DNA of 64,000 nt from Fluviicola sp. (GTDB taxonomy: Bacteria > Bacteroidota > Bacteroidia > Flavobacteriales_D > Crocinitomicaceae), in NCBI RefSeq assembly GCF_039596395.1, contig NZ_JBCNJT010000002.1, forward strand, positions 310,001-374,000. The letters run 5' to 3'. Below, piece by piece: positions 1 through 64,000 of this stretch (within the stretch, counting starts at the first letter, position 1; each line of letters opens with the position of its first letter). The notes below the pieces were generated by a model. It searched no databases. It saw nothing but the letters and a program-made list of their open reading frames with translations, and was not told where the DNA came from. The position numbers and the translations under genes are program-made.

Positions 1-1349
1 TGCAAATCATTCAGCATGGTTTCTTTCTCCGAATCTGTTTTGAAATGCTGGTTCTTTTCAAAAGCCTCTACCTGTTCCTGCAATTCAAAGATCACTTTGT
101 TTTTATCAAACATGGTTGAAAGCAGCGCCCGCATTTCGCGCTCAGTAGCATGCAATTCGTCTTCCATTTTCTGCGCACGCAGGGTCAATAATTCCTTATC
201 CTGGAAACGTTTGCGCTGGATTTGTTTGATGATGATAAAACTGGTCAACCCCAGAATGAGACAAATTACGAATAACCCTAAAATGATCAGGTCGTCGGTT
301 TTTTTCTTTTCCTTGTAAATGTTGTTTTCTCCCTGTTTCCGTTCAAACTCGATCTGGAATTCCGCATTCTGAATATTCAGGAACTGCCGTTTTTCATCAT
401 TGATTTTCTTGTAGGAAATGTACTTCCGGAAACTGTTCAAAGCCATTTCGTATTGCCCCAATTTCTCGTAGTAGGTAATCTTTGTTTTATAAAGTGTTCC
501 CCACAATTGCGGATTCGTCTCATCTTTCATCAGGCTATCAAACACTTTCATTTTTAAAGATGCCTGTGCCAGTTTGTTTTCCATCAGGTCCAACTCGATC
601 AGTAAAGCCAGGGCATTGATCTGGCTATTCGTTTGTGCACTTTTCGTACTTACTTCGTAATCAAACTGGATGAGCTTGCGGGCTTTTTCGTTCTCTTTTT
701 TCGACAAGGCAATGTAGCCCAAGTTCCCAGACAAAATTCCTGTCCACGCCTCGTCCTTTAATTTGACTGCCTGGTTATAAGCTTTTTGCAGATACCATTC
801 CGAAGTTTTATTGTCCAGTTTGTCCCGGTAAATCAAACTCAGCGTGTTGTACAATTTGATCTTGCTGATTTCCGTAACATGCGAATGATGCAAGGCGATT
901 TTCAGGTGTTTTTCTGAAAGATCAAAGCGTCTAAAAAAATAGTATATCTGACCTAATGTTTCGTGAAAAAGGGCCAAATAAGGTTTTTGAGAAGTGTAAA
1001 CATGTTTCTCTTCCCGCAAGGTAATGTATAGAAAATAATAAGCTTCCCGGTATTTTTGGGCATCGCTCAAGCGCCGTCCGATTGCATAGCACAACTCTGG
1101 AAAATCTTCTCTTTCCGTTACTTTTTCCTGTCGGCAAAGTTTTCGCAGGAAGCGGTCCCACTCAGCGTTTGTGGAAAAATCGGAGGAATGATAATCTTCA
1201 AACAATCGGATAAATGAAACCCCTTTCGTTTCCTGTTCCGAAATCATTTTTGCTACTCCCTGTTCTGCATCCAGTGTTGCACCGGAAAAGAATGAGATTA
1301 GTACGCAAGAAAAGAACAATGCGGTTAAACGATAGTAAATGTGTTTCAA
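1..1349 (-). CDS. TPR sensor/regulator protein with one membrane helix and coiled coil (3' end outside window)
   Basis: The minus strand is open without a stop from 1349 to the window edge (about 449 codons). A TTG start at 1349 gives a good Sec signal peptide (MKHIYYRLTALFF, then a hydrophobic stretch ending SFFSGA). The first in-frame ATG, at 1247, would remove it. Residues about 60-330 look like degenerate TPR helices. One transmembrane helix (LIILGLFVICLILGL) lies near residues 354-375, followed by a charged coiled coil up to the edge. In Bacteroidota this order often ends in a LuxR-type helix-turn-helix or a kinase/phosphatase output domain. That part is outside the window, so the output is unknown. 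A -7 box (TACTTTTG) lies 25 nt upstream of the TTG. The domain order is clear and the function is inferred. Confidence 0.7.
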   Translation of the reverse strand, partial: MKHIYYRLTALFFSCVLISFFSGATLDAEQGVAKMISEQETKGVSFIRLFEDYHSSDFSTNAEWDRFLRKLCRQEKVTEREDFPELCYAIGRRLSDAQKYREAYYFLYITLREEKHVYTSQKPYLALFHETLGQIYYFFRRFDLSEKHLKIALHHSHVTEISKIKLYNTLSLIYRDKLDNKTSEWYLQKAYNQAVKLKDEAWTGILSGNLGYIALSKKENEKARKLIQFDYEVSTKSAQTNSQINALALLIELDLMENKLAQASLKMKVFDSLMKDETNPQLWGTLYKTKITYYEKLGQYEMALNSFRKYISYKKINDEKRQFLNIQNAEFQIEFERKQGENNIYKEKKKTDDLIILGLFVICLILGLTSFIIIKQIQRKRFQDKELLTLRAQKMEDELHATEREMRALLSTMFDKNKVIFELQEQVEAFEKNQHFKTDSEKETMLNDL

Positions 1350-1374
1350 AGTGTCTTCAACTAGGGGTATCTTA

Positions 1375-1382
1375 CAAAAGTA
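1375..1382 (-). promoter_or_regulatory. -7 box TACTTTTG for the TPR regulator
   Basis: Exact match on the minus strand to the Bacteroidota sigma-70-type -7 element TAnnTTTG, 25 nt before the TTG start at 1349. No clear -33 element is seen. Confidence 0.5.
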
Positions 1383-1462
1383 AACTATTTATTCCTCGAA
1401 GAAAAAACGAAGAATCAATAGCTTTATCAGATCACTAGACGAATAACACGCAGAATTAGTTG

Positions 1463-1545
1463 TTTGAAGGTCTAAAAGTTTAAAAGGATCAATCGTTCAA
1501 AAAGTCTAATTTGAATCTGCCGCGGCAGAAACATTTGAACTCTTG
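1463..1545. repeat. TTGAAC/GTTCAA low-complexity intergenic array with a 14-bp palindrome
   Basis: Degenerate repeats of GTTCAA/TTGAAC separated by short A/T runs, lying just past the 3' end of the 1547-3895 gene. It contains a perfect 14-bp palindrome, TCTGCCGCGGCAGA, at 1516-1529. Similar arrays recur in other intergenic gaps of this window (see findings). Confidence 0.5.
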
Positions 1546-1546
1546 G

Positions 1547-3895
1547 TTACTTCATCAAATTGATGTGACCGGCAAATTCAAACTTTTCGTCGTTGTCATC
1601 GTCTTTGAAACGGATGACCCAGGTGTACAATCCAACCTGCGACATGCCGCCTCCCCCATACGTTCCGTCCCAGCCTACCTGCGTATCGTGCGACTCAAAC
1701 ACCAGTTCTCCCCAACGATTGTAGATATAGAACTCGTAAGTTGCCGGTGAAAAACCAGCTGTCATGATCGGAAGGAAAATATTGTTGTGCTCGTCGCCAT
1801 CCGGTGTGAAGGTATTCGGAACATAGAACAGCAACTGGTCTTTTACGATGACAATCCGATATGCCGTATCCCGGCAGCCCTGATCGGAAATCACGATCAG
1901 TTCCACGTTGTAATTACCAATTTGCCCGATCGGGAACTGATGCGTAGGACTTACCTGGTCGGAAGTTGTTCCGTCATCAAAATTCCAGAGATTTTGGTCA
2001 TTCAATGAGGAAGTATTCTCAAAACTCGCCGTCGGATCAAAGGAGAAAACCTGCTGCGGATTGGCGTTGAAAGATGCCACCGGAAGCGGATCTACACAAA
2101 TCATATCCGTCAGTGTTTTCGTAGTCGTACACAAATTGTCCGCTGTAATTGTCAATGTTACATCGAAACAATCGATTCCGGTATATTGATGGCTCACGGT
2201 GGAATTATTCGAAGAAAGGGTTCCGTCTCCCAAATCCCACTGTACCACTGATCCCGGATTTGCCGTACTTTCGTTGATAAACTGTACATCCAGCGGGAAA
2301 CACCCTTTGATCACATCCGAAGAAAAAGCAATGATCGGATTCTCGGTGATTTGAATAGTCACTTTTGTCGTATCGTTCACACACATCGTATCTGCGGGCA
2401 ACACGTAGCTGAATTCGTAATTCCCGTTTGCCAAAAGCGACAAGTCCAACACACCCGTTGGTGCATCGAATTGATTGGTAGGGAAAGCAGATGTTTCCGT
2501 CCAGTATGGCGCTAATGTCTGGGATGAACCGGTTGTATACTGGTCCAGGTCAACCGTTGACCCGGAAGAATTACACAAATGCAGATGAGTCGGGTTGATT
2601 CCGATTGGCTGACTGTTTACAGTAATCTGGAACCGGCTGGTATCATTCGGACAATACGTTCCGAACACAACATATTCCAATAAGTTCGAACCGATTGCAC
2701 CGTTTACCGTGAGTTGCCCGGCAGAAGTCAAACTTGCTCCCAGGCCGTTATTCACATCCGACCAGCTTCCGCCTGCGGTGCTTCCTGCCGAACGCAGGTT
2801 ATTCAGATCCACCACACCGTTGGTTTCACACCAAATTGCCAGGCTATCGTTTCCGGCATGTTTCTGCGCTTCAAAAGTCACATTGATGGCATCTGTTTTA
2901 GCACATTGCGCGGTATTTTTTACCGTTACCTGGTATGTTCCTGTTGTTGTAACACTCAATGTCTGGTTAGTTGAACCGTCGTTCCACAAATAGGTATCTC
3001 CCGGATTTTGTGCGTCAAGCACCAGTGTAGATCCTTCGCAAAGATTGGTATCGGCTCCCAAATTCACCACCGGGAAAGTACTGTAAGTCACAACAACCGT
3101 GTCGTAAGAATAACAGATCGGTTTGAACGTAATATCATCGATCATGAAGTCGTTTCCATCATCGATCAGGTTCTGGCTCAGCATACAAATCTGCGCAGAA
3201 GTATTCAATCCTGAATTCCAGGTCTGGAAAAACTGCTGCCACGAACAACCGATCGTAGGTGTTGAGAATACCGTTCCGATCGGAGAACCGTTAATCGAGA
3301 ATTGCAACTGCGCCACACTCGTGTTATTGAGTGCATTGGATGCCCAGGTACTGAACTGGTAATCGGTATTTGCGTCAACAGGCACTGTCTGGCACCAAAC
3401 ATTCGTTCCGGGCGTTCCTGCCCCGTTTACGACCATCATTTTTGTTCCGGGTGCTGCCGTGTGATCCGTGCAGGACATAAAATTGCTGTGCGCCAATGAC
3501 GGATTCGTTGTTACGACATAGGTTCCAGCCAGTGAAACAAGTCCCCAGGTTCCGCCGGTTCCAACCGCATAACCGGTTGTAAAACCCATATTTCCCGCTT
3601 CGAAGTCTCCGTTTACAATCAGGTTGGTGCCCAGTTTTCCTACTTTTACGCTGTAGGTTCCCGGACTGGTAACAAACCGCGTCGGAGCCGTGGAGTTATT
3701 ATTCCATTTGTAGGAATCATACGGGCCGGTCGTTGCCGCATTGAGCGTAATCGACTGCCCGGTACAGAGCGTGGTATCCGGCCCCAGGTTCACCTGCGTA
3801 ATCATTCCGCTGCATTGGGACAAACTATTGAAAGAAAGTCCGAGCGGAATTATAAAACCGAGTTTAGCCAAACGAGAGAGCTTTGGGAATATCAT
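1547..3895 (-). CDS. T9SS type B secreted surface protein with PKD domains
   Basis: 782 residues. An N-terminal signal peptide (about 1-27, ending FNSLSQ) is followed by an Ig/PKD-like strand region. A jelly-roll-like segment around 88-260 begins NLIVNGDFEAG, which resembles carbohydrate-binding modules. Further beta repeats follow, then two PKD-like domains (about 518-601 with WDLGDG, and 602-687 with WNFDDG). The last 95 residues (688-782) match the gliding-motility-associated/T9SS type B sorting domain: VPNTFTPDGDEHNN, then YIYNRWGELVFES and GWDGTYGG. The protein is expected to cross the outer membrane by the type IX system and stay on the cell surface or be released. The ATG at 3895 follows a TACTTTTG box. 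There is no PorP gene next to it, unlike the two adhesins at 29303 and 43193. The ligand is unknown. Confidence 0.85.
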   Translation of the reverse strand: MIFPKLSRLAKLGFIIPLGLSFNSLSQCSGMITQVNLGPDTTLCTGQSITLNAATTGPYDSYKWNNNSTAPTRFVTSPGTYSVKVGKLGTNLIVNGDFEAGNMGFTTGYAVGTGGTWGLVSLAGTYVVTTNPSLAHSNFMSCTDHTAAPGTKMMVVNGAGTPGTNVWCQTVPVDANTDYQFSTWASNALNNTSVAQLQFSINGSPIGTVFSTPTIGCSWQQFFQTWNSGLNTSAQICMLSQNLIDDGNDFMIDDITFKPICYSYDTVVVTYSTFPVVNLGADTNLCEGSTLVLDAQNPGDTYLWNDGSTNQTLSVTTTGTYQVTVKNTAQCAKTDAINVTFEAQKHAGNDSLAIWCETNGVVDLNNLRSAGSTAGGSWSDVNNGLGASLTSAGQLTVNGAIGSNLLEYVVFGTYCPNDTSRFQITVNSQPIGINPTHLHLCNSSGSTVDLDQYTTGSSQTLAPYWTETSAFPTNQFDAPTGVLDLSLLANGNYEFSYVLPADTMCVNDTTKVTIQITENPIIAFSSDVIKGCFPLDVQFINESTANPGSVVQWDLGDGTLSSNNSTVSHQYTGIDCFDVTLTITADNLCTTTKTLTDMICVDPLPVASFNANPQQVFSFDPTASFENTSSLNDQNLWNFDDGTTSDQVSPTHQFPIGQIGNYNVELIVISDQGCRDTAYRIVIVKDQLLFYVPNTFTPDGDEHNNIFLPIMTAGFSPATYEFYIYNRWGELVFESHDTQVGWDGTYGGGGMSQVGLYTWVIRFKDDDNDEKFEFAGHINLMK

Positions 3896-3921
3896 TGTTC
3901 TGTACTTTACATGATAAACTT

Positions 3922-3929
3922 CAAAAGTA
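3922..3929 (-). promoter_or_regulatory. -7 box TACTTTTG for the PKD surface protein
   Basis: Exact TAnnTTTG match on the minus strand, 26 nt upstream of the ATG at 3895. Confidence 0.5.
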
Positions 3930-4031
3930 AGTTAAGGTTGCTTTATATATATGGGACAAAAACGGGACAAAACAAAAAAACGGACAAGCCGTTTTAATTT
4001 TAACAGAAGAAATCTTCAAAAGTTCAAAAAG

Positions 4032-4121
4032 GGTGGCTTTCCCGAAACTTCGGGACTCAGTCACCTTTTTTATAGAAACGATAATAAGGCCGCTGAGCGG
4101 AGTCGAAAGCGCCTTTATTAT
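4032..4121 (-). terminator. Two hairpins ending the wbpB-wbpA group
   Basis: Two stem-loops lie just past the stop codon at 4118. The first pairs about 4081-4090 with 4111-4121 (AATAAGGC against GCCTTTATT, one bulge), overlaps the stop, and encloses GCTGAGCGGAGTCGAAAG, a sequence I recognise as common in flavobacterial intergenic hairpins. The second pairs GGTGGCT (4032-4038) with AGTCACC (4059-4065) around an inner CCCGAA/TTCGGG stem. On the minus strand it is followed by a run of five T (complement of 4027-4031), and on the plus strand by TTTTTT, so it could work in both directions. Confidence 0.55.
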
Positions 4122-5419
4122 AAACTCCAGTATTCCAGGTCCTTGATTTTTCCTTTGTAAATTCCTTTGATATCTACGAAAACTCCGCGATTGTCTTTCA
4201 TTAAGGATTTGAAATAGTTCTCATCGAGGTTTTTGTAGTTCTTGTGGTTTACCGCTACAATAATCGCATCGTAGTTGTTGCCGATCTCTACCAAACCTAC
4301 CCCGTATTCGTGTTCCATTTCCTCAGAAGAAGCATGCGGGTCTACCAAATCCACTTTCACCTGGAAAGATTTCAGTTCGTTTACCACATCGATCACTTTG
4401 GAATTGCGGATGTCGGATACATCTTCTTTGAAGGTTGCTCCCATCACCAACACTTTTGCGTCGTGGATGTTTCTACCCTGGGCAATGATCTTCTTCACGG
4501 TTTGTTTCCCGATATAGAAGCCCATGGAATCATTCACATAGCGTCCGCTGTTGATGATCTTTGCGTGGTAACCGGCCTGCTGTGCTTTATGCGTCAGGTA
4601 ATACGGATCAACACCGATGCAGTGTCCGCCCACCAATCCCGGTGAAAAGCGCAGGAAATTCCATTTGGTTCCGGCAGCTTCCAATACGTCGTAGGTGTTG
4701 ATTCCCAGTCGGTTAAAAATGATGGATAATTCGTTGATCAATGCAATGTTTACATCGCGCTGAGTATTTTCGATAATTTTTGCAGCTTCTGCTACTTTGA
4801 TGGAAGCAGCACGGTGAACTCCGGCACTTACCACCAATTCATACGTTTTCGCAATCTGGTCCAACGATTCTTCGCAGCATCCGGAAACCACTTTCACCAC
4901 ATTTTGCAGTGTGTGTTCTTTGTCTCCCGGATTGATTCTTTCCGGTGAATAGCCTACTTTGAAATCTTCTTTGAATTTCAGCCCGGAAATATCTTCCAGT
5001 ACCGGAATACAGTCTTCTTCCGTACATCCCGGGTAAACGGTGGATTCAAATACCACGTAGTCTCCTTTTTTCAAAACCTGGGCCACTGTTTTGGAAGCTC
5101 CCAAAAGCGGACGCAGGTCCGGAAGGTTTGCATCGTCAATCGGGGTCGGAACCGCAATAATGTAGAACTGGACGTCTCTCAGATCTTCCAGATCAGCCGT
5201 AAAATGAATATCACAATTGTCGAAAGCGGTGGAATCCAATTCATTGCTCGGATCTTTTTTGTTGCGCATCATGTCTACGCGTGCCTGGTTGATATCAAAC
5301 CCGACTACCTGGATTTTTTTGGCAAACTCCAGGGCAATCGGAAGTCCTACATAACCCAACCCGATAACTGCCAGTTTCGCTTCTTTCGCTACTAATTTAT
5401 TGTAAATTAAGCTGCTCAT
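4118..5419 (-). CDS. UDP-N-acetyl-hexosamine 6-dehydrogenase (WbpA/TviB/WbpO type)
   Basis: 433 residues, usual length for the UDP-glucose/GDP-mannose dehydrogenase superfamily. NAD-binding Rossmann motif GLGYVG at 20-25, FDIN after strand beta-2, the central dimer domain, and catalytic Cys267 in GGHCIGVDPYYL. The N-terminal form (LGYVGLPIALEF, SPERINPGD) is that of enzymes oxidising UDP-GlcNAc or UDP-GalNAc to the uronic acid, not UDP-glucose. With the WbpB-, WbpE- and WbpD-like genes nearby, UDP-GlcNAc is the likeliest substrate (inference). Its ATG lies inside the end of the upstream oxidoreductase gene (23-nt overlap), so the two are probably translationally coupled. Two terminator hairpins follow. 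The GlcNAc versus GalNAc preference cannot be read from sequence alone. Confidence 0.85.
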   Translation of the reverse strand: MSSLIYNKLVAKEAKLAVIGLGYVGLPIALEFAKKIQVVGFDINQARVDMMRNKKDPSNELDSTAFDNCDIHFTADLEDLRDVQFYIIAVPTPIDDANLPDLRPLLGASKTVAQVLKKGDYVVFESTVYPGCTEEDCIPVLEDISGLKFKEDFKVGYSPERINPGDKEHTLQNVVKVVSGCCEESLDQIAKTYELVVSAGVHRAASIKVAEAAKIIENTQRDVNIALINELSIIFNRLGINTYDVLEAAGTKWNFLRFSPGLVGGHCIGVDPYYLTHKAQQAGYHAKIINSGRYVNDSMGFYIGKQTVKKIIAQGRNIHDAKVLVMGATFKEDVSDIRNSKVIDVVNELKSFQVKVDLVDPHASSEEMEHEYGVGLVEIGNNYDAIIVAVNHKNYKNLDENYFKSLMKDNRGVFVDIKGIYKGKIKDLEYWSL

Positions 5420-6437
5420 TTCTTACTTTATAAATGCGTTCAATAATCTCTACTACTTTCAATCCTTCCAAAGCATTGGTTGTGGCAGAAGTACGTCCTT
5501 TCAGGGTATCAATCACATTGGTGATCACATAATGGTGGTTTGCCGCAGAACCTTTGTAAGCCCCGTAATCGTTTCCGGGATTGGTTGGTGCCAGTTCTGG
5601 CATTTCATATCCGGGAATGTTGCAAACTTCTACTTCGTTCATGTACTGTCCGCCTATTTTCACACTTCCGTTCTTTCCGACGATCGTCATGGAACTTTCC
5701 AGGTTGCGGTCAGCTACAGCCGTGGAATAATTGATACATCCCATTCCGCCGTTGATGAAATCAAAACTCACAAATCCCGAATCTTCAAAATCCGTTGAAT
5801 CTTTGTGTGTGAAATCCGCAAATTTCCCCTGAATATTGTCGATATCACCGAACAACCAGTACATGATATCAATGAAATGGGAAAACTGGGTGAACAAGGT
5901 TCCGCCATCCAGGTCTTTCGTTCCTTTCCAGCCTCCTTTTTTATAATAACGCTCATCACGATTCCAATAGCAATTCAGCTGCACCATGAAAATATCTCCC
6001 AGTACTTTGTTCTCGATCAGGTCTTTGATCCATTCACTCGGAGGTGAATAGCGGTTCTGCATCACACAGAAAACCTGTTTGGATTGCTGCAGCGATTTAA
6101 AGATCACTTTTTCACACTGGTCTTTGGTTAATCCCATCGGTTTTTCAACCACTACATGCTTTTTGTTTTCCAAACCTGCCAAAGCCTGTTCCGCATGCAA
6201 ACCATTCGGAGTACATACGTTCAGCACATCAAAATCGATTCCTGAAGCCAGCAATTCGTCCAATGAACTAAAGAAAGGAACATTGAAATCCGCAGCGGCA
6301 CATTCTTCGACCGAACGGATATCGATCATGGCAACCAACTCAGCTTCCGGGTCTCTGCGGACCATTTCAGCATGTCTCTTCCCGATGTGTCCTGCACCAA
6401 GAACGGCAAACTTTACTTTGTGATTTTCTGGTATCAT
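5397..6437 (-). CDS. Gfo/Idh/MocA oxidoreductase, WbpB-like UDP-GlcNAcA 3-dehydrogenase
   Basis: 346 residues. An N-terminal Rossmann fold has GAGHIG at 14-19, and the family EKP motif is at 98-100 (VVVEKPMGL), followed by the alpha/beta C-terminal domain. WbpB-type members oxidise C3 of UDP-GlcNAc uronic acid, recycling NAD with 2-oxoglutarate in step with the WbpE aminotransferase (family knowledge). The assignment rests on the neighbouring dehydrogenase plus the aminotransferase and acetyltransferase homologues 2-6 kb away. It is the first gene of a two-gene unit with the 6-dehydrogenase. A TACTTTTG box 38 nt upstream of the ATG is the likely promoter. An inositol or glucose-fructose dehydrogenase role is possible but fits the context less well. 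Confidence 0.75.
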   Translation of the reverse strand: MIPENHKVKFAVLGAGHIGKRHAEMVRRDPEAELVAMIDIRSVEECAAADFNVPFFSSLDELLASGIDFDVLNVCTPNGLHAEQALAGLENKKHVVVEKPMGLTKDQCEKVIFKSLQQSKQVFCVMQNRYSPPSEWIKDLIENKVLGDIFMVQLNCYWNRDERYYKKGGWKGTKDLDGGTLFTQFSHFIDIMYWLFGDIDNIQGKFADFTHKDSTDFEDSGFVSFDFINGGMGCINYSTAVADRNLESSMTIVGKNGSVKIGGQYMNEVEVCNIPGYEMPELAPTNPGNDYGAYKGSAANHHYVITNVIDTLKGRTSATTNALEGLKVVEIIERIYKVRNEQLNLQ

Positions 6438-6475
6438 ATATTCAATGCTCTGTTATCGACGGTGTTTTCAAAGCC

Positions 6476-6483
6476 CAAAAGTA
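6476..6483 (-). promoter_or_regulatory. -7 box TACTTTTG for the wbpB-wbpA unit
   Basis: Exact TAnnTTTG match on the minus strand, 38 nt upstream of the ATG at 6437. Confidence 0.5.
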
Positions 6484-6677
6484 ATTAAAATTGCTTGGAA
6501 TAAAGTGGTATCAGCCAAATTCGGAAATCGCATCCGTTCAATACCTGCAATCCGCGAATAAATAGCATTTTATGTGACTGTTATTTTCGGCAGACACCCA
6601 GATCCGGTTGTAAAACCCCTATGAAATAACCCGAAATCAATGATCGTTCGATGTATCAGGCCAAATACTCATTCAGC

Positions 6678-6695
6678 TTACACAATTCTGTGTAA
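6678..6695. promoter_or_regulatory. Inverted repeat TTACACA-N4-TGTGTAA, candidate operator
   Basis: Perfect 7-bp arms with a 4-nt spacer, ending 16 nt before the -7 box at 6712. It lies where a -33 element or an upstream-bound regulator would sit. A regulatory role is inference. Confidence 0.35.
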
Positions 6696-6711
6696 TCACC
6701 GGGAAATTTAA

Positions 6712-6719
6712 TACTTTTG
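6712..6719 (+). promoter_or_regulatory. -7 box TACTTTTG for the porP-like gene at 6751
   Basis: Exact TAnnTTTG match, 31 nt upstream of the ATG at 6751. Confidence 0.55.
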
Positions 6720-6750
6720 GTATCCTAAACCCATTTATTCATTACACACC

Positions 6751-7647
6751 ATGAAGTTAAGAACCGTTATTCTCTTGTCGGCACTATTCACCACCCTTTT
6801 TTCTTTTTCGCAACAGGAACCGACTTCCACCCTGTTCTGGAACAATTACCTGCATACCAATCCTGCCATGACCGGAGCGGTTTACAAACACCAAGCAAAC
6901 GTCAGCTGGAAAGATTATCCGCTTGTAAAACCATTTGCCAGCATGCCCTATGAACAAACGATCTTCGCCAATTATGCAGCTAAAATCGACAAAATCAACA
7001 GCGGTATCGGTGCCAGTTACCGCTACGATTCACAGGGATTTTTACAAATGCAGACCGCTTTACTTTCTTATGCCTATCACATCCCGATCAAGTCCATGTT
7101 CCTTTCAATAGGTGCTTCCGGTGGGATTAAAACGTTCAATTATACATTGCCTGATCCTTCCGATCCCAATATGGTTTCAAAAACCTGGAGGTTATCCCCG
7201 GCATTTACTACTGATTTTGGAATTGCGCTGCGTCATGAAAAGTGGAACGTCGGGCTTAGCACCACACAATGGAACCGCCCTGTTTTTCATGTAAAAGACA
7301 GCGTTGGTTACGATTACCGGTTTTTCGCACATTTTTGGCTTTTCGCAGATTACCGCTTTGATTTGGGAGCAAACTGGAGTCTCACTCCACGTGCACAGGT
7401 TGTAATGGACAACATTGATTTTGCTACTAATATACAACTGATGGCCGCCTGGAAACAGAATCTATGGTTCGGAGCCGGGGCGCAACTAAGTGGCACGAAC
7501 CTTTATGCCATAAATCCAATGATCGGTTACGATATCAAAGGCAAATTCCGTATAGGATATACAGCACTTATCAGAACCAACAAGACCCCGTTCACTTACT
7601 TCAAAACCTTAACGCATGAAGTAGTGCTGGGCTTTATGTTGAAGTAA
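6751..7647 (+). CDS. PorP/SprF family type IX secretion membrane protein
   Basis: 298 residues with a cleavable signal peptide (about 1-20, ending FSFSQ). After it comes the family hallmark near the N terminus: an aligned FWNNYLHTNPAMTGA, equivalent to the YxxNPAxAG motif of PorP/SprF proteins. The remainder is alternating beta strands of an outer-membrane barrel, ending in the typical HEVVLGFML strand. PorP/SprF members act in the outer membrane with T9SS cargo; in Flavobacterium SprF is needed for SprB export. This copy stands alone, with no adhesin gene beside it, and is convergent with the WbpD-like gene. It has its own -7 box and an inverted repeat upstream. Its partner cargo is unknown; the PKD protein at 1547 is only a guess. 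Confidence 0.85.
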   Translation: MKLRTVILLSALFTTLFSFSQQEPTSTLFWNNYLHTNPAMTGAVYKHQANVSWKDYPLVKPFASMPYEQTIFANYAAKIDKINSGIGASYRYDSQGFLQMQTALLSYAYHIPIKSMFLSIGASGGIKTFNYTLPDPSDPNMVSKTWRLSPAFTTDFGIALRHEKWNVGLSTTQWNRPVFHVKDSVGYDYRFFAHFWLFADYRFDLGANWSLTPRAQVVMDNIDFATNIQLMAAWKQNLWFGAGAQLSGTNLYAINPMIGYDIKGKFRIGYTALIRTNKTPFTYFKTLTHEVVLGFMLK

Positions 7648-7675
7648 CCATCCTGTTTTGTATGTGTTCATTAAA

Positions 7676-7811
7676 AACCACATAGAAACCATAGATCACA
7701 TAGCTTTGGTTTACAGGTTTGTTGGCATTATAATAAACACACATGTCTAACCGACACGACTAATAGATTATAAACAGGCATTCTCTATGTGGTCTATGTG
7801 ACTATGTGGTT
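7676..7811. repeat. MITE-like element with ACCACATAG ends (136 bp)
   Basis: The left end (7676-7703, beginning AACCACATAGAAACCATAG) and right end (7785-7811, ending GACTATGTGGTT) are imperfect inverted repeats of each other around about 80 nt of unrelated DNA with no ORF. They are close relatives of the perfect 30-bp ends of the GxxExxY element at 19967-20563, so this looks like a short, gene-less derivative. Confidence 0.6.
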
Positions 7812-7838
7812 GAAAAAAAATCCAAATAGCCTTTGATC

Positions 7839-8408
7839 TTAGATTGCCTTTACGCGGTTATCCGTCAACTGGTAACGTTCATTGCTTTCCGGGCATACCG
7901 CAAAGCCGTTCTCATCAAAAGTCAAACGGTGGCCGAAAGCGCTCATCCAGCCGATCTGGCGCGCCGGATTTCCCACCACCAGGGCATATGCCGGAACTTC
8001 TTTTGTAACAACGGATCCTGCGCCGATAAAAGCATACTCACCGATGTCATTCCCGCAAACGATCGTTGCATTCGCCCCGATGGAAGCTCCTTTACGAACG
8101 GTTGTTTTGGAATATTGATCTCTGCGGTTTACGGCTGAACGCGGATTCATAACATTCGTAAAAACCATCGACGGGCCTAAAAACACATCGTCTTCGCAAA
8201 TGACTCCCGTATAGATCGAAACGTTATTCTGGATTTTCACATTGTTCCCCAAAATAACTTCCGGAGAAACGACCACGTTCTGCCCGATATTGCATTTCTC
8301 ACCGATCACGCAATTCGGCATAATGTGCGAAAAATGCCAGATCTTCGTTCCTTCACCAATCGTGCAGCCTTCATCTACAACTGCTGTTTCGTGTGCAAAA
8401 TAGTTCAT
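7839..8408 (-). CDS. WbpD/WlbB-like N-acetyltransferase (left-handed beta helix)
   Basis: 189 residues from the ATG at 8408 ([12 protein letters not shown]). An upstream in-frame extension to 8471 reads through repeat DNA and does not resemble the family, so I rejected it. Hexapeptide repeats fill residues 10-140 ([39 protein letters not shown]), with the [13 protein letters not shown] loop typical of WbpD/WlbB. These enzymes acetylate the 3-amino group of UDP-2-acetamido-3-amino-2,3-dideoxyglucuronate using acetyl-CoA (family knowledge). It lies 112 nt downstream of the decarboxylase gene on the same strand, with a repeat array between, so co-transcription with the wbpE-ugd-uxs group is possible. 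A short C-terminal tail after 150 is usual. Confidence 0.85.
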
Positions 8409-8410
8409 CT

Positions 8411-8519
8411 CTTCAATTGAAAATGGACAATAAAGAAAATTGAAAAGATTTTGAAAATGGTTTTCGCACAAAAGGCTTAATCCTTTTTTTCAATTGTCAA
8501 TTTTCAATTTTCAATTCAT
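8411..8519. repeat. AATTGAAAATTG inverted low-complexity array
   Basis: The gap between the decarboxylase and acetyltransferase genes has tandem TTTTCAATTTTCAATT units at its right end and AATTGAAAATGGACAATAAAG-type units at its left, so the arms can pair. No ORF in it looks real. Confidence 0.45.
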
Positions 8520-8520
8520 A

Positions 8521-9519
8521 TTATCGAACGATGTACTTCTCAAAATCAATGTGATCCGATTGGTACAATTCCTCCTTGGTTAAACTCTTAAAATAAGCGT
8601 AAGTACGTTTCAACCCTTCTGCGCGGTCGATCTGTGGTTCCCAACCCAGTATTTCACGAGCTCTTGTGATATCCGGCTGACGTTGTTTCGGATCATCTAC
8701 CGGAAGGTCTTTGTAAATCACTTTTTGGGTCGTACCCGTCAGTTTGATAATTTCTTCTGCAAACTGGCTGATCGTGATCTCATCCGGATTCCCGATGTTT
8801 ACAGGATCTGAGCAGTCGCTGTGTAATAAACGCACGATTCCTTCCACCAGATCATCTACATAACAAAATGAACGCGTTTGGGATCCGTCTCCGAAAACCG
8901 TCAGGTCTTCACCGCGTAGCGCCTGCCCGATAAATGCAGGAAGTACGCGTCCGTCATTCAAACGCATGCGCGGACCGTAGGTATTGAAAATGCGGACAAT
9001 GCGCGTTTCAATTCCATGGAACGTATGATAAGCCATCGTGATCGCTTCCTGGAAACGTTTTGCTTCGTCGTAAACACCACGCGGACCAACCGGGTTCACA
9101 TTTCCCCAGTATTCTTCCGTTTGCGGGTGCACAGTCGGATCACCGTAAATTTCTGAAGTACTTGCGATCAGTACGCGTGCGTTCTTCACTCGCGCCAATC
9201 CCAGGCAATTGTGTATTCCCAAAGATCCAACTTTCAGGGTTTGGATCGGGATTTTCAAATAATCGATCGGGCTGGCCGGCGAAGCGAAATGCAGGATGTA
9301 ATCCAGGTTTCCCGGAACATGGATGAATTTGCTCACATCGTGGTTATAAAACTCGAAGTTTTCCAGGTGGAACAAGTGCTCGATGTTCTTCAAACGTCCT
9401 GTGATGAGATTATCCATCGCAATTACATGGTAATCGTCTTTGATAAACCGGTCACATAAATGAGACCCCAAAAATCCGGCTGCTCCGGTAATCAATATGC
9501 GTTTTCTGCCTGTATTCAT
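8521..9519 (-). CDS. UDP-glucuronate decarboxylase (UDP-xylose synthase), SDR family
   Basis: 332 residues, an extended short-chain dehydrogenase. NAD motif GAAGFLG at 12-18, the TSEIYGDP segment with active-site Ser/Thr, and catalytic Tyr150/Lys154 in YDEAK. The [11 protein letters not shown] and [13 protein letters not shown] segments match UDP-glucuronate decarboxylases closely. It converts UDP-glucuronate to UDP-xylose with internal NAD. The gene directly upstream is UDP-glucose 6-dehydrogenase, which makes its substrate, and only 1 nt separates that stop from this ATG. A dTDP-glucose 4,6-dehydratase role is less likely because the Y-E-A-K and R-G-V-Y-D region and the neighbour both favour the UXS family. 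Confidence 0.88.
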
Positions 9520-9520
9520 G

Positions 9521-10837
9521 TTATTGCGCTACTACGGACCTGCCGATTGAATTGTAATAGAATCCTTTTTCGTTCATTTCGGAAACCTCGAACAGGTTTC
9601 TACCGTCGAAGATAACGGAATCTTTCATCAGGGACTTCATTTTATCAAAATCCGGGTTTCTGAAAACGCCCCATTCGGTGCAGATCACCAGGGCATCCGC
9701 ATCTTTCAGTGCGTCATACTCGTTGGATGCAAAAGAAATCTTTTCTCCTACCACTGCTTTCACATTTTCCATTGCTTCCGGATCGTAAGCCGTTACTTTT
9801 GCCCCTGCTGCTGTCAATGCATCGATCATATACAAAGCCGGTGCTTCGCGAATATCGTCGGTATCCGGTTTGAATGCCAGTCCCCACAAAGCAATATTCT
9901 TTCCGTTCAGATCTCCGCGGAAGAAGTTCTTCATTTTCGGGAACAAAATGGTTTTCTGCGATTCGTTTACTTCCATCACGGATTTGATGATCTCGAACGA
10001 GAAATTATGCTCCAGTCCGGAATTTACCAATGCCTGAACATCTTTCGGGAAGCAGGAACCTCCGTAACCGATTCCCGGGAACAAAAAGCGTTTGCCGATG
10101 CGTTCATCGGAACCGATCCCGATGCGTACTTTATCTACGTTCGCTCCTACCAGTTCGCAGAAGTTGGCAATTTCATTCATGAAGGTGATCTTCGTTGCCA
10201 AAAAGGCATTTGCCGCATATTTCGTGAGCTCCGCAGACTTTTCATCCATGAAAATAATCGGGTTTCCCTGACGCACGAATGGTTTGTATAACTGTTCCAT
10301 GATGCGTTCGGCGCGTTCGGAAGATGTTCCCAACACCACGCGGTCCGGTTTCATGAAATCGTCTACCGCAAATCCTTCACGCAGGAATTCCGGGTTGGAA
10401 ACCACATCAAAATCCACGGTCGCATGTTTCGCGATTGCGTTGTGTACTTTCTCTGCAGTTCCCACAGGAACCGTACTTTTATCTACAATAACTTTGTAAT
10501 CTTTCAATAATTTACCCAACTCATCTGCTACACCCAAAATGTATCTCAGGTCAGCCGAACCATCTTCTCCCGGAGGTGTTGGCAAAGCCAGGAAAATGAT
10601 TTCCGCGTCTTTAATCCCTTCTTCCAGGTTGGTAGTAAACGACAGGCGGTTTGCCTTGATGTTCCGTTCGAAAAGAACATCCAGGTGCGGTTCGTAAATG
10701 GGAACTTCCCCGTTGCGCATGCGCTCAACCTTTTTACTATCAATATCAACACATATAACCTGGTTTCCGGTTTCTGCAAAACAAGTTCCGGTAACTAAAC
10801 CGACATAACCGGTTCCAACAACAGCAATTTTTTTCAT
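9521..10837 (-). CDS. ugd: UDP-glucose 6-dehydrogenase
   Basis: 438 residues. Rossmann motif [10 protein letters not shown] at 8-17, DIDSKKV after the second strand, [13 protein letters not shown] at 85-97, the conserved Lys206, and catalytic Cys262 in [12 protein letters not shown]. It carries out the two-step NAD-dependent oxidation of UDP-glucose to UDP-glucuronate. It is the middle gene of a tight minus-strand unit, 3 nt after the aminotransferase stop and 1 nt before the UDP-glucuronate decarboxylase. The form FPKDVQALV is that of UDP-glucose rather than UDP-HexNAc enzymes, which separates it from the paralogue at 4118. Confidence 0.93.
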
Positions 10838-10840
10838 GAT

Positions 10841-11974
10841 TTAGTGAGCGTTTACGAATGTGAGAATTTCAGAACAAATATAGTTCTGTTGTTCTTCGGT
10901 CATTTCAGTATGGATTGGGAATGAGATTACGTGTTTTGTCAATTCCTCCGTAACAGGCAGGTCCAGATCTCCCAGGTTGAATGATTGGAACATTCCTTGT
11001 TTGTGAGCCGGAGCCGGGTAATAAATCATCGAAGGAATATCTTTTGAAGCCAGGTAATCCTGCAATGCATTTCTATCAACTCCTTTCAGCTGAACGGTAT
11101 ATTGGTGGAATACGTGTTTGGATTTTCCATCGCGGTATGGTACCTGGATCTTGTCTGAAGCACTCAATGCACGGTCGTAAAAATCAGCCACCTGAATTCT
11201 CGCAGCCACGTATTCATCCAGTTTTGGAAGTTTTACATTCAAAATAGCTGCCTGCATGGCGTCCAGCCTGGAATTGCATCCCACTACATCGTGCTGGTAT
11301 TTCACTTTCTGACCGTGATTTGCCACCATTCTCAATTGTTCTGCCAACGCATCGTCATTGGTAAACATGGCCCCGCCGTCTCCATAACATCCTAAGTTCT
11401 TGGACGGGAAAAAGCTCGTACAGCCAATGTGTCCGATCGTTCCGAGTTTTTGGGTTTCCCCGTTTTGGAAATAATAATCGGAACCGATTCCCTGTGCGTT
11501 GTCTTCAATGACAAACAGGTTGTGTTTTTGGGCAATCGCCATAATTGCCTCCATATCGCAAGCCTGCCCGTACAAATGGACCGGAACTATTGCTTTTGTT
11601 TTCGGCGTAATTGCCGCCTCGATCTTTGCAGGATCCAGGCAAAAGGTTTTGGAATCTACATCCACAAATACAGGTGTCAATCCCAGTAATGCAATGACTT
11701 CTGTTGTTGCAATGTAGGTAAACGATGGAGTGATTACCTCATCTCCAGGTTTGAGCCCCAGAGCCATCATAGCAATTTGCAAGGCATCCGTACCGTTTGC
11801 GCACGGAATTACGTGCTTGACATTCAAATACGATTCCAATGATTTCTGGAAACGTTGTACGATTGGTCCGCCAATAAACACAGAAGAATCTAATACTTCC
11901 TGGATTGCTGAATCTATTTCGGATTTTATTGCCTGGTACTGGGTTGCCAGGTCCACCATTTGAATTTTTTTCAC
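10841..11974 (-). CDS. DegT/DnrJ/EryC1/StrS aminotransferase, WbpE-like
   Basis: 377 residues from a GTG at 11974. The N terminus MKKIQMVDL is the common form in this family, so I prefer the GTG to the ATG five codons later (11959). PLP-binding Lys192 lies in SFFPSKNLGCYGDGG, with the FTYIATTEV and VEDNAQG-like (IEDNAQGIGS) cofactor segments. WbpE members transfer an amino group from glutamate to the 3-oxo sugar made by WbpB, giving UDP-2-acetamido-3-amino-2,3-dideoxyglucuronate (family knowledge). It leads the unit wbpE-ugd-uxs. A TAATTTTG box is 40 nt upstream. The exact sugar substrate is inferred from the co-located dehydrogenase, oxidoreductase and acetyltransferase genes. Confidence 0.85.
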   Translation of the reverse strand: MKKIQMVDLATQYQAIKSEIDSAIQEVLDSSVFIGGPIVQRFQKSLESYLNVKHVIPCANGTDALQIAMMALGLKPGDEVITPSFTYIATTEVIALLGLTPVFVDVDSKTFCLDPAKIEAAITPKTKAIVPVHLYGQACDMEAIMAIAQKHNLFVIEDNAQGIGSDYYFQNGETQKLGTIGHIGCTSFFPSKNLGCYGDGGAMFTNDDALAEQLRMVANHGQKVKYQHDVVGCNSRLDAMQAAILNVKLPKLDEYVAARIQVADFYDRALSASDKIQVPYRDGKSKHVFHQYTVQLKGVDRNALQDYLASKDIPSMIYYPAPAHKQGMFQSFNLGDLDLPVTEELTKHVISFPIHTEMTEEQQNYICSEILTFVNAH

Positions 11975-12014
11975 ACGCTTAATCTATGGAGATTACTAAA
12001 ATACTCTATTCCTG

Positions 12015-12022
12015 CAAAATTA
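12015..12022 (-). promoter_or_regulatory. -7 box TAATTTTG for the wbpE-ugd-uxs unit
   Basis: Exact TAnnTTTG match on the minus strand, 40 nt upstream of the GTG start at 11974. Confidence 0.5.
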
Positions 12023-12074
12023 ATAAAAGCGGTGAATTGGGAAAACTTGAAGCAAAGTTAAATGAACTTGATTT

Positions 12075-12164
12075 CTCCCTCCTTGAGGAGGGATTAAGGG
12101 AGGTGGGAAATACCTGATCCGAACACTCATGACCACCCTCCTTTATCCTCCCTCGCAGGGAGGA
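12075..12164. repeat. Long imperfect hairpin of CTCCCTCC repeats
   Basis: The segment 12075-12106 (CTCCCTCCTTGAGGAGGG, then AAGGGAGGTGG) is largely complementary to 12133-12164 (CCACCCTCC, then CCTCCCTCGCAGGGAGG). Each arm is itself partly palindromic. It separates the carboxypeptidase gene from the wbpE unit and could stop transcription, but has no T run. It resembles a dispersed intergenic hairpin element. Confidence 0.5.
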
Positions 12165-12202
12165 ATTCTAAAATCTTCCAGGTTGGGAAGGAATGGCAAA
12201 TA

Positions 12203-13684
12203 CTACTCAGAAAGCACGATCGCGTTGAACACCTTTTCCATTTGTTCTACCGTGTATTCCGAAGAGCAGTTGAAATTATTAATGATCAGCGAAAAACAGA
12301 TTTTCTTCCCGGATTTGGTTTCCGCATATCCCGAATACGCTTTGATGCGCTTCATGGTTCCGCTTTTTGCATGTATTTTCCCTTCTGCAGGCTGATTCTT
12401 GCAAACGGAAGAAAGTGTTCCGGAAACTCCTGCAACCGGTAAAGTGGCATAAAATGCATCGAATTCTTTGGCGGTCGACATGTATTTCAGCATTTCACAG
12501 AAATGGTTGGCCGAAATGGCATTACTGCGTGACAAACCGGAACCGTCTGTGATATACAACCCGATGGTATTGATCTTTCCCGACCAATAGTTCATCATCC
12601 TGGAAATGCTGTTGTCTACCGAGCCGTTTCCGGAAGTTCCGTAACCGATCCAGCACAACACTTCCTCCGCAAAAAGGTTCACGGATTTCATATTTGTCCA
12701 CCAGGCAATGGAATTCAGGGTTTTTCCCTTGTAGGTAAAGAACAGTTTCATAGCAGCATAGCGCGTACTTGCCGAAACGATGGTTAAATTCCGTGCTGAA
12801 AGAGCCGTTTCCTTTACTTCCACTCCTTTTGCTTTCAAAACGCGTGTAAATTCCTGGGAAAAAGTCAATTCCGGGTCGGGCAAACTTCCTTTCACGGTAA
12901 ATCTTCCCAAACCTGCGCCCAAAGTCCCTGTTCCGAAGCGGTCCATGGAATACGGAGCTCCGTAGATGTAAGAGTTATCTCCCGAACCGCCTGTCTGGAT
13001 GTAATTCACATATTTCAATCCTTCAACGGACGGAGTTGTTCCTAAAAAAGTGGTTTTCGTACCGCTTTTGGCCCCTACCTGGAAATGGTAACGCAACATG
13101 TTGTCGTAGATCGGAAGCCCGGAAGCCCCAGCTCCGTAATAATTCCCCATATCACCCCAATTCCAGCCGTCTGGAGCACCTTCATAGCCAAATTCGGAAG
13201 CATCTGCCACCACAGCACCGTTGATTTTTTTGATTCCCAGTTTCACAAGCGTGTCCACCCATTTTTCCATGAATTCGGATTCTCTTCCATCGCCATTGTA
13301 ATAGCGACTTCCAAGTGCAACGTCTCCTCCGCCCCTGATCCATAAATTCCCGTTGAGCACTCCATCTTTTGTCAGTTCACCATCCAGGTAAATACGTGTT
13401 TGCGGTGCATAGTTTTTTCCCAATAACTGAAATGCGGTTGCTGTTGAAAACAACTTGGTGGTAGAAGCCGGAGGTAAAGCCAGTGAAGGATTTTTAGCTG
13501 CCAGCACCTGCCCCGTAGCACAATCCATCGCCTCAAAACTGATGGATGCATTCGCGAAATAAGCGTTGGAAGAAAAAGCATCGATTGCCGCCTGGATAGA
13601 TTGTTGGGAAAAACTGAAACTCCCCGCAAAAAGAACACTAAATCCGACAGAAACAATGCGTGATATCAACTTGAAATGAATCAT
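12203..13684 (-). CDS. dacB: D-alanyl-D-alanine carboxypeptidase/endopeptidase (PBP4/DacB family)
   Basis: 493 residues from the ATG at 13684. A further 14 in-frame codons upstream would put a charged stretch before the signal peptide, so I rejected them. Signal peptide about 1-27 (ends FSFSQ). Penicillin-binding motifs: SxxK as STTK at 74-77, SxN as SRSN in the GSGLSRSNAIS segment, and KSG in HAKSGTMKRI near the C terminus. A large insertion between the first two motifs (about 90-330) is typical of class C PBP4. It trims or cleaves peptidoglycan stem peptides in the periplasm. No exact -7 box was seen upstream. Confidence 0.9.
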   Translation of the reverse strand: MIHFKLISRIVSVGFSVLFAGSFSFSQQSIQAAIDAFSSNAYFANASISFEAMDCATGQVLAAKNPSLALPPASTTKLFSTATAFQLLGKNYAPQTRIYLDGELTKDGVLNGNLWIRGGGDVALGSRYYNGDGRESEFMEKWVDTLVKLGIKKINGAVVADASEFGYEGAPDGWNWGDMGNYYGAGASGLPIYDNMLRYHFQVGAKSGTKTTFLGTTPSVEGLKYVNYIQTGGSGDNSYIYGAPYSMDRFGTGTLGAGLGRFTVKGSLPDPELTFSQEFTRVLKAKGVEVKETALSARNLTIVSASTRYAAMKLFFTYKGKTLNSIAWWTNMKSVNLFAEEVLCWIGYGTSGNGSVDNSISRMMNYWSGKINTIGLYITDGSGLSRSNAISANHFCEMLKYMSTAKEFDAFYATLPVAGVSGTLSSVCKNQPAEGKIHAKSGTMKRIKAYSGYAETKSGKKICFSLIINNFNCSSEYTVEQMEKVFNAIVLSE

Positions 13685-13814
13685 AACGTAAAGTTCTGGT
13701 TTATCGGCTTGCAAATTTTCTGCCACTTAAAAACTTTTGAACACTTCAATCAGGAAAGTTTCCATTTGGCGGGTTCCAATTAACATTTTACAAAACATTT
13801 AGTTGGATTATCCG

Positions 13815-13822
13815 TACCTTTG
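13815..13822 (+). promoter_or_regulatory. -7 box TACCTTTG for the polysaccharide operon
   Basis: Exact TAnnTTTG match 124 nt upstream of the glycosyltransferase ATG at 13947. This implies a long leader of about 115 nt that includes TTGAAC repeats (13905-13932). Confidence 0.45.
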
Positions 13823-13946
13823 GAAAGGTTCAATAAATTACAAGAGTCAAACAAAGTTTAAGGAGTCCCAAACGGATAAAGGCACTCAAACCTGGTTGAA
13901 TTTTAAAACCATTGAACTTTTGAACTATTTAAACTGTGGATAATCA

Positions 13947-15125
13947 ATGCCAAAAGTGCTGCGAATCATTAATCGATTCAATATTGGTGGACCAACTTAC
14001 AACGCTGCTTTCTTGACGAAATTCATTTCTGAGGACTATGAAACCTTATTGGTAGGCGGTCTGCCGGAGAAAGACGAATCGGATTCCCTGCATATTTTGG
14101 AAGATTATGGTGTAAAGCCCCTGTTAATTCCGGAAATGAAGCGCATTCCGAATTTAAAATCAGACCGGGAAGCGTATCGGAAAATCAAACAGATCATCGA
14201 AGAATTCCAGCCGGACATTGTGCATACACATGCTGCAAAAGCAGGAGCACTGGGCAGAAGGGCAGCAAAAGCAGCCGGCGTTCCGGTAATCGTGCATACT
14301 TTTCACGGACATGTTTTCCATTCTTACTTCGGGAAGGCAAAAACCTGGCTGTATAAACTCATCGAACGCAGGCTTGCGAAACTTTCCACCGGGATTATTG
14401 CCATCAGTCCACTTCAAAAAGAAGAACTGAGCAGCATTCACGGGATTTGCAAAGCGGATAAGATCAAAGTTATCCCGCTTGGGTTCGACCTGCTGAAGTT
14501 CCGGGAAAACCTGGCTGAAAAACGAATGGAAACGCGCCGGAAATGGAAACTGAACGAAGATGAAGTCGCCGTGGCGATTGTAGGGAGACTGGCACCGATC
14601 AAAAACCATCAGTTATTCCTGGATGTGATTGAAATATTAGCTGAAAAGGGCGTGAAAGCGCGTTATTTTATTGTAGGCGACGGTCAGGAAAAAACAACCA
14701 TTGAACAACGGGCAAAGCAACTGGAAACCAACTATGGTTTACGGATTGAATTAACGAGTTGGATAAAAGACATTGCCACATTCAATGCCGGAATGGATAT
14801 TATCTGCCTGAGTTCGGATAATGAAGGCACACCTGTGAGCTTAATTGAGGCCCAGGCAAGCGGAGTTCCGGTCATATCAACGGATGTGGGCGGAGTAAAA
14901 GACATCCTGGATGAAGGAAATACCGGCTTTGTTGTTCCCAAAAAAGATGCCGCAGCATTTGCCGGAAAACTCCGCTTATTGATCGAAAACAAAGAAATTC
15001 GCACGAAAATGTCACAAAATGGCTGGAACTTCGTAAGAGATAAATTCCATTATACTACTTTGGTAAAAAACATGGAGAATTATTATGCTGAACTCATTGA
15101 AAAGACTCGTAAAAATGCGAAATAA
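13947..15125 (+). CDS. Glycosyltransferase family 4 (GT-B fold)
   Basis: 392 residues. The N-terminal half has the RFNIGGPTYNAAFL glycine loop and DIVHTHAAKAGALGR, and the C-terminal half has AIVGRLAPIKNH, then SSDNEGTPVSLIEAQASGVPVI, the EX7E donor-binding motif. It transfers a nucleotide-activated sugar to a lipid-linked glycan on the cytoplasmic face. The donor is unknown. It is the first gene of the plus-strand unit with wza-like, wzc-like, rfbC and a WecA-like transferase. Its last 11 nt overlap the start of the wza-like gene (ATGCGAAATAA contains both start and stop). Confidence 0.87.
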   Translation: MPKVLRIINRFNIGGPTYNAAFLTKFISEDYETLLVGGLPEKDESDSLHILEDYGVKPLLIPEMKRIPNLKSDREAYRKIKQIIEEFQPDIVHTHAAKAGALGRRAAKAAGVPVIVHTFHGHVFHSYFGKAKTWLYKLIERRLAKLSTGIIAISPLQKEELSSIHGICKADKIKVIPLGFDLLKFRENLAEKRMETRRKWKLNEDEVAVAIVGRLAPIKNHQLFLDVIEILAEKGVKARYFIVGDGQEKTTIEQRAKQLETNYGLRIELTSWIKDIATFNAGMDIICLSSDNEGTPVSLIEAQASGVPVISTDVGGVKDILDEGNTGFVVPKKDAAAFAGKLRLLIENKEIRTKMSQNGWNFVRDKFHYTTLVKNMENYYAELIEKTRKNAK

Positions 15126-15885
15126 AGGGGTATTATTTTTCTTCCTGACCGCTTTGTTCCTGGTGCAATCCTGCGGGATCAACAGCAACCTCATGTTCCG
15201 TACTCCCAAAGGAGTGAAGGAAGTAAAAGACAGCATTCCGTTAAAACCGGCTGCGGAATACAAAATTTCCCGTGATGATAAATTCACGTTCATGCTTTAT
15301 ACCAATGAAGGAGAACGGATTGTGAACGAAATGGCCGGAATGAACAAGGATGCCGTTGCAAAAACAGAGATTGAATATGTGGTAAGGCCCGACGGAAGAG
15401 CAGACCTGCCTATTCTGGGATCAACACCGGTTGCCGGATTGACCGTCAAGGAATGCGAAGACACACTTGCCAAACTGTTCGAACAGAAAAACGGGTACAA
15501 CAAACCTTTCGTACAGGTAAAACTCACCAATCAGCGGGTGATCGTATTTCCCGGAAACGGAAGTGCTGCGAAAGTTGTCCCGCTCCAAAATAACAATACC
15601 ACGCTTATGGAAGCCATCGCCCTGGCAGGTGGGATCGCCGAACGCGGAAAGGCCAGCAAGATCAAAATCATGCGAGTGGTAAACAATGTTCGCACCATGT
15701 ACGTTGTCGACCTGTCGAAAATAGAAAACCTGCAGTACGCCGATATGATTATCCAGGCCAATGATTATATTTATATTGAGCCGAAAGAGCAAGTGGGACA
15801 GGAAACGATCAAAGTGGTAGCACCGATTGTTTCGTTAATTACCAGCGGACTTGTCATCATTACCGTATTCTCAACACTGAAATAA
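15115..15885 (+). CDS. Polysaccharide export lipoprotein (Wza-like, Poly_export/SLBB)
   Basis: 256 residues from the ATG at 15115, chosen because it gives a compact lipoprotein signal (MRNKGVLFFFLTALFLVQSC, acylated Cys20). An ATG at 15085 adds ten residues and is possible. A Poly_export domain begins YKISRDDKFTFMLY, and an SLBB-type beta-grasp domain follows (VFPGNG, then TTLMEAIALAGGI). A C-terminal hydrophobic segment (VVAPIVSLITSGLVIITVF) probably spans the outer membrane. It should form the outer-membrane exit pore for the capsule or exopolysaccharide, working with the Wzc-like kinase whose GTG start is 1 nt after its stop. Confidence 0.88.
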   Translation: MRNKGVLFFFLTALFLVQSCGINSNLMFRTPKGVKEVKDSIPLKPAAEYKISRDDKFTFMLYTNEGERIVNEMAGMNKDAVAKTEIEYVVRPDGRADLPILGSTPVAGLTVKECEDTLAKLFEQKNGYNKPFVQVKLTNQRVIVFPGNGSAAKVVPLQNNNTTLMEAIALAGGIAERGKASKIKIMRVVNNVRTMYVVDLSKIENLQYADMIIQANDYIYIEPKEQVGQETIKVVAPIVSLITSGLVIITVFSTLK

Positions 15886-15886
15886 C

Positions 15887-18241
15887 GTGAATTCTTCAAA
15901 CTCATCCATATTTATCAATAAAGATTACAATCCGATCATTGTGAGCGTAATCCTTCGCCGCTATTGGTGGTGGGTTTTACTGTTGATCTTTTTGTTCCTG
16001 GGCATTGCATTCTTTTATTTGAGGTATACCAAGCCGGTCTACGATTCCAGTATGATCATACAACTGGTTGAAAAAGACCAGGGAAAAGAGTTGCTCGAAC
16101 TCGACAACATCAATAAAAACGAGGACATTTCCTCTGAAATAGAACTTCTTCGGTCTCAATTGCTTTTCGAGATGGCTATTTCGAAAATGAACATGAATGT
16201 GTCGATCTTTGCCGAAGGGAAAATTCTTACCGAAGAAAAATACCATCAAAGTACCTTCACAATACTTCCATATGCGCTTCGCGACAGCAGTTTGTGTGAC
16301 ATTCCGATTGAAGTGGAAACACTGGATAATCACCGGGTGAAACTGAGTTATACCGCAAATGGCAAAATGTATTCGAAAACTTCAGATGTGAATCAGAACA
16401 TTCACACGCAGCATTTTGACATTGCATTCAAAGTGGAGAATTGGGATGTACTCAAACAGGACGATGAGGCAAACCGTCTTTACTTTACATTCAACAACCA
16501 AAAAACGCTGGCTTCACGTCTGATCGCAAACCTGGCGGTAAATCCGATTGATGTGAATGCGAAAACGATCGAATTGCGCTACAACGGAAATAACCCCGAA
16601 TTGTGTAAAGACATTATCCAGTCCGTAACTACTACTTTCTTCAATTACGACGAAGAAATGAAGCGAAAAAGTGCGGATAATATTCTTTCGTTCATTCAGC
16701 TGCAACTGGATTCCATTTCCGGAGAACTGAAAGATTCGAAAGACAGCCTGACGGATTTCCAGCGAAAAACACACCTCGCGGATCCTGAAGCGACCGGTGG
16801 TACCCTTTCTGATAACATGGACAAATTCCAGGATATGCTTTTCGAACTGGAAAATGAACTGGCTACTTTAAAAATAGTCCATTCGAAGTTGAAATCGGAA
16901 CCGAACCGGCTGGATATTTACCGCCTGATCCCGGAAATGCTCGGTAAAAGCTTTGAGGCATCATTGACCAAGCAGATCACAGACCTGAATACCTTACTGG
17001 AGCGGAAAGAAGAATTGCTGACAAATGTTACGGAGAACAATTCGGAACTGAAAAACCTGAATTCGCGCATCCAGTCCAAAGTGCAATCCATCCGCCGAAG
17101 CGTCGAAGTAATCCAGGAACGTATTCGCTCACAAATCACTACCATCAACGGGAAAATCGGGGTGATCGAAGGAGAATACCTGAAACTTCCTCAAAAGAAA
17201 ATGGAATACAACCGCCTGAAGTCACTTCAGGACCTGAATGAAAAATACTACACGCTTCTAACCGAGAAAAAAGTCATGTATTCCATTTCCAATGCGGGCT
17301 ATACTTCCAGCAACCGGATATTGAACGACGCTTCTTTAAATACTGTTCCGGTAAGTCCGAACCGGAAACTGGTTTACGCCGGTTTCACGTTCATCGGTTT
17401 TATTTTTGGGTTTGCCCTGCTGTTCTTTAAGTACATTACTTTCAATGAGATCAACACCGTTGAAGATCTGAAACAGCTGCTTCCGGACAAAATAACGATT
17501 CTGGGGAACATCCCGCAGTTACGGGAAAGCTCTGAATTCAGCCAGTTGATGATTCACAACAATCCGAAATCGATCCTGGCAGAATCCATGCGGAATATCC
17601 GTACCAATCTCAGTTTCGTCAATGCAAATGCGCGTGTGATCGCCATTTCTTCGTCGATCTCGGGAGAAGGAAAAACCTTCGTTGCCCTGAACCTGGCGGG
17701 AATTATTGCACTTTCCGGGAAGAAAACTATCGTGATCGACCTGGATCTCAGAAAGCCGAAAGTCCATTTGGGATTGAATGTTGCCAATGACAAAGGGATC
17801 AGTAACCTGATCATTAACCAGGCAACGCTTGAAGAATGTATCCGCCACTCGGAAATTGAGAACCTGGACTTCATCAGTGCCGGGCCTATTCCTCCCAATC
17901 CTTCCGAATTGATTCTCAGCGACTCGTTTTTTGAAATATTGGAAGCCCTGAAATCCAGATACGATGTGGTTATTATTGATAATCCGCCCGTTGGTTTGGT
18001 TACAGATGGTGTTCAGATCCTGGCAAAAGCAGATGTTCCGATCTACATCTTTAAAGCACATTATTCCAAGCGTATTTTTGCAGGAAGAGTGCGTGAATTG
18101 TTTGAAATGAACCAGATTACGCATTTGAATGTCATTCTGAATGGTACCAAAGTCTTTAAAGGGAAATATGGTTACGGATATGGCTATGGTTATGGATATG
18201 GCTATTACGATGAAGAGGATAAAAAGAAGAGGAAGAAGTAG
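15887..18241 (+). CDS. Wzc-like polysaccharide co-polymerase and bacterial tyrosine kinase
   Basis: 784 residues from a GTG 1 nt after the preceding stop. Wzz domain: TM1 about 27-46 (WWWVLLLIFLFLGIAFFYL), a long coiled-coil periplasmic region, TM2 about 487-510. The cytoplasmic BY-kinase domain has Walker A SGEGKT near 592, Walker A' IVIDLDLRKP near 615 and Walker B VVIIDNPP near 694. The C terminus ends in a run of alternating Gly-Tyr (about 760-774) followed by DEEDKKKRKK, the tyrosine cluster autophosphorylated in this family. It controls export and chain length together with the Wza-like lipoprotein. A cognate low-molecular-weight tyrosine phosphatase is not in the window. Confidence 0.92.
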   Translation: MNSSNSSIFINKDYNPIIVSVILRRYWWWVLLLIFLFLGIAFFYLRYTKPVYDSSMIIQLVEKDQGKELLELDNINKNEDISSEIELLRSQLLFEMAISKMNMNVSIFAEGKILTEEKYHQSTFTILPYALRDSSLCDIPIEVETLDNHRVKLSYTANGKMYSKTSDVNQNIHTQHFDIAFKVENWDVLKQDDEANRLYFTFNNQKTLASRLIANLAVNPIDVNAKTIELRYNGNNPELCKDIIQSVTTTFFNYDEEMKRKSADNILSFIQLQLDSISGELKDSKDSLTDFQRKTHLADPEATGGTLSDNMDKFQDMLFELENELATLKIVHSKLKSEPNRLDIYRLIPEMLGKSFEASLTKQITDLNTLLERKEELLTNVTENNSELKNLNSRIQSKVQSIRRSVEVIQERIRSQITTINGKIGVIEGEYLKLPQKKMEYNRLKSLQDLNEKYYTLLTEKKVMYSISNAGYTSSNRILNDASLNTVPVSPNRKLVYAGFTFIGFIFGFALLFFKYITFNEINTVEDLKQLLPDKITILGNIPQLRESSEFSQLMIHNNPKSILAESMRNIRTNLSFVNANARVIAISSSISGEGKTFVALNLAGIIALSGKKTIVIDLDLRKPKVHLGLNVANDKGISNLIINQATLEECIRHSEIENLDFISAGPIPPNPSELILSDSFFEILEALKSRYDVVIIDNPPVGLVTDGVQILAKADVPIYIFKAHYSKRIFAGRVRELFEMNQITHLNVILNGTKVFKGKYGYGYGYGYGYGYYDEEDKKKRKK

Positions 18242-18322
18242 CGATAGTCCCCCGCGGCGGAAAGACTGAGGTTCCGTCTGAAAAGACCGCAATCTGAAGG
18301 AAGAAGAATTAAAAACAAATAA

Positions 18323-18871
18323 ATGGAATTTAAACGTACGGCAATTGCCGATGTGATACTGATACAACCTACTATTTTCGGTGATGAAAGGGGCTACTTT
18401 TTTGAGTCTTTCCATCAGCAGAAGTTCAACGAGTTCATTGGTTCGGAAGTTTCTTTCGTACAGGACAATGAATCGAAATCTTCCAAAGGCGTGTTGCGCG
18501 GCCTTCACTTCCAGGCTCCTCCGCATGCACAGGGAAAATTAGTAAGGGTTGTAAAAGGAAGCGTGCTGGACGTTGCTTTGGATATTCGCAAAAGTTCACC
18601 GACTTACGGAAAGCATGTTTCGTTTGTCCTGAGCGGGGATAATAAAACCCAGGCTTACATCCCGGAAGGCTTTGCCCATGGTTTTGTGACCCTGGAAGAC
18701 GATACTGTTTTCCAATACAAATGCACCGACTGGTACAATCCATCCAGCGAAGGAAGCATCTTTTGGAATGATCCTGCGTTAAACATCCGATGGGAAGAAA
18801 CGGATCCGGTTTTATCTGCAAAAGATCAGACCGGAATCCTTCTGGCAGATTTTATTACTCCATTTGAATAG
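18323..18871 (+). CDS. rfbC: dTDP-4-dehydrorhamnose 3,5-epimerase
   Basis: 182 residues, family length. The motifs are FGDERGYFFESF, QDNESKSSKGVLRGLHFQ with the catalytic His, KLVRVVKGSVLDVALD and YIPEGFAHGFVTLED with the second-site tyrosine region. The enzyme makes dTDP-4-dehydro-L-rhamnose. RfbA, RfbB and RfbD are not in this window, so either they lie elsewhere or the product is another dTDP-6-deoxysugar. It sits 81 nt after the tyrosine kinase gene and 6 nt before the WecA-like gene, within the polysaccharide unit. Confidence 0.93.
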   Translation: MEFKRTAIADVILIQPTIFGDERGYFFESFHQQKFNEFIGSEVSFVQDNESKSSKGVLRGLHFQAPPHAQGKLVRVVKGSVLDVALDIRKSSPTYGKHVSFVLSGDNKTQAYIPEGFAHGFVTLEDDTVFQYKCTDWYNPSSEGSIFWNDPALNIRWEETDPVLSAKDQTGILLADFITPFE

Positions 18872-18877
18872 GTAAAG

Positions 18878-19942
18878 ATGACGTTTGAAATAACTTTGGC
18901 ATGTATTGGATTCCTGATTATGGGAATCATCATGAGCTATGTATCCAATGGAATCCTTCTGCGATTTTCCCAAAGCCTGGGAATCCGGAATAAGAACGAC
19001 GTAACGGTACGCTGGGCCAATGAGTCGAAACCATCTTTGGGCGGGATCGGTTTTTTTGTTGCTTTCTTCTTCGGAACAGTAGCCTACTCGATCATTTTTA
19101 ACAATGAGAATATCTTTCAGAACCGGCAGTTTGTGGGATTAATGACCGCAGGCACCATTTCCTTCATCATGGGGCTGGCAGACGATGCTTACAACACCCG
19201 GCCATTTATCAAATTGTTCGTACAAATCCTTTGCGGGATGATTTTCGTTTACACACACAATATCATCGAACTGACACAGATCGGTTGGGTAAATGCGCTG
19301 ATTACGGTGACGTGGGTCGTTGGAATGATGAATTCCCTGAACATGCTCGATAACATGGACGGAATTACGGGAACTACTTCCCTGTTCCTGCTCCTTTCCT
19401 GTTTGGCGAGTAATGTCATTTTGTTCGATTGGAACATGAACATCTGGACGCTTACCATGCTCATCCAGATCGGGGCGATTATCGGGTTTCTGGGATACAA
19501 CATCTATCCTTCCAAGTTGTTCATGGGCGATGCCGGAAGCCAGTTCATCGGGTTGTTTGTTGCCTTCTTTTCCATTCATGAATTGTGGAATATCGGAAAT
19601 GTGACGCTGTTAAATCCGCTAACCGGCGGAGCAATCACGCTGATTGCCTTCACCCCCGCAATTTCAGACACACTTACAGTTGTGATCAACCGGTTGAGAA
19701 AGGGAAAGTCCCCCATGGTCGGTGGAAAAGATCATACGACCCATCATTTGGTGTATTCGGGGTTAAACGACCGCCAGGTGTGGCTCGTTTTCCTCGGAAT
19801 CGGGCTGATGGCTACTCTGGTAACGATTTTAGCAGTTGTCTTCGCGAAAATGGGGAATCCGTGGATGGCGTTTTTCCTTACCAGCTACTTTTTTGCCGTG
19901 TTTTTTGTGTTATACCGCAACACGATTGTTCACAAGAAGTAA
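18878..19942 (+). CDS. Undecaprenyl-phosphate GlcNAc-1-phosphate transferase-like (WecA/TagO/MraY superfamily)
   Basis: 354 residues, about ten transmembrane helices from residue 1 to the end. Superfamily motifs: SLGGIGFF, the Asp pair in GLADDAYNTRP, NMLDNMDGITG, FMGDAGSQFIG, and the cytoplasmic loop GGKDHTTHHLV. Such enzymes start glycan synthesis by moving a HexNAc-1-phosphate from its UDP form to undecaprenyl phosphate in the inner membrane. It is the last gene of the plus-strand polysaccharide unit. MraY itself is unlikely, as no mur genes are near and the loop is of the WecA type. Confidence 0.88.
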   Translation: MTFEITLACIGFLIMGIIMSYVSNGILLRFSQSLGIRNKNDVTVRWANESKPSLGGIGFFVAFFFGTVAYSIIFNNENIFQNRQFVGLMTAGTISFIMGLADDAYNTRPFIKLFVQILCGMIFVYTHNIIELTQIGWVNALITVTWVVGMMNSLNMLDNMDGITGTTSLFLLLSCLASNVILFDWNMNIWTLTMLIQIGAIIGFLGYNIYPSKLFMGDAGSQFIGLFVAFFSIHELWNIGNVTLLNPLTGGAITLIAFTPAISDTLTVVINRLRKGKSPMVGGKDHTTHHLVYSGLNDRQVWLVFLGIGLMATLVTILAVVFAKMGNPWMAFFLTSYFFAVFFVLYRNTIVHKK

Positions 19943-19966
19943 CTTGTTTCCAAGACATAGGGAATT

Positions 19967-20563
19967 TGAACCACATAGGGACATAGGTCACATAGATTTA
20001 CAAAGTTGCCTGTAAACAGACAACTCTTAGTGGTGATGGATATAAATCAACCGCTAAATGCTTAATTATTCCTGCAAGTTCCGGTATAATTCATTGACCA
20101 GTGTTTTTTGACCTTCCCGAAAGATATTCGTACAATTAAAGTTGATGAGAATTCCTTTAGGCGCATCCAAAAGTTTCATATAGCTTAAAAGTTGGGCTTC
20201 ATATATTGGTTCGAGTGATTTTGTTGCTTTTAATTCAACTACTATAGAACCTGCTACATACAAATCTCATCGCAACATTGTTTCCAACAGTTTATCTCTA
20301 TAGCTTACCGGAACAATCATTTCTGTTTCAAAAGAAATTCCTCTATCCATTAATTCGATCTTCAGACACTCATGATAGATACTTTCAAGTAAGCCTGGAC
20401 CTAATTGACTATGTACTTCGATAGCAGCTCCAATTATATCATAAGTTAATTGATCTAAATAGGATTTTGTCATAAAATGGGAATAATGATTATTTACTTA
20501 ATATAACAAAAATTTGTATAATAACAATCAACTTCTATGTGACCTATGTCCCTATGTGGTTCA
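19967..20563. mobile_element. GxxExxY-carrying element with perfect 30-bp inverted ends
   Basis: The left end 19967-19996 (TGAACCACATAGGGACATAG, then GTCACATAGA) is the exact reverse complement of the right end 20534-20563, by direct reading of all 30 positions. Between them lies one gene, the interrupted GxxExxY gene, in DNA that looks more AT-rich than its surroundings. No target-site duplication is visible, and there is no transposase. Two other loci (7676-7811 and 36101-36282) have related ends without the gene. That it moves, or once moved, as a unit is inference. Confidence 0.6.
20066..20473 (-). pseudogene. GxxExxY family protein (PD-(D/E)XK-like) interrupted by an in-frame TGA
   Basis: One frame of 135 codons with a single stop: the N-terminal 68 residues (MTKSYLDQLTYDIIGAAIEV, with the family signature GLLESIY) end in LETMLR, then TGA, then DLYVAGSIVVELKATK and the rest. 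At this place the family has R-x-D-L, where the Asp and the later ExK (ELK) form the predicted nuclease-like active site, so the stop falls just before it. Both halves are otherwise intact and collinear, and the second has no ATG. A recent nonsense mutation, a sequencing error or readthrough are all possible. The gene is the only cargo between 30-bp inverted repeats. Confidence 0.75.
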
Positions 20564-20611
20564 TGGCATTATTCTCCTATTTGGTTATTATAAAACTCGC
20601 ATTAGATTGTG

Positions 20612-20619
20612 TAATTTTG
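20612..20619 (+). promoter_or_regulatory. -7 box TAATTTTG for the lytic transglycosylase gene
   Basis: Exact TAnnTTTG match with 20 nt to the ATG at 20640, close to the 16-21-nt spacing seen for several other genes here. Confidence 0.55.
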
Positions 20620-20639
20620 TAGTGCTTTAATTGCATGAC

Positions 20640-21569
20640 ATGAGACACATTTTCATTTGCTTATCTCTTACTTTAATGGTTGCATGCCAGAATAACGAAA
20701 CCAAAGAGAAAAAAGAAGAGGCGAAACACCAGGAAGTCGTTGCTGCATCCGCTGTAGTTTTCCCGGCCTTGCCCCAAAGCATGGAGTTTGCCGGAACGAC
20801 CATCAATCTCCAGGACGAAGATCTGCGCGAACGACTGGACCGCGAAGTGCTCATGACGGCCTATTACCAAAGCGCGTGGATCGGAGCCATTAAACGTGCA
20901 AACAGATATTTTCCTGAAATTGAACGCATTCTGAAAGAAGAAGGTGTTCCAAACGACTTTAAATACCTGGCAATCATTGAAAGTAACCTGCAGCAGGCAA
21001 TTTCACCGGTCGGTGCACAGGGTTTCTGGCAATTCATGCCGGCAACCGCCAAATTATACGGCTTACAAATGAACGATGAAATTGACGAGCGCCTGAATAT
21101 TGAAAAAAGTACGCATGCGGCCTGCCAATACCTGAAAGATGCACACAGCACACTGAATGATTGGGTCATGACAACTGCTTCTTACAACCGCGGAGTCGGC
21201 GGGGTAATCGATGACATGGAATGGCAAAAAACAGAGCACTATTTCGATACTTACCAAAACAGCGAAACCGGTCGGTACGTTTTCCGCCTGCTTGCAACAA
21301 AACTCATTTATGAGAACCCGGAAGCCTATGGTTTTTACCCGGATAAAATGGAATTGTATGAACCATTCCGTGTTCAGAAAGTAGTTGTGGAAGAATCTAT
21401 CCCGAACCTGGCACTTTGGTCAAACGATCAGGGCTTTAATATCAAAATTCTTCGTAAATTAAATCCTTGGTTGAAAACAACCAAATTGACCATAAAGGCA
21501 GGAAAGAAATTCACCCTGCTTTTGCCGGCAGCTTCCGAAAATCTGAAACCATATAACGCTTATAAGTAG
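20640..21569 (+). CDS. Lytic murein transglycosylase lipoprotein (SLT, MltD-like)
   Basis: 309 residues from the ATG at 20640; a TTG three codons earlier is less likely. Lipoprotein signal MRHIFICLSLTLMVAC with acylated Cys16, then a charged linker. The SLT domain spans about 80-230: catalytic Glu114 in LAIIESNLQQAIS, then PVGAQGFWQFMPATAKLYGL, and a later TTASYNRGVGGV. The C-terminal 55 residues, ending KAGKKFTLLLP, resemble a LysM module. It cleaves glycan strands of peptidoglycan from the periplasmic side of a membrane, making 1,6-anhydro ends. A -7 box lies 20 nt upstream. Confidence 0.87.
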   Translation: MRHIFICLSLTLMVACQNNETKEKKEEAKHQEVVAASAVVFPALPQSMEFAGTTINLQDEDLRERLDREVLMTAYYQSAWIGAIKRANRYFPEIERILKEEGVPNDFKYLAIIESNLQQAISPVGAQGFWQFMPATAKLYGLQMNDEIDERLNIEKSTHAACQYLKDAHSTLNDWVMTTASYNRGVGGVIDDMEWQKTEHYFDTYQNSETGRYVFRLLATKLIYENPEAYGFYPDKMELYEPFRVQKVVVEESIPNLALWSNDQGFNIKILRKLNPWLKTTKLTIKAGKKFTLLLPAASENLKPYNAYK

Positions 21570-21584
21570 CGGGTCAAAAGGTTG

Positions 21585-21645
21585 AAACGGTTCAAAAAGT
21601 TCCATGAAATTTGAACTCTTGAACTCTTTGAACTCTTGAACCTGC
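21585..21645. repeat. TTGAAC/GTTCAA array
   Basis: A run of degenerate GTTCAAAA and TTGAACTC units between the transglycosylase stop and the uvrA start. It is the same family of low-complexity repeat as at 1463-1545, 51107-51190 and 53150-53250. Confidence 0.5.
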
Positions 21646-21687
21646 CTTATTAATTGATATTAATTTAAAGATTACACACATTTTGAC

Positions 21688-24537
21688 ATGAGTCTTGACG
21701 AACAAACAAAAACAATTGAAGTTTACGGAGCCAGGGAACACAATTTAAAAGACGTCCATTTAGAAATCCCCAGGGATAAACTCGTTGTATTTACGGGTCT
21801 GAGCGGAAGCGGGAAATCTTCACTGGCATTTGACACGATCTTTGCTGAAGGACAACGCCGATATATCGAAACGTTTTCATCTTATGCCCGCCAGTTTTTG
21901 GGCGGTATGGAACGCCCCGATGTGGATAAGATCAATGGCCTGAGCCCGGTTATTTCGATCGAACAAAAAACGGTTTCGAGAAGTCCGCGCTCTACAGTGG
22001 GCACCATTACGGAAATCTACGATTTCATGCGTTTGCTTTACGCACGTATCGGAACGGCCTATTCCTACGAAACGGGAGAGCAAATGGTTAAGTATTCGGA
22101 TGACCAGATTACCGATTTGATCATTGAACAATTTGAAGGCAAAAAAGTACTCATCCTTGCTCCCAAAATCAAAGGAAGAAAAGGGCATTACCGCGAATTG
22201 TTCGAACAGATCGGGAAAATGGGATATTCCAAAGCACGCATTGACGGCGAGATCGTGGAAATCACCAAGGGAATGCGTTTGGACCGTTACAAAATCCACG
22301 ACATTGAAATTGTGGTGGACCGGATACAGGTGAAGGCGGAAGACCGCAAACGTTTGTACGACTCCATCACAATGGCTATGAAGCACGGAGGAAAAAGCAT
22401 GATGATCCAGGATTTCGAAACGAACCAGGTCCGTCATTTCTCCCGTTTGCTCATGTGTCCCACAACCGGAATTTCTTACCCGGAACCGGAACCGAATTTA
22501 TTTTCCTTCAATTCACCCTATGGAGCTTGCCCGACCTGCGTCGGTTTGGGTGAAATTTCAGAGATTGACCGCGACAAAGTCATTCCGGATCCTAAATTAA
22601 GTATCAAAAAAGGTGGTTTGGCCCCGATCGGTGAATACAAAAGAAACTGGTTCTTTGAACGTATCGAAGCTTTCCTGCAACAGGAAGGATATACCATCAA
22701 TACGCCTATTGCAGATCTTCCCGACGATTTAATCCACGTCATCCTGAACGGAAATGAAGGCCTGGAACAAAGCGGCAAGGAAGCAACCATTCAATTCGAA
22801 GGACTTGGGAATTTCATGGCGCGGCATGCCGAAGAAAGCACAGCCGGAATTCAACGCTGGGCGCAAAGTTTCATGAACAAGATTACTTGTCCGGAATGTC
22901 ACGGTGCACGCCTGAAAAAAGAAGCGCTTCATTTCAAGGTTAATGGAAAAACGTTGGGTGAGGTTGCTACACTGGACATCCAGGAACTGGCTGTTTGGCT
23001 GGAGAACATTGAAAGTTCCCTGACCAACGAACAGCAGGTGATCGGAACAGAAATCCTAAAAGAAATCCGTGCACGTGTGCGCTTCATCCTGGAAGTCGGG
23101 TTGGAATATTTGACCCTTCACCGTTCTGCCAGAAGTTTATCGGGCGGTGAAGCACAACGCATCCGTTTGGCAACCCAAATCGGGTCCGAACTGATGAATG
23201 TATTGTACATCCTGGACGAACCGAGTATCGGGTTGCACCAGCGCGACAATACCCGTTTGATCAATTCCCTGAAGCGCCTGAGAGATACCGGGAATTCCGT
23301 GATTGTGGTAGAACACGACCGCGAAATGATGGAGGCTGCGGATTTTGTGGTTGATATCGGTCCGGGAGCAGGAGTACACGGCGGAGAAATTGTCAATGCA
23401 GCTCCGTTCAACGAATTGGTTTCTACAGATTCCATCACCACCAAATACCTGAACGGCGAACTGGAAATTGAAATTCCGAAAAAACGCCGGAAAGGAAACG
23501 GGAAAAAACTGGTACTGAAAGGTGCAACAGGAAATAACTTAAAAAACGTCGATTTAACGATTCCTTTGGGAACATTGACCTGCGTTACCGGTGTTTCGGG
23601 AAGCGGGAAATCTACGTTGATCAATCATACGCTTTACCCTATTCTGAACGCTCATATTTACAACGGCGTGAAAAAACCCATGCCTTACAAGAAAATTGAA
23701 GGACTGGAATTCCTGGATAAAGTAATTGAGATCGATCAAAGCCCGATCGGGAGAACTCCACGCAGTAACCCGGCAACTTACACGAATGTGTTTACAGAGA
23801 TCCGTTCGCTGTTTGCTGCCCTGCCGGAAGCACAGATCCGTGGGTACAAGGCGGGAAGATTCTCTTTCAACGTAGCCGGAGGACGCTGTGACACCTGTGG
23901 TGGTGGCGGTTTAAAAGTCATCGAAATGAATTTCCTTCCGGATGTGTATGTAGAATGTGAAACCTGCAACGGAAAACGCTACAACCGCGAAACGCTGGAA
24001 GTTCGTTACAAAGGAAAATCGATCAATGATGTACTGGAAATGACCATTGAAGATGCGGTCGTTTTCTTTGAAAATGTTCCGAAAATCCATCGTGTACTGG
24101 AAACATTGAATTCGGTTGGTTTGGGTTACATCAAATTGGGGCAGCCTTCTACCACTGTAAGCGGTGGTGAAGCTCAACGCATCAAGCTGGCAGGTGAACT
24201 TACCAAACGCGGAACCGGGAACACGATTTATATCCTGGACGAACCAAGCACCGGCTTGCATTTCGAAGATATCCGCATGCTGATCGAAGTCCTTCAGCGT
24301 TTGGTTGATGATGGAAATACCGTTCTGGTCATCGAGCACAACCTGGACATCGTGAAGGTAGCAGATCACATTATTGACGTTGGCCCGGAAGGAGGAAGAG
24401 GCGGTGGAAACATTGTCTGCACCGGAACACCGGAAGAGATCATTAAAAAATATACCGACGTTTCTCACACGGCGAAATACCTGAAAATGGAAATGGAGCA
24501 CATGGAGAAATTGAAGAAACAAGCAAAAAAGAAATAA
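21688..24537 (+). CDS. uvrA: Excinuclease ABC subunit UvrA
   Basis: 949 residues, full length. Two ABC-type ATPase halves have Walker A GLSGSGKSSLAFDT near 36 and GVSGSGKSTLINHTL near 635, two signature regions (LSGGEAQRIRLA and VSGGEAQRIKLA) and two Walker B segments (ILDEPSIGLH, ILDEPSTGLH). Zinc-binding CxxC pairs occur at CPTCVGLGE, CPECHGARL, CDTCGGGGLK and CETCNGKRY. It recognises bulky lesions and loads UvrB in nucleotide excision repair. It is transcribed alone, followed by a strong hairpin terminator. The lysine-rich tail (KLKKQAKKK) is ordinary. Confidence 0.98.
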   Translation: MSLDEQTKTIEVYGAREHNLKDVHLEIPRDKLVVFTGLSGSGKSSLAFDTIFAEGQRRYIETFSSYARQFLGGMERPDVDKINGLSPVISIEQKTVSRSPRSTVGTITEIYDFMRLLYARIGTAYSYETGEQMVKYSDDQITDLIIEQFEGKKVLILAPKIKGRKGHYRELFEQIGKMGYSKARIDGEIVEITKGMRLDRYKIHDIEIVVDRIQVKAEDRKRLYDSITMAMKHGGKSMMIQDFETNQVRHFSRLLMCPTTGISYPEPEPNLFSFNSPYGACPTCVGLGEISEIDRDKVIPDPKLSIKKGGLAPIGEYKRNWFFERIEAFLQQEGYTINTPIADLPDDLIHVILNGNEGLEQSGKEATIQFEGLGNFMARHAEESTAGIQRWAQSFMNKITCPECHGARLKKEALHFKVNGKTLGEVATLDIQELAVWLENIESSLTNEQQVIGTEILKEIRARVRFILEVGLEYLTLHRSARSLSGGEAQRIRLATQIGSELMNVLYILDEPSIGLHQRDNTRLINSLKRLRDTGNSVIVVEHDREMMEAADFVVDIGPGAGVHGGEIVNAAPFNELVSTDSITTKYLNGELEIEIPKKRRKGNGKKLVLKGATGNNLKNVDLTIPLGTLTCVTGVSGSGKSTLINHTLYPILNAHIYNGVKKPMPYKKIEGLEFLDKVIEIDQSPIGRTPRSNPATYTNVFTEIRSLFAALPEAQIRGYKAGRFSFNVAGGRCDTCGGGGLKVIEMNFLPDVYVECETCNGKRYNRETLEVRYKGKSINDVLEMTIEDAVVFFENVPKIHRVLETLNSVGLGYIKLGQPSTTVSGGEAQRIKLAGELTKRGTGNTIYILDEPSTGLHFEDIRMLIEVLQRLVDDGNTVLVIEHNLDIVKVADHIIDVGPEGGRGGGNIVCTGTPEEIIKKYTDVSHTAKYLKMEMEHMEKLKKQAKKK

Positions 24538-24543
24538 CAGGTC

Positions 24544-24580
24544 AAAATGAAGGGACGCAAGCATTGCGTCCCTTCATTTT
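24544..24580. terminator. Rho-independent terminator after uvrA, works in both directions
   Basis: The arms AAAATGAAGGGACGCAA (24544-24560) and its exact complement (24564-24580) pair over 17 bp around a GCA loop. The plus strand ends in TTTTTT, and the minus strand also has a T run, so it may serve the convergent aldo/keto reductase gene (stop at 24613) too. Confidence 0.9.
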
Positions 24581-24612
24581 TTGATTAATCGCGCGCCTAT
24601 TGGTATTGGTTA

Positions 24613-25569
24613 TTAACCCTGAACAGTAGCCAGTAAATCGTGTGGATATCCCATTGATATCTCACTCAGATTATCCAGCTGTTCAAGTTGTTCCGGACTT
24701 AATTGAAGCGATAGCCCTTTTATGCTTTCAGTTACATGATCTACCGACCGCGCTCCGATGATCGGGAAAACATTTTTTGAAAGAACCCAGGCAAAAGCTA
24801 CCTGGCCAGGTGTGGCTTCCAGTTCTTCCGCAAGAATAAAAAGCCGGTCCACAATTTTTCGGGTAAACTCATTTTCCTGATAATCCGCCGTTAGATTGAT
24901 ACGCCCGGTTTCCCCTTTTCGGTATTTGCCTGTAAGGATTCCTCCGGCTAAAGGCGAATACGCCATAGTTCCCAAGCCGAACTGATTTCCCATTGGAATC
25001 AATTCCCGCTCCGCTGTTCGCTGCAATAAATTATATTCCAGCTGATTGGCTGCCAGCCTGGTTGTGTTTCCAATGACAGCAGTTTTCCATGCCGGAAAAT
25101 TTGCTACACCGGTGTAAAGGATTTTTCCTGAACTTACCAAGTCCTCCAAACATCTCACAATTTCATCCAAAGGTGTGATTCCATCATCAAAATGCGGCAT
25201 ATAAATGTCAATGTAATCCGTATTCAACCGTTTTAAACTGGCTTCTACTCCTTGCCGCATTGCCTTGCGGTGATTTCCGAAATTGCTGAGGGAAGGATTT
25301 GCTTCGGCACTTTGCGTATACTTCGTTGACAAAATAAAATTGCTGCGCTGATTCCCGATAAATTGCCCGATTAATTCCTCCGATTCGCCAAGCTGATACC
25401 TGTCTGCCGTATCAATAAAATTTCCTCCTGCTTCCACGTATGCATGGAAGATCTTCCGGGCTTCTTCCCGGTCTGCCCCATATCCTTTTCGTGTACCAAA
25501 AGTTGCTGCTCCCAAGATTGCTTCACTCGCTTTTAAACCTGTGTTTGTTCCAAATAACTTATAATTCAT
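24613..25569 (-). CDS. Aldo/keto reductase
   Basis: 318 residues from the ATG at 25569; a start three codons earlier (25578) is possible. Family features of the (beta/alpha)8 fold: Asp and Tyr in NFIDTADRYQLGESEELIG, the Lys in ILSTKYT, and the His in YMPHFDDG, the usual D-Y-K-H tetrad. The C-terminal NADPH-binding segment is FPIIGARSVDHVTESI. It reduces carbonyl compounds with NADPH; the substrate is unknown. It is divergent from an HxlR regulator, a common arrangement for regulated reductases. A near-match -7 box (GAATTTTG, 25588-25595) lies 18 nt upstream, and a 12-bp palindrome at 25624-25635 lies between the two genes. Confidence 0.87.
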   Translation of the reverse strand: MNYKLFGTNTGLKASEAILGAATFGTRKGYGADREEARKIFHAYVEAGGNFIDTADRYQLGESEELIGQFIGNQRSNFILSTKYTQSAEANPSLSNFGNHRKAMRQGVEASLKRLNTDYIDIYMPHFDDGITPLDEIVRCLEDLVSSGKILYTGVANFPAWKTAVIGNTTRLAANQLEYNLLQRTAERELIPMGNQFGLGTMAYSPLAGGILTGKYRKGETGRINLTADYQENEFTRKIVDRLFILAEELEATPGQVAFAWVLSKNVFPIIGARSVDHVTESIKGLSLQLSPEQLEQLDNLSEISMGYPHDLLATVQG

Positions 25570-25623
25570 TTTGTACATTTTAGGTCACAAAATTCCTGAT
25601 TCATCCTGCAGCAAACAAGTACG

Positions 25624-25635
25624 GATAAATTTATC
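25624..25635. promoter_or_regulatory. Palindrome GATAAATTTATC, candidate HxlR operator
   Basis: A perfect 12-bp palindrome, 28 nt from the near-match -7 box of the reductase gene and 27 nt from the exact -7 box of the hxlR-like gene. The symmetrical position suits a site bound by the dimeric regulator to control both. Binding is inference. Confidence 0.4.
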
Positions 25636-25662
25636 TATGCCGGATAGTGTGCTCTAATCTTC

Positions 25663-25670
25663 TATATTTG
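25663..25670 (+). promoter_or_regulatory. -7 box TATATTTG for the HxlR-family gene
   Basis: Exact TAnnTTTG match, 18 nt upstream of the ATG at 25689. Confidence 0.55.
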
Positions 25671-25688
25671 ACACTAAAATTCTTCCTG

Positions 25689-26063
25689 ATGTACAAAAAA
25701 AAGATACCTGTTTCATTGGATTGTGGTCTGAATCTTTTCACTGCGGTGACTAACGGAAAATGGAAAATCAGTTTGATCTGGTGCATCTATAACGACATAA
25801 AAAGGCCTGGAGAGATCCAACGGAAAATTCCAAAAGCATCCCGAAGAGTTTTGGACACGCAATTACAGCAATTAACGGATCATGGAATTATTGTCAAAAA
25901 CAGTTACGATCAGCTGCCGCCAAAGGTGGAATATGAATTAACTCCTTTGGGAAGAACATTGATTCCATTGATTACGCACCTTGCACAGTGGGGAGAAGAT
26001 CACCGTCAAACGCTGGAAGATTTGATTGAGGCGGCTGAGAAAAAGCAGGACGCCCCGGCTTAA
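25689..26063 (+). CDS. HxlR-family winged-helix transcriptional regulator
   Basis: 124 residues from the ATG at 25689. An in-frame extension to 25647 would run through the promoter and lacks family similarity. The features are those of the HxlR/MarR-like fold: LNLFTAVTNGKWKISLIWCI, the recognition-helix region RRVLDTQLQQLTDHGII, and the wing PPKVEYELTPLGRTLIPL, then LAQWGEDH. Such proteins are dimeric and often respond to aldehydes or reactive electrophiles. It is divergent from the aldo/keto reductase gene and probably controls it and itself through the palindrome between them (inference). There is a single Cys (position 11) and another in the WCI segment. Confidence 0.87.
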   Translation: MYKKKIPVSLDCGLNLFTAVTNGKWKISLIWCIYNDIKRPGEIQRKIPKASRRVLDTQLQQLTDHGIIVKNSYDQLPPKVEYELTPLGRTLIPLITHLAQWGEDHRQTLEDLIEAAEKKQDAPA

Positions 26064-26097
26064 CCGGCACGCCCTTGTCTGTTATTGGTTTATGATA

Positions 26098-28302
26098 TTA
26101 AATCTTTACCACCAGGAATTCTGTTCGTCTATTCACAGCATGCTGTGCTTCCGTATACTTCGGTTGTTTTTTCGGCCCTTCGCAGGTACAACCATTCAAT
26201 ATTTTCGATTCACCATATCCTTTACCGGAAATTCTCCAAGGATCTTTGATGCGTGATTTGATGTATTCCGCTGAAGCATCCGCGCGTTTTTGGGAAAGTT
26301 CCAGGTTTTTCGCAGCTGTTCCCCTGCAATCGGTATGCGATCCCAGTTCCACCACCATGGTCGGGAATTCATTCATGATCGCAACGATCTTATCCAATTC
26401 TATCGCCGCATCCGGACGGATATTGAATTTCGCCAAATCAAAATAGATCGGTTTCAGATCGATGGCCTTTGCCAGGTCGGTTCCCACTTCCATTTTCTCG
26501 ATAGACAAATTCAGGTCTTTGGATACGTCATACACTCCCGGCGTAGTCAACTCTTTGTTGTAAGTCGTTCCTTTCGGCAGGTATCCTTTTTTCTCCAGGC
26601 GAATATTGTAGGAAACACGGTCATTCAGCTTTTTATCGTAGATCGGTCGTTTGATTTGCCCCTCTTTATTGGTATAAAAAACGCCTTCTTCTTTCCCGGT
26701 CATGTTGTTGATCAGGGTCACTTTCACGCTGTCCAGAACCGTGCTCGATTTTTTGTCAAGAACTTTCACTAAAAGCATGAATCCCGGATCTTTTTCCAGC
26801 ACCAGATCCGTAGGAAGATTCTCCGGGGAATCATCGGTCACTATGACACTTTCACTCGATTCAAAATAGTCCTTTTTCGTACCCTCCAGGTTGAAAGCTC
26901 CCGTTTCCGAAGTTTCGTAAGTGGCTTCTGCATCTGCATCCGTTGTCAAGGTTGCCAGTTCTTTTCCGGAAATGTCTTTCACCCTGATAAGCACACCCGG
27001 CAGCCTGTTCCCTTTTTCATCTTTAGCCACAACTCGAATATTGCGTGCAAATGCAAACGGTTTTTCCATCGTAAAGGTATACAGGTCATCATTTCCTTTT
27101 CCTCCTGCCCGGTTTGATGAGAGCATTCCCGTAAGTCCGTCTTTGTTCATCCAAACAGAAAAATCGTCTCCGGAAGAATTGAATGGTGCTCCCACATTGC
27201 GAAGCTGTCTGAAATCGTCGTCCTTATATTGACCGATGAACACATCCAATCCGCCGTAGCCCGGGTAACCTTCAGAGGAGAAAAAGAACACTCCGGATTC
27301 ATGGAAGAAAGGAAACATCTCGTCACTGCTCGTATTGATGGAGGCCATATTTTCCGGCACCGACCAATTCCCGTCCTGCCAGCGTGAGCGATAAATGTCC
27401 ACACCGCCTTTTCCACCGGGCATATCCGATGCAAAGAACAAGGTTTTTCCATCCGGGGAAAGGGTTGCATGTCCCACGCTGTAATCGTTGCTGTTAAATA
27501 TAACCGGTTCAGGTTCGGACCAGGTTTCTCCTACCAGGTTGGAAACAAACAAAGAGAAATGCCGCGTCCCGTCTTTCCCTTTTTCATCGTAATTATTCCG
27601 GGTGATATATGCTTGTTTCCCATCGGGGGAAAATGCCACCGGCCCCTCATGATACTTCTTGTTGACTTTTTTACTCGGAATAGGCTGAATATTCGTCACG
27701 TTATTATCCGACGGATTGATATCCGCAACATACAAATCCAGGAACGACAGGCGATTTCCCAACCATTTGCGGTTCACCACGTCACTTTTCCGGCGGGAAG
27801 ACGTGAAAAGTAATTTCCCGTTGTAAATTACCGGGCCGAAATCGGCCTGTTCGGTATTGAAGGCGGCATTTTGTACTTTAATGGTCGCTGCCTGGGCGGA
27901 ATATTTTGACAATGATTCGTTCAATAGCTGGAAACGGTCCATTTCACTGTCTTTCGGATTCAATTGGGAATAAATCTTCAATTGCGCTTCTGCGTCCGCA
28001 TATTTCTGGTTCTTCATCAGGATACGTGCGTATTCCAAATGATCATTCGGAATGCGGTCTGCGCGCGAACAAATTGTTGCATAACAAGCTTCTGCATTCG
28101 GGTAGTTCCCGATCATATCATAGCCTTCTGCCAATTTCCGGAGTACGCTGGCGTCTTTATCCTTGACTTTTTCAAGGGAATTCACCGAGGCAAAATAATC
28201 GTATTGATTCAATTGATCCGTACCGATAATTTCATGTTTTTCCTGTGCTGAAGCCCAACTTACGATCAGGCATGAAACAGCAAATAGTAATGTTCTTTTC
28301 AT
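26098..28302 (-). CDS. PorE-like OmpA family protein (TPR, PD40 propeller, CRD, OmpA domain)
   Basis: 734 residues. Signal peptide 1-19 (MKRTLLFAVSCLIVSWASA). TPR-like helices lie about 25-140, and WD40/PD40 propeller blades about 150-400 (FSPDGKQAYITRNN, LSPDGKTLFFASDMPGGKGG, FSSEGYPGYGGLDVF). Two carboxypeptidase-regulatory-like beta folds follow (about 425-600), then an OmpA peptidoglycan-binding domain (about 615-734, with ELGSHTDCRG). This order is that of PorE, a type IX secretion component that links the machine to peptidoglycan, although PorE is a lipoprotein and this one is not. The gene starts 3 nt after the PorP/SprF stop and belongs to the adhesin-PorP-OmpA unit. A paralogue dedicated to that adhesin is equally possible. 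Confidence 0.85.
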   Translation of the reverse strand: MKRTLLFAVSCLIVSWASAQEKHEIIGTDQLNQYDYFASVNSLEKVKDKDASVLRKLAEGYDMIGNYPNAEACYATICSRADRIPNDHLEYARILMKNQKYADAEAQLKIYSQLNPKDSEMDRFQLLNESLSKYSAQAATIKVQNAAFNTEQADFGPVIYNGKLLFTSSRRKSDVVNRKWLGNRLSFLDLYVADINPSDNNVTNIQPIPSKKVNKKYHEGPVAFSPDGKQAYITRNNYDEKGKDGTRHFSLFVSNLVGETWSEPEPVIFNSNDYSVGHATLSPDGKTLFFASDMPGGKGGVDIYRSRWQDGNWSVPENMASINTSSDEMFPFFHESGVFFFSSEGYPGYGGLDVFIGQYKDDDFRQLRNVGAPFNSSGDDFSVWMNKDGLTGMLSSNRAGGKGNDDLYTFTMEKPFAFARNIRVVAKDEKGNRLPGVLIRVKDISGKELATLTTDADAEATYETSETGAFNLEGTKKDYFESSESVIVTDDSPENLPTDLVLEKDPGFMLLVKVLDKKSSTVLDSVKVTLINNMTGKEEGVFYTNKEGQIKRPIYDKKLNDRVSYNIRLEKKGYLPKGTTYNKELTTPGVYDVSKDLNLSIEKMEVGTDLAKAIDLKPIYFDLAKFNIRPDAAIELDKIVAIMNEFPTMVVELGSHTDCRGTAAKNLELSQKRADASAEYIKSRIKDPWRISGKGYGESKILNGCTCEGPKKQPKYTEAQHAVNRRTEFLVVKI

Positions 28303-28305
28303 AGT

Positions 28306-29238
28306 TTAGAAGTATCTCGGTGACTTAATTTTTCCATCGTTATTAAAGAGTAAATCATAACGCAGCATGATCTCGTGGCTTCCCCCGTTAAATTTCCCGG
28401 TGCGCACTCCTGTGGACCAATCGAAGGAATAGCCGAAAAGCAGTTGTTTGGAAATGTGCACGCCAACCAGGGCACCTACACCATCACCGGTGCGGTACAT
28501 GATGCCAAGGTCAATGAGATCCCGCAGCATGAATGTTCCAGTAACATCGATCTGGAATGGTGCATTTTGTACCAATTTCCCCAACAGGGTCGGTTTGAAT
28601 TTCACGGAAGGAGAAATCGCGAACACCGCACCTGCAATGAAGTAATAGTGTCTTCTTTCTTTTGAAATATCCACCGCATTGCTATTACCCGTTGCAAACA
28701 AATTGTTCTCCAGGATGGAAGGAACAGATGCTCCAACATAGAAGTTCGGTAGCTGGAAGTAAATTCCTGCTCCCAGTGCAGGAAGCATTTTTCCCCTTCT
28801 GTTTTCCAAAAACGCGGCATCTGTCGGATCTGCCAGGGTCAGGTTGTTTACTTCTGCGGAAAAACTGTTGAACCCTCCGTTAATACCGAAACACAAGCGC
28901 GCTTTTTCTGAAAGCTTCAACCGGTAAGCGAAATCTACGTTCACGCCGGTGTTATTGGTCGGCCCGATCTTATCGTTCATTACACTCAGTCCCAAACCGA
29001 TATTCTTTTTGGCAACCGGTGTATGTACGGTAAACGTCTGGGTAGTCGGTGCGCCTTTAAATCCAACCCATTGAAACCTTCCCAATGCTGTGAATGTCAA
29101 CGCATCCCTGCTCCCTGCATAAGCGGGATTTATGACCAGCGTATTGTACATGTAATGCGTGTACGCCGCCTGTTGTTGCGCATGGAGTTGATTTATCCCT
29201 AAAACAATCCATACTAATAATGCATATTTATTTTTCAT
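28306..29238 (-). CDS. PorP/SprF family type IX secretion membrane protein
   Basis: 310 residues from the ATG at 29238, where MKNKYALLVWIVLGINQLHA forms the signal peptide. A further ten in-frame codons upstream run into a hairpin and are rejected. Family hallmark AAYTHYMYNTLVINPAYAGS just after the signal peptide, then beta-barrel strands to the terminal HEIMLRYDLLF. It is the middle gene of a three-gene unit, 64 nt after the giant adhesin and 3 nt before the PorE-like gene. In Flavobacterium the SprB adhesin and SprF are paired this way, with SprF required for SprB surface display (family knowledge). It is therefore likely the outer-membrane partner of the adhesin at 29303. Confidence 0.92.
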   Translation of the reverse strand: MKNKYALLVWIVLGINQLHAQQQAAYTHYMYNTLVINPAYAGSRDALTFTALGRFQWVGFKGAPTTQTFTVHTPVAKKNIGLGLSVMNDKIGPTNNTGVNVDFAYRLKLSEKARLCFGINGGFNSFSAEVNNLTLADPTDAAFLENRRGKMLPALGAGIYFQLPNFYVGASVPSILENNLFATGNSNAVDISKERRHYYFIAGAVFAISPSVKFKPTLLGKLVQNAPFQIDVTGTFMLRDLIDLGIMYRTGDGVGALVGVHISKQLLFGYSFDWSTGVRTGKFNGGSHEIMLRYDLLFNNDGKIKSPRYF

Positions 29239-29255
29239 TTCTTCTCTTTTTAGAT

Positions 29256-29281
29256 CCTGATCCCACACATGCGGGATCAGG
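29256..29281. other. Intergenic hairpin between adhesin and porP genes
   Basis: CCTGATCCC (29256-29264) pairs exactly with GGGATCAGG (29273-29281) around an 8-nt loop. In the direction of transcription (minus) there is no T run after it, so it looks like an mRNA processing or attenuation element rather than a full terminator. Confidence 0.5.
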
Positions 29282-29302
29282 GTTTTTAATCTGCATCAAT
29301 AC

Positions 29303-32300
29303 TTACCTTGTTATATAGATATAACCTTTCACTATTTTATCTTGTCCGATCCCCAGATCAAGGATGTAGAAGTAAGTTCCTTCAGGCAGCACGTCTTTTC
29401 CGACTGCCATTTTACCCTGATCGGTTCCGTCCCAGTCGTTCTTGTAAGGACTTGCCTTATAAACTTCCACTCCCCAGCGATTGAAGACCTTGAACACATG
29501 ATCCGGATAGTCTTCCAGATGTGGGATGATCAGTGTTTCATTGGAACCATCTCCGTTCGGAGAGAATCCTTCCGGAACATCTACGCTTTCCACTCCACTG
29601 CCTCCGTTGCCTTCGCAGGCAGCTGAGTTCGGAAGCGGATCACACGGATCAAGCGGGTCGGACGTTCCGGTCGGTACGTAAGGCGTGGAAGGATCATCTG
29701 TTCCGTACACTTCTTCCCCGTCATTTACCCCATCACCGTCCGTATCCGGATCGTTCGGGTTGGTACCGTTTGTAGCTTCATCATCATCTGATACTCCGTC
29801 ACCATCACCGTCACAAGCAAGGCTCGTTGGCAGCGGATCGCACGGATCAAGCGGATCGGAAGTTCCGATCGGTACATAAGGTGTGGAAGGATCGTCTGTT
29901 CCATACACTTCTTCGCCGTCATTTACCCCATCACCATCCGTATCCGGATTGTTCGGGTTAGTACCATTCGTAGCTTCATCGCCATCGGATACTCCATCGC
30001 CGTCACCGTCACAGGCAGGGCTTGTTGATAGCGGATCACACGGATCAAGCGGGTTGGAAGTTCCCGTAGGAACATAAGGCGTAGAAGGATCGTCTACTCC
30101 AAGAACTTCTTCTCCGTCCAGTACTCCGTCACCATCCGTATCCGGGTTGTTCGGATTGGTTCCTGCAGTTGCTTCTTCACCGTTCGTTAACCCGTCACCA
30201 TCTACATCACAGGAAACGCTCATCGCATTCGGGTCACACGGATCAAGCGGATCTGTTCCGTTAGTAACTTCGTAACCATCATTGAATCCGTCGCCGTCTG
30301 TATCCGGATTATTCGGATTTGTTCCGTTCGTAGCTTCGTCGCCGTTATTCAATCCGTCGCCGTCCGTATCGCAAGCCGGACTTGTACTGATCGGATCACA
30401 TGCGTCCAGCGGATCTGAAGTTCCGGTAGGAACATAAGGCGTGGAAGGATCATCCGTTCCATTGACCTCTTCCCCGTCCAATACTCCGTCACCATCCGTA
30501 TCCGGGATAGAAGGATCTGTTCCATTGGATGCTTCTTCAGAATTCGTCAGGCCGTCTCCATCCTGGTCACAAACCGGGTTCATCGGGTTCGGATCGCATG
30601 GATTCAACGGATCGGAACTGATTGTTACCTCGTTTCCATCGTTGTAACCGTCGCCGTCCGTATCCGGGTTATTCGGATCAGTTCCAAACGTGTTTACCTC
30701 ATCGAAATCAGTCAAACCGTCACCGTCGGAATCCAGGTTACAATCTACCATTGTTACGCTAAACGGTGAAGAAGGCTGTGAAGAGCAACTTCCGTTGGAA
30801 ACGGTTACTGTAAATGTTCCGGTATTGCTTACCCAGATAGATTGGGTTGTTGCTGAATTCGACCACAAGTAGCTTGTTGCCGCAGAAGATATCAATTCAA
30901 CAGAATCACCTGCACAGAAATTCGTAGGGCCGCCTGCTGTTATGGTTGGAGTTGCCGGAACTGGGTTTACCGTTACCGTTGTAGGTGAACTGGTTGCCGA
31001 ACAACCGCTGGTTGTAATGGTTACCGTATAGGAACCGGAACTAGTCACACTGATTGCCTGTGTGGTTTCTCCTGTTGACCATAAATAAGAACCTCCGGTC
31101 GATGAAGTCAATGTCACCGAACCACCCAAACAGAATGTAGTTGGTCCCCCGGGTGTAATGGTTGGAGGTGACGGGATCGTGCTCACTGTTACAGTTGTCG
31201 GTGCACTGGTTGCACTACATCCGTTGGTTGTGACCGTTACTGTATACGAACCTGAAGCGGAAACTGTAATGGATTGTGTAGTTTCTCCTGTCGACCATAA
31301 ATAACTATCTCCTGCTGAAGCTGTTAATGTTACCGACCCTCCGGCACAGAAAGAAGTTGGGCCTCCCGGTGTAATGGTTGCACTAGGTATCGGATTCACC
31401 GTGATTGAAACCGGTGCGCTCGTAGCCATACAACTTCCCGAACCGACGCTTACCGTATAGGAACCGCTGGTTGAAACAGTAATTGAATTGGTTGTTTCAC
31501 CGGTCGACCAGGTATTCCCTGATGATGCAGAAGACGTTAAAGTTACGGAACCTCCTGCGCAGAAGGTAGTTGGCCCACCCGGTGTAATAGTCGGTGTAGC
31601 CGGCGGAGGTGTTACTGTCACTGTAATTCCTGCACTTGTAGAGCTACACGTTCCATTGGATACCGTTACGGTATATGTTCCCGAAGTGGAAACGGTAATC
31701 GAATTCGTCGTTTCTGTTGTTGACCAGGTATTCCCGGAAGGAGCTGAAGATGTCAACGTAACCGATCCTCCGGTACAGAACGTAGTTGGTCCACCGGCCA
31801 AAATTGTTGGCATACCCGGTGAAGGATTCACGGTAACTGTTACAGGAACTGATGCTGCCACACAACCGGAACCATTTCCAACGGTCACCGAATAAGATCC
31901 ACTGGTTGAAACGGTAATTGATTGAGTTGTTTCACCGGTCGACCACAAATAAGTGCTGGCAGCAGAGGATGTCAGTGTCACCGAACCGCCCGAACAGAAT
32001 GTTGTAGGCCCACCCGGAGTAATCGTCGGAGTTGCCGGTGCACTTGGCCCGGTAAGTGTTTGTACCAATGTATTTGATGTACAGCCGGAAGCGACTGTTA
32101 AAGTAATGTTGTAAGCTCCGGAACCTAAATTCGGGATCGTAGCCGGAAGCGTAACTCCGGTCTGAGTTCCCGAAGCAGTACCTGTCCAGGATAAATTTCC
32201 GGTTGCAGAGCCCGTTACCTGGATACTTCCGTTGGTTGAGGAACAGGTTGTAGGATTGGAAACCGTTCCCACCGCAATGACAGGACTCGGATTAATTACA

Positions 32301-34981
32301 ACCGACGTTGAATTCGCCGATGAAGAACATCCGTTCACTATCGTAGTTACGGAATAAGATCCCGCATTCGCAGCCTGAGCATTCGGAATAACCGGGTTTT
32401 GGTCCGTACTGGAGAATGCATTTGGCCCCGTCCACGAGTAAGTTGCACCGGAAACGGTCGTTGCTGCTAAGTTGATCGTCGCATTCTGACAAACCGGTGA
32501 GTTGCTCGATGCTGTTGCTGCAGCCGGTGTCGGATTCACAATGACGTTTGTTGTTCCTGCCACTGTAGACGTACATCCGCCAACAGTGATGTGCAGGGAA
32601 TAAGTTCCTGCATTGCTTAATGCGGCAGAGGCAATGGTTGGATTTTGTAAAGCAGAACTAAAGCTTCCCGGTCCTGACCATTGGTAGGTTGCTCCCGAAA
32701 CCGCCGGTGCCGTTAAGTTGATCGGAGATCCCTGACACACCGGAGAGTTGCTTGAAACAGCCGGAGCAATCGGTGCCGGGTTCACTACAACGTTGGTGGT
32801 TCCGGCTGCAGAACTACATCCGGCTGCAGAAACCGTTACACTGTAAGTTCCTGCTTCTGCTACCGTAACATTGGGAATGGAAGGGTTTTGCAAAGAACTT
32901 GTGAAACTGTTAGGCCCTGTCCAGGAATAAGTGGCACCTGAAACTGTTGGAGTTGTTAAATTCAGCGTAGCTCCTTCACACAATGGCCCATTACTCATTG
33001 CAGCGGGTGTAGCGATCGGAGCGCTTTGATTGATGGAAACCTGGTCCGAAGAAGAGTGGCAGCCATCTGTGTAGATCGTCCAGGTATACGTATTTGTTCC
33101 GGTATTCAATGCTGAAACTGTTGCTGTGGCAGCATTGTTATTCGAAAAAGTTCCCGCTCCGGAAACAACTGTCCAGTAACCCTGGCCTACCACCGGAACA
33201 TTCGCCGCCATGATGTATGTTGCAGCACAACCACTCTGATCGTTTCCTGCATTCGCGGTGGTCGGAGTAGCATTTTGTCTCCAGTCAGGAATACCATTTC
33301 CATCCGTATCCTGTCTCGGGGCAAGCGTTCCGCCGTTATTCGGATCATACGCATTGTCCAATCCGTCATTATCCGTATCGATATTCAGTAAGTTGAAATC
33401 GGCCACACAGTTGTGATTGGCATCGTTTCCTTCCAGCTGATCGGAAAATCCGTCGTTATCCGAATCCAGGTCAATGTAATCCGGATTATCTGCGCCATCG
33501 GTATTTACTGCAGTAATCGTTGTTCCTCCCGTACTTGCATCGTAGGCATTGTCCAATCCGTCACCATCGGAATCTGATCCTGCCGGAGGAATAAACCCGG
33601 TTGAACTTTGATATTCGTACAAGTCCATGATTCCGTCGTTATCCGAATCCTGGTCTTTCCAATCTACCTTTCCGTCTCCGTCAAAGTCCTGGGAAGAAGC
33701 AGTCGGTGAACAGAACTTGATTTCACCGATTCCATAACCCTGATTCCCCAAACCTGCGTCGACATTCTCGTAAACAAATCGCACGGAATCGACCAAAACC
33801 GGAATAGTTACCGTAATTGTTCCGTTCAGTTCGGTATTGTCCATGGCTACCAAGCCCTGGAAGCGGTTAGATCCGATAAAGGAATTGAAGTTCCCGGTAC
33901 CGATCGTATAATTTGCAGCTGTGAGTTGGTATAATTGACCGAATGAATAGGCATTCACCGTAATCCGGTCCTGGAATTGACCGGCCGCGATATCCACATC
34001 CTGCAATTTGAAGGATAAATTATTGACCGGCTGACTGAAACGCAACACCTGGATGGATTGATCCGCAGCTGCAACAACATCCTGTTCGGTGTAAATTTCC
34101 AAACCGGAAACGGCCGAAAAATTTTCAGAAATATTGAAGTTAGAAATTCCCGCACCGGTTGTATTCCGTGTAAGTATATTTGCCGTAACTCCTGAAACCG
34201 TCGGATAATAAAGTGTAGGATCGGTTTGCGCGGTCAATGGCAAAGTTACCGTTGCTGTACAAGGCTGTAATTCCGCATTGTTTGCTACTCCGTCACCATC
34301 CCAGTCAATATCGGCAACATCCGGAATCCCGTCGTTATCCGAATCAGTAGTCGGAACGTAGTAATAAACCCGCATTCGCACCGCATCGATGTATGAAATA
34401 ACTGTTGGCAAAAGTAATCCGGCAGCCCGTGATTCAATAGCGATCGCTACTCCGAAACCATTGCTGCTGACTTCCATTCCATTCAGGGTAGTTCCCCATA
34501 AATCGGAATTCGTACCATAGGTAAAGGCTGTTTCCGACGTAGGCCAGTTTACCCCGGTATTGGCATGGTTTGTACCTGTGATCTGATTATTCTTCAATAA
34601 CCGGATGTCTAAATCGCGTGTCCAGTTGGAACCGGAGTTATCAGAACTTGCTTTCCTGATTTCAACCTGTACACCACAGATCTGGGCGTTTATCGGGATA
34701 TTTAAGTTCAGGTTCCTCAGAACGAGGAAATTGGAGCTCCTGGTTGTTCCACCGATAAGCAGGGCTGCATTCGACATGGTTGCATAACTGTTGTTATCAG
34801 TTAGTGCGTTGCCGGGATTGTTCCAGGGATCTGTTCCCCCCGCGGCATTGTTTAAGCTAACTTGAGCATTTACATATCCAGTATTTGAACCCGGACACTG
34901 CGCTTTGGAATTTGCAATGAAAAGGGAGCTGAAAAGTAAGGACATAAGAATCCTGGCTCGATTCGAGTAAATAACGGTCAT
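29303..34981 (-). CDS. Giant T9SS type B adhesin with Ig-like and thrombospondin type 3 repeats
   Basis: 1892 residues from the ATG at 34981, which gives a tidy signal peptide ([20 protein letters not shown], ending ANSKA). An ATG at 35011 adds ten residues. N-terminal beta domains with scattered DxDxDG calcium motifs are followed by three Ig-like repeats with the [10 protein letters not shown] core (about 650-900) and six repeats starting TPGGPTTFC with [13 protein letters not shown] (about 980-1405). About six CDxDGDG, PDTDGDG thrombospondin type 3 units come next (about 1417-1787). The last 100 residues match the type B sorting domain ([34 protein letters not shown]). Calcium-stiffened stalk and surface adhesion are the expected role. 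It leads the unit with PorP/SprF and a PorE-like protein. The 198-bp DNA repeats show recent expansion. Confidence 0.9.
29640..30730. repeat. 198-bp tandem coding repeats (thrombospondin type 3 units)
   Basis: Near-identical 198-bp (66-codon) units follow one another, for instance starting at 29685, 29883 and about 30081, with a more diverged pattern to 30730. Each codes for two Ca-binding motifs plus the linker [19 protein letters not shown]. The nucleotide similarity shows recent duplication or gene conversion. Confidence 0.8.
30750..32040. repeat. Tandem coding repeats of the GGPTTFC Ig-like module
   Basis: About six units of roughly 210 bp, each coding for [20 protein letters not shown] followed by a [21 protein letters not shown] strand pair. 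They are similar in DNA as well as protein, within the giant adhesin gene. Confidence 0.75.
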
Positions 34982-35011
34982 AATTTTAGTTTTTAATCCC
35001 TTATTACTCAT

Positions 35012-35362
35012 ACCCCACTCCAAACGGCCGTGGTAAGATTCAGAAGGCGTTAGTAGTCGTAATTAAGGTAACTCAACATTATAAAAAAATTTAACACGAT
35101 CCAAATTTTTAACGTCAAAATTTAAGGATTCGTCGATATCACATTTATTTAAGTCTATTTTGTTAGATATTTAAATACTTGAAATTCAACCAATTAACTA
35201 TCTATATAGTTGAAAAAAATTTATTCGTCACTTTTTTAACTTTTAAGTGCTCAATTCCTTATAAACGATACTTAGTTCATAATTAATCAGAATTTAAAGC
35301 TTGATTCTTATCAAGTAGCTTTATTTTTACTGAAATAGCATTTTGGCTACTAAAACATTGAA
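35012..35362. other. AT-rich divergent intergenic region
   Basis: About 350 bp between the adhesin operon and the LOG-family gene, with long A and T tracts. I found no exact TAnnTTTG box for either gene, no ORF and no repeat of the kinds seen elsewhere. Imperfect matches such as TAAATTTTG occur, but I would not call them. Confidence 0.5.
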
Positions 35363-36046
35363 ATGAACGCATTACGCAAGGACTGGAACGAAATAAAAAC
35401 AAACGACAGCTGGGCAATTTTCAAAATTATGTCCGAATTTGTGGAAGGATACGAACGCATGGCCCGCATTGGCCCGTGTATCTCCATCTTCGGATCTGCC
35501 AGAACCAAAGAAGAAAATAAGTACTACCAATTAAGTGTTGAGATCGGTGAAAAGCTTGCAAAGGCCGGATACGGAATTATTACCGGTGGCGGACCGGGTA
35601 TCATGGAAGCCGGAAACAAGGGTGCGCACCAGGGAGGCGGAAAATCGGTAGGACTGAACATTGACCTGCCTTTTGAGCAATTTCACAACAAATATGTCGA
35701 CCGCGAAAGCCATTTGAACTTCGATTATTTCTTTGTCCGCAAAGTGATTTTCGTGAAGTATTCCCAGGGATTTGTCGTGATGCCGGGCGGATTCGGAACG
35801 ATGGATGAATTATTCGAAGCCATTACTCTGATCCAAACCAAGAAAATTACCAAACGGCCTGTGGTGCTTGTAGGTAGGGATTACTGGACCGGATTGGTAG
35901 AATGGGTGCAGAACGTGATGCTTGAAAAAGAACACAATATTTCACCGGACGACATGCGCTTTTTGACCATTGTTGATACGGCGGATGAAGCAGTGAAATA
36001 TGTGGATGATTTCTATAAAACGCACGATTTAAGCCCGAACTTCTAG
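35363..36046 (+). CDS. LOG family (TIGR00730) Rossmann-fold protein
   Basis: 227 residues. Nucleotide-binding features: ISIFGSARTKEENKYY, GYGIITGGGPGIMEAGNKGA, and the signature PGGFGTMDELFEA. LOG proteins are 5'-monophosphate phosphoribohydrolases, first known for releasing cytokinins; in most bacteria the true substrate is a nucleotide such as AMP and the role is unclear. The protein is soluble and cytoplasmic. It is transcribed alone, divergent from the adhesin operon and followed by a repeat element shared with the GxxExxY locus. The motif evidence is strong for the family and weak for any specific pathway. Confidence 0.88.
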   Translation: MNALRKDWNEIKTNDSWAIFKIMSEFVEGYERMARIGPCISIFGSARTKEENKYYQLSVEIGEKLAKAGYGIITGGGPGIMEAGNKGAHQGGGKSVGLNIDLPFEQFHNKYVDRESHLNFDYFFVRKVIFVKYSQGFVVMPGGFGTMDELFEAITLIQTKKITKRPVVLVGRDYWTGLVEWVQNVMLEKEHNISPDDMRFLTIVDTADEAVKYVDDFYKTHDLSPNF

Positions 36047-36100
36047 GCAATAACCATATAAGGTTTCCCACTGACGAGCACGGGAGAAGGATAGATAGCA

Positions 36101-36282
36101 AACCACATAGGTCGTAGAACACAGAGGTTTTGTTTTGATTAGTGCTATTCAAGCTGGCAATTTGTCGTTTCGCTCCGCTCTCATTCTCTTTAAACCACAT
36201 AGGTACATAGCACACATCGTTTTTGAATGAACTTTATGCATAGAACGTATCTTAAATGCGACCTATGTTTTTTATGTGGTTT
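36101..36282. repeat. ACCACATAG-ended intergenic element abutting kdtA
   Basis: AACCACATAGGTCGTAGAAC at 36101 and AAACCACATAGGTACATAG at 36192 face a right end ACCTATG, then TTATGTGGTTT at about 36261-36282. They are related to the 30-bp ends at 19967 and 20534. The right end shares its last two bases with the kdtA stop codon (36281-36283). No ORF is inside, so it looks like a decayed or gene-less copy. Confidence 0.55.
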
Positions 36283-37486
36283 AACTCAATGAACTGATAA
36301 TCTTCTTGGCTGCGCCTTGATTTCTGGCGAAAATTTCAGCTAGTCTTTCGTTGATCAGTGCTCTTTTTCCGAGTGCTTCGTCTATGGCTCTTTCGAAACT
36401 GAAACTGTCTTCGATGGAGAAAGCTACTTCATGATCCAGGAACAATTGAGCTTCCGGGAAACGCGCAAATTTCGGTCCGAAAAAGATGGGAATACCATAA
36501 GCTCCGGGCTCCAGGATGTTGTGCAATTTCCCGGTAAATCCGCCACCGATGTAAGCCAGATCGGCATATTGATAGGCATTGGTTAACTGTCCTATGGTGT
36601 CCAGAATCAAAATATCTTTACCCAAATTCCGGAAGCTGGTATAACGTTCCAGATCTCCGTCAAATTCGGCAGAAATCTGTTCGATATGCTTCTCCGAAAT
36701 ATCGTGCGGGGCAATAATAATTTTGAATTTATGACGCAATTCGAACAAAGCCGGAACCAGGATTTCTTCATCGATTGTCCAGGAGCTTCCCAAAATAAGC
36801 ACCGGTTTATCTTCCACAAAACTGCGGATGATTTCGTTTTCCTGGCTTCTCTCTTTCGCAGCGATCATCCGGTCGTAACGGGTATCGCCGGTTACTGTCA
36901 CCTGGTCAATCCCGATACTGTTCAGCAAATCTTTCGAGCGTTGGTCCTGCGCATAAAAGTGGTCGAATAAACGCAACGCTTTCCGGAAAAATCCGCCGTA
37001 CCATTTGAAAAACCGGTGACCGGGCCTGAATAAACTGCTTACTCCGTAAATTCCTGCGCCGTTTCTGCGGGCACATTTCAAGTGGTTGTACCAAAATTCG
37101 TATTTGACGAAAAACACCATTCGGGGATTGAAATGCTCCACAAACCTGCGCGCTTTGATCTTTGTATCCAGGGGTAAATAAAGCGCTAAATCTACCTGGT
37201 GCTCTCTTTTATTGTAAAATTCCATCCCGGAAGGGCTGAAAAAAGTAACTATCAGGAATGAACCAGGATGTGCTGCTTTATAGGCATTCATGACGGGAAG
37301 TCCCTGGTCAAATTCGCCCAGTGAAGCACAATGGAACCAAACGACTTCTTTATTTTTGGGAACGTGATACGAATTCAGCGGAACACGCCGGCCAAGTATC
37401 CATTTCTTTGCTTTCGGATGAAACCATGATGCAAGCCACATGACCGCATAGAACCCCCGAATGCCAAATCCGTAGAATAATCTCAT
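36281..37486 (-). CDS. kdtA: 3-deoxy-D-manno-octulosonic acid transferase (Kdo transferase)
   Basis: 401 residues. GT30 features: an N-terminal membrane-contact helix (FYGFGIRGFYAVMWLASWF), the catalytic Glu in WFHCASLGEFDQGLPV, FVKYEFWYNHL, LILGSSWTIDEE, and the CMP-Kdo-binding YIGGGFTGKLHNILEPGAYG. It adds Kdo to lipid A precursor at the inner face of the cytoplasmic membrane. Its ATG directly follows the stop of the upstream barrel-like gene (0 nt between), so the two are co-transcribed. A repeat element reaches its stop codon. Confidence 0.95.
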   Translation of the reverse strand: MRLFYGFGIRGFYAVMWLASWFHPKAKKWILGRRVPLNSYHVPKNKEVVWFHCASLGEFDQGLPVMNAYKAAHPGSFLIVTFFSPSGMEFYNKREHQVDLALYLPLDTKIKARRFVEHFNPRMVFFVKYEFWYNHLKCARRNGAGIYGVSSLFRPGHRFFKWYGGFFRKALRLFDHFYAQDQRSKDLLNSIGIDQVTVTGDTRYDRMIAAKERSQENEIIRSFVEDKPVLILGSSWTIDEEILVPALFELRHKFKIIIAPHDISEKHIEQISAEFDGDLERYTSFRNLGKDILILDTIGQLTNAYQYADLAYIGGGFTGKLHNILEPGAYGIPIFFGPKFARFPEAQLFLDHEVAFSIEDSFSFERAIDEALGKRALINERLAEIFARNQGAAKKIISSLS

Positions 37487-38245
37487 TTACTCAAAATAAT
37501 AGTCTTTCGGCTTGCGCTTGTAAACAGGAACAAACCATCCGACTTTAAATCCATATTGTAAATCTAACCTTTGTGCTTTAGAAACCGGTACATCCGGCTG
37601 ATCAAAAAAGATATCCCTGCGATTATAGGTCAATCCTTCCTGGATATAAAATCCGGCATAGAAGTTTACGAATCCCTGGTTTGCCATAAAGGCATAGCCC
37701 GCAAACTGGTGGAAATTCAACCCGGTCGTATACCGGTCGTATCCTTTGCGGTATTTCAATTCCAGCGTAGGAACTACCTGATCCTGCGTTTCCACGCGAA
37801 TTTTATGCTGCAGATATCCGAGTCCGGCGTGTACGTACAACCCGGAATTTTTATTTGGGCTAAGTACCGGAAACACTTTTCCGACCATTACATTGGCATT
37901 AAAACCGCGCATATTTACCACCACGATGGCTACATCTCCGTTTGCATCCTGGATATGCTGGTAAGAATCCGTAAGTGCAGCAAACATATTCGGGTTCTTG
38001 ATCTTGTTTCCGAACATGAAGTTTCCATCCAGTCCGTAAACCCAGTTGCGGGAAGTTTTGTAACCGGCCATTGCACCCACATGATTGATGACTCCGAAAC
38101 GCTCTTTCAAATCTCCTCCCGGTGCATTCAATCCGTAATGAATAGCCACCCAGGGCGTAGCAATTGCACTGTCACGCACATTTCTCTGACCAAATCCCAG
38201 GAAACTGAAGCAGATCAAAAAAGCAAGTAAAAAAGAATTTCTCAT
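37487..38245 (-). CDS. Outer-membrane beta-barrel-like protein, unknown function
   Basis: 252 residues from the ATG at 38245 (MRNSFLLAFLICFSFLGFGQ signal peptide); five codons upstream would run into the -7 box. After the signal peptide, regular amphipathic strands (WVAIHYGLNAPGG, GLYVHAGLGYLQHKIRV, FVNFYAGFYIQEGL, LQYGFKVGWFVPVY) suggest an eight- or ten-strand barrel. I do not recognise a named family. Its stop touches the kdtA start, so a link to lipopolysaccharide assembly is suggested by position only. Confidence 0.6.
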   Translation of the reverse strand: MRNSFLLAFLICFSFLGFGQRNVRDSAIATPWVAIHYGLNAPGGDLKERFGVINHVGAMAGYKTSRNWVYGLDGNFMFGNKIKNPNMFAALTDSYQHIQDANGDVAIVVVNMRGFNANVMVGKVFPVLSPNKNSGLYVHAGLGYLQHKIRVETQDQVVPTLELKYRKGYDRYTTGLNFHQFAGYAFMANQGFVNFYAGFYIQEGLTYNRRDIFFDQPDVPVSKAQRLDLQYGFKVGWFVPVYKRKPKDYYFE

Positions 38246-38261
38246 GTTTTTTAAAGTCACT

Positions 38262-38269
38262 CAAAAATA
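38262..38269 (-). promoter_or_regulatory. -7 box TATTTTTG for the barrel-kdtA unit
   Basis: Exact TAnnTTTG match on the minus strand, 16 nt upstream of the ATG at 38245. It supports that start over the longer frame. Confidence 0.5.
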
Positions 38270-38331
38270 AGGAAATATCGCCGCTCAACGACCAAATTAT
38301 CGGGAAATGCGTGAATTATCGATTAAACGGC

Positions 38332-40038
38332 TTATTTAAACCGGATCGATTTTGCCGGATTAATCCTGCTGATCAGTAAAGAAGGAATGAACAAGGCCAG
38401 CAAACACACACCCAAAGTAATGATATTCAACGCCCCGATTTTCCAAAGACTGAATTCAATCGGAACGGTATTCAGGTAATAAACTTTCGGGTCCAGCGGA
38501 ATGATATGGAATTGGTATTGCAACCAGCAAAGGCCTATCCCGATGACATTTCCCCAAATCATTCCTTTCAAAATCAGCTGCCCGGTGTGTACCAAAAAGA
38601 CTTTCCGGACAAACAAATTATTCGCTCCCAATGCTTTCAGTATCCCGATAAAATTGGTTCTCACCAGGATCAGAACGAGCAAAGCAGAACCCATATTCAC
38701 AATACCGATCACCAACATCAGGATCAGAACAATGGCCAGGTTGACATCCAAAAAGCTCAGCCACATAAAGAGGTCACGCTGGTTGTCCTTGATGCTGTTT
38801 ACTTTGACCTGCTGTCTGAAATCCGGGTTGAACTCCACTGCTTTTTCGATCTTCTTTTGTTGGTTTTCTATGTCTGAAAAATCGGCTACACTCAACTCGT
38901 AAGATCCTACATATTCCGTATATGAACCATGTCCGGGGAAAAATTCCAGGTCAACCGTCTTCGCTCCTGCTTTTACTTCGTAATGAAGGCCGTCCCGGCT
39001 CAAATATTTCTTCTTCAGATTTCCTTCCGAATCCACCGAAAACGGACTGGTTCCCGCTTTATCTCCGTTCACTTTAATTTTCAGCCAGGTGGTATCCGGA
39101 ATCGCGGTTTCACTTTTGGGATTATCCGGGCTTCCGGTCGGTTCGTCCATAAACGTCCAGTAATCTGCTACAATGAGCTGAATCGTCGTGTCTTTTTGCG
39201 GATAGATCGCAATAACAGGCGTGTTTTCATATCCTTCGCCCCAATCGTAGCGGTAATTCCCGTTTCCTCCTGAAACCTGGGCACGCAGGATCAGATTCCC
39301 GTAATAGAGAGAATCCTCCACGATCAGTTCGGCACTGATTCCCCAATCGTTCAGTTGCTGCACCTGGGGCAGGTAACAAAACACCAGTTCCTTGTCAAAA
39401 TCCTCCAGGCCGGTTTCATAAATCCCCACAATCCGGAATTGCCGCTGAATGGGCTTCTGCTTCACAAAATAAGCGTTGACCGTATCGCCCAGCTGATAGT
39501 GCAAATCGGATGCAATGCGCTGTGAAATCAGTATTTCCGTAGAAGCCGGATCTTTAAATGCGGGCAATTTCCCTGCTTTCAGGTATGTTTTAAAAAAAGA
39601 CCAGTCGTAATTTTTATCAACACCTTTTAAAACAACCCCCAGGATTTCTTTCTGATCCACATCTCCTCTTGACTGAAGCAGCGCGGGCTTATAAGCAACT
39701 GATTGAACATGTTTTACACCTTCAATTCTTCGCAAAGCCTCCTCCAGTTTTTGACTCTTCATTAAGGGTGCAGATTCCATTAAAGAAATTTCTCCCGACT
39801 TCTGAATGGAGATATGTGAACCAAAACCTATAACTTTACGGCTCACTTCTTGTTGGAATCCTTCAACCACTGCAATTGTAACGATGTTTACAATCATTGC
39901 CAGAGAAATACTCAAAATAGCAATTCTCGTAATTGGTTTTGCTGCTTTTTTATTGCCTTGCAATGAATCATCCGTAACCGATTGCTTACGTTGAAGTTTT
40001 TTAGCGATGAAATAAATATAATTCCAATTATTGCTCAT
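38332..40038 (-). CDS. FtsX-like ABC permease (LolC/E-MacB type) with a PKD-like insertion
   Basis: 568 residues from the ATG at 40038 (MSNNWNYIYFIAKKL). TM1 about 37-58 (ITRIAILSISLAMIVNIVTIAVVEGF), a MacB-like periplasmic domain, and three C-terminal transmembrane helices (VNLAIVLILMLVIGIVNMGSALLVLILV, MIWGNVIGIGLCWLQYQF, LNIITLGVCLLALFIPSLL). LolC/E permeases are about 400 residues; the surplus lies at about 235-385, where VSGGNGNYRYDWGEGY and TIQLIVADYW look like a PKD/SprB-type beta domain. Likely lipoprotein release or export; no ATPase gene is adjacent. The start codon overlaps that of namZ on the opposite strand. Confidence 0.8.
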   Translation of the reverse strand: MSNNWNYIYFIAKKLQRKQSVTDDSLQGNKKAAKPITRIAILSISLAMIVNIVTIAVVEGFQQEVSRKVIGFGSHISIQKSGEISLMESAPLMKSQKLEEALRRIEGVKHVQSVAYKPALLQSRGDVDQKEILGVVLKGVDKNYDWSFFKTYLKAGKLPAFKDPASTEILISQRIASDLHYQLGDTVNAYFVKQKPIQRQFRIVGIYETGLEDFDKELVFCYLPQVQQLNDWGISAELIVEDSLYYGNLILRAQVSGGNGNYRYDWGEGYENTPVIAIYPQKDTTIQLIVADYWTFMDEPTGSPDNPKSETAIPDTTWLKIKVNGDKAGTSPFSVDSEGNLKKKYLSRDGLHYEVKAGAKTVDLEFFPGHGSYTEYVGSYELSVADFSDIENQQKKIEKAVEFNPDFRQQVKVNSIKDNQRDLFMWLSFLDVNLAIVLILMLVIGIVNMGSALLVLILVRTNFIGILKALGANNLFVRKVFLVHTGQLILKGMIWGNVIGIGLCWLQYQFHIIPLDPKVYYLNTVPIEFSLWKIGALNIITLGVCLLALFIPSLLISRINPAKSIRFK

Positions 40039-41329
40039 GCGAATACGAAAGTACATAAAGCTTTTGGCGTTGAAAAGTATTATTTTGCTTTTCCTGGCTT
40101 CGTGTGCCACAAATAAAAACCTGCGTCCGGCTCAGCCCGTTGATCCCAACACAGACAAACCGAAAGAATATCCGGTCATTCAACCCATTGATGATGAGAT
40201 CAAATACGACGCATACGGCATGGAAAAACTCCCGGACCTGCAATTGGGAAATGCGCGCATGGATCTTTACCTGGATTCCTTAAGAGGTAAAAGAGTGGCC
40301 ATTGTTGCCAATCAGTCTTCGCTTTTGGGTGACGACCATTTGGTAGATACCTTGTTGTCTTTGGGAATTCAGATCCAAAAGGTTTTTGCCCCGGAACACG
40401 GATTCCGAGGAACCGCAGACGCAGGGGAAAAAGTGTGGAGTCACAAGGATCCGGTTACCGGCCTGCCGATCGTTTCGCTTTACGGGAGCAATAAAAAACC
40501 GCGTGCCGACCAGTTATATGACGTAGACATCGTGTTGTTCGACATCCAGGACGTTGGCGTGCGTTTCTACACCTATATTTCCACGCTTCACTACGTGATG
40601 GAAGCATGTGCCGAAAACAATAAACCGCTGATCGTATTGGATCGTCCGAACCCGAATGCTCATTATGTAGACGGTCCGGTTTTGGAAAAAGACCAGACTT
40701 CATTCATCGGGATGCACCCCGTTCCGATCGTTTACGGAATGACCATCGGTGAATATGCTTTGATGGTCAACGGTGAATTCTGGCTGCACAACAATGTGAC
40801 TTGCCAGATGTATATCGTTCCGTGCCGCAATTATACACACAAAACGAAATTTGAAATTGCCATTCCGCCGTCTCCAAACCTCCGAACAGATTTGGCGATC
40901 AATTTATACCCTAGTCTCTGCTTTTTCGAGGCAACAACAGTAAGTATCGGAAGAGGAACAGAACGACCTTTTGAAATGTATGGCCATCCGAGTTTCCGAC
41001 ATACCGGTTTTACCTTTGTTCCGATGCCGACTACCGGTGCGAAAGATCCTTTATGGCAAAACCGCACGTGTAACGGTTACGATCTGAGAGCCAGCCAAAA
41101 CAAACGCATGTACGAGATCAACCTGAACTGGCTGATCAATGCCCGCGACCAATTGAGCGACAGTGTTGATTTTATCAATCAGCGCAACTTTTTCGACCGC
41201 CTGGCAGGAACCACACAGCTTCGGGCACAACTGAAAGCCGGATTGGGAGCCAAAGAGATCAAGGAAACCTGGAAAACGGGGATTCAATCGTTTTTGAAAA
41301 CACGACAGAAATATTTGATTTACAGGTAA
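40037..41329 (+). CDS. namZ: Exo-beta-N-acetylmuramidase NamZ family (DUF1343) lipoprotein
   Basis: 430 residues from the ATG at 40037. The lipoprotein signal runs MRIRKYIKLLALKSIILLFL and ends ASC with acylated Cys. The NamZ core begins VAIVANQSSLLG and has the conserved FAPEHGFRGTADAGEKV, LFDIQDVGVRFYTYISTLHY, LDRPNPN, and SIGRGTERPFEMYG. Members remove MurNAc from the non-reducing ends of peptidoglycan fragments (known from Bacteroidetes enzymes). Lipidation places it in the cell envelope. A hairpin terminator follows. With the carboxypeptidase and lytic transglycosylase it makes a third wall-hydrolysis gene in the window. The start codon overlaps the divergent FtsX gene's start within CATG. 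Confidence 0.9.
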   Translation: MRIRKYIKLLALKSIILLFLASCATNKNLRPAQPVDPNTDKPKEYPVIQPIDDEIKYDAYGMEKLPDLQLGNARMDLYLDSLRGKRVAIVANQSSLLGDDHLVDTLLSLGIQIQKVFAPEHGFRGTADAGEKVWSHKDPVTGLPIVSLYGSNKKPRADQLYDVDIVLFDIQDVGVRFYTYISTLHYVMEACAENNKPLIVLDRPNPNAHYVDGPVLEKDQTSFIGMHPVPIVYGMTIGEYALMVNGEFWLHNNVTCQMYIVPCRNYTHKTKFEIAIPPSPNLRTDLAINLYPSLCFFEATTVSIGRGTERPFEMYGHPSFRHTGFTFVPMPTTGAKDPLWQNRTCNGYDLRASQNKRMYEINLNWLINARDQLSDSVDFINQRNFFDRLAGTTQLRAQLKAGLGAKEIKETWKTGIQSFLKTRQKYLIYR

Positions 41330-41362
41330 AAGTAGGGGCGAAAAATTTTTCGCCCTACTTTC
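41328..41362 (+). terminator. Hairpin terminator after namZ
   Basis: AAAGTAGGGGCGAAAAA pairs with TTTTTCGCCCTACTTT (one bulged C), starting within the stop codon. The A and T runs next to the loop and after the stem suit a terminator. Confidence 0.65.
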
Positions 41363-41480
41363 CTTTCACCCTCCGACACTAAACGGTTTTGACACCGATC
41401 CGGAAAAATAAATCCATGCTTCTTCAATGAATTTTAATGAACTGTTATACTTTTAACCTACATCTATAAACAATTGAACT

Positions 41481-41948
41481 ATGCTATCAATAGGATCACA
41501 AGCACCCGATTTTTCTTTGTTTGCCACACCGGACCAGCGGGTTAGTCTTTCTGAATTCCAGGGAAAAAGAGTCATTCTTGCATTTTATCCGGCAGACTGG
41601 AGCCCGGTTTGCGGAGATCAAATGGCACTTTACAATGAAATGCTCCAGTATTTTCACAAACAAAACGCCATCTTATTAGGTATTTCAGTCGATGGTAAAT
41701 GGTGTCATTTATCCTTTCGACAGGACCGCAAATTACAGTTTCCGTTACTTGCAGATTTTGAGCCCAAAGGAGGAGTTGCGAAGCAGTATGAAGTCTATGA
41801 CGAAAACACCGGTGAATGCATGAGAGCTTTATACGTGATCGATGAAAAAGGAGTCATTCGCTGGAATTATCTTTCGCCTGTGGGAATTAATCCGGGTGCT
41901 GACGGCATCATGGATGCGCTCGATGAAATGGACAAATCGACTAAATAA
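41481..41948 (+). CDS. Peroxiredoxin (AhpC/TSA family)
   Basis: 155 residues. A thioredoxin-fold peroxidase without a signal peptide: GSQAPDFSLFA, the peroxidatic Cys44 in YPADWSPVCGDQM, and a second Cys75 in SVDGKWCHLSF, then PLLADFEPKGGVAKQYEV. It reduces hydroperoxides in the cytoplasm. The DsbA-like gene starts 19 nt after its stop, so the two are probably co-transcribed and the partner could be the reductant (inference). A near-match -7 box (TACTTTTA, 41448-41455) is 25 nt upstream. Confidence 0.9.
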   Translation: MLSIGSQAPDFSLFATPDQRVSLSEFQGKRVILAFYPADWSPVCGDQMALYNEMLQYFHKQNAILLGISVDGKWCHLSFRQDRKLQFPLLADFEPKGGVAKQYEVYDENTGECMRALYVIDEKGVIRWNYLSPVGINPGADGIMDALDEMDKSTK

Positions 41949-41967
41949 CCTTATTAAATTTTAGATT

Positions 41968-42486
41968 ATGGCACTTACTCCTCCCGTAACTGAAGCGGAT
42001 CACATCCAGGGAAATCCCGACGCGGAAATTGAATTGGTGGAATATGGTGATTACCAATGTCCGCATTGTGGAAGAGCATATCCTATTATCAAAGACCTGC
42101 AGGAAAAACTGGGAGACCGGATGAAATTCGTTTTCCGCAACTTCCCGCTTGAAAAGATTCACCCACAAGCGATGCAGGCAGCAATTATCAGTGAAGCCGC
42201 AGCCTTGCAGGGAAAATATTGGGAAATGCACGACCTGATCTTTGAGAACCAAAAACGCATTCGCATAGACTTAATGACCTATGCAGAGCGGCTGGGATTG
42301 GATACCGAACAATTTAACCGGGATATTTCAAACACTGATCTGCAGGAAAAAGTAAAAGCTGATTTCTACAGCGGTATGAGAAGCGGTGTAAATACAACTC
42401 CTTCTTTTTACGTCAACGGACAAAAATTCAACGGAGACTGGGAAGGACCTGAATTACTGGAATTCATTTCCCAGACCATCATTTAA
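41968..42486 (+). CDS. DsbA-like thioredoxin-fold protein, apparently cytoplasmic
   Basis: 172 residues. Active site CPHC at 31-34 (YGDYQCPHCGRAYPII), helical insertion about 70-120, cis-Pro loop TTPSFYVNGQ near 140. No signal peptide or lipobox, so it should be cytoplasmic unless exported by an unknown route; DsbA itself is periplasmic. Close relatives are annotated as DsbA-family or thioredoxin-domain proteins. The gene follows the peroxiredoxin on the same strand. It may cycle thiols with that enzyme or act as a general oxidoreductase. The real partner is unknown. Confidence 0.85.
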   Translation: MALTPPVTEADHIQGNPDAEIELVEYGDYQCPHCGRAYPIIKDLQEKLGDRMKFVFRNFPLEKIHPQAMQAAIISEAAALQGKYWEMHDLIFENQKRIRIDLMTYAERLGLDTEQFNRDISNTDLQEKVKADFYSGMRSGVNTTPSFYVNGQKFNGDWEGPELLEFISQTII

Positions 42487-42537
42487 ACAAACATTGAAAC
42501 AACCTGTTTTACAAGTAATTATCAATTATAAATGATT

Positions 42538-42570
42538 TAATGATCAAGAAAATTTCACTCTTGATCATTA
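42538..42570. terminator. Hairpin between the dsbA-like gene and purE
   Basis: TAATGATCAAGA (42538-42549) pairs exactly with TCTTGATCATTA (42559-42570) around a 9-nt loop, 5 nt from the purE stop. It lies between convergent genes and probably ends both transcripts, although the T run is short. Confidence 0.6.
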
Positions 42571-42574
42571 TTGC

Positions 42575-43063
42575 TTACTTGCTGGATTGCTCTACTTTTT
42601 TAGCGCCTTCCAACACGGTTTCTTTCATCGATTCCATGTAGGCGCTTAGTTTTTGCTGAAGCTCCGGATTGGTTGCTCCCAGGATTTTCGCTGCCAGGAT
42701 TCCTGCATTTTTTGCTGCATTGATTGCAACAGTTGCAACCGGAATTCCGTTCGGCATCTGAACGATGGACAACAAGCTGTCCCATCCGTCGATTGAATTG
42801 CTGGATTTGATCGGAACTCCTACCACCGGAAGCGGTGTCAGACTTGCTGTCATTCCCGGCAAATGGGCTGCTCCTCCTGCTCCTGCAATAATTACCTGAA
42901 TCCCTCTTTCGGAAGCCGTTTTTGCATATTCGAACATGCGCTCGGGAGTTCTGTGCGCAGAAACAATGGTCAGTTCATAAGCCACTCCGAATTCCTTTAA
43001 AATATCTGCCGCATCTTGCATAATCGGCAGGTCTGAAGTGCTGCCCATGATAATCCCAACCAT
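42575..43063 (-). CDS. purE: N5-carboxyaminoimidazole ribonucleotide mutase PurE (class I)
   Basis: 162 residues from the ATG at 43063 ([13 protein letters not shown], the standard N terminus). A TTG seven codons upstream overlaps the -7 box and is rejected. Other motifs are [13 protein letters not shown] with the catalytic His, [14 protein letters not shown], and GVPIKSS, then [12 protein letters not shown]. It converts N5-CAIR to CAIR in purine synthesis. Its partner purK is 11.6 kb away at 54650, so the pair is split here. Confidence 0.95.
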
Positions 43064-43081
43064 TTCTCTCAATTTTGTTTG

Positions 43082-43089
43082 CAAATCTA
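43082..43089 (-). promoter_or_regulatory. -7 box TAGATTTG for purE
   Basis: Exact TAnnTTTG match on the minus strand, 18 nt upstream of the ATG at 43063. Confidence 0.55.
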
Positions 43090-43164
43090 ACGAATATTCG
43101 ACAATCGTTGAAAACTATTCGTCTAATGTGAAGGATTTTCCCCGGTTTTTATTGAATTTTCTCT

Positions 43165-43172
43165 TAGTTTTG
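43165..43172 (+). promoter_or_regulatory. -7 box TAGTTTTG for the HYR adhesin
   Basis: Exact TAnnTTTG match, 20 nt upstream of the ATG at 43193. It is divergent from the purE box. Confidence 0.55.
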
Positions 43173-43192
43173 GGCCTCGTCCAACTTAGATT

Positions 43193-46100
43193 ATGAAAAG
43201 ACTAATACCCATTTTTGTGTGCGCCATTTTCATGCAATGGAGTTCACTACTACTGGCCCAAACGACTTTTATTACCGATAATTTTGAAGGAGCGTTTTCC
43301 TGGAACACTGTAAGTACTACCGGTCCAAATCACTGGATACAGGGTTCGTGTACCAATAACGGGGGAACTTCCGCGTTGTACATTACTTCCGGCGGAACAA
43401 CCAATGACTGTACACCGACAGGTATTGCGCATTACGGGTATACAAACGCTTCCGCAGGAACGGAAACGGCGATTGTTTACCGCCAGATCAATGCTGCCTG
43501 CTACAGCGCTATCCGTATCCTGGCTGAGATACAGATAGACGGAGAAAGCGGGTTGGATTACCTGGAAGTCGTTCTAAGTACGGATGCCGGGGCAACCTGG
43601 GCGCCCGTTTCCACACAATTGGTTGCAAATCCGGCTTATACCGCATTTAACCAGTTACTTCCGGGAAGTTTTGACAATACTGTTTTCTTAATCGGTTTCC
43701 GCTTTACTTACAACAATTCAACTATCGGGAACAAAGCTCCCGCTATCGATAATTTCCGGGTACAGGGAATATCCGGCGATGTAACACCGCCAACCATTAC
43801 CTGTCCTTCACCTGCAACAGGCTATACCGACGAATTCCTGTGCCAGTTCACTTTAGTGGATTTCGGAGCGCTTGCCACGGTAAACGACAACTGCGGTGTT
43901 GTTTCAACCATCCAGAATCCTGCACCGGGAACAACGGTTAGTGCCAATACAACTATTACGATTCAGGCACTGGATCCTTCGGGGAACAGCACAAGCTGTA
44001 ACTTCCTGTTGACCGTATTAGACACCGTGCAACCGAAACCGACCTGTCCCGCATTAGACAGCGTTTACGCAACCGCTTCCTGTAATGCCATTGTTCCGAA
44101 CCTCGTACCTTCCGTTACCGTGAATGAAGCCTGTACACCGGCAGCGTCGCTGGTTTTTAGTCAAAGCCCGGCAGCCGGAACAACGATCACAGCAACGCAA
44201 AACGTATTTGTAACGGTAACGGATCTGGCAGGAAATACGGGGTCGTGCTTTACGCATGTGGTTTTCTTCGATACGATTTCGCCCCAAATAACTTGTCCGT
44301 CCAATCAAACTGTTTCTACCAACAACGGTTGTACGTACGATGTGGCCAGCTTCACGTCACAAGCGACCGTGACGGATAACTGTTCGACTGTTTTCCTCTT
44401 GAACCAAAGTCCGGCTGTTGGAAACTCTTTACCGACCGGAGTAAACAGCATCACTATCCAGGCCATTGACCAGGACGGGAATGCAAGCGTTTGTCAATTC
44501 AATTTAACGGTTCAGGACGGAACATTGCCTGTAGTCAATTGCCCGGCAACGGTTTCTGTCCCGGTAAACAATCAGTGTCTGGCACTGGTTGGGAATTTGG
44601 TTCCGTTGGTTTCAGCAACTGATAATTGTACGGCAAGTAACTTATTGGTTTTTGCCCAGGACAAACCGGCAACCTTGTTGTTTTCCGACAGCATTACCGT
44701 TTTAATGACAGCCGTTGATTTAAACGGGAACATCGGAAGCTGTTCCATTTTTGTTACCGCGATTGACACTCTGGCACCGGTGGTTACTTGTCAAAACAGT
44801 GTGAGTCTGGCTATTTCCGGAACTTGCTCCATGACTATACCGAATTTGGCGGGAACGCATAGTGCCGTTGACAATTGCGCACCATCCAACCTGCTTACTT
44901 TTTCACAAAGTCCTGCTCCGGGAATGGTGGTTACCAATCCGGTTGGAATTGTGATTTCCTATACCGATACTTCCGGGAATGTGGGTACATGTACCACACA
45001 AACGATTCCGATCGAATCAGTTAACCCGACGATTACCTGTCCGCCGGCACAAACGCTGAACAACGGGGTGAACTGTTATGGTTTGATGGCTAATTTGACC
45101 TCGCTGGCAACCGTAACCGATAACTGTACCGGATATACCTTAACTCAGCAACCTGCTCCGGGAACAAACCTCATTTCAGGAACTCACACAATCACTATTA
45201 CCGTTACCGATCTTGCCGGAAACAGTTCTTCCTGTAACACTACTTTCAGCATTATTGAGAACCAGTCTCCGGTTATTAGTTGTCCGGGAAATATTTCAAC
45301 TTGTAACCCTTTGGTGAATTATGGAAACCCGGTCGGAACGGATAACTGTTATTTCACGATTTCACAAACAGATCTTTCGGGGCTTTCTTCCGGCGATATT
45401 TTCCCGGTAGGTATAACAACTCAGACTTACCAGATCGAAGATTCTTCGGGAAATACTTCCAACTGTTCCTTTACGGTTGAAGTCCTTCAATACCCGGATA
45501 CGGCTTTCATCCCGAACAGCCTGATCTACCTGTGTGATACTTATACGACAACGATTGAAGCGCAGGCAATTCAATCCGGAACAGGTTCCTGGAGTATGCT
45601 GACCGGGGGCGGAACGATTTCCAATCCGAATGCTTTGCAAACGACTGTTCAAAACCTTTCTTTGGGATCGAATACTTTCGAGTGGGTTGTTACTTCTCCG
45701 ACTTGCGGTGCCAGAAGAGATACGGTCAGAATTGTCGTAAACATGCCTCCTCCGCAGGCAAACCTGCAGGATTCCATGTACGCTTGTGCCACTACGAATT
45801 ACATTATCCAGGGAAATGCCCCGGGAGCAGGCGCACAGGGAACGTGGTCCAGCAATTCAACCATTACTTTCAACAACATCCACGCTCCGGTAGCAACCAT
45901 TCTTTCCATTCCGGACGGATACCATACCTTGTATTGGACCATCTCCACCAACGGATGTCCGAGTACAGTAGACAGCGCGATCATTTATGCACCGATAACG
46001 GCACAAGTACTCACACCCGACACTTCTTTCTGTCTGAATCAATTACCGGTCAACCTGCAGGGAAATCAGCCGGGAAGCGACCAGGCAACTTATTGGATCA

Positions 46101-46531
46101 CCCTTTCAGGCACAGGCTCCCTGACCAATAAATACAATCCGAATACGCAACTAACAGGCGGTGCTCCGGGAGAATTAGTGCTTCTTTACAGACACACACA
46201 CGATTTCTGCGGGGCTACCCAGGATACGCTTCGCATTCAACTCACCAATTGCGGGGAAGCTACTTTTGATATTCCAACTGTGTTTACACCGAACCATGAC
46301 GGGGACAACGATTTGTTCGTCATTCCAAACCTGTATGAAACTTACCCGGATTGCAAAGTCACTATTATTAACCGCTGGGGAGCCCGGGTTTTCGAATCGA
46401 CTGGATACAGTGAACCGTGGGACGGGACTTTCAAAGGAGACGATCTTCCTTTCGGAACTTATTTCTACGAAATCGCTTCTCCGAACAACGATTTCAGCGT
46501 TATCAAAGGTTCAATCAGTATTATCCGTTAA
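43193..46531 (+). CDS. T9SS type B surface protein with seven HYR repeats
   Basis: 1112 residues. Signal peptide 1-23 (MKRLIPIFVCAIFMQWSSLL, ending LLAQ). A jelly-roll-like N-terminal domain lies about 25-190 (DNFEGAFSWNTVSTTGPNHW, then IGFRFTYNN). Seven hyalin (HYR) repeats follow (about 196-712), each starting near a TCP or TCQ motif with DNC in the middle. PKD-like strands run about 715-1015, and the type B sorting domain about 1023-1112 (IPTVFTPNHDGDNDLF, VTIINRWGARVFES, PWDGTFKGDDLP). HYR domains often mediate adhesion. The gene pairs with a PorP/SprF gene 12 nt downstream. Confidence 0.9.
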   Translation: MKRLIPIFVCAIFMQWSSLLLAQTTFITDNFEGAFSWNTVSTTGPNHWIQGSCTNNGGTSALYITSGGTTNDCTPTGIAHYGYTNASAGTETAIVYRQINAACYSAIRILAEIQIDGESGLDYLEVVLSTDAGATWAPVSTQLVANPAYTAFNQLLPGSFDNTVFLIGFRFTYNNSTIGNKAPAIDNFRVQGISGDVTPPTITCPSPATGYTDEFLCQFTLVDFGALATVNDNCGVVSTIQNPAPGTTVSANTTITIQALDPSGNSTSCNFLLTVLDTVQPKPTCPALDSVYATASCNAIVPNLVPSVTVNEACTPAASLVFSQSPAAGTTITATQNVFVTVTDLAGNTGSCFTHVVFFDTISPQITCPSNQTVSTNNGCTYDVASFTSQATVTDNCSTVFLLNQSPAVGNSLPTGVNSITIQAIDQDGNASVCQFNLTVQDGTLPVVNCPATVSVPVNNQCLALVGNLVPLVSATDNCTASNLLVFAQDKPATLLFSDSITVLMTAVDLNGNIGSCSIFVTAIDTLAPVVTCQNSVSLAISGTCSMTIPNLAGTHSAVDNCAPSNLLTFSQSPAPGMVVTNPVGIVISYTDTSGNVGTCTTQTIPIESVNPTITCPPAQTLNNGVNCYGLMANLTSLATVTDNCTGYTLTQQPAPGTNLISGTHTITITVTDLAGNSSSCNTTFSIIENQSPVISCPGNISTCNPLVNYGNPVGTDNCYFTISQTDLSGLSSGDIFPVGITTQTYQIEDSSGNTSNCSFTVEVLQYPDTAFIPNSLIYLCDTYTTTIEAQAIQSGTGSWSMLTGGGTISNPNALQTTVQNLSLGSNTFEWVVTSPTCGARRDTVRIVVNMPPPQANLQDSMYACATTNYIIQGNAPGAGAQGTWSSNSTITFNNIHAPVATILSIPDGYHTLYWTISTNGCPSTVDSAIIYAPITAQVLTPDTSFCLNQLPVNLQGNQPGSDQATYWITLSGTGSLTNKYNPNTQLTGGAPGELVLLYRHTHDFCGATQDTLRIQLTNCGEATFDIPTVFTPNHDGDNDLFVIPNLYETYPDCKVTIINRWGARVFESTGYSEPWDGTFKGDDLPFGTYFYEIASPNNDFSVIKGSISIIR

Positions 46532-46543
46532 TCCTTATTACTC

Positions 46544-47593
46544 ATGAAAAAATTCGTAGTTACAGCATTTGTTTCAGTTGCAGGATTAGTATTCGGACAA
46601 CAGGACATTCAGTTTACACAAACAGCTTCTTCCCCGTTTTTGATCAACCCGGCAGCAGGCGGACTGATGAACGTGGCTGAAGTAGTGGTCGGAAACCGCC
46701 TGCAATATGCAGGAATCGACGGAAGGCCCATGACTACTTTTGCGGGAATTCAAAGCATGGTGCGTTTTAAAAAGCGCAAATCAAAAGCGTTGTTGAGCGA
46801 ACTTTCGTCAATCGGGCAAACTTTTTACAGCACTCCGCAGCGGACTGTTGCTTACAAGCAAGTTGCCGGTTTGACTTTCATCAATGACGTTATCGGTCCG
46901 TTTACCCGAACCAATGTAAAAGCAAACATCGGGGTGCATATTCCACTTTCCCAAAAATTGAATGCCGGGATCGGTTTGGGAATTGGCTGGTCCAATTTCG
47001 GAATTGACAATTCGAAAGTAACGCTTGGAAATGCAAACGATAAGGCTTACGCCAATTATATCGGAATTGCGGCTTCACAAAATTACCTGGACGCGCAGGC
47101 CGGACTGATTGTTTACAACGACCGTTTGTTAGTGAGTGTGAGCGGAAGCCAGCTTTTCAACAATAAGACACGTTTGAGTGACGTCACTACAGAAAGCCAT
47201 TTCCAGCCGCATTTATTCGTATTGGGAAGTTATCGCTTTGATTTAGGTTCCAAATACGGTTTAGAGCCGATCGTTCAATTCAAATCCGTAAAAAATGCTC
47301 CTATCAGCTACGATGTGGCAATGCGTTTGCACTACATGCGCATGGGATGGGTGAGCCTTTCTTACCGCCGCCAATCTTCCATCGGAGTTGGTTTCGGGAT
47401 CAATTTACTGGCGCGGTTCAACGTTTCGTACTCTTTTGAATTCGGGAACGGCGTTACGGAGAAATTCGGGAATACTTCGCACGAAGTTCGACTGGGCTTT
47501 ATTTTCGGGCACAGAAGGAACATGGACAAAGAATTTAAGCAAGATGAAAAGGTAGATCCTGCTCCTGTCGAAGAAGTAAAACCGCAAGAATAA
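46544..47593 (+). CDS. PorP/SprF family type IX secretion membrane protein
   Basis: 349 residues. Signal peptide 1-19 (MKKFVVTAFVSVAGLVFGQ). The hallmark QFTQTASSPFLINPAAGG is followed by barrel strands to a terminal HEVRLGFIFGH. A charged tail after the last strand (FKQDEKVDPAPVEEVKPQE) is unusual, because barrels normally end in the last strand; it may be periplasmic. The gene starts 12 nt after the HYR adhesin and should be its outer-membrane partner, as SprF is for SprB. It is the third PorP/SprF gene of the window. Confidence 0.92.
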   Translation: MKKFVVTAFVSVAGLVFGQQDIQFTQTASSPFLINPAAGGLMNVAEVVVGNRLQYAGIDGRPMTTFAGIQSMVRFKKRKSKALLSELSSIGQTFYSTPQRTVAYKQVAGLTFINDVIGPFTRTNVKANIGVHIPLSQKLNAGIGLGIGWSNFGIDNSKVTLGNANDKAYANYIGIAASQNYLDAQAGLIVYNDRLLVSVSGSQLFNNKTRLSDVTTESHFQPHLFVLGSYRFDLGSKYGLEPIVQFKSVKNAPISYDVAMRLHYMRMGWVSLSYRRQSSIGVGFGINLLARFNVSYSFEFGNGVTEKFGNTSHEVRLGFIFGHRRNMDKEFKQDEKVDPAPVEEVKPQE

Positions 47594-47614
47594 ATGCTAA
47601 TTTTCAAGTATTGT

Positions 47615-47622
47615 TAATTTTG
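47615..47622 (+). promoter_or_regulatory. -7 box TAATTTTG for the PlsC-like gene
   Basis: Exact TAnnTTTG match, 18 nt upstream of the ATG at 47641. Confidence 0.55.
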
Positions 47623-47640
47623 TAAAAAAGTTCACTTGCT

Positions 47641-48963
47641 ATGCGTCCGTTTTACTTCTTACTCAAAGTTTCATTAAACATTTCTTTCAGACTCTTCTAC
47701 AAGCATTTCATTGTTTTACGTAAACACAAAAAACTTTTCGGCAGTACGATTTATGTGAGTAATCACCCGAATTCCTTCATGGACCCGATCATGATCGGAG
47801 CGATGAATTATCCCATTGTTCATTTTATGACCCGGTCGGATGTATTCGTTTGGTGGCTGAAACCGATTTTATGGTCGGCACACATGTTACCGATTTATCG
47901 CCAGCACGACGGCGGTGATATGAAAGGAAAAAACACCGATGTTTTCAAAAAAGTAAATCAATCCCTGAAAATGGGGCGCAATATCCTGATTTTCGGTGAA
48001 GGTTTTACGGATGATACGCCCATCAGAGGTTTAAAACCGGTTAAAAAAGGGCCTGCACGAATGGCTTTCGGGGCGCTGGATGCGATCAACTGGAGCAAAA
48101 AAATCTACATTGCCGGAATCGGCGTGAGTTATACCGATAGAAACACGATCGGATCTGAGTTTGTCCTGGACAATGGCCCGAAAATCTGCTTGAACGACTA
48201 CAAAGAAGCTTATGCTGAAAATCCCAATAAAGTCATCAATGAGGTGACCAAGCGGGTTGAAAAAGACATGCAGGACTGTATTGTCTATATTGCCAAACCG
48301 GCTCGTTATTCCTTGCTGGAAGGCATTATGCAGATTACACGTAAAGGATACAATCACACCAATCACGATGCGCGTATTCCACTGGTGAAACGCTGGGAAT
48401 ATTCCAAAAAACTGGCAACCTGGATCAATGAGAACGTAACGGATGAAAGCACGGAAATCCTTGCTCTTCAGAAGGATCTGGACGCTTATTTCAACCTGGA
48501 AAAACGCATGAAAGTACAGGACCGTTTTGTGATTGCCAAACAACACCCTGAGTTGGTAAGCACCTTGAATAACTGGTTGTACCTGATTTTGATGTGGCCT
48601 TTTGCAATCGCCGGATTCATTCACGGATTTATTCCTTACATCATTTCCAAAAAACTGACGGAAAAAATCATGAGACGAAAGGTTTTCTGGGGTTCCGTAA
48701 AAATGATGATGGCCAAGATCATCGGTTCGATCTACAATATCCCGATCATTATTTTAGTTACCAAATGGTATTTACCTCACTGGTCGCTTGGAGTTCTATA
48801 CTATTTCATCATTCCGGTATTGTGGCGTTTGAGCTATGAATATGCCCGGCAGTTCAAAGAAATCCAAATCAAACGCAAAATGAAAAGTGTGGATCTTTCC
48901 AAGTTTATCGAGAAGCGTGCAGACCTGGAAGAGCGTATCAAAAAGCTGATTCCGGTTGCATAA
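47641..48963 (+). CDS. PlsC-domain acyltransferase with extra C-terminal membrane part
   Basis: 440 residues. The N-terminal acyltransferase domain has the HX4D motif in VSNHPNSFMDP and the second block FGEGFTDD. About 200 residues after that are charged, then hydrophobic helices (NWLYLILMWPFAIAGFIHGFIPYII, IIGSIYNIPIIILVTKWYL, WSLGVLYYFIIPVLWRL) precede a basic C terminus. Simple PlsC enzymes are about 240 residues, so this is a longer form, likely esterifying a glycerophospholipid or related lipid in the inner membrane. Substrates unknown. A -7 box lies 18 nt upstream. Confidence 0.83.
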   Translation: MRPFYFLLKVSLNISFRLFYKHFIVLRKHKKLFGSTIYVSNHPNSFMDPIMIGAMNYPIVHFMTRSDVFVWWLKPILWSAHMLPIYRQHDGGDMKGKNTDVFKKVNQSLKMGRNILIFGEGFTDDTPIRGLKPVKKGPARMAFGALDAINWSKKIYIAGIGVSYTDRNTIGSEFVLDNGPKICLNDYKEAYAENPNKVINEVTKRVEKDMQDCIVYIAKPARYSLLEGIMQITRKGYNHTNHDARIPLVKRWEYSKKLATWINENVTDESTEILALQKDLDAYFNLEKRMKVQDRFVIAKQHPELVSTLNNWLYLILMWPFAIAGFIHGFIPYIISKKLTEKIMRRKVFWGSVKMMMAKIIGSIYNIPIIILVTKWYLPHWSLGVLYYFIIPVLWRLSYEYARQFKEIQIKRKMKSVDLSKFIEKRADLEERIKKLIPVA

Positions 48964-49000
48964 TCGGTAAGAAAGACTAAATTTACTTCACACGCTGAAA

Positions 49001-50950
49001 ATGAACATCTTGAAACGATTACTACTAAGTTCCTTACTACTTGGGCTAAACAGCGTATGTTTAGCACAAACTGTCAGTTACAGGGATTTATTTGACCGTA
49101 TCAGGAAAAATCCTTCAGACACCACCACTGTCACTGCTTTTTTGCAAAAAATTAAAAAGGACGGCGCAGAAACGGATTCCACCGCTTTAAAAGCTGAAAA
49201 GTTTTACGGCTTTATTTCGGACACCAAAAACCACCGGCATGTAGCCCAGATCGCTATTTTCATCGGAAGCCAGTACAATAATGTCGGAAAGTATTCCCAG
49301 GCCCTGAAATACGAGATCATCGCCGAAAAGCGATTGAAACGCATTCCTCTGACGCATTTGCTGGGCACAACTTACAGTTTGATGGGAAACACTTATTTCG
49401 CTTTGAAAAATGAAAAAAAGCAGGAAGAAAGTTTCCGGAACTGTTACGATATCGGGGTGAAACTGGGCAACCAAATGACGATTGCCGTCGGAGCTACCGG
49501 ATTGGGCAATTATTACAGCAGTATCAAGGAATACGAAGCTTCGAACAAATGGAACTATAAAGCGCTGGCACAATTCGACGCCATTCACAACAACCTGGCA
49601 AGTGGCATTATTCGCGTGAATATTGCAGCGAATTACCGCAAGCTCCACCAAATGGATAAGGCGAAAAAGATGCTCCGGGAATCCGAAAAGAACGTATTGC
49701 TGAGCGAAAACAATTATGCCAAATCCGGGTACCACCAGGAAGTGGGCGATCAGTTCATGGTTGAAAAAAAATATGCAGAAGCCATTCCTGCCTACAAAAC
49801 CGCTCTCGACCTCGTACTGATCGATAAGGCAAACCACAACATTTCCGATCTTTCCAAACTCCTGTCAGAAGCTTATGCTAAAAATCACCAGTATAAAGAA
49901 TCGGTGGATGCTCTGAAAATGCACCTGCAATACAAAGACAGCGTGTTCAATGAAACCAGTAATCAGCAATTGCTTTCTACGGAAGAACAATACAAAACGG
50001 AGAAAAAAGATGCCGAGATCAAATTACTGAGCCAGGCAAATGCATTGCACGAAAGTGAACTGGATCGCAAACAATTTATGATTTGGGCCTTCGGATTTGC
50101 AGGATTGTTATTGGTCGGAGTCGGGATTTATCTGTTGAAATCCATTCGCAGAAAAAACAAAACCAACGAACTGCTCGCTTTAAAAAATACGATTATTGAA
50201 GAAAAACAGCAGGAAATCCTCAGCAGTATCAATTACGCCAAACGCATTCAATATACACTTTTGGCAAACGATTCCTTACTGGAGTCGAACCTCAAAAAGC
50301 ACTTTGTACTTTTCCAGCCCAAAGACATTGTTTCCGGCGATTTCTACTGGGCAATCAAAACCAAAACACATTTTTTCCTGGCAGTTTGCGATTGCACGGG
50401 CCATGGTGTTCCCGGAGCTTTTATGAGTTTGCTCAATATCAATTTCCTCAAAGAAGCCATCACGGAAAAACACCTTTCCGATCCAGGACAGATTCTTGAT
50501 TTCGTTAGAAAACGCCTGATCGAAAACCTGGACCAGGGAAAACATTTCGACGGAATGGACGGAATACTGCTGTCCATGAACCTCGAAACCAGGGAGATTC
50601 AATACGCGGGAGCCAATAATGGCCCGGTAATTATCCGCAACGAAGAAATCATCGAGTTGCCTTACGATAAAATGCCTGTCGGAAACGGGATACGCACCAA
50701 CATGTTCCAAACACATGCATTACCGCATCAAACCGGTGATTGGTTGTACCTGTTCACAGATGGTTATGCGGACCAGTTCGGTGGATTGAAAGGGAAAAAA
50801 TTCAAGTACAGCAAGCTGAAAGAATTGCTTTTGAACACCAGCAAAAAACCGGAAAACGAACAGCACTCGATTTTAAGAGATACATTTAACCAGTGGAAAT
50901 CGGACCTGGAGCAGGTGGATGATATCTGTGTATTTGGAATCGGACTTTAG
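49001..50950 (+). CDS. TPR sensor with SpoIIE-type serine phosphatase
   Basis: 649 residues. Signal peptide 1-22 (MNILKRLLLSSLLLGLNSVC, ending LAQ). TPR helices about 50-340 sit in the periplasm, one TM about 355-378 (WAFGFAGLLLVGVGIYLL), a coiled coil, then a PP2C/SpoIIE domain about 410-649. Visible motifs: SGDFYWA, CDCTGHGVPGAFMSLLN, FTDGYADQFGG and a final DDICVFGI, giving the metal-binding acidic residues. It should sense envelope state through the TPRs and dephosphorylate an anti-sigma antagonist or similar partner (inference from family). The 1423-residue protein at 55848 ends in a close relative of this domain. Confidence 0.87.
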   Translation: MNILKRLLLSSLLLGLNSVCLAQTVSYRDLFDRIRKNPSDTTTVTAFLQKIKKDGAETDSTALKAEKFYGFISDTKNHRHVAQIAIFIGSQYNNVGKYSQALKYEIIAEKRLKRIPLTHLLGTTYSLMGNTYFALKNEKKQEESFRNCYDIGVKLGNQMTIAVGATGLGNYYSSIKEYEASNKWNYKALAQFDAIHNNLASGIIRVNIAANYRKLHQMDKAKKMLRESEKNVLLSENNYAKSGYHQEVGDQFMVEKKYAEAIPAYKTALDLVLIDKANHNISDLSKLLSEAYAKNHQYKESVDALKMHLQYKDSVFNETSNQQLLSTEEQYKTEKKDAEIKLLSQANALHESELDRKQFMIWAFGFAGLLLVGVGIYLLKSIRRKNKTNELLALKNTIIEEKQQEILSSINYAKRIQYTLLANDSLLESNLKKHFVLFQPKDIVSGDFYWAIKTKTHFFLAVCDCTGHGVPGAFMSLLNINFLKEAITEKHLSDPGQILDFVRKRLIENLDQGKHFDGMDGILLSMNLETREIQYAGANNGPVIIRNEEIIELPYDKMPVGNGIRTNMFQTHALPHQTGDWLYLFTDGYADQFGGLKGKKFKYSKLKELLLNTSKKPENEQHSILRDTFNQWKSDLEQVDDICVFGIGL

Positions 50951-51106
50951 AGGAAGTTCAAAAGGTTTAAATCTTCTTCGCTCTGTGCCTTCGCTGACCT
51001 TGCTCTGCCGAAGTGGCTACACAAAGGCAAGAGCTTCAGCATAAGCGTTGTGAGTTTCGAAGGTTCAAAGAGATCAAAAGAGTTCAGGGTTGTTTAACAT
51101 ATGAAA

Positions 51107-51190
51107 ACATTTGAACATTTGAACATTTGAACATTTGAACATTTGAACATTTGAACATTTGAACATTTGAACATTTGAACATTTGAACAT
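51107..51190. repeat. Perfect tandem repeat of ACATTTGA (10.5 copies)
   Basis: Unbroken 8-bp units from 51107 to 51190, ending at the crcB stop codon and lying between convergent genes. The repeated word contains TTGAAC, linking it to the other TTGAAC arrays of the window. It has no spacers and so is not a CRISPR array. Confidence 0.9.
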
Positions 51191-51558
51191 TAAACAACTA
51201 ATTTCCTGCCCAAATATACCATTCCGATACAGAAACTGATCGAGATCACGATATTCAAAACCGCAATCAGCCACTGCCCTCTTTCCATCAATTCCAGGTT
51301 TTCTTTTGCAAAGGTTGAAAATGTACTGAATCCGCCGCAAACACCGATAATCCAAAATGCCTGGAAGGAATCCGCATTCGCAGGTTTCATTTTCATCATC
51401 AGTACCAGGAATATACCTACCAATAAAGAAGCCAGCAGATTGGAAGCGAGTGTTGCGACCGGAAAAACGGATTTCGGGAATTTAAGAATTAACTGACTGA
51501 TCCCAAAACGCAGTAAGGACCCGATTCCTCCTCCCAAAAAGACATAAAATACATTCAT
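51190..51558 (-). CDS. crcB: Fluoride exporter FluC/CrcB
   Basis: 122 residues, four transmembrane helices, family length. Conserved pieces: GGGIGSLLRFGIS, the helix with ATLASNLLASLLVG (channel Asn), and GVCGGFSTFSTFAKE, the Phe/Thr/Ser box that lines the pore and holds the sodium site. It works as an inward-outward dimer exporting fluoride. Only one crcB gene is present, so a homodimer is expected. It overlaps the PAP2 gene by 4 nt (ATGA-type) and ends a unit obg-pap2-crcB. No fluoride riboswitch was recognised upstream. Confidence 0.92.
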   Translation of the reverse strand: MNVFYVFLGGGIGSLLRFGISQLILKFPKSVFPVATLASNLLASLLVGIFLVLMMKMKPANADSFQAFWIIGVCGGFSTFSTFAKENLELMERGQWLIAVLNIVISISFCIGMVYLGRKLVV

Positions 51559-52145
51559 TCGGACGTTGTTTTAGTACCAAAAAATCGTTGATACAACTTC
51601 CAAAATACGAAAGCCCACAAAATTCCCCAAATAACGCCGCAAAGTACATCCGATAAATAGTGCATCGTCAGGTAAATCCGGCTAAGCCCGATCAAAGCAA
51701 CGCAAAAGATCAGGATCCATTTCAGGTTCGGGTAGAACTTGCGCAGGAAGAACCATCCCAACAATGCTACTGCAGCATTATTGGAGGCGTGGGAAGAAAA
51801 GAACCCGTATTTTCCGCCCAAATAGGTATGTCCGTCTTCCATGAAATAATGCAGGTGTTTTTCCAGCAGCAAATTATGGGACGGGCGGTACCGCATGATC
51901 GTGTCCTTGAAAAAGAAAGTCGTGGAACTATCTACGATGGCTATCATTAACAGGGCCATTGCCAGGAACACAAACATGGTTCGCGTTCCATAGTTCCGGT
52001 AGATCAAATAAATGAGCAATAAGTAAAACGGAATCCACGTGGCTGTTTTGGTAACATACCAGAAAAACTGATCCAAGAACGGCGTATTCCAACCATTTAT
52101 CGTTAGAACAATACTTCTGTCAATGGATTCCAGGTATTCAAACAT
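51555..52145 (-). CDS. PAP2-family phosphatase (undecaprenyl-diphosphatase/lipid phosphatase type)
   Basis: 196 residues, about five or six transmembrane helices. Three phosphatase motifs: KDTIMRYRP (KX6RP), the FFSSHASNN (PSGH-like) block, and [16 protein letters not shown] (SRX5HX3D). It removes phosphate from an isoprenoid or phospholipid in the membrane; undecaprenyl pyrophosphate recycling is a usual role for such genes but not proved. It overlaps obg upstream by 8 nt and crcB downstream by 4 nt. Confidence 0.88.
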
Positions 52146-53130
52146 GGGTCAAATGCTTCCAGATCAAGTCTTTTAATTCCGTGAGGCCTTGCTGTGCAAC
52201 AGACGAAATGAACACATAAGGTATTTTCGGCAAATCCTTGCTCATTGCTTCTTTCAATTCGTCGTCCAGCATATCGGATTTCGTAATTGCCAGCAAGCGC
52301 TCTTTGTGCAGCAATTCCGGATTGTATTGTTTCAATTCGTTTAGCAGCAATTTGTATTCTTCGTGAATATCATCCGCATCTGCCGGAACCATGAACAACA
52401 AACAGGAATTCCGTTCGATGTGGCGCAGGAAGCGCAATCCCAAACCTTTTCCTTCGTGTGCCCCTTCAATGATTCCCGGAATATCTGCCATTACAAATGA
52501 ACGGTAATCGCGGTATTTGACAATTCCCAGGTTCGGTCGGAGCGTGGTAAACGGATAGTCCGCAATTTCGGGTTTCGCTGAAGATAAAACAGAAAGCAGC
52601 GTACTTTTCCCGGCATTGGGTTTCCCCACCAAACCGACATCCGCCAGGATTTTCATTTCGAGGATCATCCAGCGTTCCTGGCCAGGTTCCCCGGGCTGTG
52701 CAAAACGCGGAGTCTGGTAGGTCGACGATTTAAAATGATCGTTCCCTAAACCTCCGCGACCTCCCGGTACCAGGATCTTTTCCTCGCCGTCTTCCGTGAT
52801 CTCGAAAAGTGTTTCTCCGGTTTCCGCATCTTTTGCCAGGGTTCCAAGCGGAACTTCAATGTACTTATCTTCTCCCTGTGCACCTTTTTGCAATTGGCCA
52901 GAACCATGTTCCCCGTGACCGGCTTTGGAGTGTTTCTGATACTTCAAATGAAGTAAAGTCCACAATTGACTGTTCCCGCGCAGGATAATATGGCCGCCGC
53001 GTCCTCCATCACCACCATCCGGTCCTCCCTGCGGAATATACTTTTCGCGACGAAAATGCGCCGAACCACCACCTCCGTTCCCGGAAGTACAGTGAATTTT
53101 TACATAATCAACGAAATTATCTGATGCCAT
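52138..53130 (-). CDS. obg: GTPase Obg (CgtA)
   Basis: 330 residues from the ATG at 53130 ([14 protein letters not shown], the usual start). Codons upstream to 53181 lie in repeat DNA and are rejected. An Obg fold with glycine-rich [20 protein letters not shown] (1-160) precedes the G domain: G1 GKPNAGKST near 167, then [16 protein letters not shown], and TKSD. It aids 50S assembly and stress control. It starts with the same TAAAAGAAAAAAGTATG leader as adk and leads the unit with the PAP2 and crcB genes. Confidence 0.96.
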
Positions 53131-53144
53131 ACTTTTTTCTTTTA

Positions 53145-53250
53145 GAAAAAGTTCAAGTGTTGAAATGTTCAAAAGGTTCAATAATCTCGCAATACCGGCG
53201 GATCAAATTCGAACTTTGGAACTTTTTAAACGTTTGAACCGTTTTGAAAA
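53145..53250. repeat. TTGAAC/GTTCAA array between adk and obg
   Basis: Degenerate GTTCAA and TTGAAC units with A/T spacers (for example GTTCAAAAGGTTCAATAA and CGTTTGAACCG). Same family as the arrays elsewhere in the window. Confidence 0.5.
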
Positions 53251-53267
53251 ACTCCTATAGACTTGAA

Positions 53268-53292
53268 AACCGCACTCTGTTCGAATGCGGTT
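53268..53292. terminator. Weak hairpin after adk
   Basis: AACCGCA (53268-53274) pairs with TGCGGTT (53286-53292), 11-nt loop; on the minus strand it is followed by TTTTC. It lies 24-48 nt past the adk stop and may be a modest terminator. Confidence 0.4.
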
Positions 53293-53315
53293 AACGTCCG
53301 GGTTGTTTTCCGTAA

Positions 53316-53888
53316 TTAATTATTGTCTATTGCAGCGTACAATCTCTCTGAAATATCGTCGATACTTCCGATGCCGTCTACTGCAATGTATTTTCCCTGT
53401 TTTTCGTAGTAATCTTTCACCGGCGCCGTTTCATTCTTATAAACATTGATACGGTTCTGGATTACTTCCGGATTTGCATCATCCGGTCTTCCGCTGACTT
53501 CCGCACGTTTTTTCAAACGCTCTCGCAATTCTTCTTCAGCTACTTCCAACCCAACCATCATGGTAATTTCGGTATTGATAGAACCAAGGAATGAATCCAA
53601 AGCCTGAGCCTGTGCATTTGTTCGTGGAAATCCGTCAAAAATAAAGCCTTTGGCATTTTCATGCTTCAACACTTCGCTTTTCAACATATTAATTGTCACC
53701 TCATCCGGTACTAAATTTCCCTGATCCATGTAACTTTTTGCCAATAGGCCCAATTCGGTTTCACCTTTGATGTTTGCGCGAAAGATATCACCTGTTGATA
53801 AATGCACCAGGTTATATCTGACGATCAATCTTTCCGACTGTGTCCCTTTCCCTGCTCCGGGAGGGCCAAATAGTACGATGTTCAACAT
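53316..53888 (-). CDS. adk: Adenylate kinase (short form)
   Basis: 190 residues. P-loop GPPGAGKGT at 8-16, LSTGDIFRAN, GFIFDGFPRTNAQA, and RPDDANPEVIQNRI. The LID domain is the short form without a zinc-binding CxxC, typical of proteins of this length. It interconverts AMP+ATP with ADP in the cytoplasm. It follows hpt by 21 nt, suggesting one unit of purine nucleotide genes. The leader before its ATG is identical over 17 nt to that of obg. Confidence 0.96.
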   Translation of the reverse strand: MLNIVLFGPPGAGKGTQSERLIVRYNLVHLSTGDIFRANIKGETELGLLAKSYMDQGNLVPDEVTINMLKSEVLKHENAKGFIFDGFPRTNAQAQALDSFLGSINTEITMMVGLEVAEEELRERLKKRAEVSGRPDDANPEVIQNRINVYKNETAPVKDYYEKQGKYIAVDGIGSIDDISERLYAAIDNN

Positions 53889-53909
53889 ACTTTTTTCTTT
53901 TAATGGGAT

Positions 53910-54443
53910 TTATTCTCCCTTCAGTTGATAAATGTGTTCGGTATTTCTTCCCTGCTCGTTGTAATCCAGGCCGTAGCCTACTACAAATTTGTTCGGAATG
54001 GAAAAACCAATATATGTTGGGGTATGTGTTCCTTTAAATGCGTCCGGTTTGAATAACAAAGTTGCTATTTCCAAACTTGCCGGTTTTTCTACCGATAACA
54101 AGGTAAATAACTTCTCCATCGTAATACCGGTGTCTACGATATCTTCCAAAATAACGACGTGTTTATCTTTGATCGACGTTGTAAGGCCGATTACCTCATC
54201 CACTCTTCCGGAAGAATGCATTCCCTGGTAGCTGCTTACTTTTACAAAGGTAATTTCACAGGAAGACCGGAAATATTTCATCAGATCAGCAGCGAACATA
54301 AACGCTCCGTTCAAAACAGCAATAAATACGACCTCTTTTCCCGCGTAATCCTGTTCCAATCGTGCAGCTAAAGCCGAAATCTCTGACTGAATTTTTTCTT
54401 TTTGGATAAAAATCTCAAATGTTTTATCGTTGAGTTGAAGCAC
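53910..54443 (-). CDS. hpt: Hypoxanthine phosphoribosyltransferase
   Basis: 177 residues from a GTG at 54443 (VLQLNDKTFEIF), where family proteins usually begin. The earlier in-frame TTG (54467) lies inside the -7 box TAGTTTTG, so it cannot be translated from that promoter. Motifs: FIAVLNGAFMFAADL, SSYQGMHSS, and the PRPP loop VVILEDIVDTGITM, then FVVGYGLDYNEQGRN. It salvages hypoxanthine (perhaps guanine) into IMP/GMP. It leads adk and is divergent from purK, so two purine genes share an upstream region. Confidence 0.9.
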   Translation of the reverse strand: MLQLNDKTFEIFIQKEKIQSEISALAARLEQDYAGKEVVFIAVLNGAFMFAADLMKYFRSSCEITFVKVSSYQGMHSSGRVDEVIGLTTSIKDKHVVILEDIVDTGITMEKLFTLLSVEKPASLEIATLLFKPDAFKGTHTPTYIGFSIPNKFVVGYGLDYNEQGRNTEHIYQLKGE

Positions 54444-54464
54444 TTTGTCGTCTAATTTTAAGTG

Positions 54465-54472
54465 CAAAACTA
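54465..54472 (-). promoter_or_regulatory. -7 box TAGTTTTG for hpt-adk
   Basis: Exact TAnnTTTG match on the minus strand, 21 nt upstream of the GTG at 54443. It shows that the TTG start at 54467 would lie within the promoter. Confidence 0.55.
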
Positions 54473-54637
54473 CGATTTTTACACCAATTAACGGCTTAAG
54501 TCACGAAGAAATCCCGTGAAAAGACAAATTCAGTGAATTTCGGGCTGATTCTAAAATCCGATCTGCAGTACATCCTTTTCATACAAAAACAGGACAAAAC
54601 CCATACTTTCCTCAACTGCCAACTAAATCCTTTTTTT

Positions 54638-54645
54638 TACTTTTG
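54638..54645 (+). promoter_or_regulatory. -7 box TACTTTTG for purK, four bases before the ATG
   Basis: Exact TAnnTTTG match with only TGGC between it and the ATG at 54650. Because transcription starts several bases after such a box, the mRNA would start at or near the ATG (see findings). Confidence 0.55.
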
Positions 54646-54649
54646 TGGC

Positions 54650-55795
54650 ATGAAAAAACAATGGAACGGAAACTCTTATAAAGTTGGAATGCTTGGTGGC
54701 GGACAATTGGGCCGCATGTTTATACAGGAAGCCTTGAATTATGATGTTCATGTACATTGTTTGGACCCCGATGCAGATGCTCCGTGCAGGCACCTGGCAA
54801 CTTCTTTCCGGCATGGTTCTTTGCTGGATTTCGAAACAGTGGTGGATTTCGGGAAGGACAAAGACGTGGTAACCGTAGAGATCGAACACGTGAATGTGGA
54901 AGCATTGCGCGAATTGGAAAACCGCGGAGTAAAAGTATTCCCGCAGCCAGACGTACTGGCAATTGTACAGGACAAAGGCTTGCAAAAGGAGTTCTACCTG
55001 AAACACGGTCTTCCGACGGCGGAATTTACCCTCGTAGACGGAAAAGAAGCCTTACTTGCTCAAAACATCCCGTTCCCATACGTACTGAAATGGCGTAAAG
55101 GCGGATACGACGGAAAAGGTGTGCAAATGATGAAATCTGCTGCCGATTTCGACCAGTTGAAAGACACTCCTTACGTGATCGAACAGCTGGTGCCTTTCAC
55201 CAAAGAACTTTCGGTGATAGTTTCCAGGAATGAAGCGGGAGAAAGCGTGGTTTACCCCACTGTGGAATGTGAATTCAGTCCGGTGGCAAACCTGGTTGAG
55301 TTCCTGTTTTCACCTGCAGAAATTTCCGAAGAAGTAGAGAGAAAAGCACGTGAAATTGCGCTGAAAGTGATTGATTCGCTGCAAATGGTCGGTATTTTGG
55401 CCGTAGAACTTTTCCTGACTGCTGACAATGAGATTTTGATCAATGAAATCGCGCCTCGTCCTCACAACAGCGGGCACCATACCATTGAATGCTGTTATAC
55501 TTCCCAGTTTGAACAACACCTGAGAAGTATCGTAAATGCTCCGTTGGGGTCTACCAAACTGATTACTCCCGGAGTAATGATCAACCTGCTGGGAGAGCCC
55601 GGCTACGAAGGAACTGCCAAATACGAAAACCTCGAAGAAGTCATTTCCCTGGAAGGAGTCAGTGTTCACCTGTACGGAAAGCAAACTACCAAACCTTTCC
55701 GCAAAATGGGACATGTAACCATCTACGGGCCAAACCTGGATGAACTCAAAACAAGGGGAAGAATGGTGGCTAAAGAATTAAAAATCAAAGCTTAA
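54650..55795 (+). CDS. purK: 5-(carboxyamino)imidazole ribonucleotide synthase
   Basis: 381 residues from the ATG at 54650; the longer frame to 54533 crosses the promoter and is rejected. ATP-grasp features: MLGGGQLGRMFIQEA, CLDPDADAPC, the segment YVLKWRKGGYDGKGVQ, FTKELSVIVSRN, and the metal site EIAPRPHNSGHHTIE. It makes N5-CAIR from AIR, ATP and bicarbonate, the substrate of PurE. Unusually its -7 box is just 4 nt before the start codon. Confidence 0.95.
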   Translation: MKKQWNGNSYKVGMLGGGQLGRMFIQEALNYDVHVHCLDPDADAPCRHLATSFRHGSLLDFETVVDFGKDKDVVTVEIEHVNVEALRELENRGVKVFPQPDVLAIVQDKGLQKEFYLKHGLPTAEFTLVDGKEALLAQNIPFPYVLKWRKGGYDGKGVQMMKSAADFDQLKDTPYVIEQLVPFTKELSVIVSRNEAGESVVYPTVECEFSPVANLVEFLFSPAEISEEVERKAREIALKVIDSLQMVGILAVELFLTADNEILINEIAPRPHNSGHHTIECCYTSQFEQHLRSIVNAPLGSTKLITPGVMINLLGEPGYEGTAKYENLEEVISLEGVSVHLYGKQTTKPFRKMGHVTIYGPNLDELKTRGRMVAKELKIKA

Positions 55796-55847
55796 ATTCA
55801 ATTATTACGCTTTAATTACTACCTTTAACCCCCAATTTGAGAACAAT

Positions 55848-58800
55848 TTGAAACTGCACACACTTATTCTTGTATTCTCTCTACTTGTATTGAGCCCGCA
55901 ACTTCATGCGCAGTTATATACTTTCCAGGAATTCAATCACCAGGACGGTTTAAAGATAACCACTACCCTTTCTGCCACCCAGGATGAACTCGGGCATTTA
56001 CTGATCGGAACGGATGGAAACGGGATTGTCCGGTTTAACGGGACCACTTTTGAATCCATGCACAACTCCAAAGGATTGGACCGCCCCTATCACGTTACGG
56101 GAATTGCGCTGGTAAACGGGGAAATTTATTTTTCCACACTTTATGCCGGGATCCTGAATTACTACAACAACGGGATCCACTCTTTTTACAAGATAAATCC
56201 TGTTACGGAAGGTTCTGCTTTACGCATCGCAAAATGCCAGAGTAAACTGTCCATTATCACCAATAATTACATGCTGGTGACGGATCTCAACGGAAAACTA
56301 CTTCTGAAAAAGCCCTATTTGTCGAGGTATATCAGTAAATGTGTCCAGTTATTGGAAACTCCCTACGGGAACATTCTGATTACCGATAAAGATTCCTATT
56401 TCATCAGTGCTGCGGAAATTGTTCCTTTGGACAAATGGTTGGATTCACCGGGCATTCGTTTTAAGATCGCTTCATATTACCAAAAGAAACTGGTGCTTTA
56501 CGATGAAAGCGGGAAAAACAAATACACGTATTACTTCTCGAACAACGGAAGTATTTTCAGAAAGGCTGTTGAAGCTACGAATTTCGACTTTTCCATCAGT
56601 CCGATCGACAATGTGACTTCCAGGAATAACCGCATTTTCTTCAGTCATTCGGATAAACTGCTTTTTTCCATTGAAGAAGACAAACTCAAGCGTATCGCTC
56701 CCAATTACGACCATGAATTAGGGGTTATTTATCATCTTTTTATTGATCAGTCGGGCGATTATTGGATGAATACCTCGCAGGGAATTACCAAAATAAGCAT
56801 TGAGCCTTTCACGAAAGTGAAACTAAGCCCGATTTTCGAAGACAACCTGATCCTGCAGATTTTCCGAACAAAGAACAATGAATTCCTGTTGGGCAACGGA
56901 AAAAACGAAGTCTATTACGGTCCTTTGTATTCCGGGGATTTCCGGTTGAAAAAGAATTTCCGGGCAAACCACATACTGGAATGCCCACTCGGAACGCTCA
57001 TTTGCTCTGAGAACGGTATTTATGAATTAAAAAACGGAGAAATCCGCGAAACGAATATTCCCAACCAAAAAGGCGAACGGATCAAATTTGCACTCTGGGA
57101 TGGAGAAAACCTGTGGTTCGCACCCGTTCAAAAAGGTCTTTACTGTTACAACCCGAAAACTAGGACCAGCACGAAATTAAAAATGACCGATGCCCCCGAT
57201 TACTTCTATTGCGGGCAGAAATCGGCTGACGGAAAATTCCTCTATTTTGGCTCCAACGAAGGGATCAAAAAACTCAATCTTGCAACCAAAGAAATCAAGC
57301 ACTTAACCCGTTTTAATGAAATCGGAGCTTACGCCGGGAATTCTACTACCGACATGTATGGGAACCTGTGGTTCAGCCTGGACCGGGGAATAGCAGGAAT
57401 CGACCGGAAACACCGCCTGATCCTGATCAAAGATCAAAAAATCCTGCCTTCTTATTTGTTCTATACACTTACCGCGGATAAACTCGGAAACCTGATTATC
57501 GGGACCAACCTGGGAATTCACATTCTCAAAATGGACAAAAACGGGAAAGTGGTTTACCACAAAAATTACAACGAAAAAAACGGGTTCACCGGTTATGAAA
57601 CCAATATGCGGGCGGTTTTCCAGGATGAAAACAAATCGTTTGTAGGGACTTCCGAAGGTTTGTTCCTGATCAATACGGAAATCTTAAAGAACTACCCGGT
57701 TCCGCCGAAACCCATCATTATCAAAGGGCGCTTGTTCCAAAACGGAGTGATCCGCGACGTGGACCAGGGAAAATACCTGACATTCAAAACCATTCTTTCC
57801 AAAAACAGTGGACTGGAATATTATTATAAGATTGCCGGATACAATAAATTCTGGATCAGGCTCAACAGTTCCGGAGAAATGAAAATGCCTGAACTGGAAA
57901 ATGGTTCCTACCGCCTGGAAGTAAAATCCAGTTTCGACGGAATCAACTTTTCGGAGATTGCACACTACCCCATCCTGATCCACAACCCGATCTGGCAATC
58001 CAAGTGGTTTATCGTGATCATTATTCTTTTCCTGGGATTGTTGAACATAGGTTACCTGGAATGGACCAGGACCGGAATGCGGATTAACCTTTACGAGATA
58101 AGCTACAACTCCCTGGATCCGCGCTTTGTGCCCAAACTGCTTTTATTCGGAGCATTGACCAATGTATTGACAGGTCTGATCATTTACTACTTCGTAGATG
58201 AAAAGCTGGCCTATGTCATGGTAAACATTCTGGCAAGTTCGGTGCTGATCGTCGCTTATTTTGTACACCGCATTTCTTCCCGCCGGAACAGGCTGGATTA
58301 CATCAACAACCTGAGTTTGTATTTCTCACTGATTGTCCTTTTCATCCAGTTTTTCTACATCCTCTTCATTTCGAACATTCATCCGTACCCGATAACGGCA
58401 ATTGTACTTATTTCAAGCGCGCTGCCTTACCTTTTGAATAACATCCGTTCGATCATCATTATTTGCCTGCTGGAAATCCTGGTTGCGGTCATGATGCTGA
58501 TCTGGATCGAAAATCCGGTTTACAACGGCGTGCTCTTTATTCTTACGATCGGGGTTTCCTCGGCACTGGTTGTAATGGTTACTTATCTGAGAAACGATTC
58601 CCTGGAAAAACTGTTCTTCGTGAGCAACATCCTGAACAAAGGGAACATGATGGCCATTTCCTTCGATCAAAAAGGAATCATCACCTATTGCAGCAAGAAC
58701 CTTTCTTCTTTGCTTCACATCGATTCAAACATGATTGTAGGGAAATCACTTTCCACCCTGAACCCGATTGTAGTATCCGCTGAGATGCGTGAATTCTCGC

Positions 58801-60119
58801 TGGGAGATGAATTTTCGGACGGTAAAATATTCCTGGTGCCGATGTACAACAAAAAAGGCGAAGTGGTGTGGATCGAATGGTCCTGTAAATACTTCTCCGA
58901 CTCAGTACGTGTTATCATGGGACAAGACGTAACGGAAAAACTGACACTGACAACGAATTACCAGTCGTTGGTAGAGAATGCACACGATATGATCTTCAAT
59001 ACGGATATCGACGGGCATTTCACCTACCTGAACGAAATGAGTAGCCGCACTTTCGGGTATAAGCACGAAAACCTCGTAGGGAAGGATTCCGTGACTATCG
59101 TTCACCCGGAATACCGCGAAATTGTAAAGGATTTCTTCCGCAACCAGATCATTAACCGGATCCAGAATACTTACCTGGAATTCCCTATCCGTACGAAAGA
59201 AGGACGCATTATCTGGCTCGGACAAAACGCATCCATTGTATTCGAACCGGGTTCACGCAAGCGTATTATCGGGTTCACGGCTCTTGCCCGTGATATCACT
59301 GAAAAAAGGGCGAATGAACTATTGATCGAACAGCAAAACAAGGACATTACTTCGAGTATCAACTCGGCAAAACGCATTCAGTACAGTTTATTGCCGAAGG
59401 CTTCCGAAATCGGAGGTCATTTTGAAGATTATTTCGTGATTTTCAAACCGAAGGACATTGTCAGCGGCGATTTCTACTGGACCCATAAAATCGGGAATAA
59501 ACTGATCCTGGTACTTGCAGATTGTACCGGGCATGGTGTTCCGGGTGCTTTCATGACCATTCTTGGAATTAACCTGTTAAACCAATTGGTGATCGAACGC
59601 AAAATTGATGATCCGGCAGAAATCCTCAACGGGTTGAATAACGAACTGCATAAACTGCTTCACCACGGAAACAACACCCTGACAACCGAAGGAATGGATG
59701 CACTGGTGGTAGTCTTTGAAGGAGATGCTATCCAGTTTGCAACCAGCGGCGTTGCCCTGATCCATATTCACCAGGAAGAATTTAACCTGTACAGGTCTAC
59801 GAAACTCGAAAAGGACATGGAATTGCAGATTTATGAGAACAAGGCCATTTCCCTTTCGGAAGAAGACCAGCTTTACCTGATTACAGATGGGTTCCAAAAG
59901 CAGTTCGGTTCCATCCGCAACAAAAAATTCTCCTTCAAACGCATCCGCGAATTGCTTGAAAAGATCAAGGTCGAATCAATGCCATTGCAGAAAAAGTATT
60001 TTGAAAATGCCTGGTCGAACTGGTCCGAAGGACACGAACAAACGGATGATATCACGATTATCGGATTGAAGAAATACCTGAAACAAAAGGAGAATGAGAG
60101 TGAGGATGAAACCTCATAG
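55848..60119 (+). CDS. Propeller-YYY-membrane-PAS-SpoIIE sensor phosphatase
   Basis: 1423 residues from a TTG at 55848, the only start that keeps the signal peptide (MKLHTLILVFSLLVLSPQLH). A beta-propeller of two-component-regulator type lies at 25-590 (HLLIGTDGNGIVRFNG, LWFSLDRGIAGID) and a Y_Y_Y domain near 625-710. About seven transmembrane helices lie at 715-918, two PAS domains at about 925-1035 and 1037-1150, and a SpoIIE PP2C domain at about 1165-1415 (DIVSGDFYW, DCTGHGVPGAFMTILG, DDITIIGL). It should read a periplasmic or small-molecule signal and control a partner by dephosphorylation. A near-match -7 box (TACCTTTA) is 20 nt upstream. The fusion is longer than usual. Confidence 0.87.
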   Translation: MKLHTLILVFSLLVLSPQLHAQLYTFQEFNHQDGLKITTTLSATQDELGHLLIGTDGNGIVRFNGTTFESMHNSKGLDRPYHVTGIALVNGEIYFSTLYAGILNYYNNGIHSFYKINPVTEGSALRIAKCQSKLSIITNNYMLVTDLNGKLLLKKPYLSRYISKCVQLLETPYGNILITDKDSYFISAAEIVPLDKWLDSPGIRFKIASYYQKKLVLYDESGKNKYTYYFSNNGSIFRKAVEATNFDFSISPIDNVTSRNNRIFFSHSDKLLFSIEEDKLKRIAPNYDHELGVIYHLFIDQSGDYWMNTSQGITKISIEPFTKVKLSPIFEDNLILQIFRTKNNEFLLGNGKNEVYYGPLYSGDFRLKKNFRANHILECPLGTLICSENGIYELKNGEIRETNIPNQKGERIKFALWDGENLWFAPVQKGLYCYNPKTRTSTKLKMTDAPDYFYCGQKSADGKFLYFGSNEGIKKLNLATKEIKHLTRFNEIGAYAGNSTTDMYGNLWFSLDRGIAGIDRKHRLILIKDQKILPSYLFYTLTADKLGNLIIGTNLGIHILKMDKNGKVVYHKNYNEKNGFTGYETNMRAVFQDENKSFVGTSEGLFLINTEILKNYPVPPKPIIIKGRLFQNGVIRDVDQGKYLTFKTILSKNSGLEYYYKIAGYNKFWIRLNSSGEMKMPELENGSYRLEVKSSFDGINFSEIAHYPILIHNPIWQSKWFIVIIILFLGLLNIGYLEWTRTGMRINLYEISYNSLDPRFVPKLLLFGALTNVLTGLIIYYFVDEKLAYVMVNILASSVLIVAYFVHRISSRRNRLDYINNLSLYFSLIVLFIQFFYILFISNIHPYPITAIVLISSALPYLLNNIRSIIIICLLEILVAVMMLIWIENPVYNGVLFILTIGVSSALVVMVTYLRNDSLEKLFFVSNILNKGNMMAISFDQKGIITYCSKNLSSLLHIDSNMIVGKSLSTLNPIVVSAEMREFSLGDEFSDGKIFLVPMYNKKGEVVWIEWSCKYFSDSVRVIMGQDVTEKLTLTTNYQSLVENAHDMIFNTDIDGHFTYLNEMSSRTFGYKHENLVGKDSVTIVHPEYREIVKDFFRNQIINRIQNTYLEFPIRTKEGRIIWLGQNASIVFEPGSRKRIIGFTALARDITEKRANELLIEQQNKDITSSINSAKRIQYSLLPKASEIGGHFEDYFVIFKPKDIVSGDFYWTHKIGNKLILVLADCTGHGVPGAFMTILGINLLNQLVIERKIDDPAEILNGLNNELHKLLHHGNNTLTTEGMDALVVVFEGDAIQFATSGVALIHIHQEEFNLYRSTKLEKDMELQIYENKAISLSEEDQLYLITDGFQKQFGSIRNKKFSFKRIRELLEKIKVESMPLQKKYFENAWSNWSEGHEQTDDITIIGLKKYLKQKENESEDETS

Positions 60120-60125
60120 CCGTGA

Positions 60126-61337
60126 TCAGTCAATGGTTCTTTTTACCAGGTAACGCACCGGGAAATAAGACGATAAAACACTCAGCAGGACCACCATTCC
60201 AAAAATGAACAGTACGTCAATTGCGCGCAAAATAACCGGGAAGGCTTCACCGCCGGAATTCGGCATTTTCAGGAACGCAAACTGCATTTGAAGCAGGCAA
60301 ACGCCAACACCCAAAACCAATCCGATCCCGATTCCTTTGAATGCAATTAAAATTCCTTCAAAAAAGAAGATCCGGAAAATAAACTGCCTGGTAGCTCCGA
60401 AGCGTTCCATGGTTTCGATGTTTTCCTTCTTCTCAATAAACAACATGTTCAGCGATGCGACCAGGTTGAATGCAGCCAGTACGAAAATGAACAGCAGGAT
60501 CAATACCACAATTTTCTTTTCGCTCTCACTGGTCTTAAAGATCAATTCGTTCTTTTCAGCAGCTGTTTTAATCATGAATTTCTTTCCGAATTTAGCTACA
60601 AGTGCTGCTTTAACGGATTCAATGTGTTGCTTATCGGCATGAAAATAAATCGCTGTAATGTCCGACCCGTAATTCAGCTGGATTTCAGCGTAGTTGAGCG
60701 GCACCAATACATCCGACATATTCACGTCCTTGTTGTAGTTCATCCTTCCCACCACTTTCAGCGGGGAAACTTTGAACGGGCTTTTTAAACGGGCAATGGA
60801 GGCATCTCTTAACGGCGTATACAAGGTCAATTCTTCGTATCCGTCCATTTCGGAAATATATCCGTCAATTTTATCCAGTAAACTTGCCCCGATAACGGCC
60901 GTAGGCTCGCCATTCTCTTCGAGGTACGGATAACCGTCGACCATGTGATTTTTCAGGTTACAGGCTTCCACAAACGAATAATCTACTCCGACCATGCGCG
61001 CATTGATCCATTTCTTGCCGTGTTTGATGATGACGGTTTCCTCAATGGCTTTGGACACCGAAATAACTCCCGGAAGTTTCCGGAGTTCCCGGAAGTTTAC
61101 TGCCGTGGAATCGAAGGTTTTCCCTTCCAGCGAACGCATGGTAATGGCCGGATCGTAATCCGAATAAAGTTTGGAAACCATTTGCTCGATCCCGTTGAAG
61201 GCCGATAAAATAATCACCAGGGCCGCTGTAATGACCGAAATTCCGACAACCGATATGCGCGTAATCCAATTGACCAGGTTACGCTGTTTCCGGGTATATC
61301 GAAGGTACCTTCTCGCTATGAAAAATGAAACCTTAAT
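60126..61337 (-). CDS. LolC/E-like FtsX permease, apparently starting at ATT
   Basis: 403 residues if read from an ATT at 61337, whose last base is the first base of the rbfA stop (GATTAA). The resulting N terminus IKVSFFIARRYLRYTRKQRN, then VNWITRISVVGISVITAAL, is the standard first segment and TM1 of LolC/E permeases. An in-frame TGA two codons before the ATT excludes an upstream start. The next accepted codon, GTG at 61217, lies within TM1 and would truncate it. The remainder has a MacB-like periplasmic domain and three TM helices (IVVLILLFIFVLAAFNLVASL, and two later). Lipoprotein release or export is likely. ATG lost by mutation, or a sequencing error, are the alternatives. Confidence 0.8.
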   Translation of the reverse strand: MKVSFFIARRYLRYTRKQRNLVNWITRISVVGISVITAALVIILSAFNGIEQMVSKLYSDYDPAITMRSLEGKTFDSTAVNFRELRKLPGVISVSKAIEETVIIKHGKKWINARMVGVDYSFVEACNLKNHMVDGYPYLEENGEPTAVIGASLLDKIDGYISEMDGYEELTLYTPLRDASIARLKSPFKVSPLKVVGRMNYNKDVNMSDVLVPLNYAEIQLNYGSDITAIYFHADKQHIESVKAALVAKFGKKFMIKTAAEKNELIFKTSESEKKIVVLILLFIFVLAAFNLVASLNMLFIEKKENIETMERFGATRQFIFRIFFFEGILIAFKGIGIGLVLGVGVCLLQMQFAFLKMPNSGGEAFPVILRAIDVLFIFGMVVLLSVLSSYFPVRYLVKRTID

Positions 61338-61668
61338 CTTTCAGCAATTTATCAATGGTTTCTGCATAATCCAGGGAATCATCAATATAGAACTGAAGTT
61401 CCGGAATTTTGTGCATGTTCTTCAACCGTTTCCCGACTTCTCCGCGGATTTTTCGGGAATTCTCCTGGATATTTTTCAATACTTCCTTCTTGTCAGGACC
61501 CGCAAAAATCGATAAATAAATACGTGCCAAAGACAGATCGGAAGTTACCCTTACAATCGTCACACTGACCATTGCACCCAAGCAAATCTCACGTGCATTG
61601 CGTTGAAAATAAGTCGATAATTCTTCCTGAATTACTCCCTCAACCCGGTTTTGTCTAATTGAACTCAT
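61333..61668 (-). CDS. rbfA: Ribosome-binding factor A
   Basis: 111 residues, starting MSSIRQNRVEGVIQEEL, a normal RbfA N terminus. The KH-like fold has LGAMVSVTIVRVTSDLSLARIY and the conserved IPELQFYIDDSLDYAETID. It acts in late 30S subunit maturation. The -7 box TAACTTTG lies only 4 nt before its ATG. Its last codons overlap the start of the downstream LolC/E-like gene (GATTAA), giving an operon of rbfA with an ABC permease. Confidence 0.92.
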   Translation of the reverse strand: MSSIRQNRVEGVIQEELSTYFQRNAREICLGAMVSVTIVRVTSDLSLARIYLSIFAGPDKKEVLKNIQENSRKIRGEVGKRLKNMHKIPELQFYIDDSLDYAETIDKLLKD

Positions 61669-61672
61669 GCTG

Positions 61673-61680
61673 CAAAGTTA
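61673..61680 (-). promoter_or_regulatory. -7 box TAACTTTG for rbfA, four bases before the ATG
   Basis: Exact TAnnTTTG match on the minus strand, with CAGC between it and the ATG at 61668. Same geometry as purK. Confidence 0.5.
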
Positions 61681-61721
61681 AGAATTGTAAACTCGTTCAA
61701 CCACAAAGGACAACAAAAACA

Positions 61722-61729
61722 TATCTTTG
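61722..61729 (+). promoter_or_regulatory. -7 box TATCTTTG for the MsbA-like gene, six bases before the ATG
   Basis: Exact TAnnTTTG match with TACTGC before the ATG at 61736. Divergent from the rbfA box 42 bp away. Confidence 0.5.
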
Positions 61730-61735
61730 TACTGC

Positions 61736-63574
61736 ATGAAATCGATATTAGCATTCCATAAATACACTTTTTCGTATAAAGCTCCGGCTATATTGACGAT
61801 CTTTTACAACTTGCTCTTTGTGATATTCAACCTGCTTTCCATGGTGTTGTTTATCCCGTTTTTGCAGCTCATTTTTAAATCTGATGAGGCCGCAGACCTG
61901 AAGAAACCGGTTTACGACGGAGGCTTTGCTGACTTTTTTATTTATTGCAAGGACCTTTTCAATTATACCATGCAGGAAATGGTCAAAGAAGATCCCAAAC
62001 AAGCGCTTTTCTTCGTCTGTATTTCCGTATTGACAGCTTTTTTCCTGAAAAACCTCACGCGTTACGGAGCAATCTGGTATCAATCGCAGTTGCGTATGGC
62101 GGTAGTGCGTGATATCAAAGACCAGATTTTTGCCAAAGCGATGAAATTGCCGCTTTCCTTCTATACAGAAGAACGAAAAGGAGATTTGATGTCGCGCATG
62201 AATAGTGATGTGGGTGAGATCGAAATTGCAGTGGTTGCCATTTTGGAATTGATTTACAGGGAACCGTTTGCCATTATTACAGCGGTGGGTACTTTATTGT
62301 ACATCAGCCCGAAACTGACTTTAATTTCCTTTATTCTGCTTCCGATTTCCGCTTTCGTTATTTCCCGCATCGGGAAAAGTTTGAAACGTACAGCCAAGCA
62401 AGGCCAGGAACAAAACGGGATTGTTTTTTCGACCATCGAAGAAGCGTTGGGTGGAATCAAAGTGATTAAAGCATTCAACGCCATTCCATTTATGATGGAG
62501 CGTTTCCGTAAGATCAATTTAAGACATCAGCAGTTAATTACCCGCACTTTCCGCAAGAAAGACCTTTCGCCGCCTTTGAATGAATTTTTAGGTGCTGCGG
62601 TTATGATTTGCCTGGTTTGGTTCGGCGGAATCATGATCCTGGATAAAGATGCAAACAGTCTCACAGGTGCCCAGTTCATTACCTTTATCATCGTCTTTTC
62701 CCAATTGCTGCGCCCCATCCAGGGAATTGCAACTGCGGTAGGAAACCTCAATAAGGCAGAAGCTTCCCGCGACCGGATCAACGCAATCCTCGATACGGAT
62801 GAAAATATTTATGAAACCGAACATCCGAAAAAACTGGATGGCCTGAAAAACGACATCAGACTCGAATCTGTTAGTTTCAAATACAAGGACGAGTGGGTTT
62901 TGAAGAATATCAATTTTGACCTGAAACGCGGAAAAACCATTGCTTTGGTCGGTGAATCCGGTAGTGGTAAATCAACGATTGCAGACCTGCTTCCACGTTT
63001 TTACGACGTGAATGAAGGAGCAATTTACATCGATGATATCAATATCAAAGAATACGGATTGGAAGATCTGCACAAAAACATCGGGATCGTTTCGCAGGAA
63101 TCCATATTGTTCAACGACACCGTTCGGAATAACATTGCTTTCGGAAGAGAAGACGTATCGATGGAATTGATTGTGAAAGCAGCCAAAATTGCCCACGCCG
63201 ACAGTTTTATCGAACAACTTGAAAACGGTTACGACACCATTATCGGGGAGCGCGGAAACAAGCTTTCCGGAGGACAGAAACAGCGATTAAGCATTGCCCG
63301 GGCGGTTTTGAAAGATCCTTCCATCCTGATCCTGGATGAAGCAACTTCTGCATTGGACACTGAAAGCGAACGCATCGTACAAGGAGCTTTGGACGAATTA
63401 ATGAAGGACCGCACCTCCTTGATTATCGCTCACAGAATGAGCACGATTATCAATGCCGACGAAATTTTGGTATTGTCAAAAGGCCAGATTATTGAGCGCG
63501 GAAAACACCAGGATTTAATTGCTTTGGGCGGAACTTATGCAAACCTGTGCGGGCTTCAGGGAATCTTCCAGTAA
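61736..63574 (+). CDS. MsbA-like ABC exporter (fused permease and ATPase)
   Basis: 612 residues from the ATG at 61736; a TTG at 61727 is part of the -7 box and rejected. Six-helix ABC membrane domain about 15-330, with FYTEERKGDLMSRMNSDV as coupling helix. The ATPase domain about 375-612 has Walker A GESGSGKST, Q-loop VSQESILF, signature LSGGQKQR, Walker B ILILDEATS, and the switch His in IAHRMST. It probably flips lipid A core or other lipids, as MsbA does; drug export cannot be excluded. Divergent from rbfA with a 42-bp gap between the two -7 boxes. Confidence 0.9.
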   Translation: MKSILAFHKYTFSYKAPAILTIFYNLLFVIFNLLSMVLFIPFLQLIFKSDEAADLKKPVYDGGFADFFIYCKDLFNYTMQEMVKEDPKQALFFVCISVLTAFFLKNLTRYGAIWYQSQLRMAVVRDIKDQIFAKAMKLPLSFYTEERKGDLMSRMNSDVGEIEIAVVAILELIYREPFAIITAVGTLLYISPKLTLISFILLPISAFVISRIGKSLKRTAKQGQEQNGIVFSTIEEALGGIKVIKAFNAIPFMMERFRKINLRHQQLITRTFRKKDLSPPLNEFLGAAVMICLVWFGGIMILDKDANSLTGAQFITFIIVFSQLLRPIQGIATAVGNLNKAEASRDRINAILDTDENIYETEHPKKLDGLKNDIRLESVSFKYKDEWVLKNINFDLKRGKTIALVGESGSGKSTIADLLPRFYDVNEGAIYIDDINIKEYGLEDLHKNIGIVSQESILFNDTVRNNIAFGREDVSMELIVKAAKIAHADSFIEQLENGYDTIIGERGNKLSGGQKQRLSIARAVLKDPSILILDEATSALDTESERIVQGALDELMKDRTSLIIAHRMSTIINADEILVLSKGQIIERGKHQDLIALGGTYANLCGLQGIFQ

Positions 63575-63694
63575 TTTATGATTTTTTTTGACTGATAAAT
63601 CACTGATTCCTACCGTTTAATCACTATATTTCCATTTTGGTTCGCTTTTTGCAATTCAGAAACAACTATTCCATTTACGGAACGTTATTTACGT

Positions 63695-64000
63695 ATGAAG
63701 CTAATTTGTCTGATAGCACTTCTTTTTCCGCTTTCCCTGATGGGCCAATTGGTCACATCACCTCAAAGTGCTGCATCATTGGTTCAAAATACGCTTCTCG
63801 GACCCGGAGTTACCGTTTCAAATATTAATTATTCAGGAGCATCCGGGGCAATCGGAAAATTTACAGCAAACGGCACAAACCTGGGAATCAACTCAGGAAT
63901 TGTCATTACAACCGGAACCATTGCAAATAACGGAAGCGGCCCTCAAGGACCTAATAATTCCTCCAATTCCGGAGTAGACAACAACTATCCGGGTTTTGGC
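63695..64000 (+). CDS. Choice-of-anchor L domain surface protein (5' part, runs off window)
   Basis: 102 codons to the edge, open. Signal peptide MKLICLIALLFPLSLMGQ, then LVQNTLLGPGVTVSNINYSG, GAIGKFTANGTNLGINSGIV, and ITTGTIANNGSGPQGPNNSS, which is the start of the choice-of-anchor-L domain found in Bacteroidota surface proteins, many with a type B sorting domain at the C terminus. The C-terminal part is outside the window, so export by the type IX system is inferred. An overlapping ORF at 63637 in another frame lacks similarity and is rejected. Confidence 0.75.
   Translation, partial: MKLICLIALLFPLSLMGQLVTSPQSAASLVQNTLLGPGVTVSNINYSGASGAIGKFTANGTNLGINSGIVITTGTIANNGSGPQGPNNSSNSGVDNNYPGFG

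Follow-up and report, generated by a model that had tools for sequence, protein, structure and literature searches.

About half of the GxxExxY genes that we examined are framed by inverted arrays of short words, by criteria with almost no background; among the others, arms are weaker or cannot be seen. It is probable that the GxxExxY gene is part of a tiny mobile element of an undescribed kind, and a broken copy of this element lies in the window, i.e. the whole stretch of 64,000 nucleotides from Fluviicola sp. that was analysed (contig NZ_JBCNJT010000002.1, positions 310,001 to 374,000). We know of no established role for GxxExxY genes, and no account of such genes framed by repeats was found in the literature searched, most subscription papers lying outside it. 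Used as text queries, the arm strings had a sole literature match, an eDNA paper on fishes.

The window unit and its interrupted gene

The unit occupies 597 bp (window 19967-20563) in the gap between two protein genes on the forward strand, at 18878-19942 and 20631-21569, which by their sequences are like a glycosyl-phosphate transferase and a transglycosylase, respectively. Its arms form a perfect inverted repeat of 30 bp around one GxxExxY gene. The left arm (19967-19996, + strand) carries three inward ACATAG words in the layout CCACATAG GG ACATAG GTC ACATAG, with the outer edge TGAACC, the spacers GG and GTC and a closing A; the right arm (20534-20563, - strand) is the same array inverted. 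The original prediction had reported this repeat, and all 30 of its 30 bases are indeed complementary. Even the spacers between the words are complementary across the arms, and likewise in the gene-less unit L424. A chance origin of the repeat was rejected on account of the 25-mer core of the arm, which has two matches in the window with up to three mismatches permitted and none in 100 shuffles; a looser arm pattern has nine matches in the window against 0.77 expected.

The gene between the arms (20126-20452, - strand) is a remnant of PD-(D/E)XK type. It had been described as a GxxExxY gene and the only cargo of the unit. The assignment to the family held, with both pieces above the curated cut-offs of PF13366 and TIGR04256 and the whole reaching 131.3 bits with one TGA. 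What had gone unremarked is this in-frame TGA (20267-20269, - strand; TCA on the + strand), which sits directly before the D of RxDL and splits the gene into frames of 68 and 65 amino acids, so that the profile match comes as two pieces. The window copy is therefore a pseudogene and, its gene being broken, can hardly be active. Neither a transposase-sized frame between the arms nor a direct duplication beside the ends was found, in line with what had been reported from the letters of the window.

Gene-less relatives of the unit, already noted at two other places in the window, were recovered as inward pairs. The one at 7678-7809 consists of arrays at 7678-7703 (+) and 7785-7809 (-) with three words each, one left word being altered, and the more degenerate one at 36195-36279 of arrays at 36195-36219 (+) and 36263-36279 (-). 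A second shared module, TTTCGCTCCGCTCTCATT, adjoins several ACATAG arrays (window 36160-36186; L003, L006, L010 and L013) and is repeated in the genome.

The genome as a whole gave six matches to PF13366 and seven to TIGR04256. Its ACATAG units with a gene are the window copy, L034 and L036, and because all three gene copies are broken, the ACATAG system looks extinct here as an autonomous element; an open ACATAG gene is kept in the genus-mate G068 and in the more distant G037, with 62 array matches. Permitting at most one mismatch, we counted 59 ACATAG places in the own genome, forming 48 arrays, among which gene-less pairs are frequent. Neighbouring arrays no more than 700 bp apart were oriented inward in ten cases, in the same direction in four and outward in none, and tandem series of units occur at L002 and at L014-L016.

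The open frames of the own genome (L031, L032 and L035) lie between inverted arms of words other than ACATAG. Those of L035 form a perfect 20-bp repeat, AGCCACGAATTCACGAATTT, and its protein has a G where the catalytic D is expected, although the frame is open. The arms of L031 and L032, of CGCAAAG / CGCAGAT type, are visible by sequence, with scores of 26 and 25 that fall below the 95% level of 28. The original prediction had named GxxExxY genes without such ends as evidence against itself. Read literally, three of the six PF13366 genes of the genome are of this kind, having no ACATAG end; the same three genes are still enclosed by inverted ends of other words, strong in L035 and weak in L031 and L032. 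With these other words at hand, we dropped the idea that only the ACATAG end matters.

The intact GxxExxY protein has about 117-140 amino acids. Ten residues are invariant in 39 chosen sequences (G21, G23, E26, Y29, D66, E76, K78, Y94, N107 and F108) and Q90 is nearly so; the motifs G-x-G-x-x-E-x-x-Y, D, E-x-K and the Y of QxxxY are kept in relatives. We take the conserved residues to be a PD-(D/E)XK core with a QxxxY motif. A structural model of L060 (pLDDT 93) had as its best fold match 4ic1, the Cas4 protein SSO0001 (TM 0.52, E 0.005), followed by phage-type exonucleases; no match reached E 0.001. Cas4 profiles matched weakly (best E 9.7e-5), and one protein also matched a homing-endonuclease model (E 0.01). 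Among six plasmid loci with annotated neighbours, one gene lies beside radA and none beside cas genes.

Inverted word arrays around GxxExxY genes

Is inverted framing a common property of GxxExxY genes, which occur in 38 of 60 genomes of the own family and in 74 of 148 of the phylum? We scored the 300 bp upstream of each gene against the reverse complement of the 300 bp downstream, with dinucleotide shuffles as the null. For 94 loci from the same family of organisms the median score was 29.5 versus 19 for shuffles; 48/94 loci exceeded the 99% shuffle level and 42/94 the 99.9% level, the other 52/94 lying at or below the latter. Mismatched flank pairs of this set exceeded the 99% level in 5.2% of cases, and flanks taken 500-800 bp out did so in 2/90 (0/90 above the 99.9% level). 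A set from named genomes, made up of the best 80 of 584 candidates with 76 usable, is mostly from Bacteroidota and includes Flavobacterium, Dyadobacter, Chryseobacterium, Runella and a Planctomycetota contig; here a score of at least 30 was reached by 48/76 loci, whereas mismatched flank pairs reached it in 12.2% and distal pairs in 0.3% of cases. In a phylum set of one locus per genome, from 29 of the best-scoring genomes, 18/29 scored at least 28 (mismatched pairs 8.5%, shifted flanks 0/28).

Plasmid loci scored at least 28 in 4/8 cases and less in the other 4/8, with 1/8 for shifted flanks; the framed ones include Gemmatirosa (Gemmatimonadota) and Sphingomonas. At L335, on a plasmid record of Sphingomonas parapaucimobilis, a GxxExxY unit (1450-1899) lies between fabD and fabG, with 2 bases between the end of the annotated GxxExxY gene and fabG. 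Phage or plasmid cargo was rejected as a description of the gene on the basis of a single query, L054, which had matches on 8 of 72,556 plasmid records and on none of the 50,697 records from phages.

A count of the words themselves gave the same picture. Inward two-word arrays of the type CRC-NN-A(G/T) stand on both sides of 128/245 GxxExxY loci (55/132 in the largest set, 48/76 in the named set, 22/29 in the phylum set and 3/8 on plasmids), compared with 0/231 in flanks shifted 500 bp out and 1/210 at 900 bp out. Outward arrays on both sides were found at 25/245 loci, and 117/245 are without inward arrays on both sides; at L352 and L355, which are below threshold, arms are still visible by eye. 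Enrichment of inverted arms around GxxExxY genes, akin to the check that the original prediction had proposed for the 30-bp end, is thus borne out. These counts include nine near-duplicate pairs (>90% over 500 bp), each within one set and none between sets, and orthologues in sister species are not independent data points. L044 duplicates L072, which also holds a second tandem copy; these rows and L118 (short flank), L208 (short), L132 (S23, contig end), L257, L319, L329 and L333 (short flanks) and L348 (own genome) were dropped or treated as dependent, and the match G041:C125 and the fragments L215, L221, G066:C10:677154 and G061:C12:143866 were unused.

The units with good arms number 84; their median length is 567.5 bp (interquartile range 530-638), and each carries one GxxExxY gene. 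Their arms are tandem word arrays with a period of about 8-10 bases, mostly inward, with the outer edge CC(A/G)C in most clades. The words differ between loci (ACATAG, ACGAATT, CGCAGATT, CACAGAG, CGCAAAG, TGATT), and the two arms of one locus tend to agree. Intact proteins have arms of the ACATAG class at L060 and L216 and of the CACGAATT class at L108 and L218. One protein clade has a GC-rich, hairpin-like inner module after the words; the inner module GCTCGGCTAACGCGCTCGC occurs at L035, L108, L198 and L218, and CGCCTACCGGTCGC at L112, L223 and L225. No consistent target duplication was found among the 84 units, a test that is not sharp and could miss small duplications, since the unit ends were taken from the arm alignment. 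Flank matches slightly exceeded expectation for 3 bp (6/84 vs 3.3) and 4 bp (2 vs 0.8); the longest was 8 bp in one of the 84 units, with none of 9. A classical transposon or insertion sequence was rejected on these grounds and for want of a transposase in the unit.

The words follow the protein. Loci at 30-35% protein identity share about 5% of their arm 6-mers, those at 70-80% identity 19% (138 loci), and arm words correlate with protein identity (Mantel r 0.341, 0/999 permutations, pairs above 80% left out). The arm words fall into blocks when the loci are set in the order of the protein tree, which was built without the fragments L036, L118, L127-L131, L208 and L232. Co-inheritance of gene and arms would also give such a fit, so that it shows joint travel of the two and not reading of the arms by the protein.

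The array ACATAG-NN-CACATAG is present in 16 of 69 genomes, at least three times in 14 of them, and a reversed control pattern never had more than one match per strand. A gene of the ACATAG clade, whose limits were set from the tree leaf order after the words were seen, occurs in 18/69 genomes, and ten of these also have at least three arrays (array against clade gene 10/8/4/47, one-sided Fisher p 7.5e-5; outside the genus 4/8/1/42, p 0.006). In these counts G066 is assigned to the clade by DNA likeness of its broken copy L231, which the tree misplaces; the protein of L224 is also broken. In the eight clade-bearing genomes without the array, the visible arms use the sister words CATATAAG, CACATAAGG and ATTGAGG. 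Counter-cases exist: G046, G059, G064 and G034 have at least three ACATAG arrays and no clade gene, G064 holding a remnant, and in G067 the clade gene is framed by another word, CACAAAG.

Genes of the S23 (four-helix-bundle) family (L037-L042 and L133-L161) were taken as a negative control for framing. Above the 99% shuffle level were 22/35 of these loci and 0/35 of their shifted flanks, and the framing words, of about 7 nt, differ between loci; two-word CRC arrays of the GxxExxY type on both sides were found at 0/35. Inverted framing by word arrays is therefore not peculiar to the nuclease gene, and from this a broader reading arose, which is set out below. Within the window, an 8-nt tandem array, AACATTTG, with about 11 copies lies at 51106-51207; it may be a gene-less array of S23 type, because a similar word, GTTCAAAT, adjoins the S23 gene L038.

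Gain and loss of units and gene-less pairs

At sequence level, mobility of the GxxExxY units is well supported. Among 13 genus relatives, nine have the same two neighbours as the window unit, and 9/9 of these have a short gap without arms at the site; three have a different upstream neighbour and one has no orthologue. Upstream of the transglycosylase orthologue, an S23 gene with short word arrays was seen in G059 and, by sequence likeness, in G067 (L173, L174).

The site of L216 shows five states in six genomes. G068 has a unit with ACATAG arms and an open frame; in G064, arms enclose only the 3' end of the gene, i.e. an internal deletion; the own genome and G063 each have arms without a gene, those of G063 being of a different word and lying in flanks 95-96% identical to those of G068; G061 and G066 have no arms. 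The unit L193 of G068, with weak arms (score 21), is absent from G064 by the match of both flanks, and from G063 and the own genome as judged mainly by the left flank. L210 is common to G068 and G046 and missing in G063, where another small gene is found, and, by the left flank, in the own genome; as the unit is shared by two genomes yet missing elsewhere, loss occurs as well as gain. Comparison of filled and empty sites, the other check proposed in the original prediction, thus found the window unit absent from its relatives and three further sites polymorphic. A clean filled/empty pair giving exact end points was not among these sites, G063 having the other-word pair at the L216 site and the other gene at the L210 site.

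Alike units also occur at different places. L112 aligns with L213, L222 and L230 from -139 to +87 of the gene at 81-82% identity, and L230 aligns with L213 and L222 over -129 to +72, the arms ending at -127 to -130 and at +72 to +78. L034 of the own genome aligns with L216 from -127 to +107, with arms ending at -131/-109 and +101/+97. The outer flanks of these units gave no match. In more distant pairs DNA homology mostly stops inside the arms; L120 and L122 are 90.8% identical from -160 to +21 and have no arms over threshold. The mobile unit first proposed for the window thus gains support from empty and filled sites, from arm-to-arm homology at different places and from the enrichment of inverted arms around the gene family. 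A homing endonuclease in an intron or intein was rejected, the unit being intergenic and alike units lying at sites without flank homology. The word class differs at orthologous sites of close species in L234 vs L216 and in L036 vs L223, L225 and L227, which, from these sequences, may reflect replacement or a second insertion in the same place.

Genomes with gene-bearing units also have gene-less inverted pairs scattered through them; in the smallest of these, about 18-31 bases separate two arrays, which have two or three words each. In seven fully listed congeners, neighbouring arrays face inward in 14 cases and outward in three. The three outward pairs (L420, L421 and L422; two in G064, one in G066) have their outer ends facing each other 5-8 bases apart, as GGTT-n-AACC; such an arrangement is as would be expected of the joined ends of a circle or of tandem units. 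In G020, gene-less ACATAG units about 124-133 bp apart stand in tandem beside a GxxExxY gene of the ACATAG clade (L121, 1501-2401).

Possible mechanisms and known systems

The smallest gene-less units closely resemble REPINs in plan, the RAYT of such systems being a REP-associated tyrosine transposase of HUH Y1 type. Our best reading, which we consider fairly probable, is a REPIN/RAYT-like system built on an unrelated nuclease, which would read the word array and cut or trim the DNA, the unit being copied without duplication and gene-less arms being served in trans. In such a scheme, the nuclease would act both in cis and in trans, recognising its cognate word array and nicking or trimming DNA at the unit ends; copying or joining would then place the unit, or a gene-less arm pair, in intergenic DNA, and no target duplication would arise. 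Gene-less pairs would result from internal deletion and could be spread in trans for as long as the genome keeps an intact cognate gene, much as REPINs depend on their RAYT. We infer both that the nuclease acts on the ends, as the original prediction had it, and that recognition, cleavage and copying take place in this way.

Could the arms be selected at the level of RNA instead? They would then form a stem in a transcript, whereupon RNase III would excise or neutralise the insert, as happens with intervening sequences (IVS) of 23S rRNA, while the gene rides along and spreads by some other route. According to PMC4990558, one 23S IVS with an S23 open reading frame has 428 nt, terminal inverted repeats and tandem heptamers GACAGAT. 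Such a parallel, together with the framed S23 genes found here, the one GxxExxY unit between fabD and fabG and the complementary spacers of the window unit and L424, would suit a selected stem. A stem would require nothing beyond complementarity, but the words are tandem, are common to unlinked copies and follow the protein clade, and the gene-less pairs L426, L429 and L430 keep their words while their spacers differ between the arms; we therefore regard this explanation as unlikely. Much the same gene-less pairs, along with the internally deleted unit and the lack of a transposase-sized frame inside, would be expected of MITE-like cargo, whose arms an ordinary transposase mobilises in trans with GxxExxY as a passenger. 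Such a transposase would hardly tolerate terminal words that vary as widely between units of one genome as they do here; one unit after another frames a GxxExxY gene of the matching clade, and no target duplication recurs, the single 8-bp flank match and the absence of any of 9 among the 84 units included, so that we hold a passenger role to be quite unlikely.

Passive repeats would require no enzyme at all: slippage, template switching and recombination between dispersed arrays would make them, and GxxExxY genes would survive among them by chance or as domesticated genes. Tandem amplification in G020 beside L121 and in the own genome (L002, L014-L016) fits such processes, as does the different word class at one site in close species. 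What makes this explanation very unlikely is the enrichment around one gene family, with nothing in 231 shifted flanks, the mostly inward orientation of the arrays and the lack of these two-word arrays on both sides at all 35 S23 genes of the same organism family.

The favoured reading, a nuclease that drives its own arms, can be widened. Heptamer repeats are reported to be over-represented in many bacterial genomes, polymerase slippage being one hypothesis (PMC4692102), and on one author's proposal the mobile part could be a protein that binds the repeats (PMC4679880). That both gene families are framed points to a single wider kind of element comprising at least two classes of protein. We speculate, tentatively and with less confidence than for the nuclease reading itself, that GxxExxY and S23 units are two classes of one undescribed and very widespread mobile element, made of a small protein and inverted word arrays that it alone recognises. 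Word specificity would co-evolve with the protein, gene-less arrays would be non-autonomous progeny, 23S IVS would simply be the copies inserted into rRNA, and debris of such elements would account for much of the intergenic excess of heptamers and 8-10-mers.

If GxxExxY proteins drive word-array elements, a large unexplained gene family gains a function and a class of intergenic repeats gains an origin. The clade-specific words directly predict which protein binds which DNA. A PD-(D/E)XK nuclease tied to REPIN-like spread would, if true, be the first such enzyme to our knowledge.

How do these units compare with known systems? Nucleases of Cas4, lambda-exonuclease and RecB type share the E..D..ExK..QxxxY residues and, as far as the model predicts, a weak likeness of fold with the GxxExxY protein, which is unlike them in its small size. 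The 23S rRNA IVS are similar in length (about 0.4-0.6 kb), terminal inverted repeats, one small open reading frame and tandem short words, whereas GxxExxY units are intergenic and have another protein family and 8-10-nt words of another consensus. The window unit itself was rejected as an IVS, lying between two protein genes and holding GxxExxY instead of S23. Like MITEs, GxxExxY units include gene-less inverted pairs and, from a unit with the gene, a derivative with an internal deletion; they differ in having neither a transposase nor a consistent target duplication, and in ends that vary between units. Closest is the REPIN/RAYT system, which also has a gene between inverted short repeats, many dispersed gene-less pairs and a cognate repeat per enzyme clade; on such systems see PMC6006769, PMC8049555 and PMC2817692. 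Dispersed gene-less pairs are likewise present here in genomes with the cognate gene, and in four genomes with at least three arrays and without one. The differences are a nuclease of PD-(D/E)XK/QxxxY type in place of an HUH Y1 transposase, ends of tandem word arrays in place of single palindromic REPs, and a gene-bearing unit that comes and goes between close species. With its PF13366/TIGR04256 gene the window unit was rejected as a RAYT, and the GxxExxY system, having the plan of RAYT/REPIN with an unrelated enzyme, is therefore not a member of that family.
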